A stretch of DNA of 64,000 nt, taken from NCBI RefSeq assembly GCF_033304595.1, contig NZ_CP116341.1, positions 1,841,001 through 1,905,000 of the forward strand, read 5' to 3'. A program made the position numbers and the translations under genes. The DNA is from Sporosarcina jeotgali (GTDB lineage Bacteria > Bacillota > Bacilli > Bacillales_A > Planococcaceae). Position 1 is the stretch's first letter. Each line of letters opens with the position of its first letter. Below, in pieces: positions 1 through 64,000 of this stretch. The notes beneath the pieces were generated by a model. The model did no database searches and was not told where the DNA came from. It saw only the letters and a program-made list of their open reading frames with translations.

Positions 1-150
1 CAGTGTGAAGGCAAAGACGCCAAGAACAAATGAATGATCAGATACTATATACGTAACCCCAACTGAAACAAAAACGAATAGCAATTTGGATAAAGGATCG
101 ACGTCATGGACAATCGAATCTTTTTCTAAATAGAACGTCCCATTCTTCAT
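1..150 (-). CDS. ECF transporter transmembrane (T) component, 3' part outside window
   Basis: Only the first 50 codons are present; the gene runs off the left edge. The ATG at 150 is preceded by a strong AGGAGG site (complement of 156-162). The visible N-terminus has a charged start (MKNGTFYLEKDSIVHDVDPL) leading into a hydrophobic helix. The D-P-L-S/T-K segment just before the first membrane helix is typical of EcfT/CbiQ proteins, which couple the ATPases of energy-coupling-factor vitamin transporters to the substrate-binding S component. The gene lies immediately downstream of an S-component gene, with only a short gap, so the two are probably one operon. ATPase genes, if linked, would lie beyond position 1. 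Confidence 0.75.
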   Translation of the reverse strand, partial: MKNGTFYLEKDSIVHDVDPLSKLLFVFVSVGVTYIVSDHSFVLGVFAFTL

Positions 151-165
151 GGTACTCCTCCTAGA

Positions 166-768
166 TTACAGCCGGTCAATCTCTGAACGGCTATCATACA
201 TTCGAGTTAAGTTTTTAGGCAGATTTTTAAATATCAAGAATCCGACTAGGACTGTTGCAATTTTGTCAGGCACATCTACAACGAGACTGTCAGCAAACGA
301 AGCCAGCCACTGAGGCATGTCATGTGCAATCATAGTTGCAAATAAAGCATCTCCCCAGATGTTACCCGTTTGTCCGCCCCAAAACAGGATATTCAGCGGT
401 GTAGAAACTGTGGCCGCTATCACGCCAACTACGAGACCTAAAACAAGCGCCTTTCCAATGGAAGCTATCCATCCTTTATAAGCCATGATCCCAACAACCA
501 GGCCGATAACTCCTGATGTAATTGCATAGACAAACGATACCGGACTAGCGGTAAAGCCATAGATGATATTATTGATGATTCCTGTGAGTGCGCCAATTAT
601 AGGACCTGCTAACATACTGGAGAGCACTGTTCCAATCGAGTCCAGCCATAACGGCAGTCTTAATAGTTCAGCGAATAACTTTCCAAGATAGTTAATGCCG
701 ATCGCAGCTGGAATTAGGACCAGTGCGGCTGTTGAAAACTTTAAAGACCACATACTTTGTTTCCTCAT
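166..768 (-). CDS. ECF transporter substrate-binding (S) component
   Basis: A 200-residue, very hydrophobic protein with about six membrane helices and few charged residues. It has the helix-breaking Gly/Pro pattern and the short D-S-I-G-T segment (about residues 44-48) that I associate with S components of energy-coupling-factor importers. It would bind a vitamin or related small molecule in the membrane and work with the T protein encoded right after it. The substrate cannot be read from the sequence. Start: TTG at 771 and ATG at 768 are adjacent; ATG is preferred because GGGGGA lies 8 nt upstream. A likely -10 box (TATAAT, complement of 855-860) lies about 90 nt upstream. Confidence 0.7.
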   Translation of the reverse strand: MRKQSMWSLKFSTAALVLIPAAIGINYLGKLFAELLRLPLWLDSIGTVLSSMLAGPIIGALTGIINNIIYGFTASPVSFVYAITSGVIGLVVGIMAYKGWIASIGKALVLGLVVGVIAATVSTPLNILFWGGQTGNIWGDALFATMIAHDMPQWLASFADSLVVDVPDKIATVLVGFLIFKNLPKNLTRMYDSRSEIDRL

Positions 769-1116
769 CAAGTAAATCCCCCATTCAATTTGTGAACCTT
801 TTTTTCGTTGTGGAACAAATTATCTTTACCACTGTCATTACACAAGACATGACTATTATAGACTATTGAATTTCAAATACATAGCTTTTATTTCAGTAGG
901 TTTCCAGGGCGGTCATAAAATATGTCTGATAGCTGCTGACAAAGGTGAAAGGGATTCTGCGCTTTACACATCAAATTTTTGCACACACCAAAAAGACCAC
1001 CTCTATTGAGACATCAGAGGCAGCCTTGTCGATTCTATTATTTGTCACTGAGTATGGATGCAGTTTAAGGATTTGTTTAACCGCTTGCGATTGTACCTAA
1101 GACTAAATGTCTGCAC
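769..1116. other. Intergenic region without a gene
   Basis: About 350 bp between the ECF S-component start and the terminator of the reductase gene. I see a TATAAT-like -10 box on the minus strand (complement of 855-860) that could start the ECF operon, and a piece near 1100-1118 reading TAAATGTCTGCACGA that recurs near 20617-20630. No open reading frame with a ribosome binding site and no riboswitch that I recognise. Confidence 0.5.
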
Positions 1117-1155
1117 GAAAAAAGCCTTCTTCAGATAGCAGTATCTAAAGAAGGC
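1117..1155 (-). terminator. Rho-independent terminator of the MDR reductase gene
   Basis: A 14-bp stem (GCCTTCTT-AGATA paired with TATCT-AAGAAGGC, 1124-1155) around a GCAG loop. On the minus strand it is followed by a run of T (complement of 1118-1123). It lies about 40 nt past the stop of the reductase. Confidence 0.85.
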
Positions 1156-1196
1156 CGACAGCACAATTGACCGGTAAAAGACTCCAGCAGGGAATC

Positions 1197-2129
1197 TTAT
1201 TGGATTTTAATCACAATCTTTCCCTTCGCATGATGCGTTGCACTTAAATCATGCGCATCCCGCAATCCTTTTTCTGTTAACGGAAATGTATGACCAATAT
1301 GTGCTTTTACTTTTCCCTGTTCCATCAGTTCTCCAAGTTCAGCGAGTTGTTTCCCATTCGGATTCAGCCATAGGGATTCCGCAGTAATACCTTTGTCTTT
1401 CGCTTTTTCAGCATCGGGCTGTCCAGCGATAGAGACGAGACGGCCGCCTTTTTTCACAACGTCTAAACTTTTTTCTAAAATGTCACCGCCCATTGTGTCT
1501 ACAACTAAATCGACGTCCTTTGCAACATCTGCAAAATCCGTTGTTTTATAATCAATGAACTCATCAACCCCGAGCTCTTTCAAGAAGGCTTCATTTTTAC
1601 CGCTCGCTGTAGACAAAACGTATGCTCCGAAACTTTTAGCAATCTGAATAGCAAAGCTTCCCACACCGCCAGAACCTGCGTGAATCAGCACTCTATCTCC
1701 TTTTTTAACTTTCCCGAAGTCTACCAGGCACTGCCACGCCGTCAAACCTGCAAGCGGAACAGACGCTGCTTCTTCAAAACTCAAGTGATCAGGCTTTAAC
1801 GCCACTAATTCTTCATCAACCGCGACATATTCACTGTATGTGCCATTTTCCATGGCAGGACGTGCAAATACCTGATCTCCTTTTTTGAATGTAGTCACCT
1901 TACTTCCCACTTCACTGATGACTCCTGCAGCATCCCAACCTAAAATTAACGGAAATTCAAACGGCATCCCGTCTTTCATATAGCCTTCTCTAACTTTCCA
2001 ATCTATCGGATTAATAGACGTCGCATGCATTTCAATTAACACTTGGTCATCTTTTATATCCGGTTTTGGGAGGTCTTTCTCAACTAACTGATCCGAGCCG
2101 CCATACTGCTCAATTACAATTGCTTTCAT
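1197..2129 (-). CDS. NADP-dependent medium-chain (quinone oxidoreductase-type) reductase
   Basis: 310-residue member of the MDR superfamily: an N-terminal GroES-like catalytic domain (GWDAAGVISEVGS near residues 63-75) and a Rossmann fold with the nucleotide-binding loop HAGSGGVGSFAIQIAK near residue 150. The cysteine/histidine zinc ligands of alcohol dehydrogenases are absent, so it belongs with the zinc-independent NADPH:quinone or enone reductases. The true substrate is unknown. The longer reading frame begins with GTG at 2141, but that codon overlaps the AAGGAG site; I chose ATG at 2129 (MKAIVIEQYGG), the usual N-terminus of this family. Monocistronic, with its own terminator. Confidence 0.85.
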   Translation of the reverse strand: MKAIVIEQYGGSDQLVEKDLPKPDIKDDQVLIEMHATSINPIDWKVREGYMKDGMPFEFPLILGWDAAGVISEVGSKVTTFKKGDQVFARPAMENGTYSEYVAVDEELVALKPDHLSFEEAASVPLAGLTAWQCLVDFGKVKKGDRVLIHAGSGGVGSFAIQIAKSFGAYVLSTASGKNEAFLKELGVDEFIDYKTTDFADVAKDVDLVVDTMGGDILEKSLDVVKKGGRLVSIAGQPDAEKAKDKGITAESLWLNPNGKQLAELGELMEQGKVKAHIGHTFPLTEKGLRDAHDLSATHHAKGKIVIKIQ

Positions 2130-2338
2130 ATCAATACACACTCCTTCTAGTAATTACGCTCACACGATTCTTTCAATGTGCTTCCAGTTAGCTATACCCT
2201 GGATTGCACGCCGCTACACGAAATGAATCTAACAGTGGCAGAAATCTGTGGATATAAAAATCAAATGTCTACACAAAATACACAAATCACACAGGTGGCT
2301 TTGGTACTAGTCTCTTCCACAGCACTTATTTTAATACA

Positions 2339-2581
2339 TCATCTTTCCAGCTCTTTGGCGTCCCGCTCTTTTAGATACCGTTCATACGCATCTTGGACTT
2401 TGTCCTGCACTTTCTCTTTGCTTCTCTTTGGCACAGTCTGGGTGTGGATTTCTTTTACTAAAAGACAGGCACGCAAAAGGATAGCAACAATAATTACGCC
2501 GGCTACAAAAGCACCGATCGGTCCCGAAGCCGCCAAGATGCCCAAAAGACAGGCTGCTGCTACAGATAAAAACAGTTTCAT
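2339..2581 (-). CDS. Small two-helix membrane protein of unknown function
   Basis: An 80-residue protein starting at ATG 2581, with AAGGGGGAAG about 6 nt upstream. Two hydrophobic helices (about residues 3-20 and 25-42) are followed by a highly charged, probably helical tail rich in Lys, Glu and Asp. The open frame extends upstream to 2677, but the site before 2581 makes the shorter form more likely. A plus-strand open frame overlaps it without a ribosome binding site and was rejected. I do not recognise a family. Confidence 0.55.
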   Translation of the reverse strand: MKLFLSVAAACLLGILAASGPIGAFVAGVIIVAILLRACLLVKEIHTQTVPKRSKEKVQDKVQDAYERYLKERDAKELER

Positions 2582-2693
2582 CGGCACTTCCCCCTTATCC
2601 TGTGTTACTTTCACAGAAACTGAACTCGTATGAATGTTTCGCGCTCTTCTTTTTTCTATATTTAAGATTTCATCCATACATACAATTCGCCTT

Positions 2694-3461
2694 TCATCTC
2701 TTGAAGAGATGATGCAGAAGCCGGTCCCGGTCGCTGAAAAACTGATTCATGATCGAATAGTGCGGGGTGTCCTCCAATTCGACTTCCCTCATCCCTTCGT
2801 CTTCCAACTGATAGATAAAAGATTTTGGATACGCCATCAGAATCGGCGAATGAGTGGAGATGATGAACTGTGAACCTTCTGCCACGAGTTCATGGATCCT
2901 TGAAAGCATCGCAAGCTGCCGAGTTGGCGAAAGTGCTGCTTCCGGCTCGTCCAGTATGTACAGACCATTTCCCTGAAACCGCTCGATAAACGCCGCGAAA
3001 AATGATTCTCCATGGGATTGCTCATGAAGAGACTTGCCACCGAAGGAATCAATGATTCTTCGTCCTCCCAAAGGTTCTGAATCCAGTTCCTCTATGTGGG
3101 TGGCGACATTGTAAAATGTTTCCGCACGAAAGAAAAACGAATCATTCGCCCGATGTACACCTTTAACGATTCGAAGATACTTATCCAGATCGGAATGTGA
3201 GTCATAGCTCGAAAAATTGAAATTCCGCGTGCCCCCTTCCGGATTAAACCCAAGGCTGATGGCAATCGCCTCCAGCAGCGTGGATTTCCCCATCCCATTC
3301 TCCCCGATGATATAGGTAACATTCGGATGGAATGCCAACTCCTCCAATCCATGGATGAAAGGAAGATTGAGCGGATAGCGTGCAAAGGACTGGATTTGGT
3401 CTCTCTTCAAATAAAGACTTCGTATGTATTGTGTTTCCTTTGTCAGCATGACCATTTGCAA
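2694..3461 (-). CDS. Stand-alone AAA family ATPase (COG3910-like)
   Basis: 255 residues with an ABC/SMC-type ATPase core: Walker A GENGMGKST (residues 53-61), Walker B LYILDEPEAAL (about 170) and the H-loop STHSP (about 200). No membrane helices or nuclease domain are visible. Proteins of this size match the predicted-ATPase group COG3910. Related ATPases serve in anti-phage and DNA-repair systems, but no partner gene sits next to this one, so no role is claimed. Start is ambiguous: TTG at 3461 lies 5 nt after AAAGGGGG, and ATG at 3455 lies 11 nt after it. Confidence 0.75.
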   Translation of the reverse strand: MQMVMLTKETQYIRSLYLKRDQIQSFARYPLNLPFIHGLEELAFHPNVTYIIGENGMGKSTLLEAIAISLGFNPEGGTRNFNFSSYDSHSDLDKYLRIVKGVHRANDSFFFRAETFYNVATHIEELDSEPLGGRRIIDSFGGKSLHEQSHGESFFAAFIERFQGNGLYILDEPEAALSPTRQLAMLSRIHELVAEGSQFIISTHSPILMAYPKSFIYQLEDEGMREVELEDTPHYSIMNQFFSDRDRLLHHLFKR

Positions 3462-3501
3462 AGCTGCCCCCTTTCTATATTCGCTGGCGGATGACTAATC
3501 G

Positions 3502-3557
3502 GTACCTGGACCGCATACAATTCAGACACTATTCAGAATTACATGTGGTCCAGGTAC
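3502..3557. repeat. Type C palindromic repeat, copy 1
   Basis: 56-bp element with 15-bp arms (GTACCTGGACC-CAT and ATGTGGTCCAGGTAC) around a core that contains ATTCAGA twice. It is nearly identical, in the same orientation, to the copy at 4718-4773. Similarity starts about 10 bp before the arm (ATGACTAAT) and continues into GTT after it. Confidence 0.85.
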
Positions 3558-3603
3558 GTTGTTTAAAAGTTTATTACAGTGCAATCCGAGTTAAATGACC
3601 AAC

Positions 3604-4044
3604 TTATATAGCATTAATTGGACACGTTTGCTTGATTTCATTAATTGAGAGATATAGCTTATAGTTCCCAAATTCTAAAATTTTATCTAAAAATGTATTT
3701 AACGTTTCTTGTAAATCTACTTTTACTTTTAAATGGTAACAGCCTTCTCCCGATACTCGATGAGCTTCAACCACCTCATTTTGATTATTAATGAAACGTA
3801 TAAATGAATCATGGTTTGCTGTTTTCATAAAAATAATGATAAATCCTGTATAAGAAAACCCTAATTTCATTTCATCAACTATTAGAGAGTAAGCTTTAAT
3901 TACACCACTTTCCTCAAGTTTTTTTATCCGATTCCCAACCGCTTGTCCTGTCATATGAATTTGTTCACCTAAGTCTTTCCATTGTATACGTGAATTTCCG
4001 GTTAGTAACCGGAGGATCTGAAAATCAATGTTATCAAGCTCCAT
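3604..4044 (-). CDS. Lrp/AsnC family transcriptional regulator
   Basis: 146 residues. The N-terminal winged helix-turn-helix (about residues 3-60; IQWKDLGEQIHMTGQAVGNR contains the recognition helix) is followed by a RAM-type ligand-sensing domain with VSGEGCYHLKVKV near residue 95. Lrp-type proteins form dimers or octamers that respond to amino acids or related small molecules. It is divergent from a cysteine hydrolase gene with about 120 bp between them, so it probably controls that gene and itself. Two ATGs lie in tandem; 4044 is preferred because AAAGGAG sits 6 nt upstream. The pair is bracketed by two copies of a type C repeat. Confidence 0.85.
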   Translation of the reverse strand: MELDNIDFQILRLLTGNSRIQWKDLGEQIHMTGQAVGNRIKKLEESGVIKAYSLIVDEMKLGFSYTGFIIIFMKTANHDSFIRFINNQNEVVEAHRVSGEGCYHLKVKVDLQETLNTFLDKILEFGNYKLYLSINEIKQTCPINAI

Positions 4045-4164
4045 CATAAACTCCTTTCACCATGAAATCATTTAATATAAAAGCGTTTCACCAAGTCATC
4101 GATAGAAATTTACATATGTCTTATGATTATAGTGTAACAAAATATTATAGATGAGGTGGATAAA

Positions 4165-4710
4165 ATGAGCACAGCGTTAATTATTGTTGATATTCAAAAT
4201 GACTATTTCGCGAATGGAAAGATGGAATTAGTCAATCCAGATAAAGCGGCTGCGAATGCGGCTAAAGTTCTTGAATCGTTTAGAAAGAACAATAAAGAAA
4301 ATATTTTTCATGTCCAGCACATCGCAGCTGATCCAGCATTAGGATTCTTCCTTCCAGATACGGAGGGTGCAGAAATACACGAAACCGTTCAACCATTGGA
4401 AAACGAAAATATCATCATTAAACATTTCCCTAACAGCTTTTTAAAGACCGATTTGGAAAGCAAGTTAAGAGAAAACAACGTAACTAAAGTGATTGTTATT
4501 GGTATGATGACACATATGTGTATCGATGCAACTGTAAGAGCCGCAGTGGATCTAGGTTTTGAAACGACACTCATTGAAGATGCATGTGCAACACGTGACC
4601 TATCTTATGAAGGTACGGACGTAACAGCTGAACAGGTCCACTATGCATTTGTCGGAGCACTTAACGGTATGTATGCCAAAGTAACTTCTACCGAAGATTT
4701 CCTTAAATGA
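4165..4710 (+). CDS. Isochorismatase-family cysteine hydrolase
   Basis: 181 residues with the whole fold of the isochorismatase-like hydrolases (nicotinamidase, N-carbamoylsarcosine amidase and relatives). The catalytic triad is visible as Asp9 (VDIQND), Lys86 (IIKHFPNS) and Cys119 (THMCIDAT). The substrate is not evident; amide or enol-ether hydrolysis is expected. Start: the ATG at 4165 follows AGGTGG by 5 nt, so the longer GTG-initiated frame from 4156 was not used. The stop codon TGA is itself the start of the flanking type C repeat similarity (TGACTAAT). Likely regulated by the divergent Lrp protein. Confidence 0.85.
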   Translation: MSTALIIVDIQNDYFANGKMELVNPDKAAANAAKVLESFRKNNKENIFHVQHIAADPALGFFLPDTEGAEIHETVQPLENENIIIKHFPNSFLKTDLESKLRENNVTKVIVIGMMTHMCIDATVRAAVDLGFETTLIEDACATRDLSYEGTDVTAEQVHYAFVGALNGMYAKVTSTEDFLK

Positions 4711-4717
4711 CTAATGG

Positions 4718-4773
4718 GTACCTGGACCACATACAATTCAGACACTATTCAGAATCATAAGTGGTCCAGGTAC
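4718..4773. repeat. Type C palindromic repeat, copy 2
   Basis: Near-identical direct copy of the element at 3502-3557, with perfect outer arms (GTACCTGGACCAC and GTGGTCCAGGTAC). It lies right after the hydrolase stop codon. Confidence 0.85.
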
Positions 4774-4830
4774 GTTACTTTGAATTTAATTCATATCGCC
4801 AATAGATGAAAATAGTTGTAACCATAGAAA

Positions 4831-4863
4831 TAGGGCTGGTCTATCCATAGATAGACCAGCCCT
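4831..4863 (-). terminator. Probable terminator of the nupC-pdp-deoC operon
   Basis: Perfect 13-bp stem (GGGCTGGTCTATC / GATAGACCAGCCC) with a 4-nt loop, 11 nt past the deoC stop. The T-run after it on the minus strand is short (ATTTCTA), so termination may be only partly efficient. Confidence 0.65.
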
Positions 4864-4873
4864 GCTTCACATA

Positions 4874-5536
4874 TTAATACTTCGAGTCTGACACTTCACC
4901 TTTAACAATGCTGATACCAGAACTTGCCCCAATACGTGTTGCTCCTGCTTCAACGAATGCATCGAAATCCTCACCGCTGCGCACACCGCCAGAAGCTTTC
5001 ACGCCGATGTCTGGTCCGACTGTCTTGCGCATTAACGCAACGTCTTCTACTTTAGCGCCGCCTGTGGAGAATCCAGTGGAAGTCTTGACAAAGTCAGCTC
5101 CCGCTTTCACAGAAAGCTCACATGCACGGACAATTTCTTCATCCGTCAATAGACAAGTCTCAATGATGACTTTTACTAATGTTTCATTAGCCGCTTCCAC
5201 GACTGCACGAATATCCTTTTCTACCAATTCGTTATCCTTACCTTTTAATGCACCGATATTTACGACCATATCAATTTCGCCGGCACCATTAGTGATGGCA
5301 TCTTGTGTTTCGAATGCTTTTACAGCAGATGTGCTCGCTCCAAGCGGGAATCCAATGACCGTACATACTAGAACCTCAGTTTCCTTCAGTTGTTCAGCAG
5401 CGTATGTGACCCATGTAGGATTTAAACAAACGGATTTAAACTTGTATTCTTTTGCTTCTTCGATAAGTGCTGTTACCTTCTCTTTTGTTGCATCTGCTTT
5501 CAATAATGTGTGATCGATTAGTTGTGCTTTGTTCAA
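4874..5536 (-). CDS. deoC: Deoxyribose-phosphate aldolase
   Basis: Cytoplasmic class I aldolase that splits 2-deoxyribose 5-phosphate into acetaldehyde and glyceraldehyde 3-phosphate, the last step of deoxynucleoside catabolism. The Schiff-base lysine lies in VKTSTGF (Lys151 counted from the start chosen here). The helper lysine lies in VKASGGVR and the acidic residue in EIDMV. It is about 220 residues, the normal family length. Start: ATG at 5545 directly abuts AAAGGGG and leaves no spacing. The TTG at 5536 has a 9-nt spacing and gives [12 protein letters not shown], close to the B. subtilis N-terminus, so I prefer TTG. Last gene of the nupC-pdp-deoC operon. Confidence 0.93.
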
Positions 5537-5554
5537 TGGATCCATCCCCTTTAG

Positions 5555-6859
5555 TTAGTTTGTAATTTCATCATGTACTAATGTGACAGGGCCTACTTCA
5601 GTTGCAGACAAGTCATATGCATGATAAATTTTTTCTTTTACTGCCTCGACATCTTCAGTATTACTGTGAATGGTTACTATAGATTCTCCGGCTTTAACTG
5701 GATCGCCGATCTTTTTGTGTAACACTAATCCGACAGCTAAATCGATTTCCGATTCTTTTGTAGCACGTCCCGCGCCTAAGAGCATCGCCGCTGTGCCGAT
5801 TTCATCAGCAGTTATCGCTGATACGAAACCTGATTCTTTTGCTGGCACATCGATTTGGTATTGTGCTGTTGGCAATTTAGACAAATCGTCAATCACTGAC
5901 GTATCGCCGCCTTGAGAACGCAAGAATAGCTTAAACACTTCAAGCGCTTTCCCGTTTTGAATGACTTCTTCCAGCATTTTACGCGCTTCTTCTGTGGAGT
6001 CCGCTTTTCCAGCTAGGCGAACCATATGACTGCCGAGTGTTAAACAGAGCTCATGCAAATCTTCGGGTCCATTTCCCTGCAGCGTTTCCACTGCTTCTTT
6101 TACTTCAAGCGCGTTTCCAATTGCATATCCAAGTGGCTGATTCATATCCGAGATCACAGCCATCGTCTGACGGCCAATCTGATTACCGATTTGCACCATT
6201 TCTCCCGCTAACTCCCGGGCCATTGCTAAATCCTTCATGAACGCGCCAGTGCCGACTTTTACATCCAGCACGATTGCATCAGATCCAGCAGCAATTTTTT
6301 TACTCATGATGGAACTCGCAATCAGTGGAATCGAGCTAACGGTAGCTGTTACATCGCGTAAACTGTAAATCTTCTTATCTGCTGGTGTGATGTTACCAGA
6401 TTGACCAATAACCGCAATTTTGTTTGTGTTCACTAAGTCGAAGAATTCCTTGTCTGTAATTTCGATATGGAAGCCAGGAACCGCTTCTAACTTATCCAGT
6501 GTTCCGCCTGTATGACCCAATCCGCGTCCTGACATTTTAGCCACAGGGATATCCAGTGCTGCGACGAGAGGAGCGAGTACAAGCGTTGTCGTATCGCCGA
6601 CTCCTCCTGTTGAATGCTTATCCACTTTTACACCGTCAATAGCAGTTAAATCCACCTGATCGCCAGATTCCACTATCGCCATCGTGAATTCAGCTGTTTC
6701 TTCCACTGTCATTCCTTGGAAGTACACTGCCATCTGGAAAGCTGACATCTGGTAATCGGGAATTGAACCTTCAGTATATCCGGTAATAACAAACTGGATC
6801 TCTTCTTTTGTTAAAGCATGTCCGTCACGTTTTTTCTCAATCATATCGACCATACGCAT
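5555..6859 (-). CDS. pdp: Pyrimidine-nucleoside phosphorylase
   Basis: 434 residues. Phosphorolysis of thymidine, deoxyuridine and uridine to the free base and (deoxy)ribose 1-phosphate in the cytoplasm. Signature motifs are present: KHSTGGVGD (phosphate and metal binding, about residue 81) and the [15 protein letters not shown] signature (about residues 110-125). The C-terminal alpha/beta domain is complete. [10 protein letters not shown] at 6859 matches the B. subtilis start; a GTG 12 nt upstream overlaps the ribosome binding site. Nineteen bases separate it from the deoC start and about 40 from nupC, so the three genes form one transcription unit under DeoR control. Confidence 0.95.
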
Positions 6860-6901
6860 CGCATCCAACACTCCTAGTTAATATATTTTGTACTCTACTT
6901 C

Positions 6902-8083
6902 TTATAAAAACAGCCCAATGACAGTTGCTGATAGCACTGAAGCTAATGTAGAACCCAAAAGTAATTTCAACCCATTCCTCGCTACTTCGTCCCCTTGCTT
7001 AGGACTTAACGCCTTGACTGATCCTGTAATAATTCCGATTGAACTAAAGTTTGCAAAACTTACAAGGAAAACAGAAATCATACCTGATGCTTTAGCAGAC
7101 AAGCCCGCTGAAATATCTGTGAAACTAATCATCGCAACAAATTCGTTTGTGACAAGTTTCGTCGCCATGATACTTCCCGCTTGAACACTATCTGCCCAAG
7201 GTACGCCCATTATGAAAGCAATCGGTGCGAACAAATAGCCTAAAATAGTTTGGAATGAAACATTGAATACTAATTCAAAGAGGTAGTCAATCCCATTCAT
7301 AAGCGCAATGAATCCAATTAGCATGGCAGCTACGATAATTGCGACTTTAAAGCCATCCATTATACTTTCACTAATCATTTGGAAGAACGATAATTTTTTC
7401 TGCGACTCGATTGCTAACGTATCTTCTTCCTCAGATAATTTATACGGATTAATAATACTTGCAACAATTAACGCAGAGAGTATATTCAGCGCAATTGCAA
7501 TGACGACAAAACGAGGTTCGATAATTTCCATATACGCCCCGACTATTGCAACACTCACCGCACTCATTGCTGATGTGCAAAATGTATACAAACGCCTTTT
7601 AGAAATGGCATCCATTTGGTCTTTCACAGTCAAAAACACTTCAGACTGTCCGAGAACCGCAGAGGACACCGCTATGTAGTTTTCCATTTTTCCCATACCA
7701 TTCAACTTACTGAGCACGAGCCCTACGTATTTAATGATGAAAGGCAAAATCTTAAATTGATTCAGAATGCCAATTAATACGGATATGAAAACAATCGGCA
7801 GCAAAACATTCAAGAAAAATACAGATCCTTTTTCATTTTCCAATCCGCCGAAAACAAAATCGACACCCGTTACGCCTAAGTCAATCAGCTTTGAAAATAA
7901 CATGGAGAAGAAGCCAATCGAGACCACTCCGAGTTTTGTATTCATCAAAATAAAGGTTAAAATCAGCTGAGTTCCAAGCATGATGGCAATCGGTTTGTAC
8001 TGTATCTTTTTACGATCCCTACTGCTTATAAAACCAACTATGAATACTAGAGCCAGTCCAGTTATGTAAAATACAATGTTCAT
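6902..8083 (-). CDS. nupC: Concentrative nucleoside transporter (NupC/CNT family)
   Basis: 393 residues, highly hydrophobic, with the CNT pattern of an N-terminal helix triplet, a gate domain and the nucleoside-binding region. GQSEVFLTVKDQ (about residue 145) and TNEFVAMISF (about residue 305) are the characteristic helical-hairpin motifs that contact the nucleoside and the coupling ion. Imports pyrimidine and other nucleosides with H+ or Na+. First gene of the operon; ATG preceded by GGAGG at 7 nt. The DeoR-type operator and the promoter lie within the preceding 150 bp. Confidence 0.92.
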   Translation of the reverse strand: MNIVFYITGLALVFIVGFISSRDRKKIQYKPIAIMLGTQLILTFILMNTKLGVVSIGFFSMLFSKLIDLGVTGVDFVFGGLENEKGSVFFLNVLLPIVFISVLIGILNQFKILPFIIKYVGLVLSKLNGMGKMENYIAVSSAVLGQSEVFLTVKDQMDAISKRRLYTFCTSAMSAVSVAIVGAYMEIIEPRFVVIAIALNILSALIVASIINPYKLSEEEDTLAIESQKKLSFFQMISESIMDGFKVAIIVAAMLIGFIALMNGIDYLFELVFNVSFQTILGYLFAPIAFIMGVPWADSVQAGSIMATKLVTNEFVAMISFTDISAGLSAKASGMISVFLVSFANFSSIGIITGSVKALSPKQGDEVARNGLKLLLGSTLASVLSATVIGLFL

Positions 8084-8215
8084 CTTACTTCCTCCCTTAC
8101 ATGGACATGATGGTTACGCTTACAAATTACGTTTATAACTAATAACCTTTCAAGAGGTCAGACATACTACTTTCATTTCCATACTAACACATATGGAGAA
8201 CAAATGTGCAATGAT

Positions 8216-8233
8216 CATGAAATATTGTTCATT
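8216..8233 (-). promoter_or_regulatory. DeoR-type operator upstream of nupC
   Basis: On the minus strand AATGAACAATATTTCATG, with inverted TGAA/TTCA ends. It closely resembles the B. subtilis DeoR palindrome ATTGAACAAAATTTCAAT (from memory). A further half-site-like TTGTTC lies downstream (complement of about 8198-8203), near a TTGCAC -35-like box. Fits repression of nupC-pdp-deoC, relieved by deoxyribose phosphate. Confidence 0.65.
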
Positions 8234-8239
8234 CGCAAT

Positions 8240-8274
8240 AAAAAAAAGAATCGCACTTATTAATAAGTGGATTC
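8240..8274 (-). terminator. Terminator of deoR
   Basis: Hairpin GAATC-CACTTAT / ATAAGTG-GATTC followed on the minus strand by eight T (complement of 8240-8247). Placed 14 nt past the deoR stop, so deoR and nupC are transcribed separately. Confidence 0.85.
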
Positions 8275-8287
8275 ATCATCATTATGA

Positions 8288-9229
8288 TTAACGGTGAAGC
8301 AGTAATTTTTGAGCTGTATATTGGTCCGTTATGAAAACATTCGCATATTGACCAAGAAGTGCGCCGTGGATTGCTTCTAGTTTACGATTTCCTCCTGCAA
8401 CAAGGATTGACTTCTCTTTTTGCTTCAACTCTTCCAATTGAATGCCAATCGTTCTGTTTTTAATAGCAGATTCACATACTTCGCCAGTGCTTTTAAAAAA
8501 GCGGGAACAAATATCACCAACCGCTTCTTTATGAAGCAGCTCTTTTTCATCATTCGTTAAATAGCCTAACCGAAACAGCATAGAGTCAGTGTCTACTGTA
8601 CCGACAGTAAACACAGCAATATTGGCTTGTTTTCCCAGTTCAATCAGCCGATGCATATAGCGATCCGATTCAATAACCGCTTTGACGTCAGGACTGTCAA
8701 CTAATACAGGAAGAGGTAAGTAGCGGGGAACGGTGTGGAAAGCCTCAGCAAATTTGTAAACCGTTTCTGAATCATAGGTATTCACGTCGGATAGACCTAT
8801 GCCGCCTTTTAACTGAATGACTTCCACACCTTTTACGTCTTTCTTCCGCAATGCATTTGCCACCCGGTACATAGTTCTTCCCCAGGTGACACCAAGTACG
8901 TCACCATCCTCAACAACATCGTGAATATATTCTGCAGCCTTGTCACTCATTGCCTGCAGCATCACCTGATCATCTTCTTCTCCAGCATAAGCAATTTTCA
9001 CTTCTTCAATTTGATATTTATGCTGTAAGGATTTCTCAAGTTCATTGTTATTACTAAAGGGATCGACAATCTCGATTTTCACGTATCCATGTTTTTTTGC
9101 TTGCTGCAGCAGTCTTGAAACAGTTGGTCTTGAAATCCCTAGCTTCTCGGCAATGGCGAGCTGGGTGTAGTCGAACTGATAATACAGTTTGGCTGCTTCT
9201 ATAATTAGCAGCTTTTTGTCGATGTCCAA
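8288..9229 (-). CDS. deoR: DeoR, SorC-family repressor of deoxynucleoside catabolism
   Basis: 313 residues. The N-terminal helix-turn-helix (TQLAIAEKLGISRPTVSRLL, about residues 22-42) is followed by a SorC/DeoR sugar-phosphate-binding domain with GVTWGRTMY, QLKGGIG, NIAVFTVGTV and GDICSRFF. It aligns closely along its length with B. subtilis DeoR as I remember it. It senses deoxyribose 5-phosphate and represses the nucleoside operon. Start: the open frame extends to 9295, but AAGGAGG (complement of 9238-9244) sits 8 nt before the TTG at 9229, giving MDIDKKLLIIEAA, which matches the known N-terminus. Hence a TTG start. Confidence 0.92.
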   Translation of the reverse strand: MDIDKKLLIIEAAKLYYQFDYTQLAIAEKLGISRPTVSRLLQQAKKHGYVKIEIVDPFSNNNELEKSLQHKYQIEEVKIAYAGEEDDQVMLQAMSDKAAEYIHDVVEDGDVLGVTWGRTMYRVANALRKKDVKGVEVIQLKGGIGLSDVNTYDSETVYKFAEAFHTVPRYLPLPVLVDSPDVKAVIESDRYMHRLIELGKQANIAVFTVGTVDTDSMLFRLGYLTNDEKELLHKEAVGDICSRFFKSTGEVCESAIKNRTIGIQLEELKQKEKSILVAGGNRKLEAIHGALLGQYANVFITDQYTAQKLLLHR

Positions 9230-9417
9230 TGCAAGTTCCTCCTTCAAATCATTAAGCAATCGCCTGCCTGATGGGTACATCCCACCTGTGTTCAAGTAGA
9301 TTCAACTTTAATAGGCCGATTATATCACACCAGAAACTAAAACGATTATTCTTATCGGAGGATTCAAGATGTCATCCTATCTCATTTATCTCTTCGCCTT
9401 CGTTTTATTTAACAAAT

Positions 9418-10035
9418 TCAGTCGATGTAGGTATTCACGCTATATCGAATGCCGTCTTCTCCAACGTATTGGCGAGGAGCCGTTTTTTCCAATGTGTAGG
9501 TGAAGTTATTTTCACCGGTAACCGTGATTGTGTAAAAGTCTTTCTTCTTTTTAACAGTATAGTTTTCATAGTCTCCCTCTTGCAGCGTCATTTTAGCCAG
9601 CTTAGCTTGATAGTCTTCGGAAGCAACCCTGATTTCCAATTCGCTCTGATCCGTCCCCATCAAGGACTCACCCATATAATTGTTTTGGATATGCATTGTT
9701 TTTCCATCAAAAGCAATGGAATAATTCGTCACTTCAAACGAATCTTGCTGTGTCATAAGGGTACCTTCCCATGAATCGGTTACATCTTTAGCGAAAAGTC
9801 CAGAACTGAGCGAGTTCGGTTTGCCGATTAGAATTGTCACGATGAAGGCGATTGAGACGAGCATCATCATCGAAACGAATGCTGGTTTCCATTGTAAACT
9901 GCGTCGTTTGGTCCGCACGTTTTTCCCTTGGAAGACCGATTGATGCATAGTTCCTTTTTGTTCTTGCGTCGGCTTGAACGGCTCACTGAGAGCTCCGAGT
10001 TTTTGAGTCAGTTCATCGTCGGTATAAGGTTTCAT
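9418..10035 (-). CDS. Putative membrane anti-sigma factor
   Basis: 205 residues: a cytoplasmic N-terminus of about 50 residues, one membrane helix (about 51-71; FVSMMMLVSIAFIVTILIG) and an extracytoplasmic domain of about 130 residues rich in beta strands. The gene overlaps the upstream ECF sigma gene by 23 bp, so the two are translationally coupled. That arrangement and topology are standard for an anti-sigma factor that holds its sigma factor at the membrane until a cell-envelope signal releases it. No zinc-binding HxxxCxxC motif is visible, so it is not a ZAS-type protein. Confidence 0.7.
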   Translation of the reverse strand: MKPYTDDELTQKLGALSEPFKPTQEQKGTMHQSVFQGKNVRTKRRSLQWKPAFVSMMMLVSIAFIVTILIGKPNSLSSGLFAKDVTDSWEGTLMTQQDSFEVTNYSIAFDGKTMHIQNNYMGESLMGTDQSELEIRVASEDYQAKLAKMTLQEGDYENYTVKKKKDFYTITVTGENNFTYTLEKTAPRQYVGEDGIRYSVNTYID

Positions 10036-10528
10036 GTGACATGCCTCCTTTCTCGAGTTCTTTTTTGAATGCGTCCAGTGCGCGTTTCAGGCTCATCTTC
10101 ACTTTGCCTTCCGTGCTGCCAAGAATGGCGGACGTATCTTTCGTTGAGAACCCCTGGATATGACGCAGCAAAATGACTTGCTGCTGGCTCTTCTTTAAGC
10201 GGCGTAGCGCTTCATAAAATTCGGACTCCTGCGCGTTGAGTTCAGCCATCTCTTCGGAAGACGGATGGCTGCCGAACAGGTGGAAGTCCTTATCGAAATA
10301 ATGTGTCAGGGGATGCTTTTTCCTGAAGTGGTTCAATGTTGTCGTGTAAGCAATTCGGAAGATCCACGTCTTCACTGCGGCACGACCGTCGAACTGATGC
10401 GCTTTTTCCACAACTTTCACGAATGTTTCCTGTGTCAGTTCCTCTGCAGTATGCCGGTTCCGCACTTGCATGAGAATATAGCTGTAAACTGCACTGGCAT
10501 GATCCTCAAACCATTGTTCTGCGGACAT
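10013..10528 (-). CDS. ECF-type RNA polymerase sigma factor
   Basis: 171 residues with region 2 (TAEELTQETFVKVVEKAHQF and VKTWIFRIAYTTTLNHFRKK, which recognise the -10 element and core polymerase) and region 4 (QQQVILLRHIQGFSTKDTSAI plus GSTEGKVKMSLKRALD, a helix-turn-helix for the -35). No region 1 or 3, as in group IV sigma factors. The downstream overlapping gene encodes its likely anti-sigma. Two ATGs in tandem (10531, 10528) follow AGAGGTGA; the second has the better spacing. The regulon cannot be deduced from the window. Confidence 0.9.
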   Translation of the reverse strand: MSAEQWFEDHASAVYSYILMQVRNRHTAEELTQETFVKVVEKAHQFDGRAAVKTWIFRIAYTTTLNHFRKKHPLTHYFDKDFHLFGSHPSSEEMAELNAQESEFYEALRRLKKSQQQVILLRHIQGFSTKDTSAILGSTEGKVKMSLKRALDAFKKELEKGGMSHETLYRR

Positions 10529-10699
10529 CATGTCACCTCTCTTCTATATACTTAGACACCGATTTTTGAATTTGGTAACGCTGGTATAGATAATTATTTC
10601 ATATGCTCTCGGAATCGGATAGTTCTAAACGTAAAAATGCCCCGATATTCCAGATTTTGAGTCCGGATTATCCAGGCATTCGAAGTACTATATTTGAGA

Positions 10700-10763
10700 A
10701 GTGAGCGATGCACGAAACTAAACATGATTGTTCAAACTAACACGATAGTTCCTCACACAGATA
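10700..10763. repeat. Degenerate type B hairpin repeat
   Basis: Contains TGCACGAAACTAAACATGATTG and TTCAAAC followed by CTCACACAG, the same order of words as the better-conserved copy at 16527-16588. Arms are poorly paired. Confidence 0.45.
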
Positions 10764-10771
10764 CCTTTTTT

Positions 10772-12820
10772 TTAATCGTTAAACCACTTCTGTCCCCACT
10801 TTTCGATACTCTCCCAAAACTCTTTTCTCTTCTCGTCCTTTTCTTTTTTCTTCTCTTTGTTTTCTCTTTCTTCCTTCGTCTTTTTCTTCTGCTTCTTCAA
10901 GTCTTTTATGTCATCTTCAATTAACGATAAATCAAAGTTCTTCGTAGAGTATTCACTAGCTGATTGTGAAACAACCTGCGCAAATATCGGCGCTGCGGTC
11001 AAGCTGCTTGTAGAAGTTAAATAGTGGTCGGCGTCTGTTTTGTCATATCCGAGCCAGACCGCACCGGCGATGTCAGGTGTATAGCCGACGAACCAGTGAT
11101 CTTTGGAACCGTTCACTCCTTCAAACGGGAGCTGTGTCGTACCCGTCTTTCCCGCTACGTCGATACCAGGAATTTGTGCTTTCTTCCCAGTCCCTTCCTC
11201 TACAACCCCTTGCAACATATGAGTCATTTGCTCGGCAACTTCCGCATCCGTCACCTGTACGGACTCTCCCTGCCACTTCCCGAGCACGTTTCCTTCCGAA
11301 TCTTTAATTTCTGTAATCGCGTGAGCTTCCTCCATCACGCCATCATTCGCAAACGCAGAAAACGCTTGCGCCATCCGTAAAGGAGAGGTTCCTTTGTCCA
11401 TCCCTCCAAGCGCCAAGCCGAGTGTACGATCCTTTTTTGTCAATGAAATCCCAAACCGTTCGACCGCACTCACGCCCTCTTGGACCCCCATCTGATTCAA
11501 CAGCCAAACAGGAGGGACATTATACGAGTTGGCAAGTGCCTCGTACATTGTCACTTCCCCTCTATAGTGCTGATCAATATTTTTCGGAGAGTACCCATGG
11601 ATATCGATCGGTTCATCTTCAAGCAAATCCGACATATGGTATCCGTTCTCGAGTGCAGGAGTATAGACGGCAAGCGGTTTTAGCGCAGATCCGGGCTGTC
11701 GGATAAGATCTGTCGCATTGTTGAAGCGTCCTTGCGTATACTCTCCTCTTCCCCCAACTAATGCGAGAATTCCGCCCGTTTTAGGGTTTACGAAAACAGA
11801 GGCACTCTGCAACAGCTGATCCGGCGTGCTCTCTGGGAAATTTCTGTTGTCTGCATACACGTCTTCGAGCGCATTCTGGACGACTGGATTGATTTCTGTC
11901 GTAATATGCAACCCGCCGGACAGGACTTCATCCTTCGTCAACTGGTACGTATTTACCGCCTCGGCTACTACACGATCTATATAATACGGATAGTTCTTTT
12001 CATTATGAGGAACTGTCGAATCGGCCAGTATAAGATCCTTGCCAATCGCTTCATCATATTCTTCTTGACGAATATACTGTTCTCTCAGCATCAGCGACAA
12101 TACCAGATTGCGCCGCTTCATCGACTTTTCCTTATCTTTCCTGGGCGATAAATTCGACGGTGCTTTGATGATTCCGGCGAGTGTCGCAGATTCGCTTAAC
12201 GTCAATTCGCTGACATCCTTACCGAAATACGTCTGAGCCGCACGTTGCACTCCCCACGCGCCATCGCCGAAATAGATTTGGTTCAAGTACTGTTCCAGAA
12301 TTTCCTCTTTTGAATACTCGCGTTCAATCTTCTTAGCGAGGATAAGTTCCTTCAATTTACGAGAATACGTGCGCTCCTGCGTCAAAAACACATTTTTCGC
12401 AAGCTGCTGCGTAATCGTACTGCCACCTGAGGCAATTTTTCCTTTGAACGCATTCTCGACTAAGGCGCGGCCCATCCTCAAATAATTAAGACCGTGATGT
12501 TTGTAGAACCGCTGATCTTCCACAGAAACGACAGCTTCAATCAGCGCATCCGGAATCTGGTCGATCGAAACACCTTCTATTTTCGAGTTCGAAACCTTGC
12601 TGATCACTTCTCCATTCGGATCGTAAATAACCGTCGTTCGTGGGGCAGGCTTGTCGAGTTTACTGACATCGCTGAATGTGATGAAGAGATTCAGGACAAG
12701 CAGTACGCTGAGGACAGCAAGCACTGCACCGATAAATGAGAAACGAATGATTTTTTTCTTCAAGCTGCTTTTCTTTTTCATTTTTTTATTCTGTTGTTTT
12801 TTATATTCGGATCTTTTCAT
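10772..12820 (-). CDS. Class A penicillin-binding protein (PBP1A family)
   Basis: 682-residue bifunctional peptidoglycan synthase. Lys-rich cytoplasmic start, one membrane helix (about 27-49), glycosyltransferase domain with catalytic Glu101 in [11 protein letters not shown], and the [10 protein letters not shown] motif. The transpeptidase domain has Ser378 (PGSALKP), SYN at 432-434 and KTG at 558-560. The C-terminal 45 residues form a Lys/Glu-rich charged tail, probably coiled or disordered. It polymerises lipid II and cross-links peptides outside the membrane. Start at ATG 12820 ([10 protein letters not shown]) with AGGAGAA upstream; the 33-codon upstream extension lacks a site. Monocistronic. 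Confidence 0.93.
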
Positions 12821-12949
12821 ATAGGTTCTCCTGCTTTTTGACTGCGTAGTTTGATTAGTAGTGGATAGCATACTATTGACGAAAGGTAGGTTTTGAAAGT
12901 TGCGAGTTTCAACTTTCACTGAGATTTTCGTACGAGAGTACGAATAAAA

Positions 12950-12997
12950 ATACCTGCGCGAGAAACAAACAGGGTTGTTTGTTTTTCACACAGGTAT
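12950..12997. repeat. Type B-like hairpin repeat upstream of the PBP gene
   Basis: ATACCTG at the left end pairs with CAGGTAT at the right, and GAAACAAAC pairs with GTTTGTTTTTC around AGGGT. A compact hairpin of about 48 bp, immediately followed by the type A element at 13022. Confidence 0.65.
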
Positions 12998-13021
12998 CTT
13001 TAGTTGTTCTGGTTTCTTAAG

Positions 13022-13079
13022 CTGTGTACCACACCACTAGAACACTATTCAGAATCGTTCCGGAGTTGTATCGTGCACA
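13022..13079. repeat. Type A palindromic repeat interrupted by the IS3 element
   Basis: CTGTGTACC at the left and TCGTGCACA at the right enclose GAACACTATTCAGAATCG and CCGGAGT, the same core as at 19109-19170 and 20211-20270. Its right end coincides with the target duplication of the IS. Confidence 0.75.
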
Positions 13080-13153
13080 GTAGTCGACCCCCTTAAAATG
13101 GACACAAGAGATGTTATAGTTGTGGGAACATACTGTTGCGGGAGGGGTTCATT

Positions 13154-13504
13154 TTGGAATTCATAAAAAAAGGCAGAAAAAGAATATTATCTTTTGAACA
13201 GAAGTGCACAATCGTTAAAGAAGTTTTAGAAGAGAATCGACCAAAAACAGATATCGCCACTGAGCATCAAATTCATGTCAATTCTATTACTAATTGGATT
13301 CGTATCTATAAAGAAAAGGGTGTGGAGGGCTTACGCCCTTTCGTAAAAACCCCGAAAGTTCCGAGAGACCAATTGAGAGATGAGCTCAAAAGGCTTCAAG
13401 AAATTGAAAAGAAATACAATGAACAGCTAACGGAGATTGAAATCTTAAAAAAGTTCCAGGCCTTTCTCAAGGAGAAGGAAAACAAAAGGCATACGAAGCG
13501 ATAA
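13154..13504 (+). CDS. IS3-family transposase OrfA (helix-turn-helix, leucine zipper)
   Basis: 117 residues, starting at TTG 13154 (6 nt after GGAGGGG). The N-terminal helix-turn-helix (about residues 10-55; TDIATEHQIHVNSITNWI) binds the IS ends. The C-terminal heptad-rich stretch (RDELKRLQEIEKKYNEQLTE) is the dimerising leucine zipper. The heptamer A AAA AAG at 13447-13453 lies in the correct phase for a -1 frameshift. The OrfB frame is open across this point, so a fused OrfAB of about 400 residues can be made; OrfA alone ends at 13504. Confidence 0.9.
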   Translation: MEFIKKGRKRILSFEQKCTIVKEVLEENRPKTDIATEHQIHVNSITNWIRIYKEKGVEGLRPFVKTPKVPRDQLRDELKRLQEIEKKYNEQLTEIEILKKFQAFLKEKENKRHTKR

Positions 13505-13509
13505 CAGCC

Positions 13510-14358
13510 TTGAGAAAGGTGTACACAGTAAAGCAATTATGCAGTGCATTAGGCGTATCCAGAAGTGGATATTACGCTTATTTAAAGCGTCCGAGAAAGA
13601 TAGTGACTTTGCGAGACCAGGAAGATATTAGAGCGATTAAAAAGATAGTTAAAGAGAATCGTGGTACCTGTGGTGCGAAGCGCATTTCAGGAGTCCTCCG
13701 TACGGTAAATCACATAATTAATCATAAACGTGTGGCTCGTCTTATGAAGGAATTGAATATACAATCCAAGATCAGACGGAAAAAGTATACGAAGGAAATT
13801 AGAACTAAAGCAGCTGGATATATTTATCCCAATCTACTTGCCCGTGATTTTAATGCCCTGCTTCCGAATCGCAAATGGGTAATGGACGTCACTGAATTCG
13901 TAAGAGGTGATGAAAAGGTTTTTGTATCGGCGATAATGGATTTATATGATCGGAATCCAATCGGGGTCGTAATAGGACGTACTTCCAATAACGATATGAT
14001 GGAAGAGTCGATTCGCAAGGCAATGAAAGAGCGAAATCTAAAAGACCTCTCCCAAGTAATTCTTCATACGGATCAAGGGAATTCTTACCGATCTTATCGC
14101 TATAACCAGTTATCTAAAGAGCTAAGCTTTATACCGAGTATGTCCCGAAAAGCAAACTGTTGGGATAACGCCGTGATTGAAAGCTTTTTTTCCCATTTCA
14201 AAACGGAGTTACCTTATCACTATTCAATTGAAACGCCAACACTTCTTGAAAAAGCCATTCCGAAATTCATTAAATACTACAAAGAAATACGTAGCCAAAA
14301 ACGCTTGGGGTATTTGTCTCCAACAGCATTTCTGACTCGGTATTTGGAAAGCGCATAA
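13510..14358 (+). CDS. IS3-family transposase OrfB (DDE integrase domain)
   Basis: 282 residues from TTG 13510. The frame is open upstream into orfA, which supports expression mainly as an OrfAB fusion by -1 slippage. It has an HTH_21 segment near the N-terminus (CGAKRISGVLRTVNH) and the rve integrase core with the DDE triad Asp126 (WVMDVTEF), Asp188 (HTDQGNSY) and Glu224 (NAVIESFF), spaced DD35E. No stop or deletion is visible. Confidence 0.92.
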   Translation: MRKVYTVKQLCSALGVSRSGYYAYLKRPRKIVTLRDQEDIRAIKKIVKENRGTCGAKRISGVLRTVNHIINHKRVARLMKELNIQSKIRRKKYTKEIRTKAAGYIYPNLLARDFNALLPNRKWVMDVTEFVRGDEKVFVSAIMDLYDRNPIGVVIGRTSNNDMMEESIRKAMKERNLKDLSQVILHTDQGNSYRSYRYNQLSKELSFIPSMSRKANCWDNAVIESFFSHFKTELPYHYSIETPTLLEKAIPKFIKYYKEIRSQKRLGYLSPTAFLTRYLESA

Positions 14359-14431
14359 CACACAATTGTACATAAACTTTGGTGTCCATTTTTAAGGGGC
14401 TTGACTACACATAATATACAGCAGCAAATTT

Positions 14432-14475
14432 AAAAAGCAGCAAAGACAAGCCATTGGCTCTCTTTGCTGCTTTTT
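14432..14475. terminator. Bidirectional terminator beside the IS
   Basis: 15-bp stem AAAAAGCAGCAAAGA / TCTTTGCTGCTTTTT around CAAGCCATTGGCTC. Ends the nuclease gene on the minus strand and would stop IS transcription on the plus strand. Confidence 0.9.
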
Positions 14476-14506
14476 ACTAACAAATACATGACACAAGTCT
14501 CTCTAT

Positions 14507-15481
14507 TTATTCTCCCACCATGCCATCATGATCTCGATCCTGCATATATTGGTACAGCCAGTGATCCTGAGTGATTGGTATACTGAAGCCCGCAGCTTTT
14601 GCTTCTCCGATCGTCACGATACCATTTCCATTTGTGTCAATACTGGATAACTCACCTTCGTTTGTTGAAACACTTTCTGATTTTGCTTCGGACTCATTAT
14701 TGCCAGTTAGTCCAAGAGATTCGTTCACCTCATCCGGATTCACATTTTCAAAGGAATCCGAAATAACATTTCCGTTAATTGTATAGGTATATTGATAACT
14801 TGAAGGAATTTGCGTTTCCTCATTCGGATACGTAATAATTGCTTCAAAGTCACTAGCTCCACCTGCTCTACGAATCTCATTTTCCACATATGCTTGATCA
14901 CCATGTCGGTTGAGCGTACTATCTTGTGGGGTAATATTATAAGCATTAGAAACCCCACCGAGAGAGTCGGCAATTATATGGCCTTCATCTAAAACAGCAC
15001 TTTCAACGCCAGGAACCTTTGCTTCGTCAGAATAATATCTGCCCGTCGACAAAACCGGTTCATTATTGTCATCTTGTAGAGTGATTTCGTCCGCTACGAC
15101 ACGGACCAGTTGCCCGTTATCGTTAGTGAACCCCCAATATTCACGGTCTCCATAACCGATGTTAACAACAACGTTAGGTTCACGATAACCAGACAAATCC
15201 CCACCATCCACTTCAATAGGGGTATATCCGGAAAACTGCTCTTTCTTTGGTTGAGGTTGTTCCTCCTCGACTTTAGGTTCTTCTAGTGGCTCTTCTACTT
15301 TCTGCTCCTCAACGTCCGTAGTGATCGTTTCTTCTTTTTCATTGTTTTTGCTCGGTTCCTCTGTTGTGACTATCTGTGTATCTGTGTCCTCTTCTGTAAT
15401 GGCTGCATCTTCTGCGTTGGTACAACCAACCAGTAAGACGATCGTTAACATTAAAATTAAATAACTCAATTTACTTTTCAT
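14507..15481 (-). CDS. Secreted lipoprotein nuclease (EndA/DNA-entry-nuclease-like) with C-terminal calcium-binding region
   Basis: 324 residues. A lipoprotein signal peptide with lipobox LLVGC (Cys20) is followed by an acidic, Glu/Thr-rich linker (about 25-85). The nuclease domain (about 86-260) carries the beta-beta-alpha-metal pattern DEGHIIADSLGG (His168, in place of the common DRGH), then ITPQDSTLNRHG (Asn191) and VENEIRR (Glu200), as in the EndA-type DNA/RNA non-specific endonucleases. The last 45 residues hold an EF-hand-like loop (DTNGNGIVTIGEA) and DRDHDGMVGE, resembling an Excalibur calcium-binding motif that lacks its cysteines. Probably anchored outside the membrane for DNA degradation or uptake. 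Confidence 0.78.
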   Translation of the reverse strand: MKSKLSYLILMLTIVLLVGCTNAEDAAITEEDTDTQIVTTEEPSKNNEKEETITTDVEEQKVEEPLEEPKVEEEQPQPKKEQFSGYTPIEVDGGDLSGYREPNVVVNIGYGDREYWGFTNDNGQLVRVVADEITLQDDNNEPVLSTGRYYSDEAKVPGVESAVLDEGHIIADSLGGVSNAYNITPQDSTLNRHGDQAYVENEIRRAGGASDFEAIITYPNEETQIPSSYQYTYTINGNVISDSFENVNPDEVNESLGLTGNNESEAKSESVSTNEGELSSIDTNGNGIVTIGEAKAAGFSIPITQDHWLYQYMQDRDHDGMVGE

Positions 15482-15683
15482 TCTTTAAACCTTACCTTTC
15501 TACGATGTCAAGGTTTCACGTTAGAATTATAGCATAAATATTTTTGAGTTCCACCATTTTCCATTATTTTTTCGTACAAGTGAATTAAAACCATTAGAAA
15601 GAATCACCACTGCGGCGGTACAATTCGAACACTGTTGGAATTTTTTAGATTCATCTTGTCTAGCAAAGAATTTCATCCACGCA

Positions 15684-15718
15684 AAAACGTCAACTTCATT
15701 TTTCGAAGTTGACGTTTT
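15684..15718. terminator. Strong hairpin, possible bidirectional terminator
   Basis: AAAACGTCAACTTC / GAAGTTGACGTTTT with a 7-nt loop; A-run on the left and T-run on the right allow termination in both directions. Lies far from the neighbouring stop codons. Confidence 0.7.
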
Positions 15719-15735
15719 ATTCTTCAATTAGTGAT

Positions 15736-15794
15736 TCCTGTTCACTAAACTATTGTGTTTGTTCAACCATTCAGGATTGCTTCTTACGCAGGCA
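15736..15794. repeat. Degenerate type B hairpin repeat
   Basis: TCCTGTTCACTAAACTAT, GTTTGTTCAACCATTCAGGATTG and TTACGCAGGCAC follow the order of the 16527-16588 element with several mismatches. Confidence 0.5.
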
Positions 15795-15811
15795 CCAAAT
15801 TCACAACTGAA

Positions 15812-16471
15812 TTAAAGATTTCTGCTCTTCCCCTTGGATGAAATCTTGATATTCACTCCCATGGCTTCACCATAATCAATATGGGAATCCATTTCCGATA
15901 CGTCAATATCCGCCTCAAAGATCACACGCTGCTGTTCTTTTCCGTTCAGTTTGACTTCATAAGAATGTTCCTGATTCATAAGCGTGACCATGGGTAAATC
16001 ATCAGCAAATATACGGTCTTCACGGAACTCTACTACGAAATGAGAAGCGGTACCGCTGTGGTTTTCAAATGTAAGACCACATCTTCCATGATGCGTGGTC
16101 TCGTCGGTCATCTCGAAATGGCACGTGCCCGTATCTTCAGAATAAGAGATTGCATTTATTCCTTTCGCGAAACTCTCTTGATAGACACCAACTAACATAC
16201 CAGGCGCAAAAAGAACGATGGCGATTGCGAAGACGGCACAGCGCCCTTGAAGCATCTCTAACGATTTTACAAGCATCGACACACCGACAATTAGGAACAC
16301 CAGAATGAGAATGCCTATCATCTGGAAGCCGCCTTCCAATCGAATCGGAATGCCTACTGAAACTAACAGCGTCTCACCCAATGACCATCGGTTCGGAAAC
16401 GGAAGATTTAGGAAGATCACCAGCAATAGAAGCGCTATTGAAGTTATGAACAATTTTTTGTCTTTTATCAT
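15812..16471 (-). CDS. Membrane protein of unknown function with extracytoplasmic domain
   Basis: 219 residues. Three membrane helices are apparent (about 7-23, 47-68 and 78-97), followed by a soluble beta-rich domain of about 115 residues with two cysteines (TGTCHFEM and GRCGLTF) that could form a disulphide outside the cell. ATG 16471 is preceded by AGGAGG at 8 nt, so translation looks good. I do not recognise the family. It is a single gene between two hairpin repeats. Confidence 0.65.
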   Translation of the reverse strand: MIKDKKLFITSIALLLLVIFLNLPFPNRWSLGETLLVSVGIPIRLEGGFQMIGILILVFLIVGVSMLVKSLEMLQGRCAVFAIAIVLFAPGMLVGVYQESFAKGINAISYSEDTGTCHFEMTDETTHHGRCGLTFENHSGTASHFVVEFREDRIFADDLPMVTLMNQEHSYEVKLNGKEQQRVIFEADIDVSEMDSHIDYGEAMGVNIKISSKGKSRNL

Positions 16472-16526
16472 GGCATCTTCCTCCTAAAATATATTGACCA
16501 TACTCGCATCGATTCTATTTTTTGCG

Positions 16527-16588
16527 CTGCCTGTGCACGAAACTTTCATGTTTGTTCAAACATTCATGATTGTTTTTTACACAGGCAG
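16527..16588. repeat. Type B palindromic repeat (best-preserved copy)
   Basis: 62 bp with arms CTGCCTGTG / CACAGGCAG. The core reads CACGAAACTTTCATG, TTTGTTCAAAC, ATTCATGATTGTTTTTTA, i.e. two nested imperfect half-palindromes. Related copies are near 10700, 12950, 15736, 40445, 42138 and 49779. Confidence 0.8.
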
Positions 16589-16627
16589 AGAATTTTAGAC
16601 TGCTTAACATTATGGAAATTATCCGCA

Positions 16628-17029
16628 TTAATCAGTGGGGATTATAGTTATAGGAAGTCCATCTTTGTAAACTTCACATCCTCTTAATCGATAAATCGTT
16701 CGATCGCTTTTTTCTATTATTTCAATACTCTTACATGTATCTTCTATAACTCCGTGATCTCCGAACTCATCAAATCTTGTATCAAGTTTAGAACTCAACT
16801 TTTCATCTGAATACTTCAAGTCGTGGATAATTGGATCGCCTTCATCCGTGTAGTTTACCACACGAACTTCACTGTCCTTATTGTTTGATACATCTTCCGA
16901 GAATTTTTCAAGTAGATCAAGATTCTTTATGGTTCCAAGTGTATTGACCACATCATGTTTAGAAGGTGAATAGTCACCACACCCAAAAAGAGAGAGTGAT
17001 AGTAAAATAAGAATAGAAACTTTTTTCAC
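16628..17029 (-). CDS. Lipoprotein with DUF4362 domain
   Basis: 133 residues from GTG 17029 (8 nt after AGGGAG; an upstream GTG at 17038 overlaps the site). Signal peptide ending in the lipobox SLFGC (Cys17), then a domain with VVNYTDEGDPIIHDL, and GDHGVIEDTCKSIE ... YRLRGCEV with two conserved-looking cysteines. This is the pattern of DUF4362 proteins of Bacillales, whose role is not known to me. Lipid-anchored on the outer face of the membrane. Monogenic. Confidence 0.75.
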   Translation of the reverse strand: MKKVSILILLSLSLFGCGDYSPSKHDVVNTLGTIKNLDLLEKFSEDVSNNKDSEVRVVNYTDEGDPIIHDLKYSDEKLSSKLDTRFDEFGDHGVIEDTCKSIEIIEKSDRTIYRLRGCEVYKDGLPITIIPTD

Positions 17030-17051
17030 CAAATCCACTCCCTATATAATG

Positions 17052-17070
17052 GTACCTGGTCCAGGTACGT
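17052..17070. repeat. Collapsed type C repeat
   Basis: GGTACCTGG joined directly to TCCAGGTACGTT: the outer arms and right flank of the type C element with the core missing. It behaves like a deletion derivative. Confidence 0.65.
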
Positions 17071-17093
17071 TATTTGGTATCACACACCCGATT

Positions 17094-17856
17094 TTACTGA
17101 AGGAACGGCGCCATTAATACTTTGCCTGTTCCGCGGTAGACATTTACTAATCCTTCGCCTGAAGCCGCCGAACCCATAATTGTTTTTCCAGAGCGCTCGA
17201 CAGTAAATTCTAAACCGCCGGACCAAGCAATCGCCATATTTCCATCGATTTTCAACTCATCATTTTCTAACTCGATTTCTATAAGTTCCTCTCTCGATAC
17301 GGAAGATTCCAGTGCAATCGTTCCTCGTCCGGTCAGTCCAAGATTGAAAAGACCTTCCCCCCCCCAATGCAGCAGAAGAAAGATTCGTGCGCATCACGGC
17401 CTTATGTTTTAATCCTGAATCACAAGCCAAAAAGAGTCCATCTTCAATGACGAGTGACTGATTCCACTCGTCAATATCCAATAGCAATATATGCTTGAAC
17501 GTCGGTTCCAAAACAAGTGTACCGGTTCCCGTGTATTCAGGTTTGATGCCCGATTCTTTGGTCATTTTGCCTCGAATCGTTTTTCCAATAAAGTCTCCTA
17601 CACCCTTAATGCCAGTGGTCGCTCTCACATCTCCTGCCATCCATTGCATAGCTCCTGCCTGAATCGTTATGTTCGACTGACTAACATCGCATACTAGCTG
17701 TCTTCTTCGTACATTCATTTCAGAAGCATAATATGCCGATTGAGCACTAGCACGATCGATACTTAATTCTCTTTGAAACTCTACTACTTTAAAAGGGCCC
17801 AGCTCTTCCCTGACTTTTACATTCTCATTGTCTTCAAAGTTTCTGATCGTAAACAG
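17094..17856 (-). pseudogene. AIM24-family protein gene, frameshifted in a nine-G tract
   Basis: The N-terminal part (RELSIDRASAQSAYYASEMN ... AGAMQWMAGDVRATTGIKGV) and C-terminal part (EGLFNLGLTGRGTIALESS ... GTGKVLMAPFLQ) of an AIM24/TIGR00266-type protein lie in two frames. They would join if the run of nine C on the plus strand (17357-17365) had eight. In addition, the frame is open upstream to 17856, where homologues as I recall them begin with MFTI. Here that codon is CTG, and no ATG, GTG or TTG precedes it in frame before a stop. A shorter product could start at ATG 17718. Either a decaying gene, a phase-variable tract or a sequencing error in the homopolymer. Confidence 0.75.
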
Positions 17857-18226
17857 AATAATCGCCCGCTTTCTGATTTTCTAATTGATATCCAAGGTTA
17901 TGGCAATTATAACATGATTCAGACTAGTAAAATTCACATTTCTTATGTATTGATGAAAGGTAGTGTTTAAGTGACGCCTTAGTATGATTTTGAAGTACCT
18001 GTGCAATAACCAAGATAGTCGCTACCTATGTAACGCATTAATTGAAAGCTATTCAGTATTATTCCAGAGTTACCTCGTGCACAGGCAAGATATTTAAGTC
18101 TTTTTCAGCTTTACACTCGAGAGAACACTTCATATATTTCATTAATCCAACATCCCCCACCCACATATCCTGTATAGTGAAACTACAAACACTCATCCAC
18201 ACAACACAAACTGGAGGCGACACATC
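17857..18226. other. Intergenic region upstream of degV containing a repeat
   Basis: Contains a type A repeat (18025-18086), preceded by a half element (CCTGTGCA at 17999), and a TATAGT -10-like box near 18174 that could serve degV. No credible open frame. Confidence 0.5.
17999..18086. repeat. Type A repeat with an additional half element
   Basis: Outer arms CCTGTGCA (17999-18006) and TGCACAGG (18078-18085). The inner right part CTATGTAACGCATTAATTGA, GCTATTCAG, CCAGAGT, CGTGCACAGGC follows the type A consensus; the left 25 bp look like a remnant of a second copy. Confidence 0.6.
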
Positions 18227-19078
18227 ATGGCAAGAATCATCCTAACAACCGAAAGCGGTGCCGACCTGCCGAAATCTCTAGCAAAGAAGCACAATATACA
18301 TGTAGTACCGATGCACGTCATCATGGACGGCAAAGACTATTTGGACGGTCATCTGCCTGTAGCAGATATCTTTGATTTTTATAACCGCACGAAAAAAATC
18401 CCTTCCACTGCTGCGACGAATACGCATGAGTACCAGGAGTTTTTCAAAACTATCCGAGCGGAGTTTCCTGACAGCGTCATCGTTCATGTAGGCTATACAT
18501 CAAAAGCGTCTGTTTCCTATCAGAATGCGTTGACGGCTGCGGAAGATGTAAAGGATATTTATTTACTGGATGCGTTAAACGTCACGGGCGGATTGACTGC
18601 AGTCGTGATGTATGCGGCTGCCTTGCTCGAAGAAGATCCTGACATCGATCCTGTACGTCTGGTGGAGATGATTGAGGGAAAGGTTCCGAAGTCACGACTG
18701 GCCTTCCTTCCCGGCAGTCTGGACTTTCTGCGAGCTGGCGGACGGGTCAGCAATATGGCGTATCTTGGCGGCGCGTTGCTGAAGATCAAGCCGTGTATTG
18801 AATTAGTGGAAGGTAAGCTTATGTCGACTAGAAAATACCGTGGTAAGATGGAGAAGGTCGCTGAAAGTCTGTTTCACGATTATCTACAGCAATACAACAT
18901 CGACAGACAGCAGATCTATTTCATTTATTCGATTGGACTCAGTGTGACGATCAAACAACGGATCGATGAAATTGCGATGAAACAAGGATTCGAGAATAGT
19001 ATGTGGATTGAGGCTGGAGCGATGATCTCGACGCATTCCGGTCCTGGAGGATTTGGTATTGCGGGGCTGGAAGTGTAA
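18227..19078 (+). CDS. DegV family (FakB-like) fatty-acid-binding protein
   Basis: 283 residues. The N-terminal domain begins IILTTESGADLP (the D/E-S-x-x-D-L signature of DegV proteins), with STAATNTHEYQEFF near residue 64. The C-terminal lobe has PGSLDFLRAGGRVSN, the ligand-closing segment, and ends TIHSGPGGFGI-like (STHSGPGGFGI). DegV proteins bind a fatty acid; FakB relatives present it to the kinase FakA for phosphorylation before phospholipid synthesis. No fakA lies nearby, so FakB activity is only possible. ATG with GGAGG upstream. Single gene ended by the hairpin at 19213. Confidence 0.88.
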   Translation: MARIILTTESGADLPKSLAKKHNIHVVPMHVIMDGKDYLDGHLPVADIFDFYNRTKKIPSTAATNTHEYQEFFKTIRAEFPDSVIVHVGYTSKASVSYQNALTAAEDVKDIYLLDALNVTGGLTAVVMYAAALLEEDPDIDPVRLVEMIEGKVPKSRLAFLPGSLDFLRAGGRVSNMAYLGGALLKIKPCIELVEGKLMSTRKYRGKMEKVAESLFHDYLQQYNIDRQQIYFIYSIGLSVTIKQRIDEIAMKQGFENSMWIEAGAMISTHSGPGGFGIAGLEV

Positions 19079-19108
19079 CTAGCTTCTTCAGTATCATTTT
19101 TAAGGATT

Positions 19109-19170
19109 GCTTGTGTACCGAACAATTCGAACACTGTTCAGAATTGCTCCGGAGTGGATCATACACAAGC
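19109..19170. repeat. Type A palindromic repeat downstream of degV
   Basis: 62 bp with arms GCTTGTGTA / TACACAAGC and core TTCGAACACTGTTCAGAATTG-CTCCGGAGT. The arm sequence differs from other copies but compensatory changes keep it paired, which argues for a structure kept at RNA or DNA level. Confidence 0.8.
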
Positions 19171-19212
19171 AGTTAATACTTATATCTTTGCTCGACACTA
19201 ACATATATATAT

Positions 19213-19251
19213 GAAAAACCCACAGCTGGCGTTGCCACTGTGGTGTTTTTC
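19213..19251. terminator. Bidirectional terminator between degV and the aldo/keto reductase
   Basis: GAAAAAC-CCACAG / CTGTGG-GTTTTTC stem with A-run left and T-run right; it lies between convergent genes. Confidence 0.88.
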
Positions 19252-19270
19252 ATCAAATGTAACGAAACTC

Positions 19271-20077
19271 TTATAATTTACTAATTCGTTCACGGTCGTT
19301 TGCAGTGAGTTCGAAGTCAAAAATCGCTAAACTTTGTGCATGACGCTCTTTATTATGAGACTTAGGAATAACAGTCACATTCCGCTCAATGTTGTAACGC
19401 AACACAACTTGTGCGTATGTTTTCCCATATTGATTACCAATCTTTTCTAAAATCCGTTTAGCTGGTTCATCGATACCACCGAGCGGCGACCAGGCAACAG
19501 TTTCAATCGTATTCTTTTTGTTATACGCAATCAACGCGTCATTCCAAGTACCGACTTGGGACTTTATTTGGTTTACCGCGGGTCGCACAGTCCCATTTTC
19601 AAGAAGTACATCGAGGTCCGCTTCTTTAAAGTTCGAAACGCCAATTGCCTTAAACACACCGCGCTTATAATAGTCTTCTAAAATCCCCCACGCTTCCAAC
19701 ATTTCTTCAGGTTGATCCCAAGGGCTGTGGAGAAGAAAAAGATCAATGGTATCTGTTTGCAGTTTCTTTAAACTCTTTTCAATTTCAGCATGAGCCCAGT
19801 CCGCACCAGCAAAACCTTCGAATGTATTCAGCTTTGTCGTAATAAAGAAATCCTTACGCGGCAGAGATGACTTCGTAATCCCTTGTCCAAGTACTTCTTC
19901 ATTATTGTACACTTGAGCAGTGTCAAAATGACGGTAGCCATTGTCAATCGCCCAGTCCACTTCTTGCGTGTCTCCTCTTAAAGCACCTACATACTCGTTT
20001 CCTTCTTTCCCGTACGTATTGGTGCCACTGCCAATGATTGGCATAACGATGCCATTATTCAATGTGATATTCTTCAC
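19271..20077 (-). CDS. Aldo/keto reductase
   Basis: 268 residues, a (beta/alpha)8 NADPH-dependent carbonyl reductase. The catalytic tetrad is visible: Asp and Tyr in FDTAQVYNNE, Lys in ITTKLNTF and His in LFLLHSPWD. IGVSNFKEADLD and IPKSHNKERHAQS (NADPH phosphate binding) complete the family signatures. Physiological substrate unknown, probably aldehydes such as methylglyoxal. The start is GTG at 20077 behind GGGAGGG. Single gene. Confidence 0.92.
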   Translation of the reverse strand: MKNITLNNGIVMPIIGSGTNTYGKEGNEYVGALRGDTQEVDWAIDNGYRHFDTAQVYNNEEVLGQGITKSSLPRKDFFITTKLNTFEGFAGADWAHAEIEKSLKKLQTDTIDLFLLHSPWDQPEEMLEAWGILEDYYKRGVFKAIGVSNFKEADLDVLLENGTVRPAVNQIKSQVGTWNDALIAYNKKNTIETVAWSPLGGIDEPAKRILEKIGNQYGKTYAQVVLRYNIERNVTVIPKSHNKERHAQSLAIFDFELTANDRERISKL

Positions 20078-20135
20078 GATAAACCCTCCCTATACTTTTT
20101 TTCTAACTTTACGCATCCTAAATTTCAGAAGCAAT

Positions 20136-20558
20136 CTATTTGTTCTGATAATCAAGAAGGGATGATTTAAAATCAAGCAAGCTAAAGGAGCTCATATTTA
20201 AAGAACCGCTGCCTGTGTACCGCACTAATCGAACACTATTCAGAATTGCTTTAGAGTTGTGTGTATAGGCTATGGCAGCTATCATCCTCATTTGCACATA
20301 AATTACAGAAGCTATATTAGCTGGAATTGCCACTGGCATTGTTATGACGCCCCCTAAGCCCGTTACAAATCCAGAAGTTGCACACTTGGATGTTTGCCAA
20401 TTAATTAAGCTATTTATCGCTTCATCTGTATCAGAACTTTTCGATAGATAGTTATCTGCTAACTCGTAGGCAGAATCAGTTCCAGGTATACCTTGAATAA
20501 CCTTGTTGTAAGACCACTCAAGTACCTTACCGACGTTTTCTTCACTCAATGCTCCCAT
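20136..20558 (-). pseudogene. EcsC-family protein, truncated at a type A repeat
   Basis: The first ~110 residues look like a normal EcsC-family protein (GKVLEWSYNKVIQGIPGTDS, NWQTSKCATSGFVTGLGG, PVAIPANIASVIYVQMRMIA). AGGAGG lies 6 nt before the ATG. After IAAIAY the reading frame runs straight into the type A repeat at 20270-20211 (translated as THNSKAILNSVRLVRYTG) and ends 19 codons after it with unrelated sequence. EcsC proteins as I know them are 200-300 residues, so the C-terminal half is lost. The remaining 140-codon frame may still be translated. Confidence 0.8.
20211..20270. repeat. Type A palindromic repeat inside the EcsC-family pseudogene
   Basis: 60 bp, GCCTGTGTAC ... GTGTATAGGC, with the core CGAACACTATTCAGAATTGC and TTAGAGT. 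The junction with recognisable EcsC coding sequence is abrupt at 20270. Confidence 0.85.
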
Positions 20559-20692
20559 TTAAGTCCTCCTAGTATATCTATCTATTATTTGTTGTTACAT
20601 GCCTGCTCACAAACTAAAAGCGTTAAATGTCTGCACGAGAAAATTTCATACTTGTTTCCCACTACCCATTTATATCAACATTAGTTACCGAC

Positions 20693-21562
20693 CTACAAAT
20701 CTGCCCTTGAATAATCCGCGGCCAGAACAGACATATCCTTGTTGTTCACTCTAAAATCATCTCCACGGTAGATAACGAGTTCTATACGACTCCTATCTGT
20801 TTTCTTACGGACATCTCCTATTCCCGCAAACAGCACGATCTTTGAATCGTTTAACAATCTCTCAATAGCCCAAAATTTACTCAAATAGCTAGAGTTCAGT
20901 CTATCTGCAGTGAACGCTTCTTCAAACACTATCGAAAGTTTCCTGTCGTTGTTTTCTATGGTTATTTCAGCCGTTTGTCCTTCTTCTTTTACCTCAATCA
21001 CTTGTCCCATAATCAGACGAATTGTCCCTATATCCTGTGATTTAATTTCATCTACTGCGCGTTTTAAAATATAGGATTGTCGCTTTATAAGTTCTTCGTC
21101 ATATTTTTCACCTTCAAAGAGAACCATTTGTATACCAGTGACACTCCTTTTTGTTCCAGCGATTGCTCTTTCTTTTTCTCGCGGTCGTAACGGAGATTGC
21201 CTTCCAAGTGATTCTTCTTTTTCTTCGTCACTTAAATTCATAATTCTAAATGCTTCTTGCAAAGCACTTTGCCTTCTGGAGTAAGGGATTTCAACGTTTA
21301 TTGATTCAGTTGACGACCTTCCTTTAAGTACTGGTATTCTGTCAAATTGATAGATGCAGTCATTTGCGTGCTTATCCATCCTCCATGTTCTGAAATGAGC
21401 TTTTCTGCCACTGCTAAAACTTATTCTGGCGGGACAATTTTCTGAGGGACAAAACATGTTACCTTTAAGCTTATCTTCATAAAGACTGAAAGTAACATCC
21501 CTTAATTCTATGGTGGTTTTTGTTCCGTTTTCAGCTAGGTAGATCGCGTTTAAAATTCTCAT
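20693..21562 (-). CDS. Zinc-ribbon protein of unknown function, partner of the DUF2075 helicase
   Basis: 289 residues from ATG 21562 (GGAGAGG 6 nt upstream). Near the N-terminus a probable zinc site is formed by Cys38, Cys43, His56, His65 and Cys69 (MFCPSENCPARISF, HFRTW, KHANDC). This recalls the N-terminal ribbon of CoiA-like nucleases, where a CxxC pair is followed by HFaH. The middle is charged and helical; the C-terminal third has beta strands (TAEITIENNDRKLSIVFEE; IVLFAGIGDVRKK). No catalytic motif that I can name. It follows the helicase gene by 63 bp on the same strand, so they are probably co-transcribed and act together. Confidence 0.6.
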   Translation of the reverse strand: MRILNAIYLAENGTKTTIELRDVTFSLYEDKLKGNMFCPSENCPARISFSSGRKAHFRTWRMDKHANDCIYQFDRIPVLKGRSSTESINVEIPYSRRQSALQEAFRIMNLSDEEKEESLGRQSPLRPREKERAIAGTKRSVTGIQMVLFEGEKYDEELIKRQSYILKRAVDEIKSQDIGTIRLIMGQVIEVKEEGQTAEITIENNDRKLSIVFEEAFTADRLNSSYLSKFWAIERLLNDSKIVLFAGIGDVRKKTDRSRIELVIYRGDDFRVNNKDMSVLAADYSRADL

Positions 21563-21625
21563 TAAAAACCTCTCCTCGCCAACCATGATTTTTATAAATC
21601 TCCTATCACTTCGTACTCTGACTAA

Positions 21626-23551
21626 CTAGTACTCCGCACTTCCATCCACCAAGTACAAATCCTGCTCCCTCTTCCTCTGATACATCGTCACCATCTCCAA
21701 CCGCTCTTTCAAATACTCCTGCAGCTCAGGATTCGTGCAATAAACAAAGCACTCCTTCTGCCCTCTAGTCATTAGCGTCCGATAGGTATTCCGAATAATC
21801 GGATCCGCCATTCCGTGAGCCTTCTCCGGATCTTCTTTCGCAAGCTTTTTAATTCCCTTTAGAGATCGATCGGTTTTAGCTCTTTTGGTGAAGTCCGTGA
21901 CTAGCTGTCCATTTTCCATTCTTAAATCATCACCTATAATCACGCCTACATAATCGAATTCGAGTCCTTGTGCTGTATGGATGCAGCCTGCTTCACGAAC
22001 GGAGGAATTTTCGATTGCCCATGTGTTTTCTATGTTCCAACTGATGCCAAAATCATGCTCCGGTAAAGTGATGTCAAAGTGCTCGACGTCGAGTCGGTTT
22101 GACTTCGGCCATTCCCAACAGTAGCCCGCCATCATACGAGATTTATTATTGTGTTCATTCCGCCTCTCAATTTCATCTAGCATGGCGTTCGGATTGTCAA
22201 AAATCCGAAAATCGTAGTCCATCCCCATATCGTTCGTATTGGCAGTATCTCTAATTTCCAACACATCATCAAGCCATGAAATATAGCCATCTGATCCATC
22301 ACATCTAAACTGAGAAACGAGTTTTCTAGTAATAACTTCTGCACCGAATTCTGCAGCGTATTTTTCGATTGTTTCCGTGCTGCCGATATCACTCAGTGTT
22401 ACTTTTTGGTGTTCATCGATGAAAAAGATAGTAAAATGAGAGCCTTTGATCAATTCTTTGACTTGATTTTCTCCTTTGTTCTTGAACATCCCCGATTTCT
22501 CGTTCAATCGATGAGCTTCATCAACAATTAAGATATCGAATTCGTTGAATTCAGCTTCTGTAAAGCTGCCAGAGCCTTTGAATAGGTTATCGATATGGGA
22601 CTTCTTGAAATCCTTTTTCAACTTAGTTGAATAGATATTTCGAGGAGCTGCATTTTTAGTGACATACATCGCCACTAATTCCTGATCAATCAATTTGACG
22701 AGAAGATTGATGGCCAGCACGGATTTCCCAGTTCCTGGACCGCCTTCTACAATCATGACCTGTTTCGTGTTAGTACGAACACTGTTGAGGGCTAAGTGGA
22801 ACGCCTCTTCATAGAAAACTTTCTGCTCGTCAATCATGATGAATTCTTCGTTCCCTTTCAGCATGTTGTTCAGTGTGTCCTGCAGTGATTTGGAAGGACG
22901 GATTCTGCCGTTTTCAATTTGATAGATTAAACGGTTTTGATCACCTAAACGAATGTACTTTTTAATGAATGCCCGAAGCTTTTGAATTTCCCCTTTTGCA
23001 AAAACAGGCGCTTTTTCAAGGTGAGGTGCATAGTGAACATCTGTTAACGGATCGTTTTCTGTTTTTCTGTAATTATGTAAGTAAGCACAAGGCTTCAATT
23101 GAATTTCCTGTTGCTGGACGTTTTCGTTAAAATCCTCGATTAATGCAGCATACGACCACGCCTGATAAGATGGATGGACGAGTTCACGCATTCCTTTTCC
23201 TACATAAGACCGGACGACTCCATCGCGAGTCGGAACCATCTCGACCTCATCCCATTGCTTTAACTCGACTATTACAACATGATCCTGAGCACCGTCATTT
23301 CCTGCAATCAGGAAATCCACTCGTTTCGATGTATTGGGAATGTTAAACTCGATTGCAACCGCTGCATCTTTTGGTATCTCATCATCCTGCATAACGTTAG
23401 ACATCTTTTGAAGAGAGTTTTCCCAAGATCGAATTTCCGCTTTACTAGTACGGCCGATTTTCTGCTGATAGGAGCTGTAAAGACGATCCACAAGGAGCTC
23501 ATTGACGACATCTCCTACGAATTGTTCTTTCGTCGATTCATAAATGATCAT
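21626..23551 (-). CDS. PD-(D/E)XK nuclease fused to DUF2075 (Schlafen group 3-like) helicase
   Basis: 641 residues. The N-terminal ~200 residues carry a restriction-nuclease pattern: Glu68 (AIEFN), Asp79 (RVDFLI) and ELK at 96-98 (VIVELKQW). A P-loop helicase of the DUF2075/COG3410 type follows: Walker A GGPGTGKS (270-277), Walker B with DEAH (IVDEAHRL, 344-347), SQFRCDGSDGY as a motif-IV-like segment, and a C-terminal half with AGCIHTAQGLEFDYVGV and NTYRTLMTRGQK as helicase motifs V and VI. Such proteins act on DNA or RNA and occur near defence and competence genes. Weak ribosome binding site (TTGGTG). First gene of a probable two-gene unit with the zinc-ribbon protein. Confidence 0.85.
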   Translation of the reverse strand: MIIYESTKEQFVGDVVNELLVDRLYSSYQQKIGRTSKAEIRSWENSLQKMSNVMQDDEIPKDAAVAIEFNIPNTSKRVDFLIAGNDGAQDHVVIVELKQWDEVEMVPTRDGVVRSYVGKGMRELVHPSYQAWSYAALIEDFNENVQQQEIQLKPCAYLHNYRKTENDPLTDVHYAPHLEKAPVFAKGEIQKLRAFIKKYIRLGDQNRLIYQIENGRIRPSKSLQDTLNNMLKGNEEFIMIDEQKVFYEEAFHLALNSVRTNTKQVMIVEGGPGTGKSVLAINLLVKLIDQELVAMYVTKNAAPRNIYSTKLKKDFKKSHIDNLFKGSGSFTEAEFNEFDILIVDEAHRLNEKSGMFKNKGENQVKELIKGSHFTIFFIDEHQKVTLSDIGSTETIEKYAAEFGAEVITRKLVSQFRCDGSDGYISWLDDVLEIRDTANTNDMGMDYDFRIFDNPNAMLDEIERRNEHNNKSRMMAGYCWEWPKSNRLDVEHFDITLPEHDFGISWNIENTWAIENSSVREAGCIHTAQGLEFDYVGVIIGDDLRMENGQLVTDFTKRAKTDRSLKGIKKLAKEDPEKAHGMADPIIRNTYRTLMTRGQKECFVYCTNPELQEYLKERLEMVTMYQRKREQDLYLVDGSAEY

Positions 23552-23571
23552 ATATACACCAACTTACTGAA

Positions 23572-23875
23572 GTTTTCTAGCTCTATCCACATCTTACCAG
23601 TAATCCATAATTGTCACAATACTTGATAAACCGACAAAACTATGTAGCGCATGTCTCCCGTTTATGTAACCAAAAGAGACCCAGGCCTGCTTGAAATTCA
23701 ACAGACCTGGATTTTCATATTTAGCCTAACTCTTTATACAGCGAACAAATGTGATGAAAGTATTTATTTTACTCACCAACATCTATACTAAAAAGCTACA
23801 ATCACCAAAGTATCTCCGGGGATTGTAACCTCTTTTATTCCTATAATTGTATATGGTCCAGGCACCTAGAAAATC
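23572..23875. other. Intergenic region with two hairpins, no gene
   Basis: Contains the terminator at 23790-23838, a second imperfect hairpin near 23679-23711 (CCAGG-CTG ... CAG-CCTGG), followed on the minus strand by TCTCTTTT, and a half type C arm (ATGGTCCAGGCACC, 23852-23865). No open frame. Confidence 0.5.
23790..23838. terminator. Terminator of the metal-ATPase/Crp operon
   Basis: Imperfect stem TACAATCACC / GGGGATTGTA with AAAAG on the left and CTCTTTT on the right; about 40 nt past the regulator's stop codon. Confidence 0.6.
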
Positions 23876-24583
23876 TCAAGCCAACAACAAAGCATCCAAA
23901 TCCAACACCCGAATTTTCCGCTGCGCTTCTTGCTCAATCCACCCAGCCTCTTCAAACTCCGTCAACTTACGGCTCACCGTTTCAGGTGTCGTCCCTAAAT
24001 GCGACGCCAAGTCTTTGCGCGTCATAGGCAATGTGATCAATTGAGTGCGTTGCTCTTCAGTTTGATCCGCCAAATACATCGCAATTCGTGTTTCAACGGT
24101 TTCCATTGCGATACTGGCTGATTGCTGTTCGGATTTTAAGAGTCGTGAGGAAAACTCGGTTAACATTTTCAGTGAGATGGCTGGGTACTTCAATAGAAAC
24201 TGTTGAAGGGTTTCGCGATTCATGGCACATATTTCGACAGGCTCTAAGGCTTCTGCGTATGCTTCGTTCACGGATTCGCTGAAGAGCGACAGTTCCCCTG
24301 TGAAGTCTCCTGGACCGAGTATGCGAACCAGTTGTTCTTTTCCTGTTTCCGATAATCGATAGATTTTGAGGCGACCTTTGTGCACGATTTGCAGTCCGAT
24401 AGAAGGTTCACCTGCGTGATAGATGGTTTCTCCTTTTGCATACGCGACAGAGTTGGTCGTTTTTACAATTTCATTCATTTCCTCTGCGGTTAAGTGGTTA
24501 AAAATCGGTACAGTCGCGATACAGGAATGACGCATCTCGACGTTGCTTGCCGTTTCATGGCCACAGGAATTGTGTTCAGTCAT
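23876..24583 (-). CDS. Crp/Fnr family regulator with FNR-like cysteines
   Basis: 235 residues from ATG 24583 (GGGGAG 7 nt upstream). Cyclic-nucleotide-binding-like beta-barrel (about 22-140; GETIYHAGEP, GPGDFTGELSLF) and a C-terminal winged helix (TRKDLASHLGTTPETVSRKL, about 175-195). Three cysteines stand where FNR proteins hold iron-sulphur ligands: Cys7 (NSCGHE), Cys21 (RHSCIATVPIF) and Cys119 (EICAMNR). They may sense oxygen, redox or metal. The gene starts 14 bp after the P-type ATPase stop, so it is the last gene of the HMA-ATPase operon and a likely autoregulator of it. Confidence 0.87.
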   Translation of the reverse strand: MTEHNSCGHETASNVEMRHSCIATVPIFNHLTAEEMNEIVKTTNSVAYAKGETIYHAGEPSIGLQIVHKGRLKIYRLSETGKEQLVRILGPGDFTGELSLFSESVNEAYAEALEPVEICAMNRETLQQFLLKYPAISLKMLTEFSSRLLKSEQQSASIAMETVETRIAMYLADQTEEQRTQLITLPMTRKDLASHLGTTPETVSRKLTEFEEAGWIEQEAQRKIRVLDLDALLLA

Positions 24584-24596
24584 TGGAATTCTCCCC

Positions 24597-26483
24597 TCAC
24601 TCCGGTTGTAGTACTCTATTCGGTACATTTCGCTTCCTTTCCTTCTTCGTATACCGCATTAATCGAACTGCGTTGAGGATGACGAGCAATACACTCACTT
24701 CGTGGATGAGCATGCCTGACGCAAGAAATACTTTTCCGAAAAGGACACCCGCAAGTAGGATGAACACCGTTGTGACTGCGAAATAAGTGTTTTGTTTCAT
24801 ATTTAGGATGGTTACTTTCGCTAATGCATGTGCGTGAGAGAACTGATCGAGTCGGTCTGCCATTAGGACGACGTCAGCTGTTTCCATGGAGATGTCGGTT
24901 CCGCCTTCTCCCATCGCAAGCCCGATGTCAGCAGTTGCGATAGCCGGTGCGTCGTTTATGCCGTCACCTGCCATTGCGACGACATGGCCTTCTGCTTGTA
25001 ACTGCTTAATCCACGCTACTTTGTCTTCCGGTAATAACTCTGCGTGAACGTGATCGAGTCCGAGCTGTTTGCCAACCAAATCTGCTGTATGCCGATTGTC
25101 CCCCGTTAGCATGATGATTTGTTTGACTCCATTGGCTCTCAACTCTTGAATTGCTTCCTTTGCTTCCGGACGAATCTGATCTGCAATGGAGATGATACCG
25201 TGCACGACTCCGTCAATGGCTGCGAAGATGGCTGTACTTCCTGCTTTTTCTCGTTGAACTGCGTACGATTCCATGGATTCTTCTATGACAATGTCTTTAG
25301 CCGCCATCAGTTTGCGATTGCCGACTGTAAGGGTTTTGTTTTCAACTGTCACGCGAACACCGTTGCCTTCGATGATTTCAGCGTCTTTGGGTTGATTGAC
25401 CAAAGTGATACCTCGCTTTTGAGCTTCTTTCACAATCGTTTGCCCGAGATGGTGTTCAGATATCACTTCGGCTTCTGCGACAAGACGCAGTAATTCGTTT
25501 TCATCGCCTGAAATAGTGTGGATGTCCATCACTTCAGGACGTCCTTTTGTGAGTGTTCCTGTTTTATCGAACACAACGGTGTCGACTTTAGCTAGATTCT
25601 CCATGATTTCGCCCCCTTTGACGAGCACACCATGTCGAGCTCCGTTCCCAATGCCAGCGACGATGGATACAGGAGCCGAGATGACGAGTGCACCTGGACA
25701 GGCGACGACTAAGAACGTCAGTGTCATTTCAATATTTCGTGTAAAGATGTAAACAAGTATGGATAATAGAACGATGGCTGGGGTGTACACTGTTGCAAAA
25801 CGATCGAGAAACTTTTGTGTTTTCGATTTCGATTCTTGTGCTTCTTCAACAAGTTCAATGATCCGTGCGAAAGTAGTGTCGTCTCCCACTCGGTCTGCGA
25901 TGACTTCAATGAACCCATTATCGACGATACTTCCACTAAATACCCGGTCATCAATCGCTTTACGCGCTGGCACAGATTCTCCAGTAATTGCTGATTCATT
26001 CACTGTGGCGTTCCCGGTGACGATGACGCCATCCGTTGCGACTTTTTCTCCCGAGCGGATGATTACGCGGTCACCTTCTAGGACGTCATCGATTGAAATC
26101 GTCATTGTTTCGCCTTCACGGATGACCGTTGCGTCACTAGGCGCCATGTCAATGAGTGATTTGAGCGACGAGCGCGTTTTTTCGAGTGTTCGAACTTCGA
26201 GAAAGGCACCGAACAGAAAGAGAAATGTAACCGCCGCGGATTCAACGTATTCTCCAATGAATAAGGCACCGATAACTGCGATGGTTACAAGCAGTTCAAT
26301 ACTGAACGCTTTCATACGCAGAGCTTGAATTGCTTTCCATGTGATTGGTGTTCCTGCGATTGCTGTCGCTGTAATCAGCGTCCATTGTTTCGCGTCTGAC
26401 AAGCCTGTAAAATGAAGTACTATCGCCAAGACGAGCAGTATCGCTGATACAGCAGTGATTTGGGATGTTCTTTTTGCATTCAT
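24597..26483 (-). CDS. Heavy-metal P1B-type ATPase with CPG motif
   Basis: 628 residues from ATG 26483 (AAAGGAGG upstream). About eight membrane helices; actuator TGES (167-170); membrane metal site C262-P-G264 (VVACPGALVI); phosphorylated Asp306 in DKTGTL; HP-type motif SEHHLG; GDGINDAP hinge. No N-terminal metal-binding domain: this is supplied by the separate HMA protein encoded just upstream. CPG instead of CPC leaves one thiolate in the transport site, so metal specificity (Zn, Cd, Co or Mn) cannot be assumed from the CadA/ZntA family. Central gene of a three-gene operon. Confidence 0.9.
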   Translation of the reverse strand: MNAKRTSQITAVSAILLVLAIVLHFTGLSDAKQWTLITATAIAGTPITWKAIQALRMKAFSIELLVTIAVIGALFIGEYVESAAVTFLFLFGAFLEVRTLEKTRSSLKSLIDMAPSDATVIREGETMTISIDDVLEGDRVIIRSGEKVATDGVIVTGNATVNESAITGESVPARKAIDDRVFSGSIVDNGFIEVIADRVGDDTTFARIIELVEEAQESKSKTQKFLDRFATVYTPAIVLLSILVYIFTRNIEMTLTFLVVACPGALVISAPVSIVAGIGNGARHGVLVKGGEIMENLAKVDTVVFDKTGTLTKGRPEVMDIHTISGDENELLRLVAEAEVISEHHLGQTIVKEAQKRGITLVNQPKDAEIIEGNGVRVTVENKTLTVGNRKLMAAKDIVIEESMESYAVQREKAGSTAIFAAIDGVVHGIISIADQIRPEAKEAIQELRANGVKQIIMLTGDNRHTADLVGKQLGLDHVHAELLPEDKVAWIKQLQAEGHVVAMAGDGINDAPAIATADIGLAMGEGGTDISMETADVVLMADRLDQFSHAHALAKVTILNMKQNTYFAVTTVFILLAGVLFGKVFLASGMLIHEVSVLLVILNAVRLMRYTKKERKRNVPNRVLQPE

Positions 26484-26511
26484 GATTCTACCTCCTTTCC
26501 TGAGTAGTCGT

Positions 26512-26733
26512 TCAAGATACTTTTTGCGTGACAACTGGATAACCTAGCTTTGAAATCGTTTCTTGGATTTCATCCGCAGTGACTTGGTCTTCATTAAACT
26601 GAGCACGCACTTTACTCGAGTTAAATAGGACGTTCACTTCCCGGATCCCTTCCATTTTTCCTAATGCACGTTCAATCTTCTTAATACACGACGGGCAGCT
26701 AAGCGGTTCTAACGTAAATACACCTTTTCTCAT
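26512..26733 (-). CDS. HMA-domain metal chaperone (CPSC)
   Basis: 73 residues, a single ferredoxin-like heavy-metal-associated domain. The metal-binding motif is CPSC (Cys13 and Cys16 in LEPLSCPSCIKKIE), in place of the common M-x-C-x-x-C of copper chaperones. It probably hands the metal to the ATPase encoded 28 bp downstream, which lacks its own HMA domain. Start: ATG 26742 abuts AGGAGG, whereas ATG 26733 has a 9-nt spacing and is preferred. First gene of the operon. Confidence 0.85.
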   Translation of the reverse strand: MRKGVFTLEPLSCPSCIKKIERALGKMEGIREVNVLFNSSKVRAQFNEDQVTADEIQETISKLGYPVVTQKVS

Positions 26734-26842
26734 GATTTTCATCCTCCTATGTGTTGGTTACTGATCTTCTACCTGCAGTATAAGAGGGTTTCTGATTTGA
26801 AACCTTGACGCTCCTCAAGATTCAAGGTTGGATATACATTTT

Positions 26843-26890
26843 TATAAAAAAAGACTATCCAACCAGGTGATGGCACCCATTGGATAGTCT
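26843..26890 (-). terminator. Terminator of sstT
   Basis: Perfect 11-bp stem AGACTATCCAA / TTGGATAGTCT, followed on the minus strand by seven T. About 30 nt past the sstT stop. Confidence 0.92.
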
Positions 26891-26918
26891 GTTACAGCTT
26901 ATTTTATTCTTCTAAACC

Positions 26919-28157
26919 TTAAGACTTCAAAGCAGCAGCGTTGCCTACTTTACTTTCCTTATACTCTTTCGCATACTCCGCTGTTGCCGTGAACAAGACG
27001 TCCGTTGATGAGTTCAATGCTGTTTCACAAGAGTCTTGAACAACCCCGATGATAAAGCCTACACCTACGACTTGCATTGCTATCTCATTCGGTACACCGA
27101 ACAAACTGCATGCCAGCGGGATCAATAGAAGGGATCCGCCCGCCACTCCTGAAGCACCCGCTGCAGAAACAGCAGCAATGACAGATAGCAAAAGCGCTGT
27201 CATGAAGTCCACTTGAATATCTAGTGTGTTGACTGCTGCAAGTGTGAGTACAGCGATTGTAACAGCTGCACCTGCCATATTAATTGTTGCCCCTAAAGGA
27301 ATGGAGACTGCGTACGTATCTTCATCCAAGCCAAGTTCTTCACATAATTTCATATTTACAGGGATGTTTGCAGCTGAACTGCGTGTAAAGAAGGCTGTGA
27401 GACCGCTTTCTTTTAGAACTTTGAAAACTAATGGATATGGATTTCTGCGTATATAGACATAGACGATCAGCGGATTTACAACAAGTGCAATGAACAGCAT
27501 ACATCCCACTAGAATTAAAACGAGTTTCCCATATACGAGTAAAGCAGACAGGCCCGTTGTGACAATCGCATCAAAGACAAGTCCCATAATTCCAATCGGT
27601 GCTAGGTTGATGACCCATTGTACAACTTTAGTGATGGCATCTGAAAAGCTGCCTAACATGTCTTTCGTGTTTTGATTTGCACTTTTTAGTGCAAGACCCA
27701 GAATTACTGCCCACATTAAAATACCTAGATAGTTCGCATTCAGTAACGCATCGACTGGATTGGTTACCATATTAAAGAGGACTGTTTGTAGTACCTCAAC
27801 AATACCTTCAGGAGGAGTGAGTCCTTCTGCTCCTTCAGTCAGCGTTAGTGTAACCGGGAATATAAAACTTACAGCGACAGCAACAACACCTGCGAGGAGT
27901 GTACCAATCGCATAAAGTGCAAGAACCGTTTTCATATTTGTTTTTGTACCGCGTTTATGCGCAGCAAGTGCGTACATGACTAAAAATAATACGAGCACGG
28001 GCGCTACTGCTTTTAATGCTCCTACGAATAATGAACCAAAAATAGTAATCCCGCTTGCACCAGGCACCGTAAGGGCTAAAATAACACCAAGAATAATACC
28101 AATAAAAATTCTTTTAACTAGACTGATCCGATTCCATTTAGAAAATAAATTCTTCAT
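26919..28157 (-). CDS. sstT: Serine/threonine:Na+ symporter SstT
   Basis: 412 residues from ATG 28157 (AAGGGGGG upstream; the longer frame to 28205 has none). Dicarboxylate/amino-acid:cation symporter fold with eight membrane helices and two hairpins. Visible motifs are [13 protein letters not shown] (first hairpin), [12 protein letters not shown] (substrate and sodium site) and [19 protein letters not shown] (second hairpin). The N-terminus [15 protein letters not shown] is typical of SstT. Imports serine and threonine with sodium. Single gene with its own terminator. Confidence 0.92.
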
Positions 28158-28482
28158 AGCTATCCCCCCTTGAGCAAAATATTCAATCACCAATAAAGAA
28201 AGCAATGATGCCTGCTAAATTATCGTGAACTGAAAACTTATTTTACCACATGATTTTAGAATTGGGCAATAGTTTTTTAATATCAGAATACTAGAGAGTT
28301 TAAGCTGTCAGCCAGTCCACTAGCACGAATAAAGATTTAAACAAGAACTCAAATGGCTAAAATTACTATTTATTTATTAGTAATTCGCATCCTTTAATGA
28401 CTTTTGTATGTCTATGAATAACTGTAAAATGCTTAAATTATTCTATTCCTAATGCGATCACTCTAGCTGTTAGCGACTGCCT

Positions 28483-29403
28483 TTACTCTTTAAATATATG
28501 CTTCTTATGCCACTTCAAATAAGGTTTATTCTCCTTTGTTCTATTCACTTTCATCTTTCCATGAAGACCATACTTGGTGTAATCCTCTTCCGGGATGCCC
28601 GCTGCTATATGAATCTTCCCTTGCCCATCAAACGCAATGAGACCGTTGTTATACAAAGCATCATGGTTGCGGCAAAGCAGGAGTCCGTTGTTCGGATCAA
28701 TCCGCTCCTTATTGCTGCTGTCTTTCCATGGTTTTGCATAGCTTGCTTGAAGCAGTTCAGGCAACCCGATGTCGCAGAGTGCGCATTTATCATTCCAAAG
28801 CGGCATGAGGTCGTTTCGGAATCGCTGGCGGCCAAGCCGGAGTTTCGTTTTCGCTTCCGTCTCGGTTTCAGCAAGAATGGGTGTCAGGAAATCGTGTTCC
28901 GTTTTTCGAACAGTTCCCAGTACGAATTCCAATTGTTCTTCATCGATTTCGTAAATGTTCAAGTCGCTGATCAGCTCGATTAGTTTAATAGCGAGTTCAT
29001 CATTGCATGGATATAGATAGCCCTGATTGCCATTCGCATTCTCTTGAAACGGTGAATATTTTATCGGCAGAAGCGGACGTATTTCATCGAAAACATTTAG
29101 GATTGTTAAGGGCTTATCAAGTTCATAGTAATCCGCTTCGACTAAATAGCCTTTATCGTTTTCATTGCCTGGCAGTTGAATTTGGGATGGCTTTTGTTCT
29201 TCCCTGTATCCGGTTTTCGCTATGCTGATTGCGACAATATCTCCTTTTACATAATGGAAAATACGATCTCCCTCATTGACTTCTTTCATCCGTTCCCAGA
29301 AATGCTGGACATTTCCGGCGCTGTCTTGCTGCAGCGACCAAAGGATGCCTGATTCTTTTTCTTCGTGATAGGTACGACCCTGCATCACTATGTAACTTTG
29401 CAT
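28483..29403 (-). CDS. EVE-like domain fused to HNH_2-type nuclease domain; first catalytic His replaced by Tyr
   Basis: 306 residues. Residues 1-115 resemble the PUA/EVE fold that reads modified bases (SYIVMQGRTYHEE, HFWERMKEVNEGDRIFHYVKG). Residues 195-275 are an HNH_2-type domain with Cys207/Cys210 (KCALC), LLQASYAKPW, RIDPNNGLLLCRNHDALYNNGLIAFD. In related proteins as I know them the third segment reads ASHAKPW; here His222 is Tyr (codon TAT, one transition from CAT). The second His (RNHD) and the Asn are present. Architecture suggests a modification-dependent restriction enzyme, possibly inactivated. AAAGGAG lies 9 nt before the ATG. Monogenic. Confidence 0.75.
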   Translation of the reverse strand: MQSYIVMQGRTYHEEKESGILWSLQQDSAGNVQHFWERMKEVNEGDRIFHYVKGDIVAISIAKTGYREEQKPSQIQLPGNENDKGYLVEADYYELDKPLTILNVFDEIRPLLPIKYSPFQENANGNQGYLYPCNDELAIKLIELISDLNIYEIDEEQLEFVLGTVRKTEHDFLTPILAETETEAKTKLRLGRQRFRNDLMPLWNDKCALCDIGLPELLQASYAKPWKDSSNKERIDPNNGLLLCRNHDALYNNGLIAFDGQGKIHIAAGIPEEDYTKYGLHGKMKVNRTKENKPYLKWHKKHIFKE

Positions 29404-29577
29404 ATGGTGTCACTCCTTTACGAACTGGTGCGAGTTCTTATACGTTAATCATAGCTGTTTCGGAGGGAAGTTGCATCTTTAGTTATTGAGACAACCCTGC
29501 TAATTCACGAATGAAAATCGCGAGAAAAACGTTCCTGAACTGCATGAGTCGATGGCACTTAAAGAAGCTCAATTATT

Positions 29578-30186
29578 TTATAATCGATAAGTTGGGATAA
29601 GTCCTTTTTTGTAAATGAAAGCCAACATATTCAAAAACGGCTTTGGGATTTTCTTTACAAAGTAACGTTTCCTATAGAGTTGGAGATGCGCTTTTTTAAG
29701 GTTGGACCATTGTTTGCAGTCTTTCGTTTGTCGATAACGCGCAACATCAATAAGTTTTATCTCCCCATTAGAAGCGATCAAGAGATTACGTAAATGAATA
29801 TCGGAGGGATTTAATCCCAAATCTGAAGCCAATGATAGAGCGTCATCGATTTCTTGGATATGTCCTGATGTAATCACTGTTCCATTTGTCAGGCACTCAA
29901 AAAGCGTATCCCCTTCAATGTAATCCATTACGATATAATTCCGCCCCTGTTCATAGACAGAGGGAAACTGTGTAATATCTTTCAGGACGTGATAAATTTC
30001 GGTTTCTTCTTTCGCAATATGTTCAAAACCAGGAAAGAACACTTTAATGGCTTTGGTCGTTGACTCGATTCTAAATACAAATGCACTTCTCCCGGTTCCG
30101 ATAAGTGTTAACGATTTGTCGCAGCTCTTTACACGATTATTGTTTTTCACAATGATTGAATTGGCAAGTTCTAGATAAGTGCTCAA
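29578..30186 (-). CDS. Protein-kinase-like protein (YrzF-type) under a Mn riboswitch
   Basis: 202 residues, a compact eukaryotic-like kinase fold. Gly-rich loop IGTGRSAFVF (29-38), Lys48 in AIKVF, hinge VMDYIEGDTLFECL, catalytic loop reduced to SDIHLRNLL (an H-x-R-N form in place of H-R-D-x-x-x-x-N) and LIDVARY where DFG is expected. The short catalytic loop leaves it open whether it is an active kinase. Starts at TTG 30186, 7 nt after GGAGG. The transcript leader (30400-30187) contains a yybP-ykoY riboswitch and two terminators, so expression should respond to Mn2+. Confidence 0.75.
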   Translation of the reverse strand: MSTYLELANSIIVKNNNRVKSCDKSLTLIGTGRSAFVFRIESTTKAIKVFFPGFEHIAKEETEIYHVLKDITQFPSVYEQGRNYIVMDYIEGDTLFECLTNGTVITSGHIQEIDDALSLASDLGLNPSDIHLRNLLIASNGEIKLIDVARYRQTKDCKQWSNLKKAHLQLYRKRYFVKKIPKPFLNMLAFIYKKGLIPTYRL

Positions 30187-30219
30187 ATGATAGCCTCCAA
30201 TAAAAGTTTAAAATAAAAA

Positions 30220-30256
30220 AGAGACCTTATAACCACTATCTGGTCATAAGGTCTCT
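30220..30256 (-). terminator. Second terminator in the riboswitch leader
   Basis: 15-16 bp stem AGAGACCTTATAACCA / TGGTCATAAGGTCTCT (30220-30256), followed on the minus strand by TTTTTTATTTT. Its RNA begins UUAGAGACCUUAU, an imperfect copy of the riboswitch 3' end, 25 nt before the kinase ribosome binding site. Confidence 0.9.
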
Positions 30257-30259
30257 AAC

Positions 30260-30379
30260 AAAATAAAAGACCTCACCAAATAAATGGTAAGGTCTCGCTA
30301 ACAACGATTGTTGCCAGTAAAGCCGAGGAATTATCTCCTGTATTGACGGCTTGACTGTAGCAGCTACTCCCCTTAACGG
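30260..30379 (-). ncRNA. yybP-ykoY manganese riboswitch with terminator expression platform
   Basis: Read on the minus strand, the leader has AAGGGGAGUAGC (complement of 30365-30376), AGCCGUCAAUACAGG, CCUCGGCUUUACUGG and GUUAGCGAGACCUUACC (ending at 30286): the conserved order of the yybP-ykoY family. P1 pairs AAGG with CCUU. The same GACCUUACCA can instead pair with UGGUGAGGUC to form a terminator followed by UUUUAUUUU (down to 30260). Mn2+ binding, which stabilises P1, would thus favour read-through (ON switch, as known for this family). Downstream gene: the kinase-like protein. Confidence 0.85.
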
Positions 30380-30406
30380 AAGTTCACGGTATTAAATTAT
30401 AGACTA

Positions 30407-30435
30407 ACTATAAGTTTAACGATTTTAGATGTCAA
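30407..30435 (-). promoter_or_regulatory. Sigma-A promoter of the riboswitch leader
   Basis: Minus-strand TTGACA (complement of 30430-30435), 17-bp spacer, TATAGT (complement of 30407-30412). Places the transcript start near 30400, about 20 nt before the riboswitch. Confidence 0.85.
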
Positions 30436-30545
30436 TTATAAAGAGCACGTGTTTCGGACTGCCATGGACGCTCGTTTCAGTATTGAACAAGTAAAGTAGG
30501 GCATACCAGAAGTGATTCTCTACAACTTTGGTACAGGAGGCTATT

Positions 30546-31526
30546 ATGAAACAATTTATTTTACTGGTTTTGGTACTCGCAGTCTGCGTCGCAATCATAA
30601 TTTTAGGCAATGAAAAGAAACCTGATTCGAACGAACTCATGGTACCCGCATCCAATTCCTCAACGACAGTCGGTGCAGCAAGCGGCACAGGAACTGATGT
30701 GTCTTACGAAGCGATTCAATCTTATGCAAAGGAGTATGAAATAAAGCCCATCGATGCAAAGATTGACCGGGTTTGGATGGCCATCCCAGGGTACAACGGG
30801 TTGACCGTCGACATCGAGAAGTCTTATCAAAAAATGTTAGATGCAAACAATTTCAATACGGATCATCTCGTTTTTAAAGAAGTTCCTCCTAAAATCCATT
30901 TAAAAGATCTTCCCCCCTCGCCTATTTATAAAGGCAATCCGGAAAAACCGATGGCGGCGTTATTAATCAATGTGGCATGGGGGGAAGAACACATTCCAGC
31001 TATGTTGAAAACGTTAAAAGATTCACAAGTAATGGCTACGTTTTTCTTTGACGGCAGCTGGGTGAAACGAAACCCTGACATTATTACCATGATCAGTCTA
31101 GAAGGCCATGAGATCGGCAACCACGCTTACAGTCATCCGGATCTTGCCAATCGTTCCCGCGCAGAAACAATCGGTGAATTAGAGAAAACAAATGAGGTCA
31201 TTGAAGCAGCTCTGGGTGTAAAACCGAAGTGGTTTGCACCGCCAAGCGGGAGTTATAATCAGGTTACCATTGACGCGGCACATGAACTTAATATGAAAAC
31301 GATTCTATGGACGGTGGACACGGTGGACTGGAAAAAACCAGATACAGCTGAGATGGTCGCACGTGTCGTATCGGGTGTTGAAAATGGCTCCATGATACTC
31401 ATGCATCCAACGAAACCCACTGCTGAAGGACTGGCTGCAATAATAGAAGGAATTAAAAAGAAAGAGATTCAACTCGGGACAGTGGGTGATTTATTGAGTG
31501 AAAAGCGCGCAGATAAACACGAGTAA
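30546..31526 (+). CDS. YlxY-type polysaccharide-deacetylase-like protein
   Basis: 326 residues from ATG 30546 (AGGAGG upstream). Signal anchor (about residues 3-19), a linker, then a NodB-homology domain (about 130-310). The TFDDG motif that holds the catalytic Asp reads INVAWGEE here, so the base is missing. The zinc histidines (GNHAYSHPDL) and APPSGSYN remain, as does LHPT-like MHPTKP. The YlxY group is known for this loss of the Asp, so chitin or peptidoglycan deacetylation is doubtful. Probably acts at the cell surface, possibly in sporulation. In B. subtilis ylxY lies near pnpA; here it stands alone. Confidence 0.82.
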   Translation: MKQFILLVLVLAVCVAIIILGNEKKPDSNELMVPASNSSTTVGAASGTGTDVSYEAIQSYAKEYEIKPIDAKIDRVWMAIPGYNGLTVDIEKSYQKMLDANNFNTDHLVFKEVPPKIHLKDLPPSPIYKGNPEKPMAALLINVAWGEEHIPAMLKTLKDSQVMATFFFDGSWVKRNPDIITMISLEGHEIGNHAYSHPDLANRSRAETIGELEKTNEVIEAALGVKPKWFAPPSGSYNQVTIDAAHELNMKTILWTVDTVDWKKPDTAEMVARVVSGVENGSMILMHPTKPTAEGLAAIIEGIKKKEIQLGTVGDLLSEKRADKHE

Positions 31527-31577
31527 TTCTTGGAACCATAACGTGGAGAACCTTTTAAATCATCTTCTTGCATCCCT

Positions 31578-32024
31578 TTAGAAACTCGGGATATAAGATT
31601 GGTCTCGAACCACCACTGTTTCTGGGACAAAGCGAATTAAAACATTACTATCGTCTAAGAACCGCTTGAACATTGGATCCCAATTGTTTTCTTCACTACC
31701 GAGATACCGGATGAATAGGCGTACTGCTAATCCTTTATCAAAAGGCTCAACTGCAGCACGCCCCCTAAACCCTGCATGCCACACTTTCCCTGTAGCTGGG
31801 TCAAAGTCAACAATTCCAATTGCACATTCAGAGTTTTCTTCAATTCTCCCCGGAAAGCTATTTGTGGAAGGATTGCCAGTAATCCAGATACAGTCGTTTT
31901 CCCAGTGGAACCAGACAGGCGATTCCCTGGGACCCTCTTTAGACGAAGTCGATAGATGTGCAAATAATGGCTTCTTTAAAAACTGATCTAAGTCAAAACT
32001 TTTCGTTCCTTTTATAATTTCCAA
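31578..32024 (-). CDS. Pyridoxamine 5'-phosphate oxidase-fold (FMN-binding) protein
   Basis: 148 residues with the split beta-barrel of the PNPOx-like family: LFAHLSTSSKEGPRESPVWF (flavin-binding strand pair), CIWITGNPSTNSF and ECAIGIVDFDP. Such proteins bind FMN, F420 or haem as dimers; the substrate is not evident. TTG start at 32024, 8 nt after AAGGAGG. Convergent with the YlxY-like gene; no clear terminator between them. Confidence 0.75.
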   Translation of the reverse strand: MEIIKGTKSFDLDQFLKKPLFAHLSTSSKEGPRESPVWFHWENDCIWITGNPSTNSFPGRIEENSECAIGIVDFDPATGKVWHAGFRGRAAVEPFDKGLAVRLFIRYLGSEENNWDPMFKRFLDDSNVLIRFVPETVVVRDQSYIPSF

Positions 32025-32135
32025 CGGAACTGCCTCCTTAAAATACTTTCAACTACCTATTAACCCTTAACTGAACCATTAATTTTCATCTGATTAAATC
32101 GGTAACACATTACCAAAGTAAACCTTCGGAAATGA

Positions 32136-32309
32136 TTAATGGGCGTCATTCATATATCGGTTATAAAGAATACGAGCGCCGTCCATACAATCCGTGCAGA
32201 GCTTTCTGATTTCCGAATTGGTAGATAACTCGATGTAAATGTCATCCTTTACCATTTGAATTGTCGGTTTCATTTCATTCTGCTGCGTTCTCAAATTCAT
32301 GGTTTCCAT
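32136..32309 (-). CDS. Small cytoplasmic protein of 57 aa, unknown function
   Basis: Short frame starting at ATG 32309 with GGAGGG (complement of 32315-32320) 5 nt upstream, ending with TAA at 32136. The product reads METMNLRTQQ ... IYIELSTNSEIRKLCTDCMDGARILYNRYMNDAH: a short beta segment and a helix with a CxxC pair. No family recognised. Same strand as the HD-GYP gene upstream (65 bp away), so it may be co-transcribed with it. Confidence 0.6.
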   Translation of the reverse strand: METMNLRTQQNEMKPTIQMVKDDIYIELSTNSEIRKLCTDCMDGARILYNRYMNDAH

Positions 32310-32374
32310 GCTTGCCCTCCGCGTTGTATGGAATGACTCTGTTTCAATGAACCGTTCTTTCTTTCAGATAGCAG

Positions 32375-33307
32375 TTACTTCCAAGGATTTTTTCTTTTCG
32401 CTAGAACCGATAGGAATGCATCCACAGCTTTCGGGTTGAACTGTGTTCCTCTGCCCTCAACCAGTTCTTGAAGGGCATCTTTGATCGGTAATGCTTTTTT
32501 GTAAGCACGGTCCGTAGTCATCGCGTCAAACGAATCGACCACACTCACAATCGATGCTTCGAGTGATATCTCTTCGCCCTTCAGTCCGTATGGATACCCT
32601 TTCCCGTCATATCTTTCGTGATGCTGTTCGACAATGAAAGCTGATTTACTAAGCATGTCCACTTTGTGATTGCGAATCATTTTAGCACCTTCCGTTGTAT
32701 GCGCTTTCATGATTTGCCATTCTTCTGCAGTTAACGGCCCTGGCTTGTTAAGGATTTCCAAAGGAACTGAAAGTTTACCAATGTCATGAAAATAAGCTCC
32801 CCATCTTAGTGTCTGTAGGAATCTTTTCGGCATATCGAGTTCCGTCCACACTTCTATAGAATAGTTCTTGATTCGATTGCAATGCATATATGTATAGCCA
32901 TCTAATTTTTCAATGGCATCTGCTTCTTCTTGTAAAACTTGCGATTCAAAAAAACCAGGTTCAAATATTTCCACTGTGGTTTTAATGAGGATTTCCGCAT
33001 CAGATTCCGCGTGAAATGAAATCGTCTTTTCATATTGTGATGCATCAATGGTTTCACCAAGGTGGAAATTGCGGCGTTTTCCTTCATATTGAATTTCAAC
33101 AGTCCCTTTTAAAAGCGTATACGTTTCCACAATTTCAGCATCTGCATCCAAGTTAAATTGAACCCATAAGTTTTCCCCTTCGTGCAACGAATACAACGCA
33201 TTGGAAAGTCCATCCCATTGCCCGAGTAAAATCACATCCGCATACCCCAGATGCAGTTCGGGATATCCATTTTCATCATAATTGCTGTACGATCGATTGT
33301 TCGACAT
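32375..33307 (-). CDS. HD-GYP phosphodiesterase with N-terminal cupin-like sensor domain
   Basis: 310 residues. Residues 20-115 look like a small beta-barrel (cupin-like; VETYTLLKGTVEIQYEGK, HLGETIDAS). Residues 135-305 are an HD-GYP domain: His142, the HD pair 174-175 (AYFHDIGKLSVPLEIL), KAHTTEGAKMI, QHHERYDGKGYPYGLKG (GYP at 237-239), VVDSFDAMTTDRAYKKA. All metal ligands of c-di-GMP phosphodiesterases appear present. It would hydrolyse c-di-GMP (or a related dinucleotide) in response to a ligand or small signal sensed by the barrel. ATG at 33307. No membrane segment. Confidence 0.87.
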   Translation of the reverse strand: MSNNRSYSNYDENGYPELHLGYADVILLGQWDGLSNALYSLHEGENLWVQFNLDADAEIVETYTLLKGTVEIQYEGKRRNFHLGETIDASQYEKTISFHAESDAEILIKTTVEIFEPGFFESQVLQEEADAIEKLDGYTYMHCNRIKNYSIEVWTELDMPKRFLQTLRWGAYFHDIGKLSVPLEILNKPGPLTAEEWQIMKAHTTEGAKMIRNHKVDMLSKSAFIVEQHHERYDGKGYPYGLKGEEISLEASIVSVVDSFDAMTTDRAYKKALPIKDALQELVEGRGTQFNPKAVDAFLSVLAKRKNPWK

Positions 33308-33863
33308 GGTTTATCCACCCCCAGGTTATAGTTTGTACGAAGTTTACTTAACCCTGCACTGCAAGTATAACAAAGCTATTAAACGCTGCATAACGATCCG
33401 TAAACAATGATAAGATTGTTGGTAACTGAATGATTCAAGTATTTGTACTTTAAGAGCCTTTCCAACAGTATATTATAAATAATGCATTCTAGGATGTCGG
33501 CATGGGGGTATCGAATTGGACATCGATATTGGAGTAGGAAGTTTGAAAGTGGACCTTGCGGAGTAGTGTGTTTCAGCTGCCAGAGGGTGAAACGATTTTA
33601 ATTGTTTCACGCCCTGGCACTTTTTAAGTTATACAAACGAGAGAATTAGATTCACGATTAGAGAAACACATCGTTTCGTTCGAATTGATAATTGAATAGT
33701 TAAACATTGTACACACCTTCGCCACAATTGAGTGAAAAATTTTTTGCCCCTCAAAATACGACATACTTTTCATTTCTCTTTTAATATGATGAACAAGTTG
33801 CTTCTATACCTACTAGAAATTACTGCATGATTGAAGCTTAATATATAGTATGGAGGAATAGAA
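33308..33863. other. Intergenic region holding an orphan terminator and possible small transcript
   Basis: About 550 bp between the HD-GYP start and the Spo0E-like gene. It contains an AT-rich promoter-like stretch (TATATTATAAAT near 33468), a purine-rich segment (33500-33570) and the strong plus-strand terminator at 33578-33625, but no convincing protein gene. A 35-codon frame from an ATG near 33493 runs into the terminator stem. Confidence 0.45.
33578..33625 (+). terminator. Orphan rho-independent terminator
   Basis: 16-bp stem TGCCAG-GGGTGAAAC / GTTTCACGCCCTGGCA (one mismatch), followed by CTTTTT. No coding gene lies upstream on this strand within 2 kb. Confidence 0.85.
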
Positions 33864-34028
33864 TTGTATAAAAGTGTCAGAAAGAATCTTCTTTTGTTTA
33901 GAATCAGAGTAAAAAGAGTCAATATGTATAAAAAAGCGGATCAATTCGGATTCACACATCCGCGTGTTGTAAAATGCAGCAGTGAATTGGATATCTTATT
34001 GAACAGAGTACAAGGAATTTGTACGTAA
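33864..34028 (+). CDS. Spo0E-like aspartyl-phosphate phosphatase (54 aa)
   Basis: Starts at TTG 33864, 7 nt after GGAGG, and ends at TAA 34026-34028. The product has two helices joined by a short turn: ... MYKKADQFGFTHPRVVKCSS followed by ELDILLNRVQG. The tail matches the Spo0E family pattern (G-L/F-x-H-P-x-V-V-x-x-S-x-E-L-D-x-L-L-N). In this copy the usual Gln of SQELD is Ser (CSSELD). Spo0E proteins dephosphorylate Spo0A~P and delay sporulation. Followed at once by its own terminator. Confidence 0.8.
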   Translation: MYKSVRKNLLLFRIRVKRVNMYKKADQFGFTHPRVVKCSSELDILLNRVQGICT

Positions 34029-34066
34029 CTATAGCAATTGACTCTCGTTTTCTAATAAGACATCCC

Positions 34067-34115
34067 AAGAAAGAGACGGCTCCAACCTTTTGGAACTGTC
34101 TCTTTCTTATTTTTA
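34067..34115 (+). terminator. Terminator of the Spo0E-like gene
   Basis: Long stem AAGAAAGAGAC-TCCAA / TTGGA-GTCTCTTTCTT followed by ATTTTT; 39 nt past the stop. Confidence 0.9.
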
Positions 34116-34217
34116 ATACAAATGATCGTTTACAGCATCCCGTTCAGCACGATCATTCAGCAAAACTGCAAACATGTTATTATATAGCAAGCTGCAGATA
34201 GATAAGGAGCGAAAACG

Positions 34218-34922
34218 TTGAGGTTGAATCAATATATCAGTTCTTCCGGTTTCTGTTCCCGAAGACAGGCGGAGCGGTTGATTACCGCTGAAAAAGTGTT
34301 AGTCAATGGCGAGATTGCACCACATGTTTATTTTGTTGAAGAGAACGATCTGGTCGAAGTAGAGGGTCACAGAATTAAGCACGCATCCCAGAAAGTTTAC
34401 ATGATCCTCAATAAACCGAGCGGGATTATTTGTACTGCCTCCCCTGCCGTTGCTAATAATATTATTGACTATGTCTCCTGCCCTGAACGAATTTTTCCAG
34501 TGGGGCGTCTAGATAAAGAAACAGAAGGTCTAATTCTATTAACTAATGACGGAAGCGTTGTAAATGAGTTAATGAAAGAAGAAAACCATCAAGAAAAAGA
34601 ATACATTGTAACCGTCGATAAAAAAATCACAGAACCTTTTATAGATGATTTATCAAACGGCGTTACGATTTACAATCCAAGAAAAAAGAGCTATACAACA
34701 ACAAATGCCTGCCCTGTAATTCAGTTGGATGAGTATACGTTTCGCATAACGCTTTCCCAAGGATTGAATCGTCAAATCCGCAGAATGTGCAGACATTTTC
34801 AATATACGGTCACACACTTGAAGAGAGTTCGAATCAGGCATATTCAACTCGGTTCATTAGAGATCGGCCAATGGCGCCACTTGACTGAAGAGGAAATAGC
34901 CGGTCTAAACAGGCAGCAATAA
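34218..34922 (+). CDS. RluF/RsuA-type 23S rRNA pseudouridine synthase
   Basis: 234 residues from TTG 34218 (AAGGAG upstream). N-terminal S4 RNA-binding domain (MRLNQYISSSGFCSRRQAER), then the RsuA/RluB/RluE/RluF catalytic domain with Asp in GRLDKETEGLILLTNDG, and QGLNRQIRRMCRHF. The last helix and LKRVRIRHIQLGSL are typical of RluF. It isomerises a uridine in 23S rRNA, and possibly a tRNA uridine. Single gene. Confidence 0.88.
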   Translation: MRLNQYISSSGFCSRRQAERLITAEKVLVNGEIAPHVYFVEENDLVEVEGHRIKHASQKVYMILNKPSGIICTASPAVANNIIDYVSCPERIFPVGRLDKETEGLILLTNDGSVVNELMKEENHQEKEYIVTVDKKITEPFIDDLSNGVTIYNPRKKSYTTTNACPVIQLDEYTFRITLSQGLNRQIRRMCRHFQYTVTHLKRVRIRHIQLGSLEIGQWRHLTEEEIAGLNRQQ

Positions 34923-34934
34923 ATGCGATTGCTG

Positions 34935-35135
34935 TCATTCCCCCTTGTCGTTGGTTGGCCTGCCAGCAGTAAACGTTTCGTGAATCCACTCATTTATTCC
35001 GCTGACAACTTTTTCTGGTGCGTCTCGATAGATATCATGGCTGCCTTTGATGGACACACATTCTATCCTAGGCTCGTTTCCATGTCTTTGTAACAAATAA
35101 TATAGGATTCGGGTACAACTAGAAAGAGTTGACAA
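34935..35135 (-). pseudogene. C-terminal remnant of an alpha/beta hydrolase
   Basis: 66-codon frame whose last 40 residues (CVSIKGSHDIYRDAPEKVVS then GINEWIHETF) match the C-terminal end of alpha/beta-fold hydrolases, where the catalytic His (SHD) and the DaPeKV...I..W helix stand. The nucleophile half is missing and the frame upstream is unrelated. No ribosome binding site for the 35135 start. Probably a decayed gene. Confidence 0.5.
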
Positions 35136-35346
35136 AAGTATAGTAAACCAATTGACTTGTTGTTATAATTTAACTTATGTGAAAAGCCTTTCATTCTTAC
35201 TGCTCTTCCTTTTTGTCAGCAATCCTTTAGATAAAGATTCTAGTGTGTTATGTATGAAGTTGTTTTTAATTTTAAGAAGGAATAATACGAGTGTAAAACT
35301 ACCCTGAGAAATCAAATTTAAATTTGAGAGTAAAGGGGCAGTAAGA

Positions 35347-36552
35347 ATGAAAAATCAATCGTTTCGTTTTCTTTGGCTTGGCCAATCAATGGCTAATCTA
35401 GGTGATGTTTTTTATATTGTCGGGATCATTTCTTTATTATATACACTCACTGAGTCGCCTTTTGCCTTAGCGCTGGTGCCTTTTATCAATATGTTCGGTC
35501 GATTTATAAGCGGGATGATCTCTCCATGGCTGATCAATCGTTTTCCTTTAAAAACGTTGCTTGTTTATTTACAAGTAAGTAAGACCGTTCTGTTGGCTGT
35601 TCTATCACTTTTATTGAGTTCAGATGCGACGACCAATCTATTCATCATTCTGACCTTTGTTGGCTGTATTGCCTTTTTGGACGGCTGGGCATCGCCGGCA
35701 AGCCATGCAATGCTGCCGCGGCTTGTACCAAAGGAACAACTTGTGAAAGCGAACAGTTTCTTCTCCATCGTCTCTGAAACAGTGAATTTAGGAGGCTGGG
35801 CACTTGGAGGAGCAGCGGTCGCACTGACGAGTGGACAGTTTGTTATTTTCGGCACAGTCGGGTTATATATACTGGCAACGCTGATGATGGCCGGCATTTA
35901 TGATCCCACTCCATTTCAGAAAAAAGTATTTGAAGGTAAACGGAGCCGTGAGCTGACTGAGGGCTGGCAAATCATATGGAAGAATCCGCTTTTCAGAAGT
36001 CTGCATGTGATTATTATTTTCGAAGCAATTGCCGATGTTGTATGGATCGCCTCTATTCTTTATATCTTTGTGTCACAAGTTCTCGGACAGACAGAAGCCT
36101 GGTGGGGTTACATTAATACTGCTTTCTTCTTTGGTATGATAATTGGCGGAGTCCTCTGCTCTCGATTTGTAATTGGGATTGAAAACAACCTAAAACGCTT
36201 GCTAATCCTGTTTTCCTTCGGCCTTAGCGCCGTAACTCTTCTTTTTGGAGTAACAACCATACCCTGGATTTCCATTTTACTTGTTATAGTGAATGGGATT
36301 GTCCAGCAATTAAAAGGGATTGTAAGTGAGACATTGCTTCAAAAATCTGCAACGCCTGACGAGCTTCCTAAAATATATGCCGTTCAAGGCGCTTTAATAT
36401 CGCTGTTATTCGGGTTTTCTTCGTTAAGCTTCGGAGCGATTGCAGAGCTTTGGGATGTCAGGATCACATTTATCCTTGCAGCAGCTTTGTTAGGACTTGG
36501 TGCTCTATATGCATTCATTCGCCGTCGCGATTTCGATATTACGACTGACTGA
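35347..36552 (+). CDS. MFS transporter
   Basis: 401 residues with twelve predicted membrane helices in two bundles. Features of the MFS_3/enterobactin-exporter-like subgroup are visible (FLWLGQSMANLGDVFYIV at the first helix; GWASPASHAMLPRLVPKEQL after helix 4; LREL-type linker around residue 200 with GKRSRELTEGWQIIWKNPLF). A macrolide or drug efflux role is possible, substrate unknown. ATG after AAAGGGGCAG. Convergent with the SLH gene, sharing a bidirectional terminator. Confidence 0.85.
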   Translation: MKNQSFRFLWLGQSMANLGDVFYIVGIISLLYTLTESPFALALVPFINMFGRFISGMISPWLINRFPLKTLLVYLQVSKTVLLAVLSLLLSSDATTNLFIILTFVGCIAFLDGWASPASHAMLPRLVPKEQLVKANSFFSIVSETVNLGGWALGGAAVALTSGQFVIFGTVGLYILATLMMAGIYDPTPFQKKVFEGKRSRELTEGWQIIWKNPLFRSLHVIIIFEAIADVVWIASILYIFVSQVLGQTEAWWGYINTAFFFGMIIGGVLCSRFVIGIENNLKRLLILFSFGLSAVTLLFGVTTIPWISILLVIVNGIVQQLKGIVSETLLQKSATPDELPKIYAVQGALISLLFGFSSLSFGAIAELWDVRITFILAAALLGLGALYAFIRRRDFDITTD

Positions 36553-36570
36553 TGCGCTATTGAGTGAACT

Positions 36571-36614
36571 AAAAAAACCGATGTTGGATGAAATCCATCA
36601 ACATCGGTCTTTTT
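36571..36614. terminator. Bidirectional terminator
   Basis: ACCGATGTTG / CAACATCGGT stem with A-run left and T-run right; lies between the MFS and SLH-protein stops. Confidence 0.9.
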
Positions 36615-36615
36615 G

Positions 36616-38238
36616 TTATCTTGCTGCGTCCACACGATATAGGAATATAGCCAATTCTCCTCGGGTGATGGAAGAACCTGTTCCAAATTTTGTCGAAGTT
36701 TTCCCTTGTGTTACGTTATGTTTCAATAATGCTTTTACCGCTTCTTCATATCTCGGAGATACATCTTTAAATGACAGTTCTACCCCATCGCTTGATAATG
36801 TATAAGCTCTTTGAATGAGGAGAGCCATCTCCCCTCGTGTTGTTGTGTCATTTGCACCGAAATAAGTGGATGATTTACCAGTTGCGATTCCTGCTGACCT
36901 TAACGCATTGACGGCACCCCAGGCTCTTTTCGGCACATCTCCATATTGAGGAGTACTTGTGTCAGATGTATCAAGGTTCAGAATGTTTGCCAGCCAAATC
37001 GCTGCATCGACTCTTTTGATATCATTTTTCATCCCGAACTCGGTTTTACTAATTCCTTTGGCAACTTTCTTGTCCGCAAGATAAGTGACTGCAGCGGAAT
37101 AACGATCCGTCATATCCATAAATGCAGGTTCTGCGCTAAACGACATCGTATAAACGCCACTTTGCCAGTCAACTTGTTTGAAAGGGCTGAAATAATAAAT
37201 TCCTTTTTCAAGTTTTAATTTTTGAGTGGAGGTCACAGGCTTCCCTATCGCTCCGAAGTTCGTATCGGAACCATAAGAAATATGAACTTCCCTCATAAGA
37301 TTATACATGCTGAACTCCGAGGTAAAGTTAATGGTCATATAGCCATCGTAATTCATTTCAAGTGCATAATAGTCAATTTTGTCGGAATCACTTAGAAATC
37401 CAGTGTGCGTTTTTCCATCATTCAGCTGCAGCGGAATTGCAGTTTCCCGAGTATTATTCGGTTCCTTCTCTTCATTGTTGGCAGGTTGTAAATCGACACC
37501 CATTTCATACACACCGCGATATGATCCTTGACCCGTCACTAATATGTAGTAAATGCCGGCTTCCAGATCTATCTGGTGTTTCCAATAGACCGGATCATCC
37601 TTTTTAAATCCGAAACTCTCGTACGCTATCATTTTTTGTCGTTCGTCAAACAACCGGATATTCGCGTTTGGCATATAGGAAATGGCATTCATCTGAAATC
37701 TGCCCGGTTCGGTGAGCTCGACTTTATAATAATCATCCTGATCACCCAGACTGATAAAACCTCTTACTTTATCTCCTCCAACTGTCAGCAGCATTGCTTC
37801 GTTGAAAGATTGGTTCGGTTCTATTTCATTATTGTTAGCGGGATCGAATGCAGCACGAATTTCATAATCGCCGAAACTTCTTTTTTCATGGTCTTTAATG
37901 ATTAAAGTATATTCTCCCGATTCCAAAACGTATTCCTTACTATAGGTTGATGGCTTATCCGAGCGCCCATTGTAAGTGACCTCATAGCCGTCTACCCTAT
38001 TACCATCTGGTGTTTGAAGGTCTACTATTACAGCTGAGAAGTAGGCGTCCAAAGTGACTGAGAGAGTGCCTGGCTGCTCGAGTACAATGGTATATTCATC
38101 CGCCGGCTTTTGTTCAGTGATCGTACCTGAAACCTGTGTATCGAATGGTAATCCGGATTCCGCTTTCGCAACGGAAACCGTTAAAAACCCTGTAAAGAAT
38201 AGAACAAACAAAATAACGAACATGCTTTTTCTGTTCAA
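36616..38238 (-). CDS. Secreted protein with pre-peptidase-type beta domains and three SLH domains
   Basis: 540 residues. Signal peptide cut after VAKA (about 25), then three repeats of about 115 residues of pre-peptidase C-terminal (PPC) type, each with an E-P-N-x-S/T ... A motif and a D-x-D-Y-Y/Y-x-v/l motif (IEPNQSFNEAMLL; LGDQDDYYKVEL; KEPNNTRETAIPL; SDKIDYYALEM). The C-terminal ~170 residues are three SLH domains (YFGANDTTTRGEMA, FGTGSSITRGELA), which hold the protein to pyruvylated secondary polymer in the wall. No catalytic domain is visible. TTG start at 38238. Likely an envelope protein or S-layer associated. Confidence 0.85.
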   Translation of the reverse strand: MNRKSMFVILFVLFFTGFLTVSVAKAESGLPFDTQVSGTITEQKPADEYTIVLEQPGTLSVTLDAYFSAVIVDLQTPDGNRVDGYEVTYNGRSDKPSTYSKEYVLESGEYTLIIKDHEKRSFGDYEIRAAFDPANNNEIEPNQSFNEAMLLTVGGDKVRGFISLGDQDDYYKVELTEPGRFQMNAISYMPNANIRLFDERQKMIAYESFGFKKDDPVYWKHQIDLEAGIYYILVTGQGSYRGVYEMGVDLQPANNEEKEPNNTRETAIPLQLNDGKTHTGFLSDSDKIDYYALEMNYDGYMTINFTSEFSMYNLMREVHISYGSDTNFGAIGKPVTSTQKLKLEKGIYYFSPFKQVDWQSGVYTMSFSAEPAFMDMTDRYSAAVTYLADKKVAKGISKTEFGMKNDIKRVDAAIWLANILNLDTSDTSTPQYGDVPKRAWGAVNALRSAGIATGKSSTYFGANDTTTRGEMALLIQRAYTLSSDGVELSFKDVSPRYEEAVKALLKHNVTQGKTSTKFGTGSSITRGELAIFLYRVDAAR

Positions 38239-38512
38239 GCTTTTTACCTCTTCCTCTTAGATAATCTCTAAACAAATATTTTCTTTTTATAGTATATAGT
38301 ATTTATCAATTGAGCAACAACATTTTTTGAGAAGAATGCCTTAACAGATTCAAATCCACTAGTTACATTTTATTGTACTGATAGTATTTAATGCTAATTA
38401 AAAGAAATACGATGTATGGCAAACTTTCGTATTTACAATATTCTCTATATTTTTACCATGTTTCCCCTTTTTATAGTATACTCGACATATGATTGACGAA
38501 GGGGGTTATCAT

Positions 38513-40429
38513 ATGGCCTTTACAATTCCTGAAACGATACGAACAACATCCACTGCAGGTGAACGACAGTTGTTCCACACATTGAAAACGTACTTGCCTG
38601 ATGATTATATTGTCTACTACGAACCTGAAATACGCGGTAAACGTCCTGTTTTTGTTATTATCGGACCAGACCTTGGGTTAGTCGTTCTGGAAGTGAAAGA
38701 TTATACGAAAAATACATTGTTTCAACTAAACTCTGATGAATGGACCATTGTCAATACCGCTGGGGAACAAGTCAAGGTTAAAAGCCCTCACCTCCAGGCC
38801 AGGGAAAATGCCTTTCATATTGTGAATGCATTAAAAAAAGACCGTAATCTTGTTCAACTAGAAGGTAAATATCAATTCCAATTGAAATTCCCTTACGGAT
38901 TTGGAAGTGTGTATACAAGATTGTACCAAAAGGACTTCATCCAACACGACTTATACAGCGTCGTTGCACCTGATCTATGTCTGACACGTGATGAAATCGA
39001 TCCTGAACATGAAGCGTTTTCTGAAGAGAATCTAATCGAGAAAATTGTAAATATGTTCGTAGTGCCATATCGGTTGCGCGAACCTTTGTCGCAAGAAGAT
39101 ATCGATACCATTCGCTATCATCTATTTCCTGAAGTACGAATCAGTGCTGAATTCAGGCAGCCATCACCTTATCAAGATCAATTACTGCTATCTCTTCATG
39201 ATATTAAAGCGATGGATTTGCATCAGGAAAAACTTGCTAAGCAAATCGGGGACAAAAACCGACTCATCCGCGGCGTTGCAGGCAGCGGTAAAACATTAAT
39301 ACTTGCGAGCCGTGCGAAACTGCTTGCAAAACAGCATCCGAACTGGAAAATCCTGATTCTATGTTACAACATCTCGCTGTCTCGTTCCATTGGTCACTTA
39401 GTGAATCAAATGATGCAGGAGCCGGATTCGTTGTTTGACTTCGACTTCACAAGTGATGAGGGACCGCCTGCCGCTGATCATCCTATCATAGTGAGAAACT
39501 TCCATGAATGGCTGAAAAATGATTTGCGTATCTCCGAAACTCAGTTACCTGTCATCTTGCAAAAACTTGAAAAAGGTGAAGGGATCTTACCTATGTACGA
39601 CGCTATCTTAATCGATGAAGGACAAGATTTTGAAGCTGATTGGTTCAAGTTGGTGAGCCATCTGCTGAATCCTGACACTAAATCGCTGCTGCTCGTTGAA
39701 GATCGTGCACAATCGATATATAAACGGGCACGTTCCTATGTCCAGGATACTGGTCTCGATTTCCGAGGGCGCTCCAAAGTGTTGAGTATCAACTACCGCA
39801 ACACAGCACAAATCGTGGAATTCGCTTGGAAGTTTTATCAGGAGAATTCCGCCCTGCGCAACAAAGTTGTCAGTAAGGACTTTGAGAATGAAATTATCTC
39901 ACCGCAGAGTACGCGCAGAAAAGGATACCAGCCCGCCATCTATAAAGCGAAGACATTTTCACAGGAAGCTGAGATGGTGGCCAAACAAATTGTCAAGCTC
40001 CACAACGATTTCAACGTTCCATTCTCTGAAATGGTTATTTTATATCGCGTACGAAAAACGTTCAAAGCCGATTATGTCGCCACACTGATCCGAGCCATGG
40101 AGAAAGCTGGCATTCCTTATTACTGGCTAACCAAAGATACGAACGCCAAACGTACATTCACGAAAGACAGCGATCAGGTTATCATCAGTACAATTGACAG
40201 CAGCAAAGGGTTGGATTTCCAAGCCGTCTTCGTTGTTAACCTGGACAACCTGCCGTTCTCGCTAGAAGAAGACACGGAACGCGAAGCCTCCCTGCTCTAT
40301 ATCGCAATGACCCGTGCGAAGGATTTCCTCTGTTTATCCTATTCTGGAGAATCAGCGTACACCCGTTACTTCGAAAAAATCATGCAACACCGAATAGAAG
40401 CAAGCATCACGATGAAGGATGTAAGATGA
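38513..40429 (+). CDS. NERD domain fused to UvrD/Rep-like helicase
   Basis: 638 residues from ATG 38513 (AAGGGGG 7 nt upstream). Residues 8-125 form a NERD nuclease-related domain (GERQLFHTLKTYLPDDYIVY; LGLVVLEVKDY). The metal-binding Asp expected before VII (as PDFVII in proteins I remember) is Val here (RPVFVII), so nuclease action is doubtful. Residues 245-630 form an SF1 helicase: RGVAGSGKT (Walker A), ILIDEGQDFEADWF (Walker B), NYRNTAQI, TIDSSKGLDFQAVFV and YIAMTRAKDFL (motif VI). DNA repair or defence is likely. Single gene. Promoter region is AT-rich upstream. Confidence 0.87.
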   Translation: MAFTIPETIRTTSTAGERQLFHTLKTYLPDDYIVYYEPEIRGKRPVFVIIGPDLGLVVLEVKDYTKNTLFQLNSDEWTIVNTAGEQVKVKSPHLQARENAFHIVNALKKDRNLVQLEGKYQFQLKFPYGFGSVYTRLYQKDFIQHDLYSVVAPDLCLTRDEIDPEHEAFSEENLIEKIVNMFVVPYRLREPLSQEDIDTIRYHLFPEVRISAEFRQPSPYQDQLLLSLHDIKAMDLHQEKLAKQIGDKNRLIRGVAGSGKTLILASRAKLLAKQHPNWKILILCYNISLSRSIGHLVNQMMQEPDSLFDFDFTSDEGPPAADHPIIVRNFHEWLKNDLRISETQLPVILQKLEKGEGILPMYDAILIDEGQDFEADWFKLVSHLLNPDTKSLLLVEDRAQSIYKRARSYVQDTGLDFRGRSKVLSINYRNTAQIVEFAWKFYQENSALRNKVVSKDFENEIISPQSTRRKGYQPAIYKAKTFSQEAEMVAKQIVKLHNDFNVPFSEMVILYRVRKTFKADYVATLIRAMEKAGIPYYWLTKDTNAKRTFTKDSDQVIISTIDSSKGLDFQAVFVVNLDNLPFSLEEDTEREASLLYIAMTRAKDFLCLSYSGESAYTRYFEKIMQHRIEASITMKDVR

Positions 40430-40444
40430 AGACTGATTAGAACG

Positions 40445-40509
40445 GATGTGCTGTGCAGAGAACTTTCATGATTCTATATACTCTCATGATTGTTTCGTGC
40501 ACAGACATC
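40445..40509. repeat. Type B palindromic repeat
   Basis: GATGTGCTGTGCA / TGCACAGACATC arms with core GAACTTTCATGATT and TCTCATGATTGTTTC, nearly that of 16527-16588. Lies between convergent genes and may act as a hairpin terminator substitute. Confidence 0.75.
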
Positions 40510-40538
40510 TGCTTTTCAAGATACTACATCATCGTTAA

Positions 40539-41969
40539 TTACTCAGTAATTGTAAAATAAGCAGCTAACGTAAATTGATTTTCTTCCTCATTACTTTCCT
40601 CTGCAAGCTTCTGAACTAATCGATAGTCACCTTTTTCAAACTTTGCTGACTTGTTATATGCAAATGCGCTGACATTCGTTTCATATACACCCTTGGGATC
40701 TAATAAGTGAACATCTAGCGGATACTGCAATTCTGAATCAAATGGGACTTCATACCACGTGCCATTCTTTTTCACTTCTAGATCATATTGATAACGAAAA
40801 TATCCATAAGTCACTTCACTTGAATTGGTAAATTTGAGTTTTAAGTAATCCGTTGAATTGTTATAACTTTCCTTTTTTAATTCCATCGTTACACCTTCTG
40901 CAGCAGATGGCAGCTCGCCATGAGGCGACTTCACTGCTTCATGGATTTGAAACGGTGCTGCTAATTTAATACGGTTTCCGTCAGCGTCAAAAATAGTTTG
41001 GATCACTCGATATCGACCAGCCGCAAGCGGGGATTCAAACATTGTGTCGTTAAGTGAAATCCGCTCTTGGTGCTTCTCACCAGTTTGCAGCGTATACATG
41101 ATGTCTGGAAAAGCAATCTCTTTGTTGAATGGAACCTTCATCCAAGCACCGTTTTTCATTACTTGTAGTTCAAAGACTGCCCCAAACATCTGTTCAAGCG
41201 GGTTATTGTTGGTGATTGTTAGTTGAGGTGTATCTAATTGGGTGTAGCTGTCTTTGTCCAAATTCATAGCTATATCTTTAGCCAATGACGGAAGTGAGCC
41301 AGATGGATCTTGAACGGGTGGCGTTTTGCTCGACTCAAAGACTCTATGAATCATCATGGCCAGTTCCCCTCTAGTTATTGGATCTGCTGTGCCGAAGAGA
41401 GTATCTGTCTTTCCCTTCACAATGCCATGGGCAACTAGAATTTGAACAGCCTCTTTGTATCGATTTCCTACATCGATAAACGCAATGGGCACTTTTTTAT
41501 CGGATGGAAGCATTCTAGATACAATTATAGCCGCTTCGCCTCTTTTTAACGTGTCGTCAGAACCAAACAGGGTTTTAGTTTTGCCTTGAATGATTCCAGA
41601 CTCATAAAGGGCGGATACAGTGTGAACGGCACGCTGGGGAAGGTCGGTAAAGGGTGCTTTCTTCGGTTTTGGATTGAGACCTTCGATGCCGTAGTTTCCA
41701 ACGATCATCGTTGCATCTACTCGTTTAATTGGCTGAGAGACACCAAACTGAGTCTCATTCATGCCTTTAGCAATGCCATTCGTCCACATAAACCAAACAG
41801 CATTTGCATACCTCGTACCGTTTGCATCATTAAATGGGGAAAATCCTATCCCTAAATCTAATGGCGGCAACTCTGAAGATGGCTCATCCGCGAACGCCGA
41901 TGGAATCGATGAAGTGAATAGAGCTCCAGTAAGTGCTGCAGCAGTTATAAAACGTTTAAGATTTTTCAA
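40539..41969 (-). CDS. SLH-domain surface protein with two Ig-like (Big_14-type) domains
   Basis: 476 residues. Signal peptide (AFA at 26-28), three SLH domains in residues 40-215 (IKRVDATMIVGNYG; LKRGEAAIIVSRML; ITRGELAMMIHRVF), then two repeats of about 120 residues starting IAMNLDKDSYTQLDTPQLTI and VTMELKKESYNNSTDYLKLK. These are immunoglobulin-like domains of the kind that begin Y-x-x-x-x-x-x-L-x-L-x-x-x-N-N. Wall-attached, function unknown. TTG start at 41969, after GAGGAG. No terminator was found before the type B repeat at 40445. Confidence 0.82.
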   Translation of the reverse strand: MKNLKRFITAAALTGALFTSSIPSAFADEPSSELPPLDLGIGFSPFNDANGTRYANAVWFMWTNGIAKGMNETQFGVSQPIKRVDATMIVGNYGIEGLNPKPKKAPFTDLPQRAVHTVSALYESGIIQGKTKTLFGSDDTLKRGEAAIIVSRMLPSDKKVPIAFIDVGNRYKEAVQILVAHGIVKGKTDTLFGTADPITRGELAMMIHRVFESSKTPPVQDPSGSLPSLAKDIAMNLDKDSYTQLDTPQLTITNNNPLEQMFGAVFELQVMKNGAWMKVPFNKEIAFPDIMYTLQTGEKHQERISLNDTMFESPLAAGRYRVIQTIFDADGNRIKLAAPFQIHEAVKSPHGELPSAAEGVTMELKKESYNNSTDYLKLKFTNSSEVTYGYFRYQYDLEVKKNGTWYEVPFDSELQYPLDVHLLDPKGVYETNVSAFAYNKSAKFEKGDYRLVQKLAEESNEEENQFTLAAYFTITE

Positions 41970-42137
41970 TGTTTTTTTCTCCTCTTTCCTGAACTGCTCA
42001 GTATGTAATAAAATATTTCACAATGATGAAATAATGGAATTCTATGTATTTTAATTAGAGTAAACAAGAATCCATTTTTTGTCTTACTGTAAAAACTTTC
42101 ATAGAGTTGATTCTTTTTCTTAATGAGATTGATAGAT

Positions 42138-42201
42138 AGGTGCATGTGCAATGGAATTCCATAATATTTTAAACATTCACAACTCTACCGCGCACAGATG
42201 C
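42138..42201. repeat. Degenerate type B repeat
   Basis: GGTGCATGTGCA at the left and GCGCACAGATGCAC at the right are outer arms; the core (ATTTTAAACATTCACAAC) is only partly recognisable. Confidence 0.45.
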
Positions 42202-42241
42202 ACGCTTTTATAGTAAATGTTCCCTATTTCAGTGCAACGTA

Positions 42242-42430
42242 TTATTTCATACGGACCACAAAGAAAACACTCACACTGAAATAATAAAGAGCTAGAATCG
42301 ATAAGGAGTCTGTAAATACAATCGATAAGTCAATACTCCGAAAGATAAATCGCCATAAGAAAGAGCTGATTACGAAAATTGTCGGGAATAATAAAAAATA
42401 TGCCAGAAAATACAGCTTTCCTTTTGACAC
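42242..42430 (-). CDS. Small two-helix membrane protein
   Basis: 62 residues from GTG 42430, which has GGGAG at 8 nt (upstream ATG and GTG codons are too close to the site). Two hydrophobic helices (about 6-27 and 38-57) joined by a short charged loop with RFIFRSID; a basic C-terminus (RMK). No family recognised. It lies 230 bp downstream of the RDD protein gene on the same strand, so a link to that cluster is possible but not shown. Confidence 0.5.
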   Translation of the reverse strand: MSKGKLYFLAYFLLFPTIFVISSFLWRFIFRSIDLSIVFTDSLSILALYYFSVSVFFVVRMK

Positions 42431-42666
42431 TATCATCACTCCCTATGCTATAGAATTCATCAATTGCAAAGTAAATATTTATTATGAATTTACCCGATGA
42501 TTAGCGAATTCGACATTCCCATTTCCGGATAATATATGTGTTTAACATTAATTGTCCTGAAGCTATGAAGCGTTAGAGGTTTTATCATCACCCATGCATC
42601 TACGCCAACTGACGGTAAAAAAGATATCACTAACAATACATTTCATTAGCTGCATTATAATTCAAT

Positions 42667-43470
42667 TCAAAGTTCATACGCCCATTCTTCACTCAAAGTC
42701 AAGTAAATAACAAGCAGCGTATTTTCTAATTCTAAATTACTTTTCCCCGAGACTTCTAATCCTAATTTCGGTAGTAAGAGATTTGCTACTTTTTCCGTAA
42801 GCTCCGAGCGTTCGTTTTCGGACAATTGAGTGAGTCGATTGCTATACGTCTCAATAAGTTTCCAATCTTTTTGTCCAATTGACCTTAAAGCCCAATCTTC
42901 AATAATAAGATCCTCTTTTGCAAGTTGCTTCATAGCAATTTCTTTTTCAATAGGAGTTTGTTTGTTTTGTTTTTTTGTTTGTCGTTCATGTACAACAATC
43001 GTTCCTGCAACTAAATCTCCAATTCTTTTATGTTTCGAATGAAAGAAAATGAGCACAATCCCCAAAAAATATCCAGCAGGTAAAGAGTCAATAACTCTAA
43101 GGAAATTGCGGATAAAGCTTGATAGTAATGTTAAGCTATGCCCATTTTCTTGGATTGCTCGAATGCCGAGCATTCTTTTACCAATAGTTTTTCCTCCTGA
43201 AAAGTACTCCATAATTACAAAATACCCTGTGTTGACGATAAAAAGACCAAGAATTGCAAGACCCAATATAAGCGAGTCCATTCCCGCAAAGGCAAAAAAA
43301 TCTATATCTCTCGTGTAAAAAATGGCCAAAACAATGAGAACTGAAATATTAACAACCGTTAAAATAAGCTGATCAATAATAAATGCCGCGCTTCTGCTAC
43401 CGAGTCCTGCGAGCTGAAACTGAAGAGATACGAATTCCGGTGTCTTGATACCAATTTGTTCGTCATTCAT
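42667..43470 (-). CDS. RDD family membrane protein (first of the MoxR/DUF58 cluster)
   Basis: 267 residues. Residues 20-170 are an RDD domain with three to four helices: GLGSRSAAFIIDQLIL contains the Arg and Asp that name the family, and EYFSGGKTIGKRMLGIRAI is the second signature. A cytoplasmic C-terminal part (about 90 residues, Glu/Lys-rich) follows. RDD proteins occur next to SpoIIM, DUF58 and MoxR genes. Divergent from the SpoIIM-family gene with 115 bp between them, so both may share a promoter region. ATG at 43470, ribosome site GGTGAAG. Confidence 0.87.
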   Translation of the reverse strand: MNDEQIGIKTPEFVSLQFQLAGLGSRSAAFIIDQLILTVVNISVLIVLAIFYTRDIDFFAFAGMDSLILGLAILGLFIVNTGYFVIMEYFSGGKTIGKRMLGIRAIQENGHSLTLLSSFIRNFLRVIDSLPAGYFLGIVLIFFHSKHKRIGDLVAGTIVVHERQTKKQNKQTPIEKEIAMKQLAKEDLIIEDWALRSIGQKDWKLIETYSNRLTQLSENERSELTEKVANLLLPKLGLEVSGKSNLELENTLLVIYLTLSEEWAYEL

Positions 43471-43585
43471 AGTACTTCACCACTTTCAATATGTAGTTTC
43501 ATCCATAAATTTCTAAGTATCTGCTATACTGTATATTCGGAACACATGTAAAATTGTACTCATACCACAAGAAGAAGGTGTAAAA

Positions 43586-44566
43586 ATGAACATCAATCAA
43601 TTTGTGAAATCGCATCGTGAAGATTGGAGTAAACTGGAAAAATTAGCGTCTGAATTGCATAAAGGTAAATCTAATTTAACAGGTGAAAGAATTGATCAGT
43701 TTTACGAATTCTATCAAAAGTCTGCTCAAAATCTTTCCTACGCTCAAACGTACTTTCCAAATGAAGAAGTAACGGTTTACTTAAATGAACTTGTATCAAA
43801 ATCACATAATGTGTTATATAAAGATCAAATATCGAGTATAAAACAAGTTGGTAACTTTTTAAGCACAACATTTATTCGTTTGTTTTTAGAACAATGGAAG
43901 TTTATTTTTGTCGCATTTCTTTTGTTTACACTTGGTGCTTTAGGTAGCTTCTTTGCTGTTCTCAACGACCCTCAATCGATGTATGCCATACTGCCTGCAG
44001 AAGTGGCTCAAGGAGTAAATCCCGATCAGCTTGGTAGCGATGAAATGGAAGTAAATTCTTCGGTAATGTCTTCCACTATTATGACAAACAATATTCAAGT
44101 AGGGATACTCGCTTTTGCCGGAGGTATCACATTCGGGTTATTAACTGTATATGTCCTCATTTATAATGGTATTTTGGTTGGAGCCTTGGCTGCTTTATTC
44201 TTTCACTACGATAAATCGTATGAGTTTTGGGCATTTATCGTACCACATGGAATGATTGAGCTTTCAGCCATATTTATAGCAGGTGGAGCAGGTCTATTAA
44301 TGGGTTATAAGCTCTTTGTCCCAGGCAAGTTCTCAAGAGGCTACCAATTGAAAACTCAGGCAAAGCGATCTGTTCAGTTACTAATTGGTACGATTCCATT
44401 ATTCATCATTGCTGGATTAATTGAAGGCTTCATCACTCCAGCATCAATACCATTAGGAGCAAAATATGCAGTTGCATTCATTACTGTGATTGGTTTACTT
44501 GTGTACGTGTTGATTGGAAAAGTTTTTCTAGACAGAAGAGAATCTAAATTAAGTTCCGATTCATAA
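43586..44566 (+). CDS. Stage II sporulation protein M (SpoIIM/DUF95) family membrane protein
   Basis: 326 residues. A soluble helical N-terminus (about 105 residues) comes first, then six or so membrane helices with the DUF95 pattern NNIQVGILAFAGGITFGLLT, YNGILVGALAALFFHYDKS and PHGMIELSAIFIAGGAGLLM. This is the SpoIIM fold, but here it belongs to the RDD/MoxR/DUF58 locus and not to a forespore engulfment operon. A channel or scaffold role together with the RDD protein is inferred. ATG after GAAGAAGG. Convergent with DUF58; the stop codons overlap by 23 bp. Confidence 0.87.
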   Translation: MNINQFVKSHREDWSKLEKLASELHKGKSNLTGERIDQFYEFYQKSAQNLSYAQTYFPNEEVTVYLNELVSKSHNVLYKDQISSIKQVGNFLSTTFIRLFLEQWKFIFVAFLLFTLGALGSFFAVLNDPQSMYAILPAEVAQGVNPDQLGSDEMEVNSSVMSSTIMTNNIQVGILAFAGGITFGLLTVYVLIYNGILVGALAALFFHYDKSYEFWAFIVPHGMIELSAIFIAGGAGLLMGYKLFVPGKFSRGYQLKTQAKRSVQLLIGTIPLFIIAGLIEGFITPASIPLGAKYAVAFITVIGLLVYVLIGKVFLDRRESKLSSDS

Positions 44567-45905
44567 TATCAATATAATGGGAAACAGCTGCTACTGCTAA
44601 GTTTTCTTCACGGGCCTCAATCATTTGAAGGCCTTTTTTTTCCCATTTCAATTTCCTTTTTTTCTTAAGAAGCAGTTGTTGTTGAGCAATACTTTTTACC
44701 ATTGCGGTTTGTACATCCACTGGTTCTTCATTGATGCGATTATAAAGGGCAGTGTCCTCAATGCCAATCATCAAAAACATATGGCGTCTTCTAAGTCTTT
44801 GCAAATAGGCAAGCGCACTTTCCTCATGAAGAAATGAGCGAACATCACTAAAGAGTAATAGTAGACTTCTTTTCTTTTGCATGGTTTCTAAATAAGTGAG
44901 AACAGCAGCATAATTCGACTCGGCAGCACCCACTTCAAGAGAGTAAATTGCGTGGAGAATTGTTTGCAAATGAGCGATTCCTTTTGCGGGTGGTACAACT
45001 ACTTGTACTTCTTTTGAAAAGGCTAGAACAGAAACGTAATCCCCTTTTTGTAAAGCTGCCGCCGCAACAGTTAGAGAGGCTTCCATTACTTTTTCAAGGC
45101 GATTTCCATTCTTTAATTCCGCACCCATCATTCTCCCACAATCGATTAAAATGGTTACATATTTTCCATGTTCAGGTTCATATTCATTGGTCATCACTTC
45201 TTGTAGTTTCGCAGTTTGCCGCCAGTTAATCATCCGTGGGTCATCGCCGACTCCGTAGTTTCTAATCTGGGCAAATTCTCCTATGCCGCGTTGTTGTTTA
45301 CGAATCTTTGAACCCTCATATAACAGAAACCGTTGAGCATTGCCCAAATAGCTTTTCGTTTCAGTTAAGTCTGGAATAACTTTAACGGAATCCACCAACG
45401 AAACTGATTTTTGCTTTGCCCAAAGACCTAACTTGCTTGTATAACGGCAGTGGAGTTGCTCTATCTCATAGTTTCCTCGTACAGAAGCGTTTGTTTCATA
45501 ACGTACTTGTACTGCAGTCTCTTTTGCTATTTCTCCTTTAATTGGAAAAGAGCTTTTAAAAGATTGTGGAATTCCATCTACAAGAAGAAAATTGAAGGCA
45601 TGCTCCGAAGTATTTTCCACTTCAATATCGACTGTATAGGAAAGGTTTCTTTCCAGTTCTTTCACAATTGTTCGTTTGAAATGAATTTGGTTTTTCTTTG
45701 GCGAATACAACAAGTCCAACAAACTTCCAAATAGAATAAGAAGATTCACGACAATGAGAAAGCCCCAATCCAATTCCAAGAGACTTCCGAGCGTGATTAA
45801 AGCAACAGATAGTACGAGAAAAATAATGAGTAATCGTTTCGTTGGTACGATTCCGCTACCTTGGAATAGGAATCGCCCCCACAAGTTCTTCGATGATTTG
45901 GTCAA
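44544..45905 (-). CDS. DUF58 domain protein (MoxR-associated)
   Basis: 453 residues. Two membrane helices near the N-terminus, a beta-rich extracytoplasmic segment (about 80-190) and a von Willebrand-like DUF58 domain (IRNYGVGDDPRMINWRQTAK, the DUF58 hallmark at about 213-233; YVTILIDCGRMMGAEL as MIDAS-like site; SDVRSFL). DUF58 proteins are clients or partners of MoxR ATPases. The gene overlaps moxR by about 50 bp, so translation is coupled and the real start is uncertain: the TTG at 45905 has no clear ribosome binding site, and a second TTG (45884) is possible. Confidence 0.85.
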   Translation of the reverse strand: MTKSSKNLWGRFLFQGSGIVPTKRLLIIFLVLSVALITLGSLLELDWGFLIVVNLLILFGSLLDLLYSPKKNQIHFKRTIVKELERNLSYTVDIEVENTSEHAFNFLLVDGIPQSFKSSFPIKGEIAKETAVQVRYETNASVRGNYEIEQLHCRYTSKLGLWAKQKSVSLVDSVKVIPDLTETKSYLGNAQRFLLYEGSKIRKQQRGIGEFAQIRNYGVGDDPRMINWRQTAKLQEVMTNEYEPEHGKYVTILIDCGRMMGAELKNGNRLEKVMEASLTVAAAALQKGDYVSVLAFSKEVQVVVPPAKGIAHLQTILHAIYSLEVGAAESNYAAVLTYLETMQKKRSLLLLFSDVRSFLHEESALAYLQRLRRRHMFLMIGIEDTALYNRINEEPVDVQTAMVKSIAQQQLLLKKKRKLKWEKKGLQMIEAREENLAVAAVSHYIDIMNRNLI

Positions 45906-46785
45906 CAGCCGTTCCCTCCAATTCTACATGTGGAGATAATTGAATTCTATGTCTTAAAGATGGTTTGGCAACGATTTTAACGTCGTCAGGTGTTACGTAA
46001 TCACGACCTTCTAAGTAAGCCCATGATTGCGCAGCTTTACCAATTGAAATACCTGCACGAGTACTTGCTCCAAAACGAATGGATTCTGTTTCTCTCGTTT
46101 TTCGTACTATCTGCATCACATAATCGAGCACACCCTCACCGAGTGTTACTTGTTCAATTTCACGTTGGATTGTTAAAAATGTTTCCATGTCGAGAATTGA
46201 AGAGACCGATGTGCTGTGAAAACTTTTTTCAATTATTTGTTTTAATATGTCTTTTTCCTCGTTGAACGAAGGAAAGTCAATCAGAAGTTTAAACAAGAAC
46301 CGATCTTGTTGTGCTTCTGGTAATGGGTAAGTACCTTCAAATTCAATTGGGTTTTGTGTGGCTACTACGAAAAAAACATCGGGTAACGGATACGTTTTCC
46401 CTTGGATGGTAACTTGTTTTTCTTCCATTGCTTCTAGAAGTGCCGCTTGAGTTTTTGCGGGTGTCCGGTTAATTTCATCAGCTAAAAGGACATTCGTGAA
46501 AATCGGTCCTTTTAACGTTTCAAAAGAACCTTCTTTCATGTTGTAAATCATGCTTCCTGTAATGTCACTTGGTAATAAGTCTGGGGTGAATTGTATTCGT
46601 CTAAAATCACCACCGAGTAAACTTGCCAATGTTTTAACCATTTGCGTTTTTCCAGTTCCCGGCACCCCTTCTAGTAATACATGCCCACCTGACAAAACAG
46701 CAGATAATAGAAGTCTAAGAGTAGTACTTTGGCCCAAGACTCGTTCTTCATACTTTTCCAATAAGGTTAATAAATGCATTCTCAT
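45856..46785 (-). CDS. MoxR family AAA+ ATPase
   Basis: 309 residues from ATG 46785, which overlaps the DUF4350 stop as ATGA (46782-46785). Walker A GVPGTGKT (about 40-47), Walker B LLADEINRTPAKTQAALLEA, sensor 1 VATQNPIEFEGTYPLPEAQQ, Arg finger QDRF and the C-terminal lid (GASTRAGISIGKAAQSWA). MoxR ATPases fold or remodel metalloproteins and vWA proteins; DUF58 is the natural partner here. Central gene of an operon DUF7847-like, DUF4129, DUF4350, moxR, DUF58. Confidence 0.92.
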   Translation of the reverse strand: MRMHLLTLLEKYEERVLGQSTTLRLLLSAVLSGGHVLLEGVPGTGKTQMVKTLASLLGGDFRRIQFTPDLLPSDITGSMIYNMKEGSFETLKGPIFTNVLLADEINRTPAKTQAALLEAMEEKQVTIQGKTYPLPDVFFVVATQNPIEFEGTYPLPEAQQDRFLFKLLIDFPSFNEEKDILKQIIEKSFHSTSVSSILDMETFLTIQREIEQVTLGEGVLDYVMQIVRKTRETESIRFGASTRAGISIGKAAQSWAYLEGRDYVTPDDVKIVAKPSLRHRIQLSPHVELEGTAVDQIIEELVGAIPIPR

Positions 46786-47909
46786 CTCATCTCTACCTCT
46801 TTCCGAATGGTCTCTAGCTTTTTCGACCAATATAAATAGTCTTGTTTGCTTACTTTTTCTTTACTTAGCATTGGAGTTAACCCCATGAGCATCTCCCGTA
46901 TTTCATCTTTGTGCAGATGAGGGCATTTTTGCTTGAAGTGATCCGTCAGGTTTTCCCATTCCATTGTATACGGAATCCGCCAACGCTCTTGTAATAACGT
47001 TTTAACATAATCAGCTTGAATGACCAATGAGTCATGATAACGACGCCCCTTGAGGTACCAAGCAGCTAATGCTCGAAGACCTTCATCACTGAAACGAACT
47101 GTTTCTTCTCTAGGAATAAAAATCGGTCCGAATCGTTTTCCAAGAATCCATAACCATAGGAGGGTAAACAATGTTCCTTGTACCAGTAAAAGTAAAAACC
47201 ATCGAGGAAAGATTGTGAAAAAAGTCGATGCACTATCGCTACTATGTATATATTCGTCAAACAAAATCGTTTTAGAATCCACTTCACTTACAAGTGTTAG
47301 AATAAGTGCTAGGTGGTCATCCGTTAAAAGTTCACTATTCATCATCCAGCTTGGCGAATTTGCAACAATTAAATTTCCCTTACCGTAAGAACGCTGCAGT
47401 GCAATAGTTCCCAAGTCGTCTGAAAGTAAAACTTCATCATCCGTTTGTTCAAGAAGTCGAAAGGATTCAAGGAGTTCGGCTGAATAGGCATGGTCTGCTT
47501 TATCGACTATAAGACCTTCGTTTGTTTCGACAGGCTCGGTTTCCAATTCGAACATTCCTTTTGGGTTTTGTTTAAATAAAAGAATGGTATTTCCAGAATT
47601 CATGAATTCTTTGTATGCACCAAGTTCTTCAGTAGTTGGAATGAAGTAAGGCTCCAACATAATAAGTAACTGGTTTTCAGATGTTGTAGATAAATCACTT
47701 GGAGATTCTGTCCATCTTTTGACGACTTCATTACCCTTCTCTAAGTACGTATAGAATGCTTTTACTCCTGTGGGAGAAGGAGAGTCAGAAGCGAAAATTG
47801 GATACTCTTTTAGTTGGTCTTGCACTAGAAGGTATCGAGAGAAGAGCAGGACAATTAAAAAAAGTGACAGTCCGATCCAAGTTTTTGGGGTCAATCTTTT
47901 TTTCTGCAA
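46782..47909 (-). CDS. DUF4350 domain membrane protein
   Basis: 375 residues. Membrane helices at the N-terminus (about 12-29) and near residue 235-255 flank a periplasm-facing domain of GATase-like fold (SPTGVKAFYTYLEKGNEVVKR, LLIMLEPYFIPTTEELGAY, GKGNLIVANSPSWMMN). Its place between DUF4129 and moxR is characteristic of the MoxR/DUF58 locus. Starts at TTG 47909 (AAGGAGGGG, 8 nt), stop overlapping moxR. Role unknown. Confidence 0.85.
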   Translation of the reverse strand: MQKKRLTPKTWIGLSLFLIVLLFSRYLLVQDQLKEYPIFASDSPSPTGVKAFYTYLEKGNEVVKRWTESPSDLSTTSENQLLIMLEPYFIPTTEELGAYKEFMNSGNTILLFKQNPKGMFELETEPVETNEGLIVDKADHAYSAELLESFRLLEQTDDEVLLSDDLGTIALQRSYGKGNLIVANSPSWMMNSELLTDDHLALILTLVSEVDSKTILFDEYIHSSDSASTFFTIFPRWFLLLLVQGTLFTLLWLWILGKRFGPIFIPREETVRFSDEGLRALAAWYLKGRRYHDSLVIQADYVKTLLQERWRIPYTMEWENLTDHFKQKCPHLHKDEIREMLMGLTPMLSKEKVSKQDYLYWSKKLETIRKEVEMR

Positions 47910-47941
47910 ACTAATTTCCCCTCCTTTCTCATAAACAATTT

Positions 47942-48571
47942 TTATTCAACGGATTCGCCTAAAGCCTCCATTACCTTTATCCGAAATTCTTGATATTCAT
48001 CGATTTGAACTTCTCGTTCTCCATACGTAACTTCATCAAAGAATCGAGCGATATGATGGAATTGATTGGCAGATTGCCGATTTACTTTTTTGAGCTCTTC
48101 ATAATACTCCCAGTTGGTCTTCCAAATACGTGCTTCCACCCATTGTTTTCCATGAAAATAAAGAAGAATTGCTAAAAACATATGGCGAGTTGCAGGCGTT
48201 AGCCTATTCAGCTCTTCTTGTTTATTAGCTTCAGATAAATGCATCTGAAAAGACCAATCGATCTCCTTCATAGATTGTAGAGGTTTTTTAGATTGATGTA
48301 TTTGTCTGCGCTTTTGTTTACGAACAAAATAAACCAAGGCAATGGCAATAAGAATAAGCATGACGGTAATAACAATCGCCAAAATGGGTCCAGCAAGCAT
48401 GCTCGTCTTCTCCATAGACGGAAAAAGGCGCTCCAAAAATTCAACAATCCAAGCTTTAATCTTCTCCCATAAAGCCGTGAAGAAATTCGTTTCCTGGTCT
48501 GTATAAACTGTATACTCTTTCTTACTTAAAATGTTTTCCAGTTCGTCTTTTACGTTCTGTACATTAGCCAT
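47942..48571 (-). CDS. DUF4129 domain protein
   Basis: 209 residues. Amphipathic N-terminus ending in ALWEKIKAWIVEFLERLFP, one membrane helix (about 57-86), then a cytoplasmic DUF4129 domain of about 110 residues, mostly helical (TPATRHMFLAILLYFHGKQW, IARFFDEVTYGEREV). In DUF58/MoxR loci this protein pairs with DUF4350. ATG after AAGGATG. Same operon as its neighbours (gaps of 21 and 32 bp). Confidence 0.85.
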   Translation of the reverse strand: MANVQNVKDELENILSKKEYTVYTDQETNFFTALWEKIKAWIVEFLERLFPSMEKTSMLAGPILAIVITVMLILIAIALVYFVRKQKRRQIHQSKKPLQSMKEIDWSFQMHLSEANKQEELNRLTPATRHMFLAILLYFHGKQWVEARIWKTNWEYYEELKKVNRQSANQFHHIARFFDEVTYGEREVQIDEYQEFRIKVMEALGESVE

Positions 48572-48592
48572 AGAAAATCATCCTTATAGAGT

Positions 48593-49501
48593 TCATGATT
48601 GAACCACTGCATACTCATCAATCAGTTCTTTTAAATCCTCTGCATCATGTCTTACTTTTAAATCGAAGTACATCACTGCAAAACCAACAGCAAATATTAA
48701 TGTTGTGACAATATTTACGAGCGATAGGATCATAGAAAGCAAAACACTATTACCTAAGAACAACCCAAATGTAAGTTCAAAAGCACTGCTGACAATTGAG
48801 ATGAGTAGAAAGAAGATTATGTACAGTCCTACTAACTTCCAACCCTGCGTGCGGGTCAGTCTCCAACTTCTTGTAAATCCTGGAGTCCCTTCTCCAAGTA
48901 CTGCAGATCCAAAATAAAAGCTCCAACGGGTAAGTAAATATCCAATAACGATAGCAAAAGCTAAGAATAGTAGTACTCCTACAATAATACCAACTACAGG
49001 AAGCGTTGCTATACCAAGTACGAAAACTATTGCGATAAACATGATAGGCAATAGTATTAATCCCGTAACCATGAGTGTAAATAAAAGCGTACTCCCAATG
49101 ATTGCACCATATCTAGCAAAAGCTTTCTTAACGACCGAGCCAACTGTATATGTTTCATTTTTCCGCAAATGATCGACCACGAATAAAGTAGCTGCTGTAG
49201 CAACAGGAAATATGAACAAGCTAACAAAACCTAAGAGGACAACACCTAGGTCGGCACCTAGACTGGTCGTTTCTTCCACTTCGAAACTCGCAGCAATATT
49301 TTCATACCAAGCTCCGCCTACAGAAACCTCTCTGAAAAAATTTACGCCAGACACAAGTTTTATCAATGCCTCAATCAAATAGACGGGCCCCATAAATATC
49401 AGAGAAATAAAGAAAAAGATTTTAAAATGTTTTTTACTTAAGCTAAAAGTCAAATCGAGTATTTCCCCAAATCTCTTTGGTCTGTTGAGTCGCTCATTCA
49501 T
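48593..49501 (-). CDS. Six-helix membrane protein (glycerophosphodiester-phosphodiesterase membrane-domain-like)
   Basis: 302 residues from ATG 49501, which has AGGAG at 9 nt (ATG 49510 abuts the site). Six membrane segments and an RFGEILDLTFSLSKKHFK N-terminus, which in Bacillus proteins starts the membrane domain found before GDPD enzymes; GTPGFTRSWRLTRTQGWKL (about 205-223) is a further signature. No enzyme domain. First gene of the MoxR operon. Confidence 0.75.
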   Translation of the reverse strand: MNERLNRPKRFGEILDLTFSLSKKHFKIFFFISLIFMGPVYLIEALIKLVSGVNFFREVSVGGAWYENIAASFEVEETTSLGADLGVVLLGFVSLFIFPVATAATLFVVDHLRKNETYTVGSVVKKAFARYGAIIGSTLLFTLMVTGLILLPIMFIAIVFVLGIATLPVVGIIVGVLLFLAFAIVIGYLLTRWSFYFGSAVLGEGTPGFTRSWRLTRTQGWKLVGLYIIFFLLISIVSSAFELTFGLFLGNSVLLSMILSLVNIVTTLIFAVGFAVMYFDLKVRHDAEDLKELIDEYAVVQS

Positions 49502-49990
49502 ACCATTCATCTCCTAATTAATAATCATATAAGTCATTCTAACACTATTCAAATAATTGGTGTACACCTGAAAGAAAAAAGCGTAGTCCACTTCCCATCT
49601 AAAGGCTGGAAAAGTGACTTCGCTTTCTATGATTTCGGAATCATTTAATTTAATAATTTTAAATAAACTGATAATTTGTTAGTCGTATTTCTCCAAGTTG
49701 GCTACCAAGAGAAATACGCTCAGCTTAATTATGAAAAAGGTGATAAGAGAGCATTTCTGTAGGAAGCTTTTCTGTAGTGCCTGGATTTCTGTACGCTAAG
49801 CTTTACTGTTTGTTTGAATATCCATGATTGTTTTGCGCATAGGCAGCTACTTTTAAATTTTCCTAACAACATCAGTAATTGTTCTTAACGACACTGACCA
49901 ATTAATATCCAAGTAAATACTTTCCTGAAACAGAACAATGATGTAAAAATCATTTTCATTTCTTTCATATTTCTGCTCCACTGTATAATA
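49502..49990. other. Intergenic region upstream of the MoxR operon
   Basis: No open frame with a ribosome site. It holds a weak hairpin (AAAGCG-AGTCCACTT ... AAGTGACTTCGCTTT, about 49577-49627) and a degraded type B repeat (49779-49847). The promoter of the MoxR operon should lie here, but I see no clear consensus. Confidence 0.45.
49779..49847. repeat. Degenerate type B repeat
   Basis: GCCTGGATTTCTGTACGC at the left, GTTTGTTTGAATATCCATGATTG in the middle and TTGCGCATAGGCAGC at the right keep the word order of the type B element. Confidence 0.5.
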
Positions 49991-50036
49991 AAAAAACACG
50001 TCAATCCTCAAGTTTAAAGGTTTTGACGTGTTTTTG
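49991..50036. terminator. Terminator of tRNA-Arg
   Basis: AAAAACACGTCAA / TTGACGTGTTTTT stem; A-run left and T-run right make it bidirectional. Confidence 0.9.
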
Positions 50037-50068
50037 TAATATGGACTTGTTCCGTCTGAACATTAATA

Positions 50069-50142
50069 CGTCCCAGGAGGGATTCGAACCCCCGACCGAT
50101 GCCTTAGAAGGGCATTGCTCTATCCGGCTGAGCTACTGAGAC
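50069..50142 (-). tRNA. tRNA-Arg, anticodon UCU
   Basis: 74-nt cloverleaf on the minus strand. Acceptor GTCTCAG pairs with CTGGGAC (one T-G), D-arm AGCTCAGCCGGATAGAGCA, anticodon arm TGCCC-TTCTAAG-GGCA with anticodon TCT, T-arm GGGGGTTCGAATCCC (stem completed by CTCC). No CCA is encoded. Discriminator G. Confidence 0.95.
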
Positions 50143-50218
50143 AACTGCGTCAAATACATAAATGATTTGAACGACAGGTTTTATTATAGGCAAAGAATGA
50201 AAATAAGTCAACAGCTTT

Positions 50219-50722
50219 TTAATTTGTTGTGAAAAACACTTTTTCTACAGCTTCGCCAGTCTCCGGACTGCGGAATGTCACCATAAGAGAATCCCCTTGT
50301 TCGATCACCGCATACGTCGCAACACGCCCGTCTCTAGGAAGCAGCGTACTCCCTGGATTTACATACAGCACGCCATCCTGCAGTTCCGCCCCGTACAGGT
50401 GTGAGTGGCCGAATAACACGATGTTGGCATTCACTTGCTCTGCAGCGTATTTCAGCTGCATGAGCGACTCTTTCACACCATGCTGGTGGCCGTGGACCAT
50501 TACTATTTTTTGATTGCCCAATTCAGTTGTTGCTGACTCCGGAAATGTCCCGTTCCAGTCACAGTTGCCTTGAACAATTTCAATCCCTTGCAAAATGCCC
50601 GCATCTGCCGCCAATTCACTATCACCACAATGGAAATATCCATCTGCACCGGTTTCCCGATCACGGATCGATTGGATCGTTTCCTGATCACCGTGGGAGT
50701 CGCTCATTACGATCAGTTTCAT
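50219..50722 (-). CDS. ysnB: YfcE/MJ0936-type metallophosphodiesterase (YsnB)
   Basis: 167 residues with the calcineurin-like metal motifs: SDSHGD (D-x-H), [16 protein letters not shown] (GNCD), VHGHQHG and LFGHSHLYG. Dinuclear metal site on a cytoplasmic enzyme that hydrolyses small phosphodiesters; the natural substrate is unknown. Start overlaps the rdgB stop by 4 bp (ATGA), so it is translationally coupled. Last gene of rph-rdgB-ysnB, as in B. subtilis. Confidence 0.92.
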
Positions 50723-51333
50723 GCGTTCATCCCCGCCTCACTGATTAGACTTGGAAGATGCTTTTCGAACTTGCGCATCGCTTCGCCTCTGTGGGAAATC
50801 GCAGCTTTTTCAGCCGGCGTCAACTCTGCCATCGCTTTTTCTTCAGATGGCACATAGAAAATCGGATCATAACCGAAGCCATTCTCTCCATGACGTTCAA
50901 ATAGAATGGATCCCTCACAGCTTCCTGAAAATGTCTGTGTTTCAATTCCAGGACCTGCGATTGCCAGCACGCAGCGGAACCGAGCATCTCTAGAGCCTTC
51001 AGGAACGTCTTTAAGGCCGTTTAACGCTTTATCGATATTGGCCTCGTCATCCTTAGGTTCGCCCGCGTAACGTGCCGAGTAGACACCTGGTTCACCGTTT
51101 AATGCATCAATCTCAAGACCACTGTCATCAGAAATGACCCATTTGCCTAAAAACTTCGCTGTTTCTTCCGCTTTTAGAATCGCATTCTCTTCGAATGTCG
51201 TTCCCGTTTCCTCTACTTCAATCGGCTCGTCTAGATCTTTCAAAGAAATTACTTCGATGCCGTGTGGTTTGAATAACTCTTCGAAATCTCTTACTTTCCC
51301 TTTATTGTTTGTTGCAACTAAAATTTGTTTCAT
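50719..51333 (-). CDS. rdgB: XTP/dITP diphosphatase (RdgB/HAM1; YsnA)
   Basis: 204 residues. House-cleaning NTP pyrophosphatase that removes ITP, dITP and XTP. Motifs: [17 protein letters not shown] (substrate loop), [35 protein letters not shown] (metal ligands) and [19 protein letters not shown]. Overlaps rph by 4 bp and ysnB by 4 bp, so the three genes are tightly coupled. Confidence 0.95.
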
Positions 51334-52088
51334 TGTGCAGCCTCCTCTTTTGACTCAATCATGTCACAAATCGTTCCGAGTGCTTGTTTTTGCAGGTCAA
51401 TCAATTGCTGGATGCCGTTTTCCGCAAGATCCAGAAGTCCATTCATCTCTTTGCGAGTGAATGTAGACTCTTCGCCTGTGCCTTGTAACTCAACAAATTC
51501 GCCGGTGCTCGTCATGACAACGTTCATATCCACCGCTGCGGATGAATCTTCGACGTAATCCAAATCCAAAATGAGCTCATTTGAATCTGATTTTCCAACA
51601 CTTGTTGCAGCCAGGTATTGAGTAATCGGGAATTTCGGCAATTTTTTTCGCTCGACGATCCCCGCAGTGGCCATTGCCATCGCTACAAACGCTCCCGTAA
51701 TCGATGCTGTACGTGTTCCGCCGTCGGCTTGGATGACATCACAGTCGATCCAAATCGTCCGCTCTCCCAGCGCTTCCAGGTCAATGACTGCCCGCAATGC
51801 TCTGCCGATCAAACGCTGGATTTCCATCGTACGGCCGCCAATTTTCCCTTTAGATGCTTCACGCTGTGTCCGTTGTCCTGTTGCTCTAGGCAGCATGGAA
51901 TATTCTGCAGTTACCCAGCCTTTTCCGCTTCCGCGTAAAAACGGCGGTACCCGATCTTCCACAGATGCTGTACAAATCACTTTTGTATTGCCAACTGTGA
52001 TCAGAACCGAGCCTTCCGGATGAAGTAAATAATCCTTTTCAATCTGTACATTTCTTAGAGCGTCAACTGCTCGTCCATCATGTCTCAT
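51330..52088 (-). CDS. rph: Ribonuclease PH
   Basis: 252 residues of the PH exoribonuclease family, which trims tRNA 3' ends with phosphate as co-substrate. Motifs: [69 protein letters not shown] (phosphate site). Start ATG 52088, AAGGAATATACTA upstream. In B. subtilis gerM lies between racE and rph; here there is only 135 bp with a terminator. Confidence 0.95.
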
Positions 52089-52146
52089 TAGTATATTCCT
52101 TCTTTCTTTTCATCCATCCATCTTATCATAACCATTCAAACCCGCG

Positions 52147-52176
52147 CAAAAACCCGGCTGCCAGCTCGCCGGGTTA
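52147..52176 (-). terminator. Terminator between racE and rph
   Basis: AACCCGGC / GCCGGGTT stem, then five T on the minus strand. Separates the marR-racE unit from rph-rdgB-ysnB. Confidence 0.85.
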
Positions 52177-52223
52177 AGATTACTTTAATTATTTCAACAA
52201 GCATCACTGCGGCATCCTGCATC

Positions 52224-53030
52224 TTAAAGAACTAGCTTCTCCACCATAGGATCCTCTATATGCAGCCAGTCTTTTACGATTAATTCAAAATGAGCTGGGT
52301 CACCCGTTGTGTAGAACACAGACTTTCGTGCAGTCACGGTTTCCCGCTGTAACTGCAGTTCATCCAAAATCCGAATGGACATATCTGCTGTCGCTGAACC
52401 TGATGTAATGAGTTCAGTGCCTGCAGGCAAATGCTTCCGAATAAAGTGCGACAACAGCGGGAAATGCGTACATCCCAATATTGCAGCATCGAACGTCTCG
52501 TCAGATAGTGGAACAAGCGTCTTTTCGACAACTCGGTCCGCCTCTTCTAACTTGTATACGCCGCGTTCTACAATGGGAACAAATTCAGGACACGCGAGTC
52601 CATGAATATACGCATCAGGCGCCAATGCTAAAATTGCATGGTCATATGCCTGACTCTTCACAGTCCCGCTTGTCCCGAGAACTACAATCCGCTTTGTCTT
52701 CGATTTTTCAACCGCTGTTCGGGCACCTGGCTCAATCACTCCGATAATCGGGAAATTGAACAAAGGCTGAACGTGCTCCAATGCAAATGCGGTCGCCGTG
52801 TTACAAGCAATGACAGCCATTTTGACGCCGAATTTGTCGAGTGCACTGATAAGTTCATGCGTGAACTGGACGACTTCTTGCGGAGACCGATTGCCATATG
52901 GGCACCGGGCGTCATCTCCTATGTATAAAAATTGTTCGTTCGGCATTCGATTCAGAAGCTCGTCCATCACAGTGAGACCGCCCACTCCTGAGTCGATAAT
53001 GCCGATGGGTAAATCTGAGAGTTCGGTCAT
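52224..53030 (-). CDS. racE: Glutamate racemase
   Basis: 268 residues, cofactor-independent racemase making D-glutamate for peptidoglycan. Both catalytic cysteines are visible (AVIACNTATAFAL and LGCTHFPLLSHFI), with GIIDSGVGGLTVM and DDARCPYGNRSP at the N-terminus. Begins 1 bp after the MarR stop with only a weak internal ribosome site, which suggests translational coupling. Confidence 0.95.
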   Translation of the reverse strand: MTELSDLPIGIIDSGVGGLTVMDELLNRMPNEQFLYIGDDARCPYGNRSPQEVVQFTHELISALDKFGVKMAVIACNTATAFALEHVQPLFNFPIIGVIEPGARTAVEKSKTKRIVVLGTSGTVKSQAYDHAILALAPDAYIHGLACPEFVPIVERGVYKLEEADRVVEKTLVPLSDETFDAAILGCTHFPLLSHFIRKHLPAGTELITSGSATADMSIRILDELQLQRETVTARKSVFYTTGDPAHFELIVKDWLHIEDPMVEKLVL

Positions 53031-53031
53031 G

Positions 53032-53496
53032 TTAATCTTTGCTCATTTCCACGTGTAGTTTTGACAGCAGTTCTGTAAACGTTGACAATTCTTTCGGGTT
53101 AAAATCTTTTACTACATCTTGCAAGTATTCGCGTCGCTTATCGATTACCTCTTCGATTACTCGCTCTCCTTCAGCTAACAGATGAATTCGTACCACACGA
53201 CGGTCTTTTTCGTCCCGTACACGTTTCACCAATTCATTCTTTTCCATTCGATCGACTAAATCAGTCGTCGTGCTGAATGCCAAAAACATTCTGTTCGACA
53301 AATCACCGATTGTCATATCTCCATGTTCAAATAACCATTGGAGCGCAACGAATTGAGGAGGTGTAATCGTATAGTTACTTAAAATCTTGCGCCCTTGCTG
53401 CTTTATGATTGCTGCGATATAACGCAAATCTTTTTCCATATGATGAATTTCTTCAAGATTTGCTGTGACCTTTTCCGTCAATGATACCAGCTCCAA
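53032..53496 (-). CDS. MarR family transcriptional regulator (YsmB-like)
   Basis: 154 residues: helical dimer interface, winged helix-turn-helix (about 55-110; GDMTIGDLSNRMFLAFSTTT, VKRVRDEKDRRVVRIHL wing). Located directly before racE as ysmB is in B. subtilis. Ligand and targets unknown. Start not strongly marked; the ATG at 53496 lacks a good AGGAGG. Confidence 0.88.
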   Translation of the reverse strand: MELVSLTEKVTANLEEIHHMEKDLRYIAAIIKQQGRKILSNYTITPPQFVALQWLFEHGDMTIGDLSNRMFLAFSTTTDLVDRMEKNELVKRVRDEKDRRVVRIHLLAEGERVIEEVIDKRREYLQDVVKDFNPKELSTFTELLSKLHVEMSKD

Positions 53497-53654
53497 ATCA
53501 TGAGTTTGCTTATTATTTTCCTCTTAAATCATCTAAAAAGCAATACATATCTAGTTGTCTGATCTTCTGAGGTTTCACATTTGACCATGACTCCACGGGA
53601 TTGTCACATTTGAACGAGGTGCTTGTGCAGTTTCTCTTGGACGTCACTGACCCC

Positions 53655-54044
53655 TCAAATTTCCTTCACAATTGTTCCTGCATAAGAATCATGAGGTAAA
53701 ACCTTTCCATCATCTTTCTCGAACCCTTGACGATTGCCGATAAATTGAAACGTATTAAACGTATCTCGATAAAAAGTTCGTTTTAATAGCTGTTTTGTAT
53801 TCAAATCCGTTCCATTTTCGCTTTCCAAAACTAATCCCATTTTCTTATAACCAACAGTTTGTCCACTTCTAACTAGTTGAACACATTCAAGTGTGCACAT
53901 AACAACTGATGGCGTCACAAGTGCATGAATTGCTTCATTTTTCACCTTTTTACGGAGAAAATATTCACTTACGCCAATTACGGCAGCGGATAGTGCTAAG
54001 TCTATAAAATAGGCTTTCATTCGTTTTTTTGTAATTGGTTTCAT
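53655..54044 (-). CDS. Small RDD-like membrane protein
   Basis: 129 residues. KKRMKAYFIDLALSAAVIG has the Arg-(x)n-Asp start of RDD proteins, followed by a second helix (about 43-60) and GQTVGYKKMGLVLESENG, which corresponds to the RDD G-K-x-x-x-x-K-x-x-x-G segment, then RTFYRD. Slightly short but apparently complete; ATG with GGGGGAG upstream. It lies between marR and gerE, where B. subtilis has no such gene, so it is probably an insertion in the synteny block. Confidence 0.7.
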   Translation of the reverse strand: MKPITKKRMKAYFIDLALSAAVIGVSEYFLRKKVKNEAIHALVTPSVVMCTLECVQLVRSGQTVGYKKMGLVLESENGTDLNTKQLLKRTFYRDTFNTFQFIGNRQGFEKDDGKVLPHDSYAGTIVKEI

Positions 54045-54213
54045 TTACTGCTCCCCCTATTGAATTGCATGAATGAATTCGGTAAATCTATTCCTTGTTC
54101 ACCTATTTTACCACATGCTCAGCTACCCATCCGACTCACATATCTTGCAGCCCCATCATAAAAAGAAAAAAGGCTGCAGATTCCTCCACAACCTTTCTTA
54201 AAGCATACAGGTA

Positions 54214-54435
54214 TTAATCCAAACTGAGCTCGCCGAGTCTAAGCAATTCTATCATCGCTTGTGCTCGACCAGAAACGCCCAGTTTTTGAATCGTATTTGA
54301 AATGTGATTGCGGACCGTTTTTTCACTGATGCCAAGCTTTGCCGCAATTTCTTTCGTTGTATGGTCAGCTATGAGCAATGTAAAAATTTCACGTTCCCTG
54401 CCAGTGAGAACAGATCGGTTGTTTAACTCCTCCAT
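54214..54435 (-). CDS. gerE: GerE, LuxR-type spore-coat regulator
   Basis: 73 residues, a stand-alone LuxR-type helix-turn-helix: LTGREREIFTLLIADHTTKE, AAKLGISEKTVRNHISNTIQ, KLGVSGRAQAMIELLRLGEL. This is the size and sequence of B. subtilis GerE, the last regulator of the mother-cell programme in sporulation. Start: TTG 54438 and ATG 54435 are adjacent after AGGAGGGG; ATG taken. The gene order gerE-sdhB is also as in B. subtilis. Confidence 0.93.
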   Translation of the reverse strand: MEELNNRSVLTGREREIFTLLIADHTTKEIAAKLGISEKTVRNHISNTIQKLGVSGRAQAMIELLRLGELSLD

Positions 54436-54500
54436 CAAGACGCGCCCCTCCTATTCGGTTTCCCTTTACAGTATTCCAAATAGAGAAAGGCTGTGCCGGC

Positions 54501-54956
54501 TTAATTCCTAGTTCTTTCGAAGAACAACTCTTTTTCCTCTTCTGTCCAAGCTGCACCCGAGCCTGTTTTCTTCGAAATTTGAACCATCGCACCGCGTCCT
54601 GTGAATACAACTTCCCCCTTCGTATTCTTCGCCATATAATGAATATCGACTGAACTGTTCCCAATCGAGTCGGCTTTTACATACACATCAATCGATTCGT
54701 CAAAAAACACCTGCTTCATATAATCACACTGCAAATCCGCCACAACCGGAATCCGCTCTCCCTTAGGATCCAGCCAATCATTCATCAAGCCTAAGCTTTT
54801 CAAATAATCAATCCGTGCCTGCTCAAAATACGCAAACGTCACGGTATTATTCAAATGCCCAAACATATCGGTCTCCGAAAATCGAACTCGCATAGGCGCT
54901 GAAAATCGAAACCCGGCTTCCCACTCTTCAAAATTCTCAATATAACTCTGCTTCAT
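54501..54956 (-). CDS. Acyl-CoA thioesterase (hot-dog fold, YsmA-like)
   Basis: 151 residues from ATG 54956 (GGGGGAG 6 nt upstream). 4HBT hot-dog fold: RFSETDMFGHLNNTVTFAYF carries the Asp of the active site, and VYVKADSIGNSSVDIHYMAK continues the sheet. It hydrolyses acyl-CoA (or 4-hydroxybenzoyl-CoA-like) thioesters. Position between gerE and sdhB matches ysmA. Confidence 0.88.
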   Translation of the reverse strand: MKQSYIENFEEWEAGFRFSAPMRVRFSETDMFGHLNNTVTFAYFEQARIDYLKSLGLMNDWLDPKGERIPVVADLQCDYMKQVFFDESIDVYVKADSIGNSSVDIHYMAKNTKGEVVFTGRGAMVQISKKTGSGAAWTEEEKELFFERTRN

Positions 54957-55067
54957 TCTATTCTCCCCCAGTTCAATAAGTGAATCATCATTCATTCTTT
55001 GATTATATCAAACAACTCAGACAATAAGTAGCGAAACCCTGCAAGGGATTTTTAGAGTTCATTCCAA

Positions 55068-55109
55068 CAAAAAAAGCCCGGAAAATCAGCTCTCGCTGAA
55101 TTTCCAGGC
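55068..55109 (-). terminator. Terminator of sdhCAB
   Basis: GCC-GGAAA-TCAGC / GCTGA-TTTCC-GGC stem, followed on the minus strand by seven or more T. 17 nt past the sdhB stop. Confidence 0.9.
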
Positions 55110-55125
55110 AGTTTTCTAGCAGACA

Positions 55126-55926
55126 TCAGTCTACCATATGGTCACTTCCGAAGAAGTTCTTAAACATCTGTACAGTTGTCGCACGGTTCATCGCCGCAAT
55201 TGACGTCGTCAAAGGAATTCCTTTTGGACACGCAACTACACAGTTCTGTGAGTTGCCGCACTCTGCAATTCCTCCATCCGTCATCAATGCTGCCAAGCGC
55301 TCGTCCTTGTTCTGTGCACCCGTTGGATGGGTATTGAACAAACGAACTTGTGAAAGCGCGAATGGTCCCATGAAGTTCGTGCTGTCGTTCACATTCGGGC
55401 ATGCCTCAAGACATACACCGCAAGTCATACATTTTGAAAGTTCATATGCCCACTGGCGCTTACGCTCAGGCATACGCGGACCTTCACCAAGATCATACGT
55501 ACCATCGATTGGAATCCATGCTTTGATTTTCTTAAGAGAATCGAACATGCCTTCACGATCGACAACCAAGTCACGAACGACTGGGAATGTACGCATCGGC
55601 TCTAATTTAATAGGCTGTGTCAACTGATCAACCAGCGCAGTACATGACTGGCGCGGACGTCCATTGATAACCATTGAACATGCTCCGCAAACTTCTTCCA
55701 GACAGTTCATGTCCCAGTTAATCGGCGTAGTCTTTTCACCATTTTTATTCACTGGGTTCCGTCGGATTTCCATGAGTGCAGAAATGACGTTCATGTTGGG
55801 CTTATATGGGATTTCGAAAGATTCCATGTACGGTGCAGATTCAGGTGTATCTTGCCGCTGGATATCGAATAGAATTGTTTTACCTGGTGCTGTTTGTTCT
55901 TGTACAGCAGTTTGTTGTTCGCTCAC
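55126..55926 (-). CDS. sdhB: Succinate dehydrogenase iron-sulphur subunit
   Basis: 266 residues. Carries electrons from the flavoprotein to menaquinone. 2Fe-2S ligands Cys75, Cys80, Cys83, Cys95; the 4Fe-4S and 3Fe-4S clusters are bound by Cys166, 169, 172 and 233, and Cys176, 223, 229. GTG start at 55926 with AAAGGAG 10 nt upstream; 35 bp after sdhA. Last gene of sdhCAB. Confidence 0.97.
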   Translation of the reverse strand: MSEQQTAVQEQTAPGKTILFDIQRQDTPESAPYMESFEIPYKPNMNVISALMEIRRNPVNKNGEKTTPINWDMNCLEEVCGACSMVINGRPRQSCTALVDQLTQPIKLEPMRTFPVVRDLVVDREGMFDSLKKIKAWIPIDGTYDLGEGPRMPERKRQWAYELSKCMTCGVCLEACPNVNDSTNFMGPFALSQVRLFNTHPTGAQNKDERLAALMTDGGIAECGNSQNCVVACPKGIPLTTSIAAMNRATTVQMFKNFFGSDHMVD

Positions 55927-55961
55927 TTCTGTCAGTCTCCTTTCGATAGGGAATTATCGAC

Positions 55962-57707
55962 TTACGATTTAGAATAATCGCGTTTACGAGGTGGAATCAA
56001 AGAAATGTCTACATCTTCATACGTTAAGATTGGTGCAGATTCTCCGTCGAACGTCGCAATTGTCGTTTTCAAGAAGTTTTCATCATCACGTTCTGGGAAA
56101 TCAGGCTTGTAGTGCGCACCGCGGCTCTCGTTACGGTTAAGCGCACCGAGCGTAATCACGCGAGCTAGATACAACATGTTCTTTAACTGACGAGTAAATG
56201 TCGCACCTTGGTTTGACCACTGTTGCGTATCCGTCATATCGATGTTTTCCCAACGCTCAAGCAATTCAAGGATCTTTTTATCTGTCGCTTCCAACTTATC
56301 GTTGTAACGAACAACCGTTACGTTCTCAGTCATGAGTTCACCAAGTTCGCGGTGAATTACATACGCGTTCTCAGTACCCTTCATGTTAAGAATTGCATCC
56401 CACTTCTCTTGCTCTTCTTTCACAGCGTCGTCAAATATTTTAGAAGGCATGTCATCTGCAGAGTGCTTCAGACCCTTCATATACTTAACGGCTTCTGGTC
56501 CAGCAAGCATTCCGCCATAGATCGCAGAAAGCAATGAGTTCGCGCCTAGACGGTTACCGCCGTGTTGCGAGTAATCACATTCACCAGCAGCAAACAATCC
56601 TGGGATTGAAGTATGCTGTTCGTAATCGACCCATAGTCCGCCCATTGAATAGTGAACTGCCGGGAAGATTTTCATCGGAACTTTACGTGGGTCATCCCCA
56701 GTAAACTTCTCATAAATCTCAATGATTCCGCCAAGCTTAACATCAAGCTCATGTGGATCTTTGTGGGACAAGTCCAGATAAACCATGTTTTCACCGTTGA
56801 TACCAAGGCGCTGGTTCACACACACGTCAAAGATTTCACGCGTTGCAACATCACGCGGCACAAGGTTACCGTAAGCTGGATATTTTTCCTCTAGGAAGTA
56901 CCAAGGCTTACCGTCTTTATAAGTCCAAATCCGGCCGCCTTCACCACGGGCAGATTCACTCATAAGACGAAGTTTGTCGTCTCCAGGAATTGCTGTCGGG
57001 TGAATCTGGATGAATTCGCCGTTTGCATATTTCGCACCTTGTTGATAAACGATAGATGCCGCTGAACCTGTATTGATCACAGAGTTTGTTGACTTACCAA
57101 AGATGATTCCTGGTCCGCCTGTTGCCATAATGACAGCGTCGCCAGGGAAAGCTTTGATTTCCATCGTTCTAAGGTTTTGTGCTTTAATACCGCGGCAAAC
57201 CCCTTCGTCATCTATAATAACGCCAAGGAATTCCCAGTGTTCGTATTTCTGAACGAGACCTGCAACCTCTTGCGCACGAACTTGCTCGTCCAATGCGTAA
57301 AGGAGCTGCTGCCCAGTAGTTGCACCTGCATAAGCGGTACGGTGGTGCATTGTTCCGCCAAAACGACGGAAGTCAAGAAGACCTTCTGGTGTACGGTTGA
57401 ACATAACACCCATCCGGTCGAGTAAGTGGATAATACCAGGAGCCGCATCTGCCATCGCTTTAACTGGTGGCTGGTTCGCTAGGAAGTCGCCTCCGTAAAT
57501 CGTATCGTCAAAGTGGATCCATGGTGAATCTCCTTCACCCTTCGTGTTCACGGCGCCGTTAATACCGCCTTGCGCACAAACGGAGTGAGAACGCTTTACA
57601 GGAACGAGGGAAAACAAGTCTACTCCTACGCCTTCTTCTGATGCTTTGATGGTCGCCATGAGGCCGGCTAGACCGCCGCCAACGACAATCACTCTACCTT
57701 TTGACAT
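55962..57707 (-). CDS. sdhA: Succinate dehydrogenase flavoprotein subunit
   Basis: 581 residues from ATG 57707 (GAGGAG about 10 nt upstream; the longer frame to 57725 overlaps the site). FAD-binding GGGLAGLMA, RSHSVCAQGGIN (covalent FAD His in RSHS), MHHRTAYAG, HPTAIPG, SARGEGG and the catalytic Arg region ASG-less YSMGGLWVDY. Oxidises succinate to fumarate in the TCA cycle, on the cytoplasmic side of the membrane. Confidence 0.97.
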   Translation of the reverse strand: MSKGRVIVVGGGLAGLMATIKASEEGVGVDLFSLVPVKRSHSVCAQGGINGAVNTKGEGDSPWIHFDDTIYGGDFLANQPPVKAMADAAPGIIHLLDRMGVMFNRTPEGLLDFRRFGGTMHHRTAYAGATTGQQLLYALDEQVRAQEVAGLVQKYEHWEFLGVIIDDEGVCRGIKAQNLRTMEIKAFPGDAVIMATGGPGIIFGKSTNSVINTGSAASIVYQQGAKYANGEFIQIHPTAIPGDDKLRLMSESARGEGGRIWTYKDGKPWYFLEEKYPAYGNLVPRDVATREIFDVCVNQRLGINGENMVYLDLSHKDPHELDVKLGGIIEIYEKFTGDDPRKVPMKIFPAVHYSMGGLWVDYEQHTSIPGLFAAGECDYSQHGGNRLGANSLLSAIYGGMLAGPEAVKYMKGLKHSADDMPSKIFDDAVKEEQEKWDAILNMKGTENAYVIHRELGELMTENVTVVRYNDKLEATDKKILELLERWENIDMTDTQQWSNQGATFTRQLKNMLYLARVITLGALNRNESRGAHYKPDFPERDDENFLKTTIATFDGESAPILTYEDVDISLIPPRKRDYSKS

Positions 57708-57750
57708 TATTGTTTCACTCCTCAAAGTTTACATAATAACGTATTATTTC

Positions 57751-58359
57751 TTATGCGAATGCGAATAGTGCGCGCATTCCAATTACAGAAAGTACTACGA
57801 AGATAATAAGCGTTACCCAAGTAACGATTTTTTGTGAGCGTGGTGATTGTGCCAATCCCCAAGTAACTAGGAATGACCAAACGCCGTTCGCCAAGTGGAA
57901 TGTAGCCGCAAGAATACCAAGTGCGTAGAAGACGATCATGAATGGATTAGAGAAAATATCCGCCATCATGTCAAAGTTGACTTCTGCACCGAATAATTTT
58001 TGGATACGTGTTTCATAAATGTGCCATGCAATGAAGATGACAAGGAATACACCTGTTATGCGCTGCAACATGAACATCCAGTTACGGAATGTTCCATATC
58101 GTTGCACGTTGTTTTTCGAAGTAAATGCTAAATACACTCCGTAAAACGCGTGGAACATGAGCGGTATGTAGATGACGAACCATTCCAGGAAATAAATGAA
58201 CGGCAGGTTTTCAATGAAATGCGCCGCAGTGTTAAATGATTCAGCACCTCTTGTTGCAAAATGGTTAATGATCAAGTGTTGCGTCACGAACAAACCAATC
58301 GGAATAATTCCAAGCAATGAATGCAAGCGGCGCCAGTAAAACTCTGATTCTCTCACCAA
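57751..58359 (-). CDS. sdhC: Succinate dehydrogenase cytochrome b558 subunit
   Basis: 202 residues, five membrane helices, Bacillus-type di-haem cytochrome b. His residues in helices (RLHSLLGIIPIGLFVTQHLI; MFHAFYGVYL; IAWHIYE; FHLANGVWSF) are the haem ligands. Anchors SdhAB and passes electrons to menaquinone. TTG start at 58359, 8 nt after GGGAGGG. First gene of the operon. Confidence 0.95.
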   Translation of the reverse strand: MVRESEFYWRRLHSLLGIIPIGLFVTQHLIINHFATRGAESFNTAAHFIENLPFIYFLEWFVIYIPLMFHAFYGVYLAFTSKNNVQRYGTFRNWMFMLQRITGVFLVIFIAWHIYETRIQKLFGAEVNFDMMADIFSNPFMIVFYALGILAATFHLANGVWSFLVTWGLAQSPRSQKIVTWVTLIIFVVLSVIGMRALFAFA

Positions 58360-58426
58360 GTGATTTACCCTCCCTTATTTATGAGCCGGATGTCTGATTC
58401 TGCCTGATAAAACCCCAAGCGAATGT

Positions 58427-58454
58427 TTGACGGTCCGTCTCTTCATGTTACAAT
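58427..58454 (+). promoter_or_regulatory. Probable sigma-A promoter of yslB
   Basis: TTGACG (58427-58432), 16-bp spacer, TACAAT (58449-58454), about 135 bp before the yslB start. Confidence 0.6.
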
Positions 58455-58589
58455 ATAATAACATGTACATTGTACTCCTCCATATTGGGAAGGTCAAGGT
58501 GACTTACTTGTCTGATTGACCTTTAGTTGCAAATCTTACGACATACCATTTAGAGGGAATTTGATAGATATGAAAGGGATGCTCGCGTT

Positions 58590-59009
58590 TTGGCACACGA
58601 AACAACTGGAGAGCCGACACGATTCGGCTACGAACTACTGAGAGACCATGTAATTCCCGGCATTCTCGGAAAACATGAAGATGACATTTTGTATTGGGCC
58701 GGAAAAGAGATTGCCCGGAAGTTCCCTGTCTTTTCCACAGATGAAATTCCTGATTTTTTTAACGAAGCCGGCTGGGGCGAGTTGAGTTTAGCAAGTTCAG
58801 GCAAGGAAGAAGCAGATTATCAATTATCAGAACGGATCATTTCTCCTGCCACCAAGGATTCCTACCACTTAGAATCCGGCTTCATTGCCGAGCAATATCA
58901 AATTGCGAATGGCTGCTTAACGGAATGTTACGGTTCACGAGATGAAAAAACGGGACAAATTGTCTTGCAGGTACGCTGGGATGAAACCTTTAAAATTGAA
59001 AAGAAATAA
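58590..59009 (+). CDS. yslB: YslB, DUF2507 family protein
   Basis: 139 residues. RFGYELLRDHVIPGILGKHE at the N-terminus and ILYWAGKEIARKFP identify DUF2507 (YslB), a heme-NO-binding/V4R-like fold of unknown role. It is divergent from sdhC, as in B. subtilis. Start TTG at 58590 (AAAGGGA upstream at 10 nt). Terminator immediately after. Confidence 0.9.
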   Translation: MAHETTGEPTRFGYELLRDHVIPGILGKHEDDILYWAGKEIARKFPVFSTDEIPDFFNEAGWGELSLASSGKEEADYQLSERIISPATKDSYHLESGFIAEQYQIANGCLTECYGSRDEKTGQIVLQVRWDETFKIEKK

Positions 59010-59012
59010 CTG

Positions 59013-59050
59013 ACTGGAGAATGAGCAATGGCTCATTCTTCAGTTTTTTT
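59013..59050 (+). terminator. Terminator of yslB
   Basis: ACTG-AGAATGAG / CTCATTCT-CAGT stem with loop CAATGG and seven T. Confidence 0.92.
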
Positions 59051-59254
59051 GTGCGGATCAGTCTTTATGAGATGCGTGCGATGCGATTAGGTCTTCTTTG
59101 AAATTGAATTGCTTCGCATGGCGAAGCTCACATTATAAGGTCTTGATTTTGATTGGTTAAGGTCACTTTTTCGCGAGTTGAGATTGGAATTCACCTAGAG
59201 TCTCGCCGCGGGATATGGGCTGTGTGTGGTTATGATCGCTTTCCCGGGGGTTAT

Positions 59255-60971
59255 GGTTCTTACGCGAAAACGGGGAGTATCCCTCTAACCTATTACGTCT
59301 TAAATGATTACTTTTTGAAAATAATTACAGGTGATACAATACTCTCTTTTCCAAGACCCTAAAGCTTGCTCGACCATACATTAACCGCTTAAGTGTCTTT
59401 AACCGATTGACATTTCCCTCTGTCGGACCATTGCTCCAATGCAAACGTATCCCAAGCAGAATGGCATCTAAATCATTTTTCACTCCTTGGAAAAACGATT
59501 GGATAGATTTATTTTCAAAACCCTTATGATTTTCTATCCATTGTGGCAATTGGTCAGCTGCTTTTTCTTTGATCAATGATCGAAATGAATGAATCAATTT
59601 ACTTAATTCTTTTATTTGAGGAAATGTAGACAAAAAATCTGGATAGAAGCTTTGTAGTTCTTCAAGAACGTCTTCATTATCAGGATTCCATAATAACCGT
59701 AAGGTCTTTTGCCGAAAAGACAGACCCGGGGTTTCCAAGTTAGCAGAGCGATTACGTGCGCTTGTAATCATTCCAGTCAATGTATCCAGGGATCCAGTAT
59801 ATCCTTGAGATCGGCATGTCTCCTCAATTTGGTCGGAACTCATTTTATCTTTCACCAGTGAAGAAACCAAGGGATATTAGGCGGTATCGGGCGAAGCACG
59901 TTCCTCATAAGGAGACACTGTCTGATTTAAGTCGGAGTAGACAGTGTTCCTTACAACACCGAGTTTCCGTGCGATCGTTGCGACACGATATCCCTCTGAA
60001 AATAACTGCTGGGATTGTTGAATACGCTGCCATCTTTCTTCAGACCGGTTCCATGGAACCGAATCAGATTCTTGAGCTAAAGTCGTTTCAACTTTTTTAT
60101 CCACGGTTATAGAAGATGCGTTCCACTTCCTAGGGATACACGAATAAATGGCTTTTTTTGACGCTTCGAACAGCTGATGAAGTACATGCCAGCGATCAGC
60201 CACCTGCTGAATAGTAGGCGAAGCATCATGAACTGCCTTGGCATACCCTCTTGATCCGTCCCGAGTAATAAGACAGATTTCCGGATGGCCTAAAAGCCAC
60301 TTCGTGACTTCCGCTGAATCTCGTGTCGGTATCAACCCTAGCGGCTTGTTTGTCTCCAAATCAATAAAAATCGTTCCATAAGATAGACGCTTCTTGAACG
60401 CGAAGTCATCAATTCCTACAAAAGGGAGAGCCCTCAGGGTTCTCTGGGGTAAATGATTTGTTTTTTATGGATCGTAAAATCGTGTCATGACTGACTGGAA
60501 TGTGAAGAGAGCGGCAGATCTTTTCCGCAGCTAGGCAACTCGTCGAAAAACCAATAGTCTCAATTACTCTTTCTAATCGTTCTGTTCTTCTGTGATAAGG
60601 TTGTAGCCATGGGATTCGCTCAGTGAAAACCCGTGCGTTACACTCGGTATTTTCGCAGAACCATTTACTTGTAATCACCTGAATTTCGACCGGAGTATCC
60701 GCATTAGCTAAATCTTTCACCAATCGAGTGTATCGGCTATGGCGACGATGGGAAGTTGCCTGGCACTTTGGGCATTTGGAAGAACTAGAACGAAGTTCAA
60801 TAATAAGAAAAATCACATCATCTGTCTGTTTGAAATACAAGAGTTGATCTTTTTCTATGAACGGAAGTGTTAAATTCGTTAGCAATTCCATAGGGAGCCA
60901 CCCTTTCGTTTTTTCTAAAACTATACCCAGAAAATGACGAAATGAAGCCTCCCCAAACCACCGTAAGAACC
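59255..60971 (-). mobile_element. ISL3-family insertion sequence with decayed transposase
   Basis: 1,717 bp. Ends are inverted: left GGTTCTTACG followed by GGGGAG, right the complement (GGTTCTTACGGTGGTTTGGG read inward). A perfect 8-bp target duplication GGGGTTAT flanks it (59247-59254 and 60972-60979), typical of ISL3. It carries one transposase gene on the minus strand, broken into three reading frames. Confidence 0.92.
59325..60891 (-). pseudogene. ISL3 transposase, interrupted by a frameshift and a stop codon
   Basis: N-terminal zinc-ribbon part at 60409-60891 (SKCPKCQATSHRRH, SKWFCENTECNARVF); catalytic middle part at 59877-60359 (GLIPTRDSAEVTKWL, ITRDGSRGYAKAV, VADRWHVLHQL); C-terminal part at 59325-59870 (LLLGIRLHWSNGPTEGNVNRL-like: GIRLHWSNGPTEGNVN). 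An in-frame TAA at 59877-59879 separates parts 2 and 3. A frameshift between about 60430 and 60470 separates parts 1 and 2 (the second frame is open up to GIDDFAFKKR). No functional transposase can be made without suppression. Confidence 0.92.
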
Positions 60972-61106
60972 GGGGTTATGATCATATTTACTGGGTTATG
61001 AGCGTTTTTTTGTGGGTATGATCACTTTTCCCGGGTTATGATCACCTTTTGTGATTTATGAGCGCAATGTTGTGGTTATGATCACTTTGCTGACTTTTAT
61101 GAGCAC
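60972..61106. repeat. 20-bp-period tandem array, copy 1
   Basis: TATGA cores start at 60977, 60997, 61017, 61037, 61057, 61077 and 61098: six intervals of 20, 20, 20, 20, 20 and 21 bp. Units read T/G-TTATGATC or TTATGAGC followed by about 10 variable, T- or G-rich bases. An eighth and ninth unit (59231, 59252) lie on the other side of the IS. Non-coding (period not divisible by 3). Confidence 0.9.
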
Positions 61107-61189
61107 TCCTCCTTCAATACGCAGCGGAGGGAGGAATAGCGAATTCATTTCAACTAAAAATTCGCCATTCACGTTTCTTCTTGATCACT

Positions 61190-61404
61190 AATTGCTTCGC
61201 ATGGCGAAGCTCACATTATAAGGTCTTGATTTTGATTGGTTAAGGTCACTTTTTCGCGAGTTGAGATTGGAATTCACCTAGAGTCTCGCCGCGGGATATG
61301 GGCTGTGTGTGGTTATGATCGCTTTCCCGGGGGTTATGATCATATTTACTGGGTTATGAGCGTTTTTTTGTGGGTATGATCACTTTGCTGACTTTTATGA
61401 GCAC
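61190..61404. repeat. Long direct repeat, copy 2, including a five-unit 20-bp array
   Basis: 215 bp, uninterrupted. TATGA cores at 61314, 61335, 61355, 61375 and 61396. It equals copy 1 with exactly 60 bp (three units) removed between the units at 61355/61375 and the terminal unit. Confidence 0.9.
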
Positions 61405-61473
61405 ATACCTGGTTTTTAGAAACAGCTCCTATGCGGCACTATTATAATAGAAACAACTCTGTCCATATCATGG

Positions 61474-61500
61474 AAAAAACGGACCAGTGGCCCGTTTTTT
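61474..61500 (-). terminator. Terminator of uvrC
   Basis: AAAAAACGG / CCGTTTTTT stem with CCAGTGG loop region; on the minus strand it begins at the uvrC stop codon itself. Confidence 0.88.
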
Positions 61501-63302
61501 TAGTCGCTTGCCGGCTCGGCAGGCTTATTCTTTTCAGCGAAATATTCAGCAACCGATTCAGCAACAGCTGCAGGGAGTCCGGCTTCTATCAGCTGCTCTT
61601 TTGATGCAACTTTAATTTTCTTTACTGAGCCAAAGTGCTTCAGCAATTTCTGCTTTCGCTTCGGTCCAACTCCAGGTAGCCCGTCAAGCGCAGATACAAG
61701 CGATCCTGTATCGCGGCGCTGCCTGTGGAATGTGATGGCAAAACGGTGGACTTCATCCTGGATTCGCTGCAGTAAATAGAATGCCTCACTTGAACGCTTC
61801 AGCGGAATGAGTTCAGGAGGAGATCCATACAACAATTGTGCAGTTTGGTGCTTGTCGTCTTTCGCGAGGCCGGCAATCGGAATGGAAAGTCCCAATTCAT
61901 CCTCAACTACTTCCCTTGCAATCCCCATCTGCCCTTTTCCGCCATCTATGACAATCAAATCGGGCAATGGCAAATTGTCTTTCAGCACACGCGTATAACG
62001 CCGGCGTATGACTTCTCGCATAGCACCGTAATCGTCATGCGCAGCTGCGGTTTTTGTCTTGTATTTGCGGTAATCTTTTCGATTCGGCTTTCCATCGACG
62101 AAAGAGACCATTGCTGAAACCGGCTCTACTCCGTGTGTGTGAGAGTTATCAAACGCTTCGATGCGCAGCGGAATTGAAATGTTCATGGCATCACTCAACT
62201 CTTCACAAGCTCCAATCGTGCGTTCTTCTTGCCGGTCGATCAGCTGGAACTTTTGCTTCAACGAAATGGAGGCATTCTTATTAGCCAGCTGCACCAAATC
62301 TTTTTTCTTCCCGCGCTGCGGAATGTAGACATGGATATCCAGCAATTGCTCAACGATTTCCTGATCAATTCCAGGAGGCAACAACACTTCGCTCGGTTTA
62401 ATATGCGATAGCTTGCTATAAAACTGCCCGATGAATGTCAGCAATTCTTCTTCTGGATCTCGGTACACCGGAAATAGCGAAACATCTCGCTCTATCAGCT
62501 TTCCTTGGCGTACGAAAAATACTTGAACGCACATCCAGCCTTTTTCAACAGCATAGCCAAAAATATCTCGATCCTTAAAATCATGCATCGTCATCGTCTG
62601 TTTTTCCATAACGGTTTCAATGTTTGAAATTTGATCGCGATATTCTGTTGCTCGTTCAAACTCAAGACTTTCAGCAGCATCATTCATCTTTTGAGTGAGC
62701 TCTTTTTTCATGCTCTTATAGCCGCCATTCAAGAAACGGGCGATATCATCGGTCATTTCTTTGTAGGTCTCTTTAGATACATCATACACACAGGGTGCCA
62801 GACATTGACCCAGATGATAGTACAGACAAACCCGATCTGGAAGTGTATGGCACTTGCGATATGGATACAACCGGTCTAACAGTTTCTTCGTTTCTGTTGC
62901 TGCCGTCACGTTCGGATAGGGGCCGAAATAGCGGCCTTTATCTTTCTTTACAATACGGGTAACGATTAGTTTAGGATGACGTTCCGCTGTCAGCTTCAAA
63001 TACGGATACGTTTTATCATCTTTCAGCATGATGTTGTATTTAGGATCGTATTGTTTGATTAAATTCAGCTCAAGAATCAGCGCCTCAATGTCAGACGATG
63101 TAATAATCGTTTCAAAGTCTTCAATTTCAGTCACAAGCCGTTGTGTTTTCGCATCATGGGAGCCCGTGAAATAACTGCGGACGCGATTTTTTAAAACTTT
63201 TGCTTTACCCACATAAATCACAGTCCCCTGCCGGTCTTTCATCATATAACAGCCCGGCATATCAGGAAGAATCGCGAGCTTATTTTGGATTAATTCATTC
63301 AT
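61500..63302 (-). CDS. uvrC: Excinuclease ABC subunit C
   Basis: 600 residues, full length. GIY-YIG 3' nuclease ([19 protein letters not shown], about 15-34), Cys cluster region ([22 protein letters not shown], positions about 155-177), UVR domain (about 198-235), RNase-H-like 5' nuclease ([24 protein letters not shown]-type triad) and C-terminal helix-hairpin-helix ([20 protein letters not shown]). Makes both incisions in UvrABC nucleotide excision repair. ATG at 63302 with AGGTGA upstream. Confidence 0.97.
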
Positions 63303-63315
63303 CTTAAATCACCTG

Positions 63316-63353
63316 CCAAAAAAACCGGGTTCCTCTAGAAAAGGGACCCGGTT
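63316..63353 (-). terminator. Terminator of trxA
   Basis: ACCGGGT-CC ... GG-ACCCGGT stem; A-run on the left gives TTTTTTT on the minus strand. Separates trxA from uvrC. Confidence 0.88.
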
Positions 63354-63366
63354 CAGGATAGTAAAC

Positions 63367-63681
63367 TTATGCGTGCTGCTCAACCAATTTAGCGAGCTCT
63401 TCTTTCGGACGGAAGCCAACCACTTTATCAACAGTCTCGCCGTTTTTCATAACGAGCAATGTTGGGATTGACATGATTCCGAATTTGCTTGCTGTTTCTT
63501 GGTTATCGTCTACGTTTACTTTAACGATTTTTGCTTTCCCTTCGATTTCGCCATCCAATTCTTCTAGAACTGGAGCAATCATTTTACAAGGTCCGCACCA
63601 CGGTGCCCAAAAATCAACAAGTACTACACCATCATTAGTTTTTTCTGTGAAATCTGCATCTGTTGCATTTAAAATAGCCAT
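63367..63681 (-). CDS. trxA: Thioredoxin
   Basis: 104 residues with active-site WCGPC (Cys29, Cys32) and the cis-Pro loop MSIPTLLVM. Disulphide reductant in the cytoplasm. ATG with AAGGAGG 8-9 nt upstream. Preceded by an extended -10 promoter. Confidence 0.97.
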   Translation of the reverse strand: MAILNATDADFTEKTNDGVVLVDFWAPWCGPCKMIAPVLEELDGEIEGKAKIVKVNVDDNQETASKFGIMSIPTLLVMKNGETVDKVVGFRPKEELAKLVEQHA

Positions 63682-63719
63682 TGGGTAAGTCCTCCTTTAT
63701 AGGTAACAACTATGAAGTC

Positions 63720-63728
63720 ATTATAGCA
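63720..63728 (-). promoter_or_regulatory. Extended -10 promoter of trxA
   Basis: TGC-TATAAT on the minus strand (complement of 63720-63728), about 40 nt before the start codon; no good -35. Confidence 0.55.
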
Positions 63729-63794
63729 TGCAGCTTTTGAACAGGCGAAATATCTGCCTACTCCTGCTGCTGCGCTACTTCACTTCAGATAGGT

Positions 63795-63828
63795 AAGAGC
63801 AGAAGTGACTTCTTCACTTCTGCTCTTA
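63795..63828. terminator. Hairpin after etfA, weak terminator
   Basis: 14-bp stem AAGAGCAGAAGTGA / TCACTTCTGCTCTT; little T-run on the minus strand. Confidence 0.55.
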
Positions 63829-63855
63829 TTGTCAGTACCCTATTTCATACTCTGA

Positions 63856-64000
63856 TTAAACAGCAGGTGAACCTTTTAGTTTCTTAACTTCTTCAATCAT
63901 CATTGGAACGACTTCAAATAGGTCGCCTACGATTCCGTAGTCCGCTACTTTGAAGATGTTCGCTTCAGGATCTTTGTTAATCGCAACGATAACTTTTGAG
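63856..64000 (-). CDS. etfA: Electron transfer flavoprotein alpha subunit, C-terminal part
   Basis: The last 47 codons of a gene whose start lies beyond the window. The residues [20 protein letters not shown] followed by [20 protein letters not shown] are the FAD-domain end of EtfA, which binds AMP/FAD and passes electrons from acyl-CoA dehydrogenases. Adjacent to trxA as in B. subtilis. Confidence 0.92.

Follow-up and report, generated by a model that had tools for sequence, protein, structure and literature searches.

A compact yybP-ykoY-type riboswitch with tandem terminators in front of a predicted minimal kinase gene in Sporosarcina and other Bacilli

Mn2+ riboswitches are known for controlling exporters, TerC proteins and P-type ATPases. 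In the characterised class the metal is held by the L1 and L3 motifs, as the L. lactis structure has made clear. When Mn2+ is present in L. lactis, the ligand stabilises helix P1.1, the 3' segment of which otherwise joins a terminator (PMC11087558). In B. subtilis, TerC-family genes that lie behind Mn switches are represented by meeY/ykoY (PMC10550928). A linkage between yybP-ykoY and a kinase is not reported in the literature we examined; an earlier mention is possible, as the founding papers (Dambach 2015, Price 2015) were not covered.

Here we describe such a linkage in a window of 64,000 nucleotides from Sporosarcina jeotgali, whose genome is 3.2 Mb in size and of Sporosarcina type. The leader in this window shares with RF00080 and the L. 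lactis yoaB switch (PMC11087558) the order and sequence of the L1, L3 and P1 motifs, a P1.1 switch helix that overlaps the first terminator, and the association with TerC genes. It differs from them in lacking P2, in carrying two tandem terminators, in having a kinase as its target and in scoring below the gathering cut-off. With meeY/ykoY it shares the riboswitch class, and in two other genomes (L097, L118) the kinase and TerC are even found in one operon. Unlike that of meeY/ykoY, the leader in the window serves a soluble kinase, while TerC is encoded elsewhere in the same genome (L001). The regulator thus belongs to a known class, of which its compact form, its two terminators in a row and its kinase target make it a variant. 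Our preferred reading, which we hold with considerable confidence, is that a compact, P2-less, Mn2+-sensing yybP-ykoY element acts as an ON switch for a competent minimal kinase, and that this kinase belongs recurrently to the Mn regulon of Bacilli.

Along the minus strand a promoter is followed by the aptamer, two tandem terminators and the kinase gene. The sigma-A-type promoter (TTGACA, 17 nt, TATAGT; 30407-30435) was called near-perfect in an earlier, sequence-only reading of this DNA, and it does match the consensus at 11 of 12 positions. From its position, transcription is expected to start near 30400. The same TTGACA/TATAGT promoter is seen in four relatives (L004, L005, L083, L084). The conserved yybP-ykoY blocks named in the sequence-only reading (GGGGAGUAGC, GCCGUCAAUAC, CGGCUUUACUGG, GCGAGACCUU) occur in the order it gave, from 30377 to 30286 on the minus strand, and the compact aptamer formed there (30286-30377) consists of P1.1, P1.2, P3 with L3, and P4. 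Where a single terminator had been assumed ahead of the kinase, we found two. Terminator 1 (30267-30296, minus strand) has 12 pairs and a U-rich tail, and its sequence is almost invariant within the genus; terminator 2 (30220-30256, minus strand) is a perfect 16-pair hairpin with a run of U. A ribosome binding site, GGAGG (30194-30198, minus strand), lies 7 nt upstream of a TTG start codon and is conserved among relatives. The open reading frame that begins there (29578-30186, minus strand) encodes the minimal kinase of 202 amino acids, in which all catalytic residues are conserved, and it is indeed the first gene behind the switch. The predicted fold of the leader has an energy of −67.2 kcal/mol, compared to −36.6 kcal/mol for shuffled sequences (z = −7.7), and none of 200 shuffles was as good.

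Assigning the aptamer to its class is less simple than these motifs may suggest. The RF00080 search proposed earlier as a check formally fails, as the leader, at 10.6 bits (E=1), falls well short of the gathering score of 45. This does not refute the assignment. The P2-bearing switch before TerC in the same genome (L001) scores 27.8 bits and is likewise below the gathering score, and five further TerC- or kinase-linked copies from other genomes range from 20.3 to 35.1 bits where the model detects them. Because TerC-linked copies also stay below the gathering score, the cut-off is insensitive here, and the conclusion that there is no riboswitch because RF00080 is under its cut-off can be ruled out. 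Matches of the leader to microRNA, snoRNA and SSRC10 families were rejected, as all of them were under their cut-offs.

We therefore rely on the structure of the aptamer and on the genes it is found with. A hand-drawn structure (P1.1, P1.2, P3 with the L3 internal loop, and P4) is paired in 98.1% of the cells of an alignment of 44 compact aptamers. Two-sided changes are found in 15 of the 26 aptamer pairs, and none of 500 shuffles did as well. The L1 (GGGGAGUAGC / GCGAGACC) and L3 (CGUCAAUAC) motifs follow each other in the expected order, in columns that are invariant or nearly so across the 44 sequences. Helices P1.1, P3 and P4 of the yybP-ykoY class are present in the window; the P2 hairpin is absent from this aptamer and from the other 43 that were aligned, and is present in L001 and L132. 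Without P2 the canonical four-way junction becomes a three-way junction. TerC genes of other families likewise follow a compact aptamer (L056-L061), and hence we regard this form as a structural variant of a class for which P2 is not essential. Fold energy, conservation and covariation together exclude a chance origin of the leader. The conserved motifs, the covarying helices and the overlap between P1.1 and the terminator bear out the proposed membership in the yybP-ykoY class. By analogy with that family, Mn2+ is very likely the ligand, and the compact aptamer would bind it as its characterised relatives do.

Run over the whole genome, a covariance model (R1) built from the 44 aligned compact aptamers gives 100.3 bits for the copy in the window and 41.4 bits for the one before TerC. 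The window copy was among the training sequences, and its 100.3 bits are not independent evidence; the independent support for the aptamer is the covariation and the TerC contexts. No third switch was found in the genome with R1, the next match being at chance level (15.6 bits, E=2). Among 250 sampled Bacilli genomes, 174 have R1 matches, either to compact or to full yybP-ykoY elements. As the gathering score of RF00080 misses the copies we tested, Mn switches, and with them the Mn regulon of Bacilli, are probably under-annotated.

How the leader could work follows from the overlap of its parts. The 3' strand of P1.1, CCUUA within GCGAGACCUUACC, doubles as the 5' arm of terminator 1, and GACCUUA is common to both structures. 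By analogy with L. lactis, we infer transcriptional ON control by Mn2+. Without Mn2+ the 3' strand of P1.1 (GACCUUA) would enter terminator 1 and transcription would stop. With Mn2+, docking of L1 and L3 would hold P1.1 (UAAGG/CCUUA) together and terminator 1 could not form. The polymerase would then continue, pass terminator 2 with some efficiency and reach the kinase gene.

To reach the kinase gene, the polymerase would have to get past terminator 2. The hairpin is kept in 33 relatives with two-sided changes, a count that leans towards the hairpin, as the pairs were chosen by folding. Both terminators are present in 46 of the 52 compact switches examined. Passage could be helped if the freed 3' arm of terminator 1 paired with the 5' arm of terminator 2, and L055, L118 and L120 have a strong pairing of this kind. 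For the window the antiterminator pairing amounts to −12.9 kcal/mol versus −24.7 kcal/mol for terminator 2. Terminator 2 is stronger than any antiterminator we could draw, and therefore expression of the kinase might be low even in the presence of Mn2+. In roughly half of the sequences the two arms pair better than shuffled ones do. Outside Sporosarcina matched arms beat permuted ones (p 0.0016); within the Sporosarcina type they are not significantly above permuted arms (p 0.11).

The protein encoded behind this leader is kinase-like by several measures, and no named family in Pfam or NCBIfam passes its cut-off for it. All matches from these two collections are weak and of kinase type; that to PF00069 in Pfam has 26.9 bits (E=3.8e-6), below the gathering cut-off of 31.7. 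An AlphaFold2 model (pLDDT 92.5, pTM 0.86) retrieves RIO2 with Foldseek (E 1.8e-7), and also ArK1, PknB and OspG. Like RIO, the RNA kinase ArK1, OspG and kinases of the Bud32/RfaY type, the protein combines a kinase N-lobe with a short C-lobe. It has in common with these minimal kinases the conserved Lys, Glu, Asp, Asn and Asp and a D-x-H-x-x-N loop; its structural hits among RIO, ArK1 and OspG are 16-24% identical to it. YrzF of B. subtilis is, we assume, a possible relative.

The sequence-only reading had described the catalytic loop as altered, which might suggest an inactive protein. The loop sequence is PSDIHLRN, with His in place of the Lys of Hanks kinases, and the Hanks motifs are not matched (PSD for HRD, DVA for DFG). 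Yet across 30 homologues, the most distant of them about 31% identical, there is no variation in K48, E61, the catalytic aspartate D129, N134 and the metal-binding aspartate D147, nor in G30 and G32 of the glycine-rich loop. The pattern is atypical but not that of a pseudokinase, and judging by its residues the kinase is probably catalytically competent.

Within the genus, leader and kinase travel together. A full-length kinase is present in 26 of 37 sampled genomes, 23 of which also have a strong match to the leader; none of the 11 genomes without a full-length kinase has one. The pair is also found in named genomes of Sporosarcina, Viridibacillus and Paenisporosarcina. Since what follows the kinase differs between genomes of the genus, leader and kinase form the conserved unit. 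Two genomes of the genus that have neither the full gene nor the leader still carry short pieces of the kinase that contain an in-frame stop (G009:C67:109702-109827, G002:C8:114769-114867).

We rejected the idea of a conserved operon continuing past the kinase, as the HNH gene found there in the window is in that place only in the near-identical L082. This HNH endonuclease gene (PF13391; 28483-29403, minus strand) begins 174 nt after the kinase, with no terminator-like site between the two. Further along this strand, 3 kb past the kinase, the window also contains a P-type ATPase of heavy-metal type and an HMA-like open reading frame of 76 aa (24597-26742, minus strand). They are parted from the kinase by a symporter-like open reading frame and the HNH gene, and no link to the switch was seen.

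Looking further afield, related genomes show the kinase behind the switch again, either directly or together with TerC, DUF6376 and PAP2 genes. In Mesobacillus foraminis (L097) the switch is followed by a small open reading frame, a Spo0M-like gene, a DUF1232-like gene, TerC and the kinase (neighbour proteins were assigned for representatives, and the DUF1232 label by eye). In L118 the order is switch, TerC, DUF6376 lipoprotein, PAP2 phosphatase and kinase. Shorter versions have only DUF6376 (L113, L115, L117, L121), only PAP2 (L122) or only a small open reading frame (L098, L119, L129) between switch and kinase. The possibility raised earlier, that another metal gene always separates leader and kinase, does not hold, as many homologues have nothing in between. 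Five genomes of one other family (L132, L145-L148) have a second kinase subfamily, 35-37% identical, immediately downstream of a canonical switch with P2, and in L150 a member of this subfamily follows a compact switch and a PAP2 gene.

In the class sample, 11 of 24 close orthologues have a switch on the same strand no more than 3 kb upstream, where about 0.2% would be expected for each. The corresponding tail probability of 3e-23 ignores relatedness, and the positives alone span six families of the sample. The linkage is frequent but not universal, and the kinase can do without the switch: orthologues in two large genera of one family (f16), and also in L114, L123, L126 and L127, have no switch nearby, and some leaders have decayed in front of an intact kinase (L079, L092/L105, L140, L110). 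In the decayed leaders the 5' half of the aptamer is lost or matches weakly, and the terminators are partly kept. In L145 (3953-5695) and in L147 (minus strand) a P2-bearing Mn switch, the kinase and an EcsC-like protein are set in an operon-like array, and in L125 (5314-5408) an Mn switch lies about 0.9 kb from the kinase on the opposite strand.

One could argue that the kinase owes its switch to an accident. According to the sequence-only reading, the original exporter may have been lost and its switch captured by the kinase; more generally, the leader could be the relic of a lost TerC or DUF6376 gene, behind which the kinase happens to come first without any role in the Mn2+ response. The genes that stand between switch and kinase in other families, and the decayed leaders of some relatives with a kinase, are what such a history would leave behind. 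But the window's genome retains a separate TerC gene with a switch of its own (L001), and in L097 and L118 kinase and TerC share a switch-led operon. Leader and kinase stay together in 23 of 26 genus genomes despite changing neighbours, the aptamer helices are under selection as judged from their covariation, and the same pairing is found in two kinase subfamilies (the second in L132, L145-L148 and L150) and with two aptamer subtypes. Because the pairing recurs, a one-off capture is unlikely and recurrent membership in the Mn regulon fits better; we consider a kinase without a role in the Mn2+ response quite unlikely. A loss of upstream genes from a longer operon is likely in the history of the Sporosarcina lineage, and the kinase would then have been in the Mn regulon already.

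The two remaining alternatives accept the leader as a switch and question either its output or its input. Terminator 2 could stop nearly all transcripts at about 30215, so that the product would be a short leader RNA lengthened by Mn2+, and the kinase, hardly a target at all, would be made from leaky readthrough. A perfect 16-pair hairpin with a U tail, two-sided changes in the genus and the presence of both terminators in most compact switches examined would all be expected in that case. The same tandem terminators, though, precede multi-gene TerC operons (L097, L118, L056) whose genes must be expressed, and the 34 nt from terminator 2 to the start codon are too short for a separate promoter. 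The pairing between the arms of the two terminators, above shuffles in about half of the sequences and significant outside Sporosarcina if not in the Sporosarcina type, also speaks for regulated passage, and we think it unlikely that the kinase is bypassed in this way. As for the input, the P2-less aptamer could have lost or changed its ligand and respond to another ion or signal, given that it lacks one complete helix of its characterised relatives and that the RF00080 score is poor. This seems very unlikely to us, since the metal-holding L1 and L3 motifs vary little or not at all and TerC genes in several families lie behind the compact form.

If our preferred reading of a Mn2+-responsive ON switch for the kinase is correct, then a kinase recurring behind Mn switches points to a branch of Mn2+ homeostasis that has not been described. 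Its repeated pairing with the switch in many families of Bacilli suggests that the kinase is a regular, overlooked part of the bacterial manganese response. Its companions in the Mn regulon of Bacilli are TerC metal chaperones, the DUF6376 lipoprotein and the PAP2 phosphatase. As a recurrent member of this regulon, the kinase may phosphorylate a target that helps the cell to cope with high Mn2+ or to use it. A more specific proposal, to which we give somewhat less than even chances, is that high Mn2+ induces the predicted minimal kinase, which would phosphorylate a protein, an RNA or an envelope precursor and in this way tune either the efflux of Mn2+ or those exported, Mn2+-dependent enzymes that TerC and PAP2 serve. 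Such a riboswitch-to-kinase module would convert Mn2+ status into phosphorylation across Bacilli. The DUF6376 lipoprotein (PF19903) is itself found behind a compact switch in five genomes (L113, L115, L117, L118, L121); the family also occurs in B. subtilis, where its member is possibly YybP itself.
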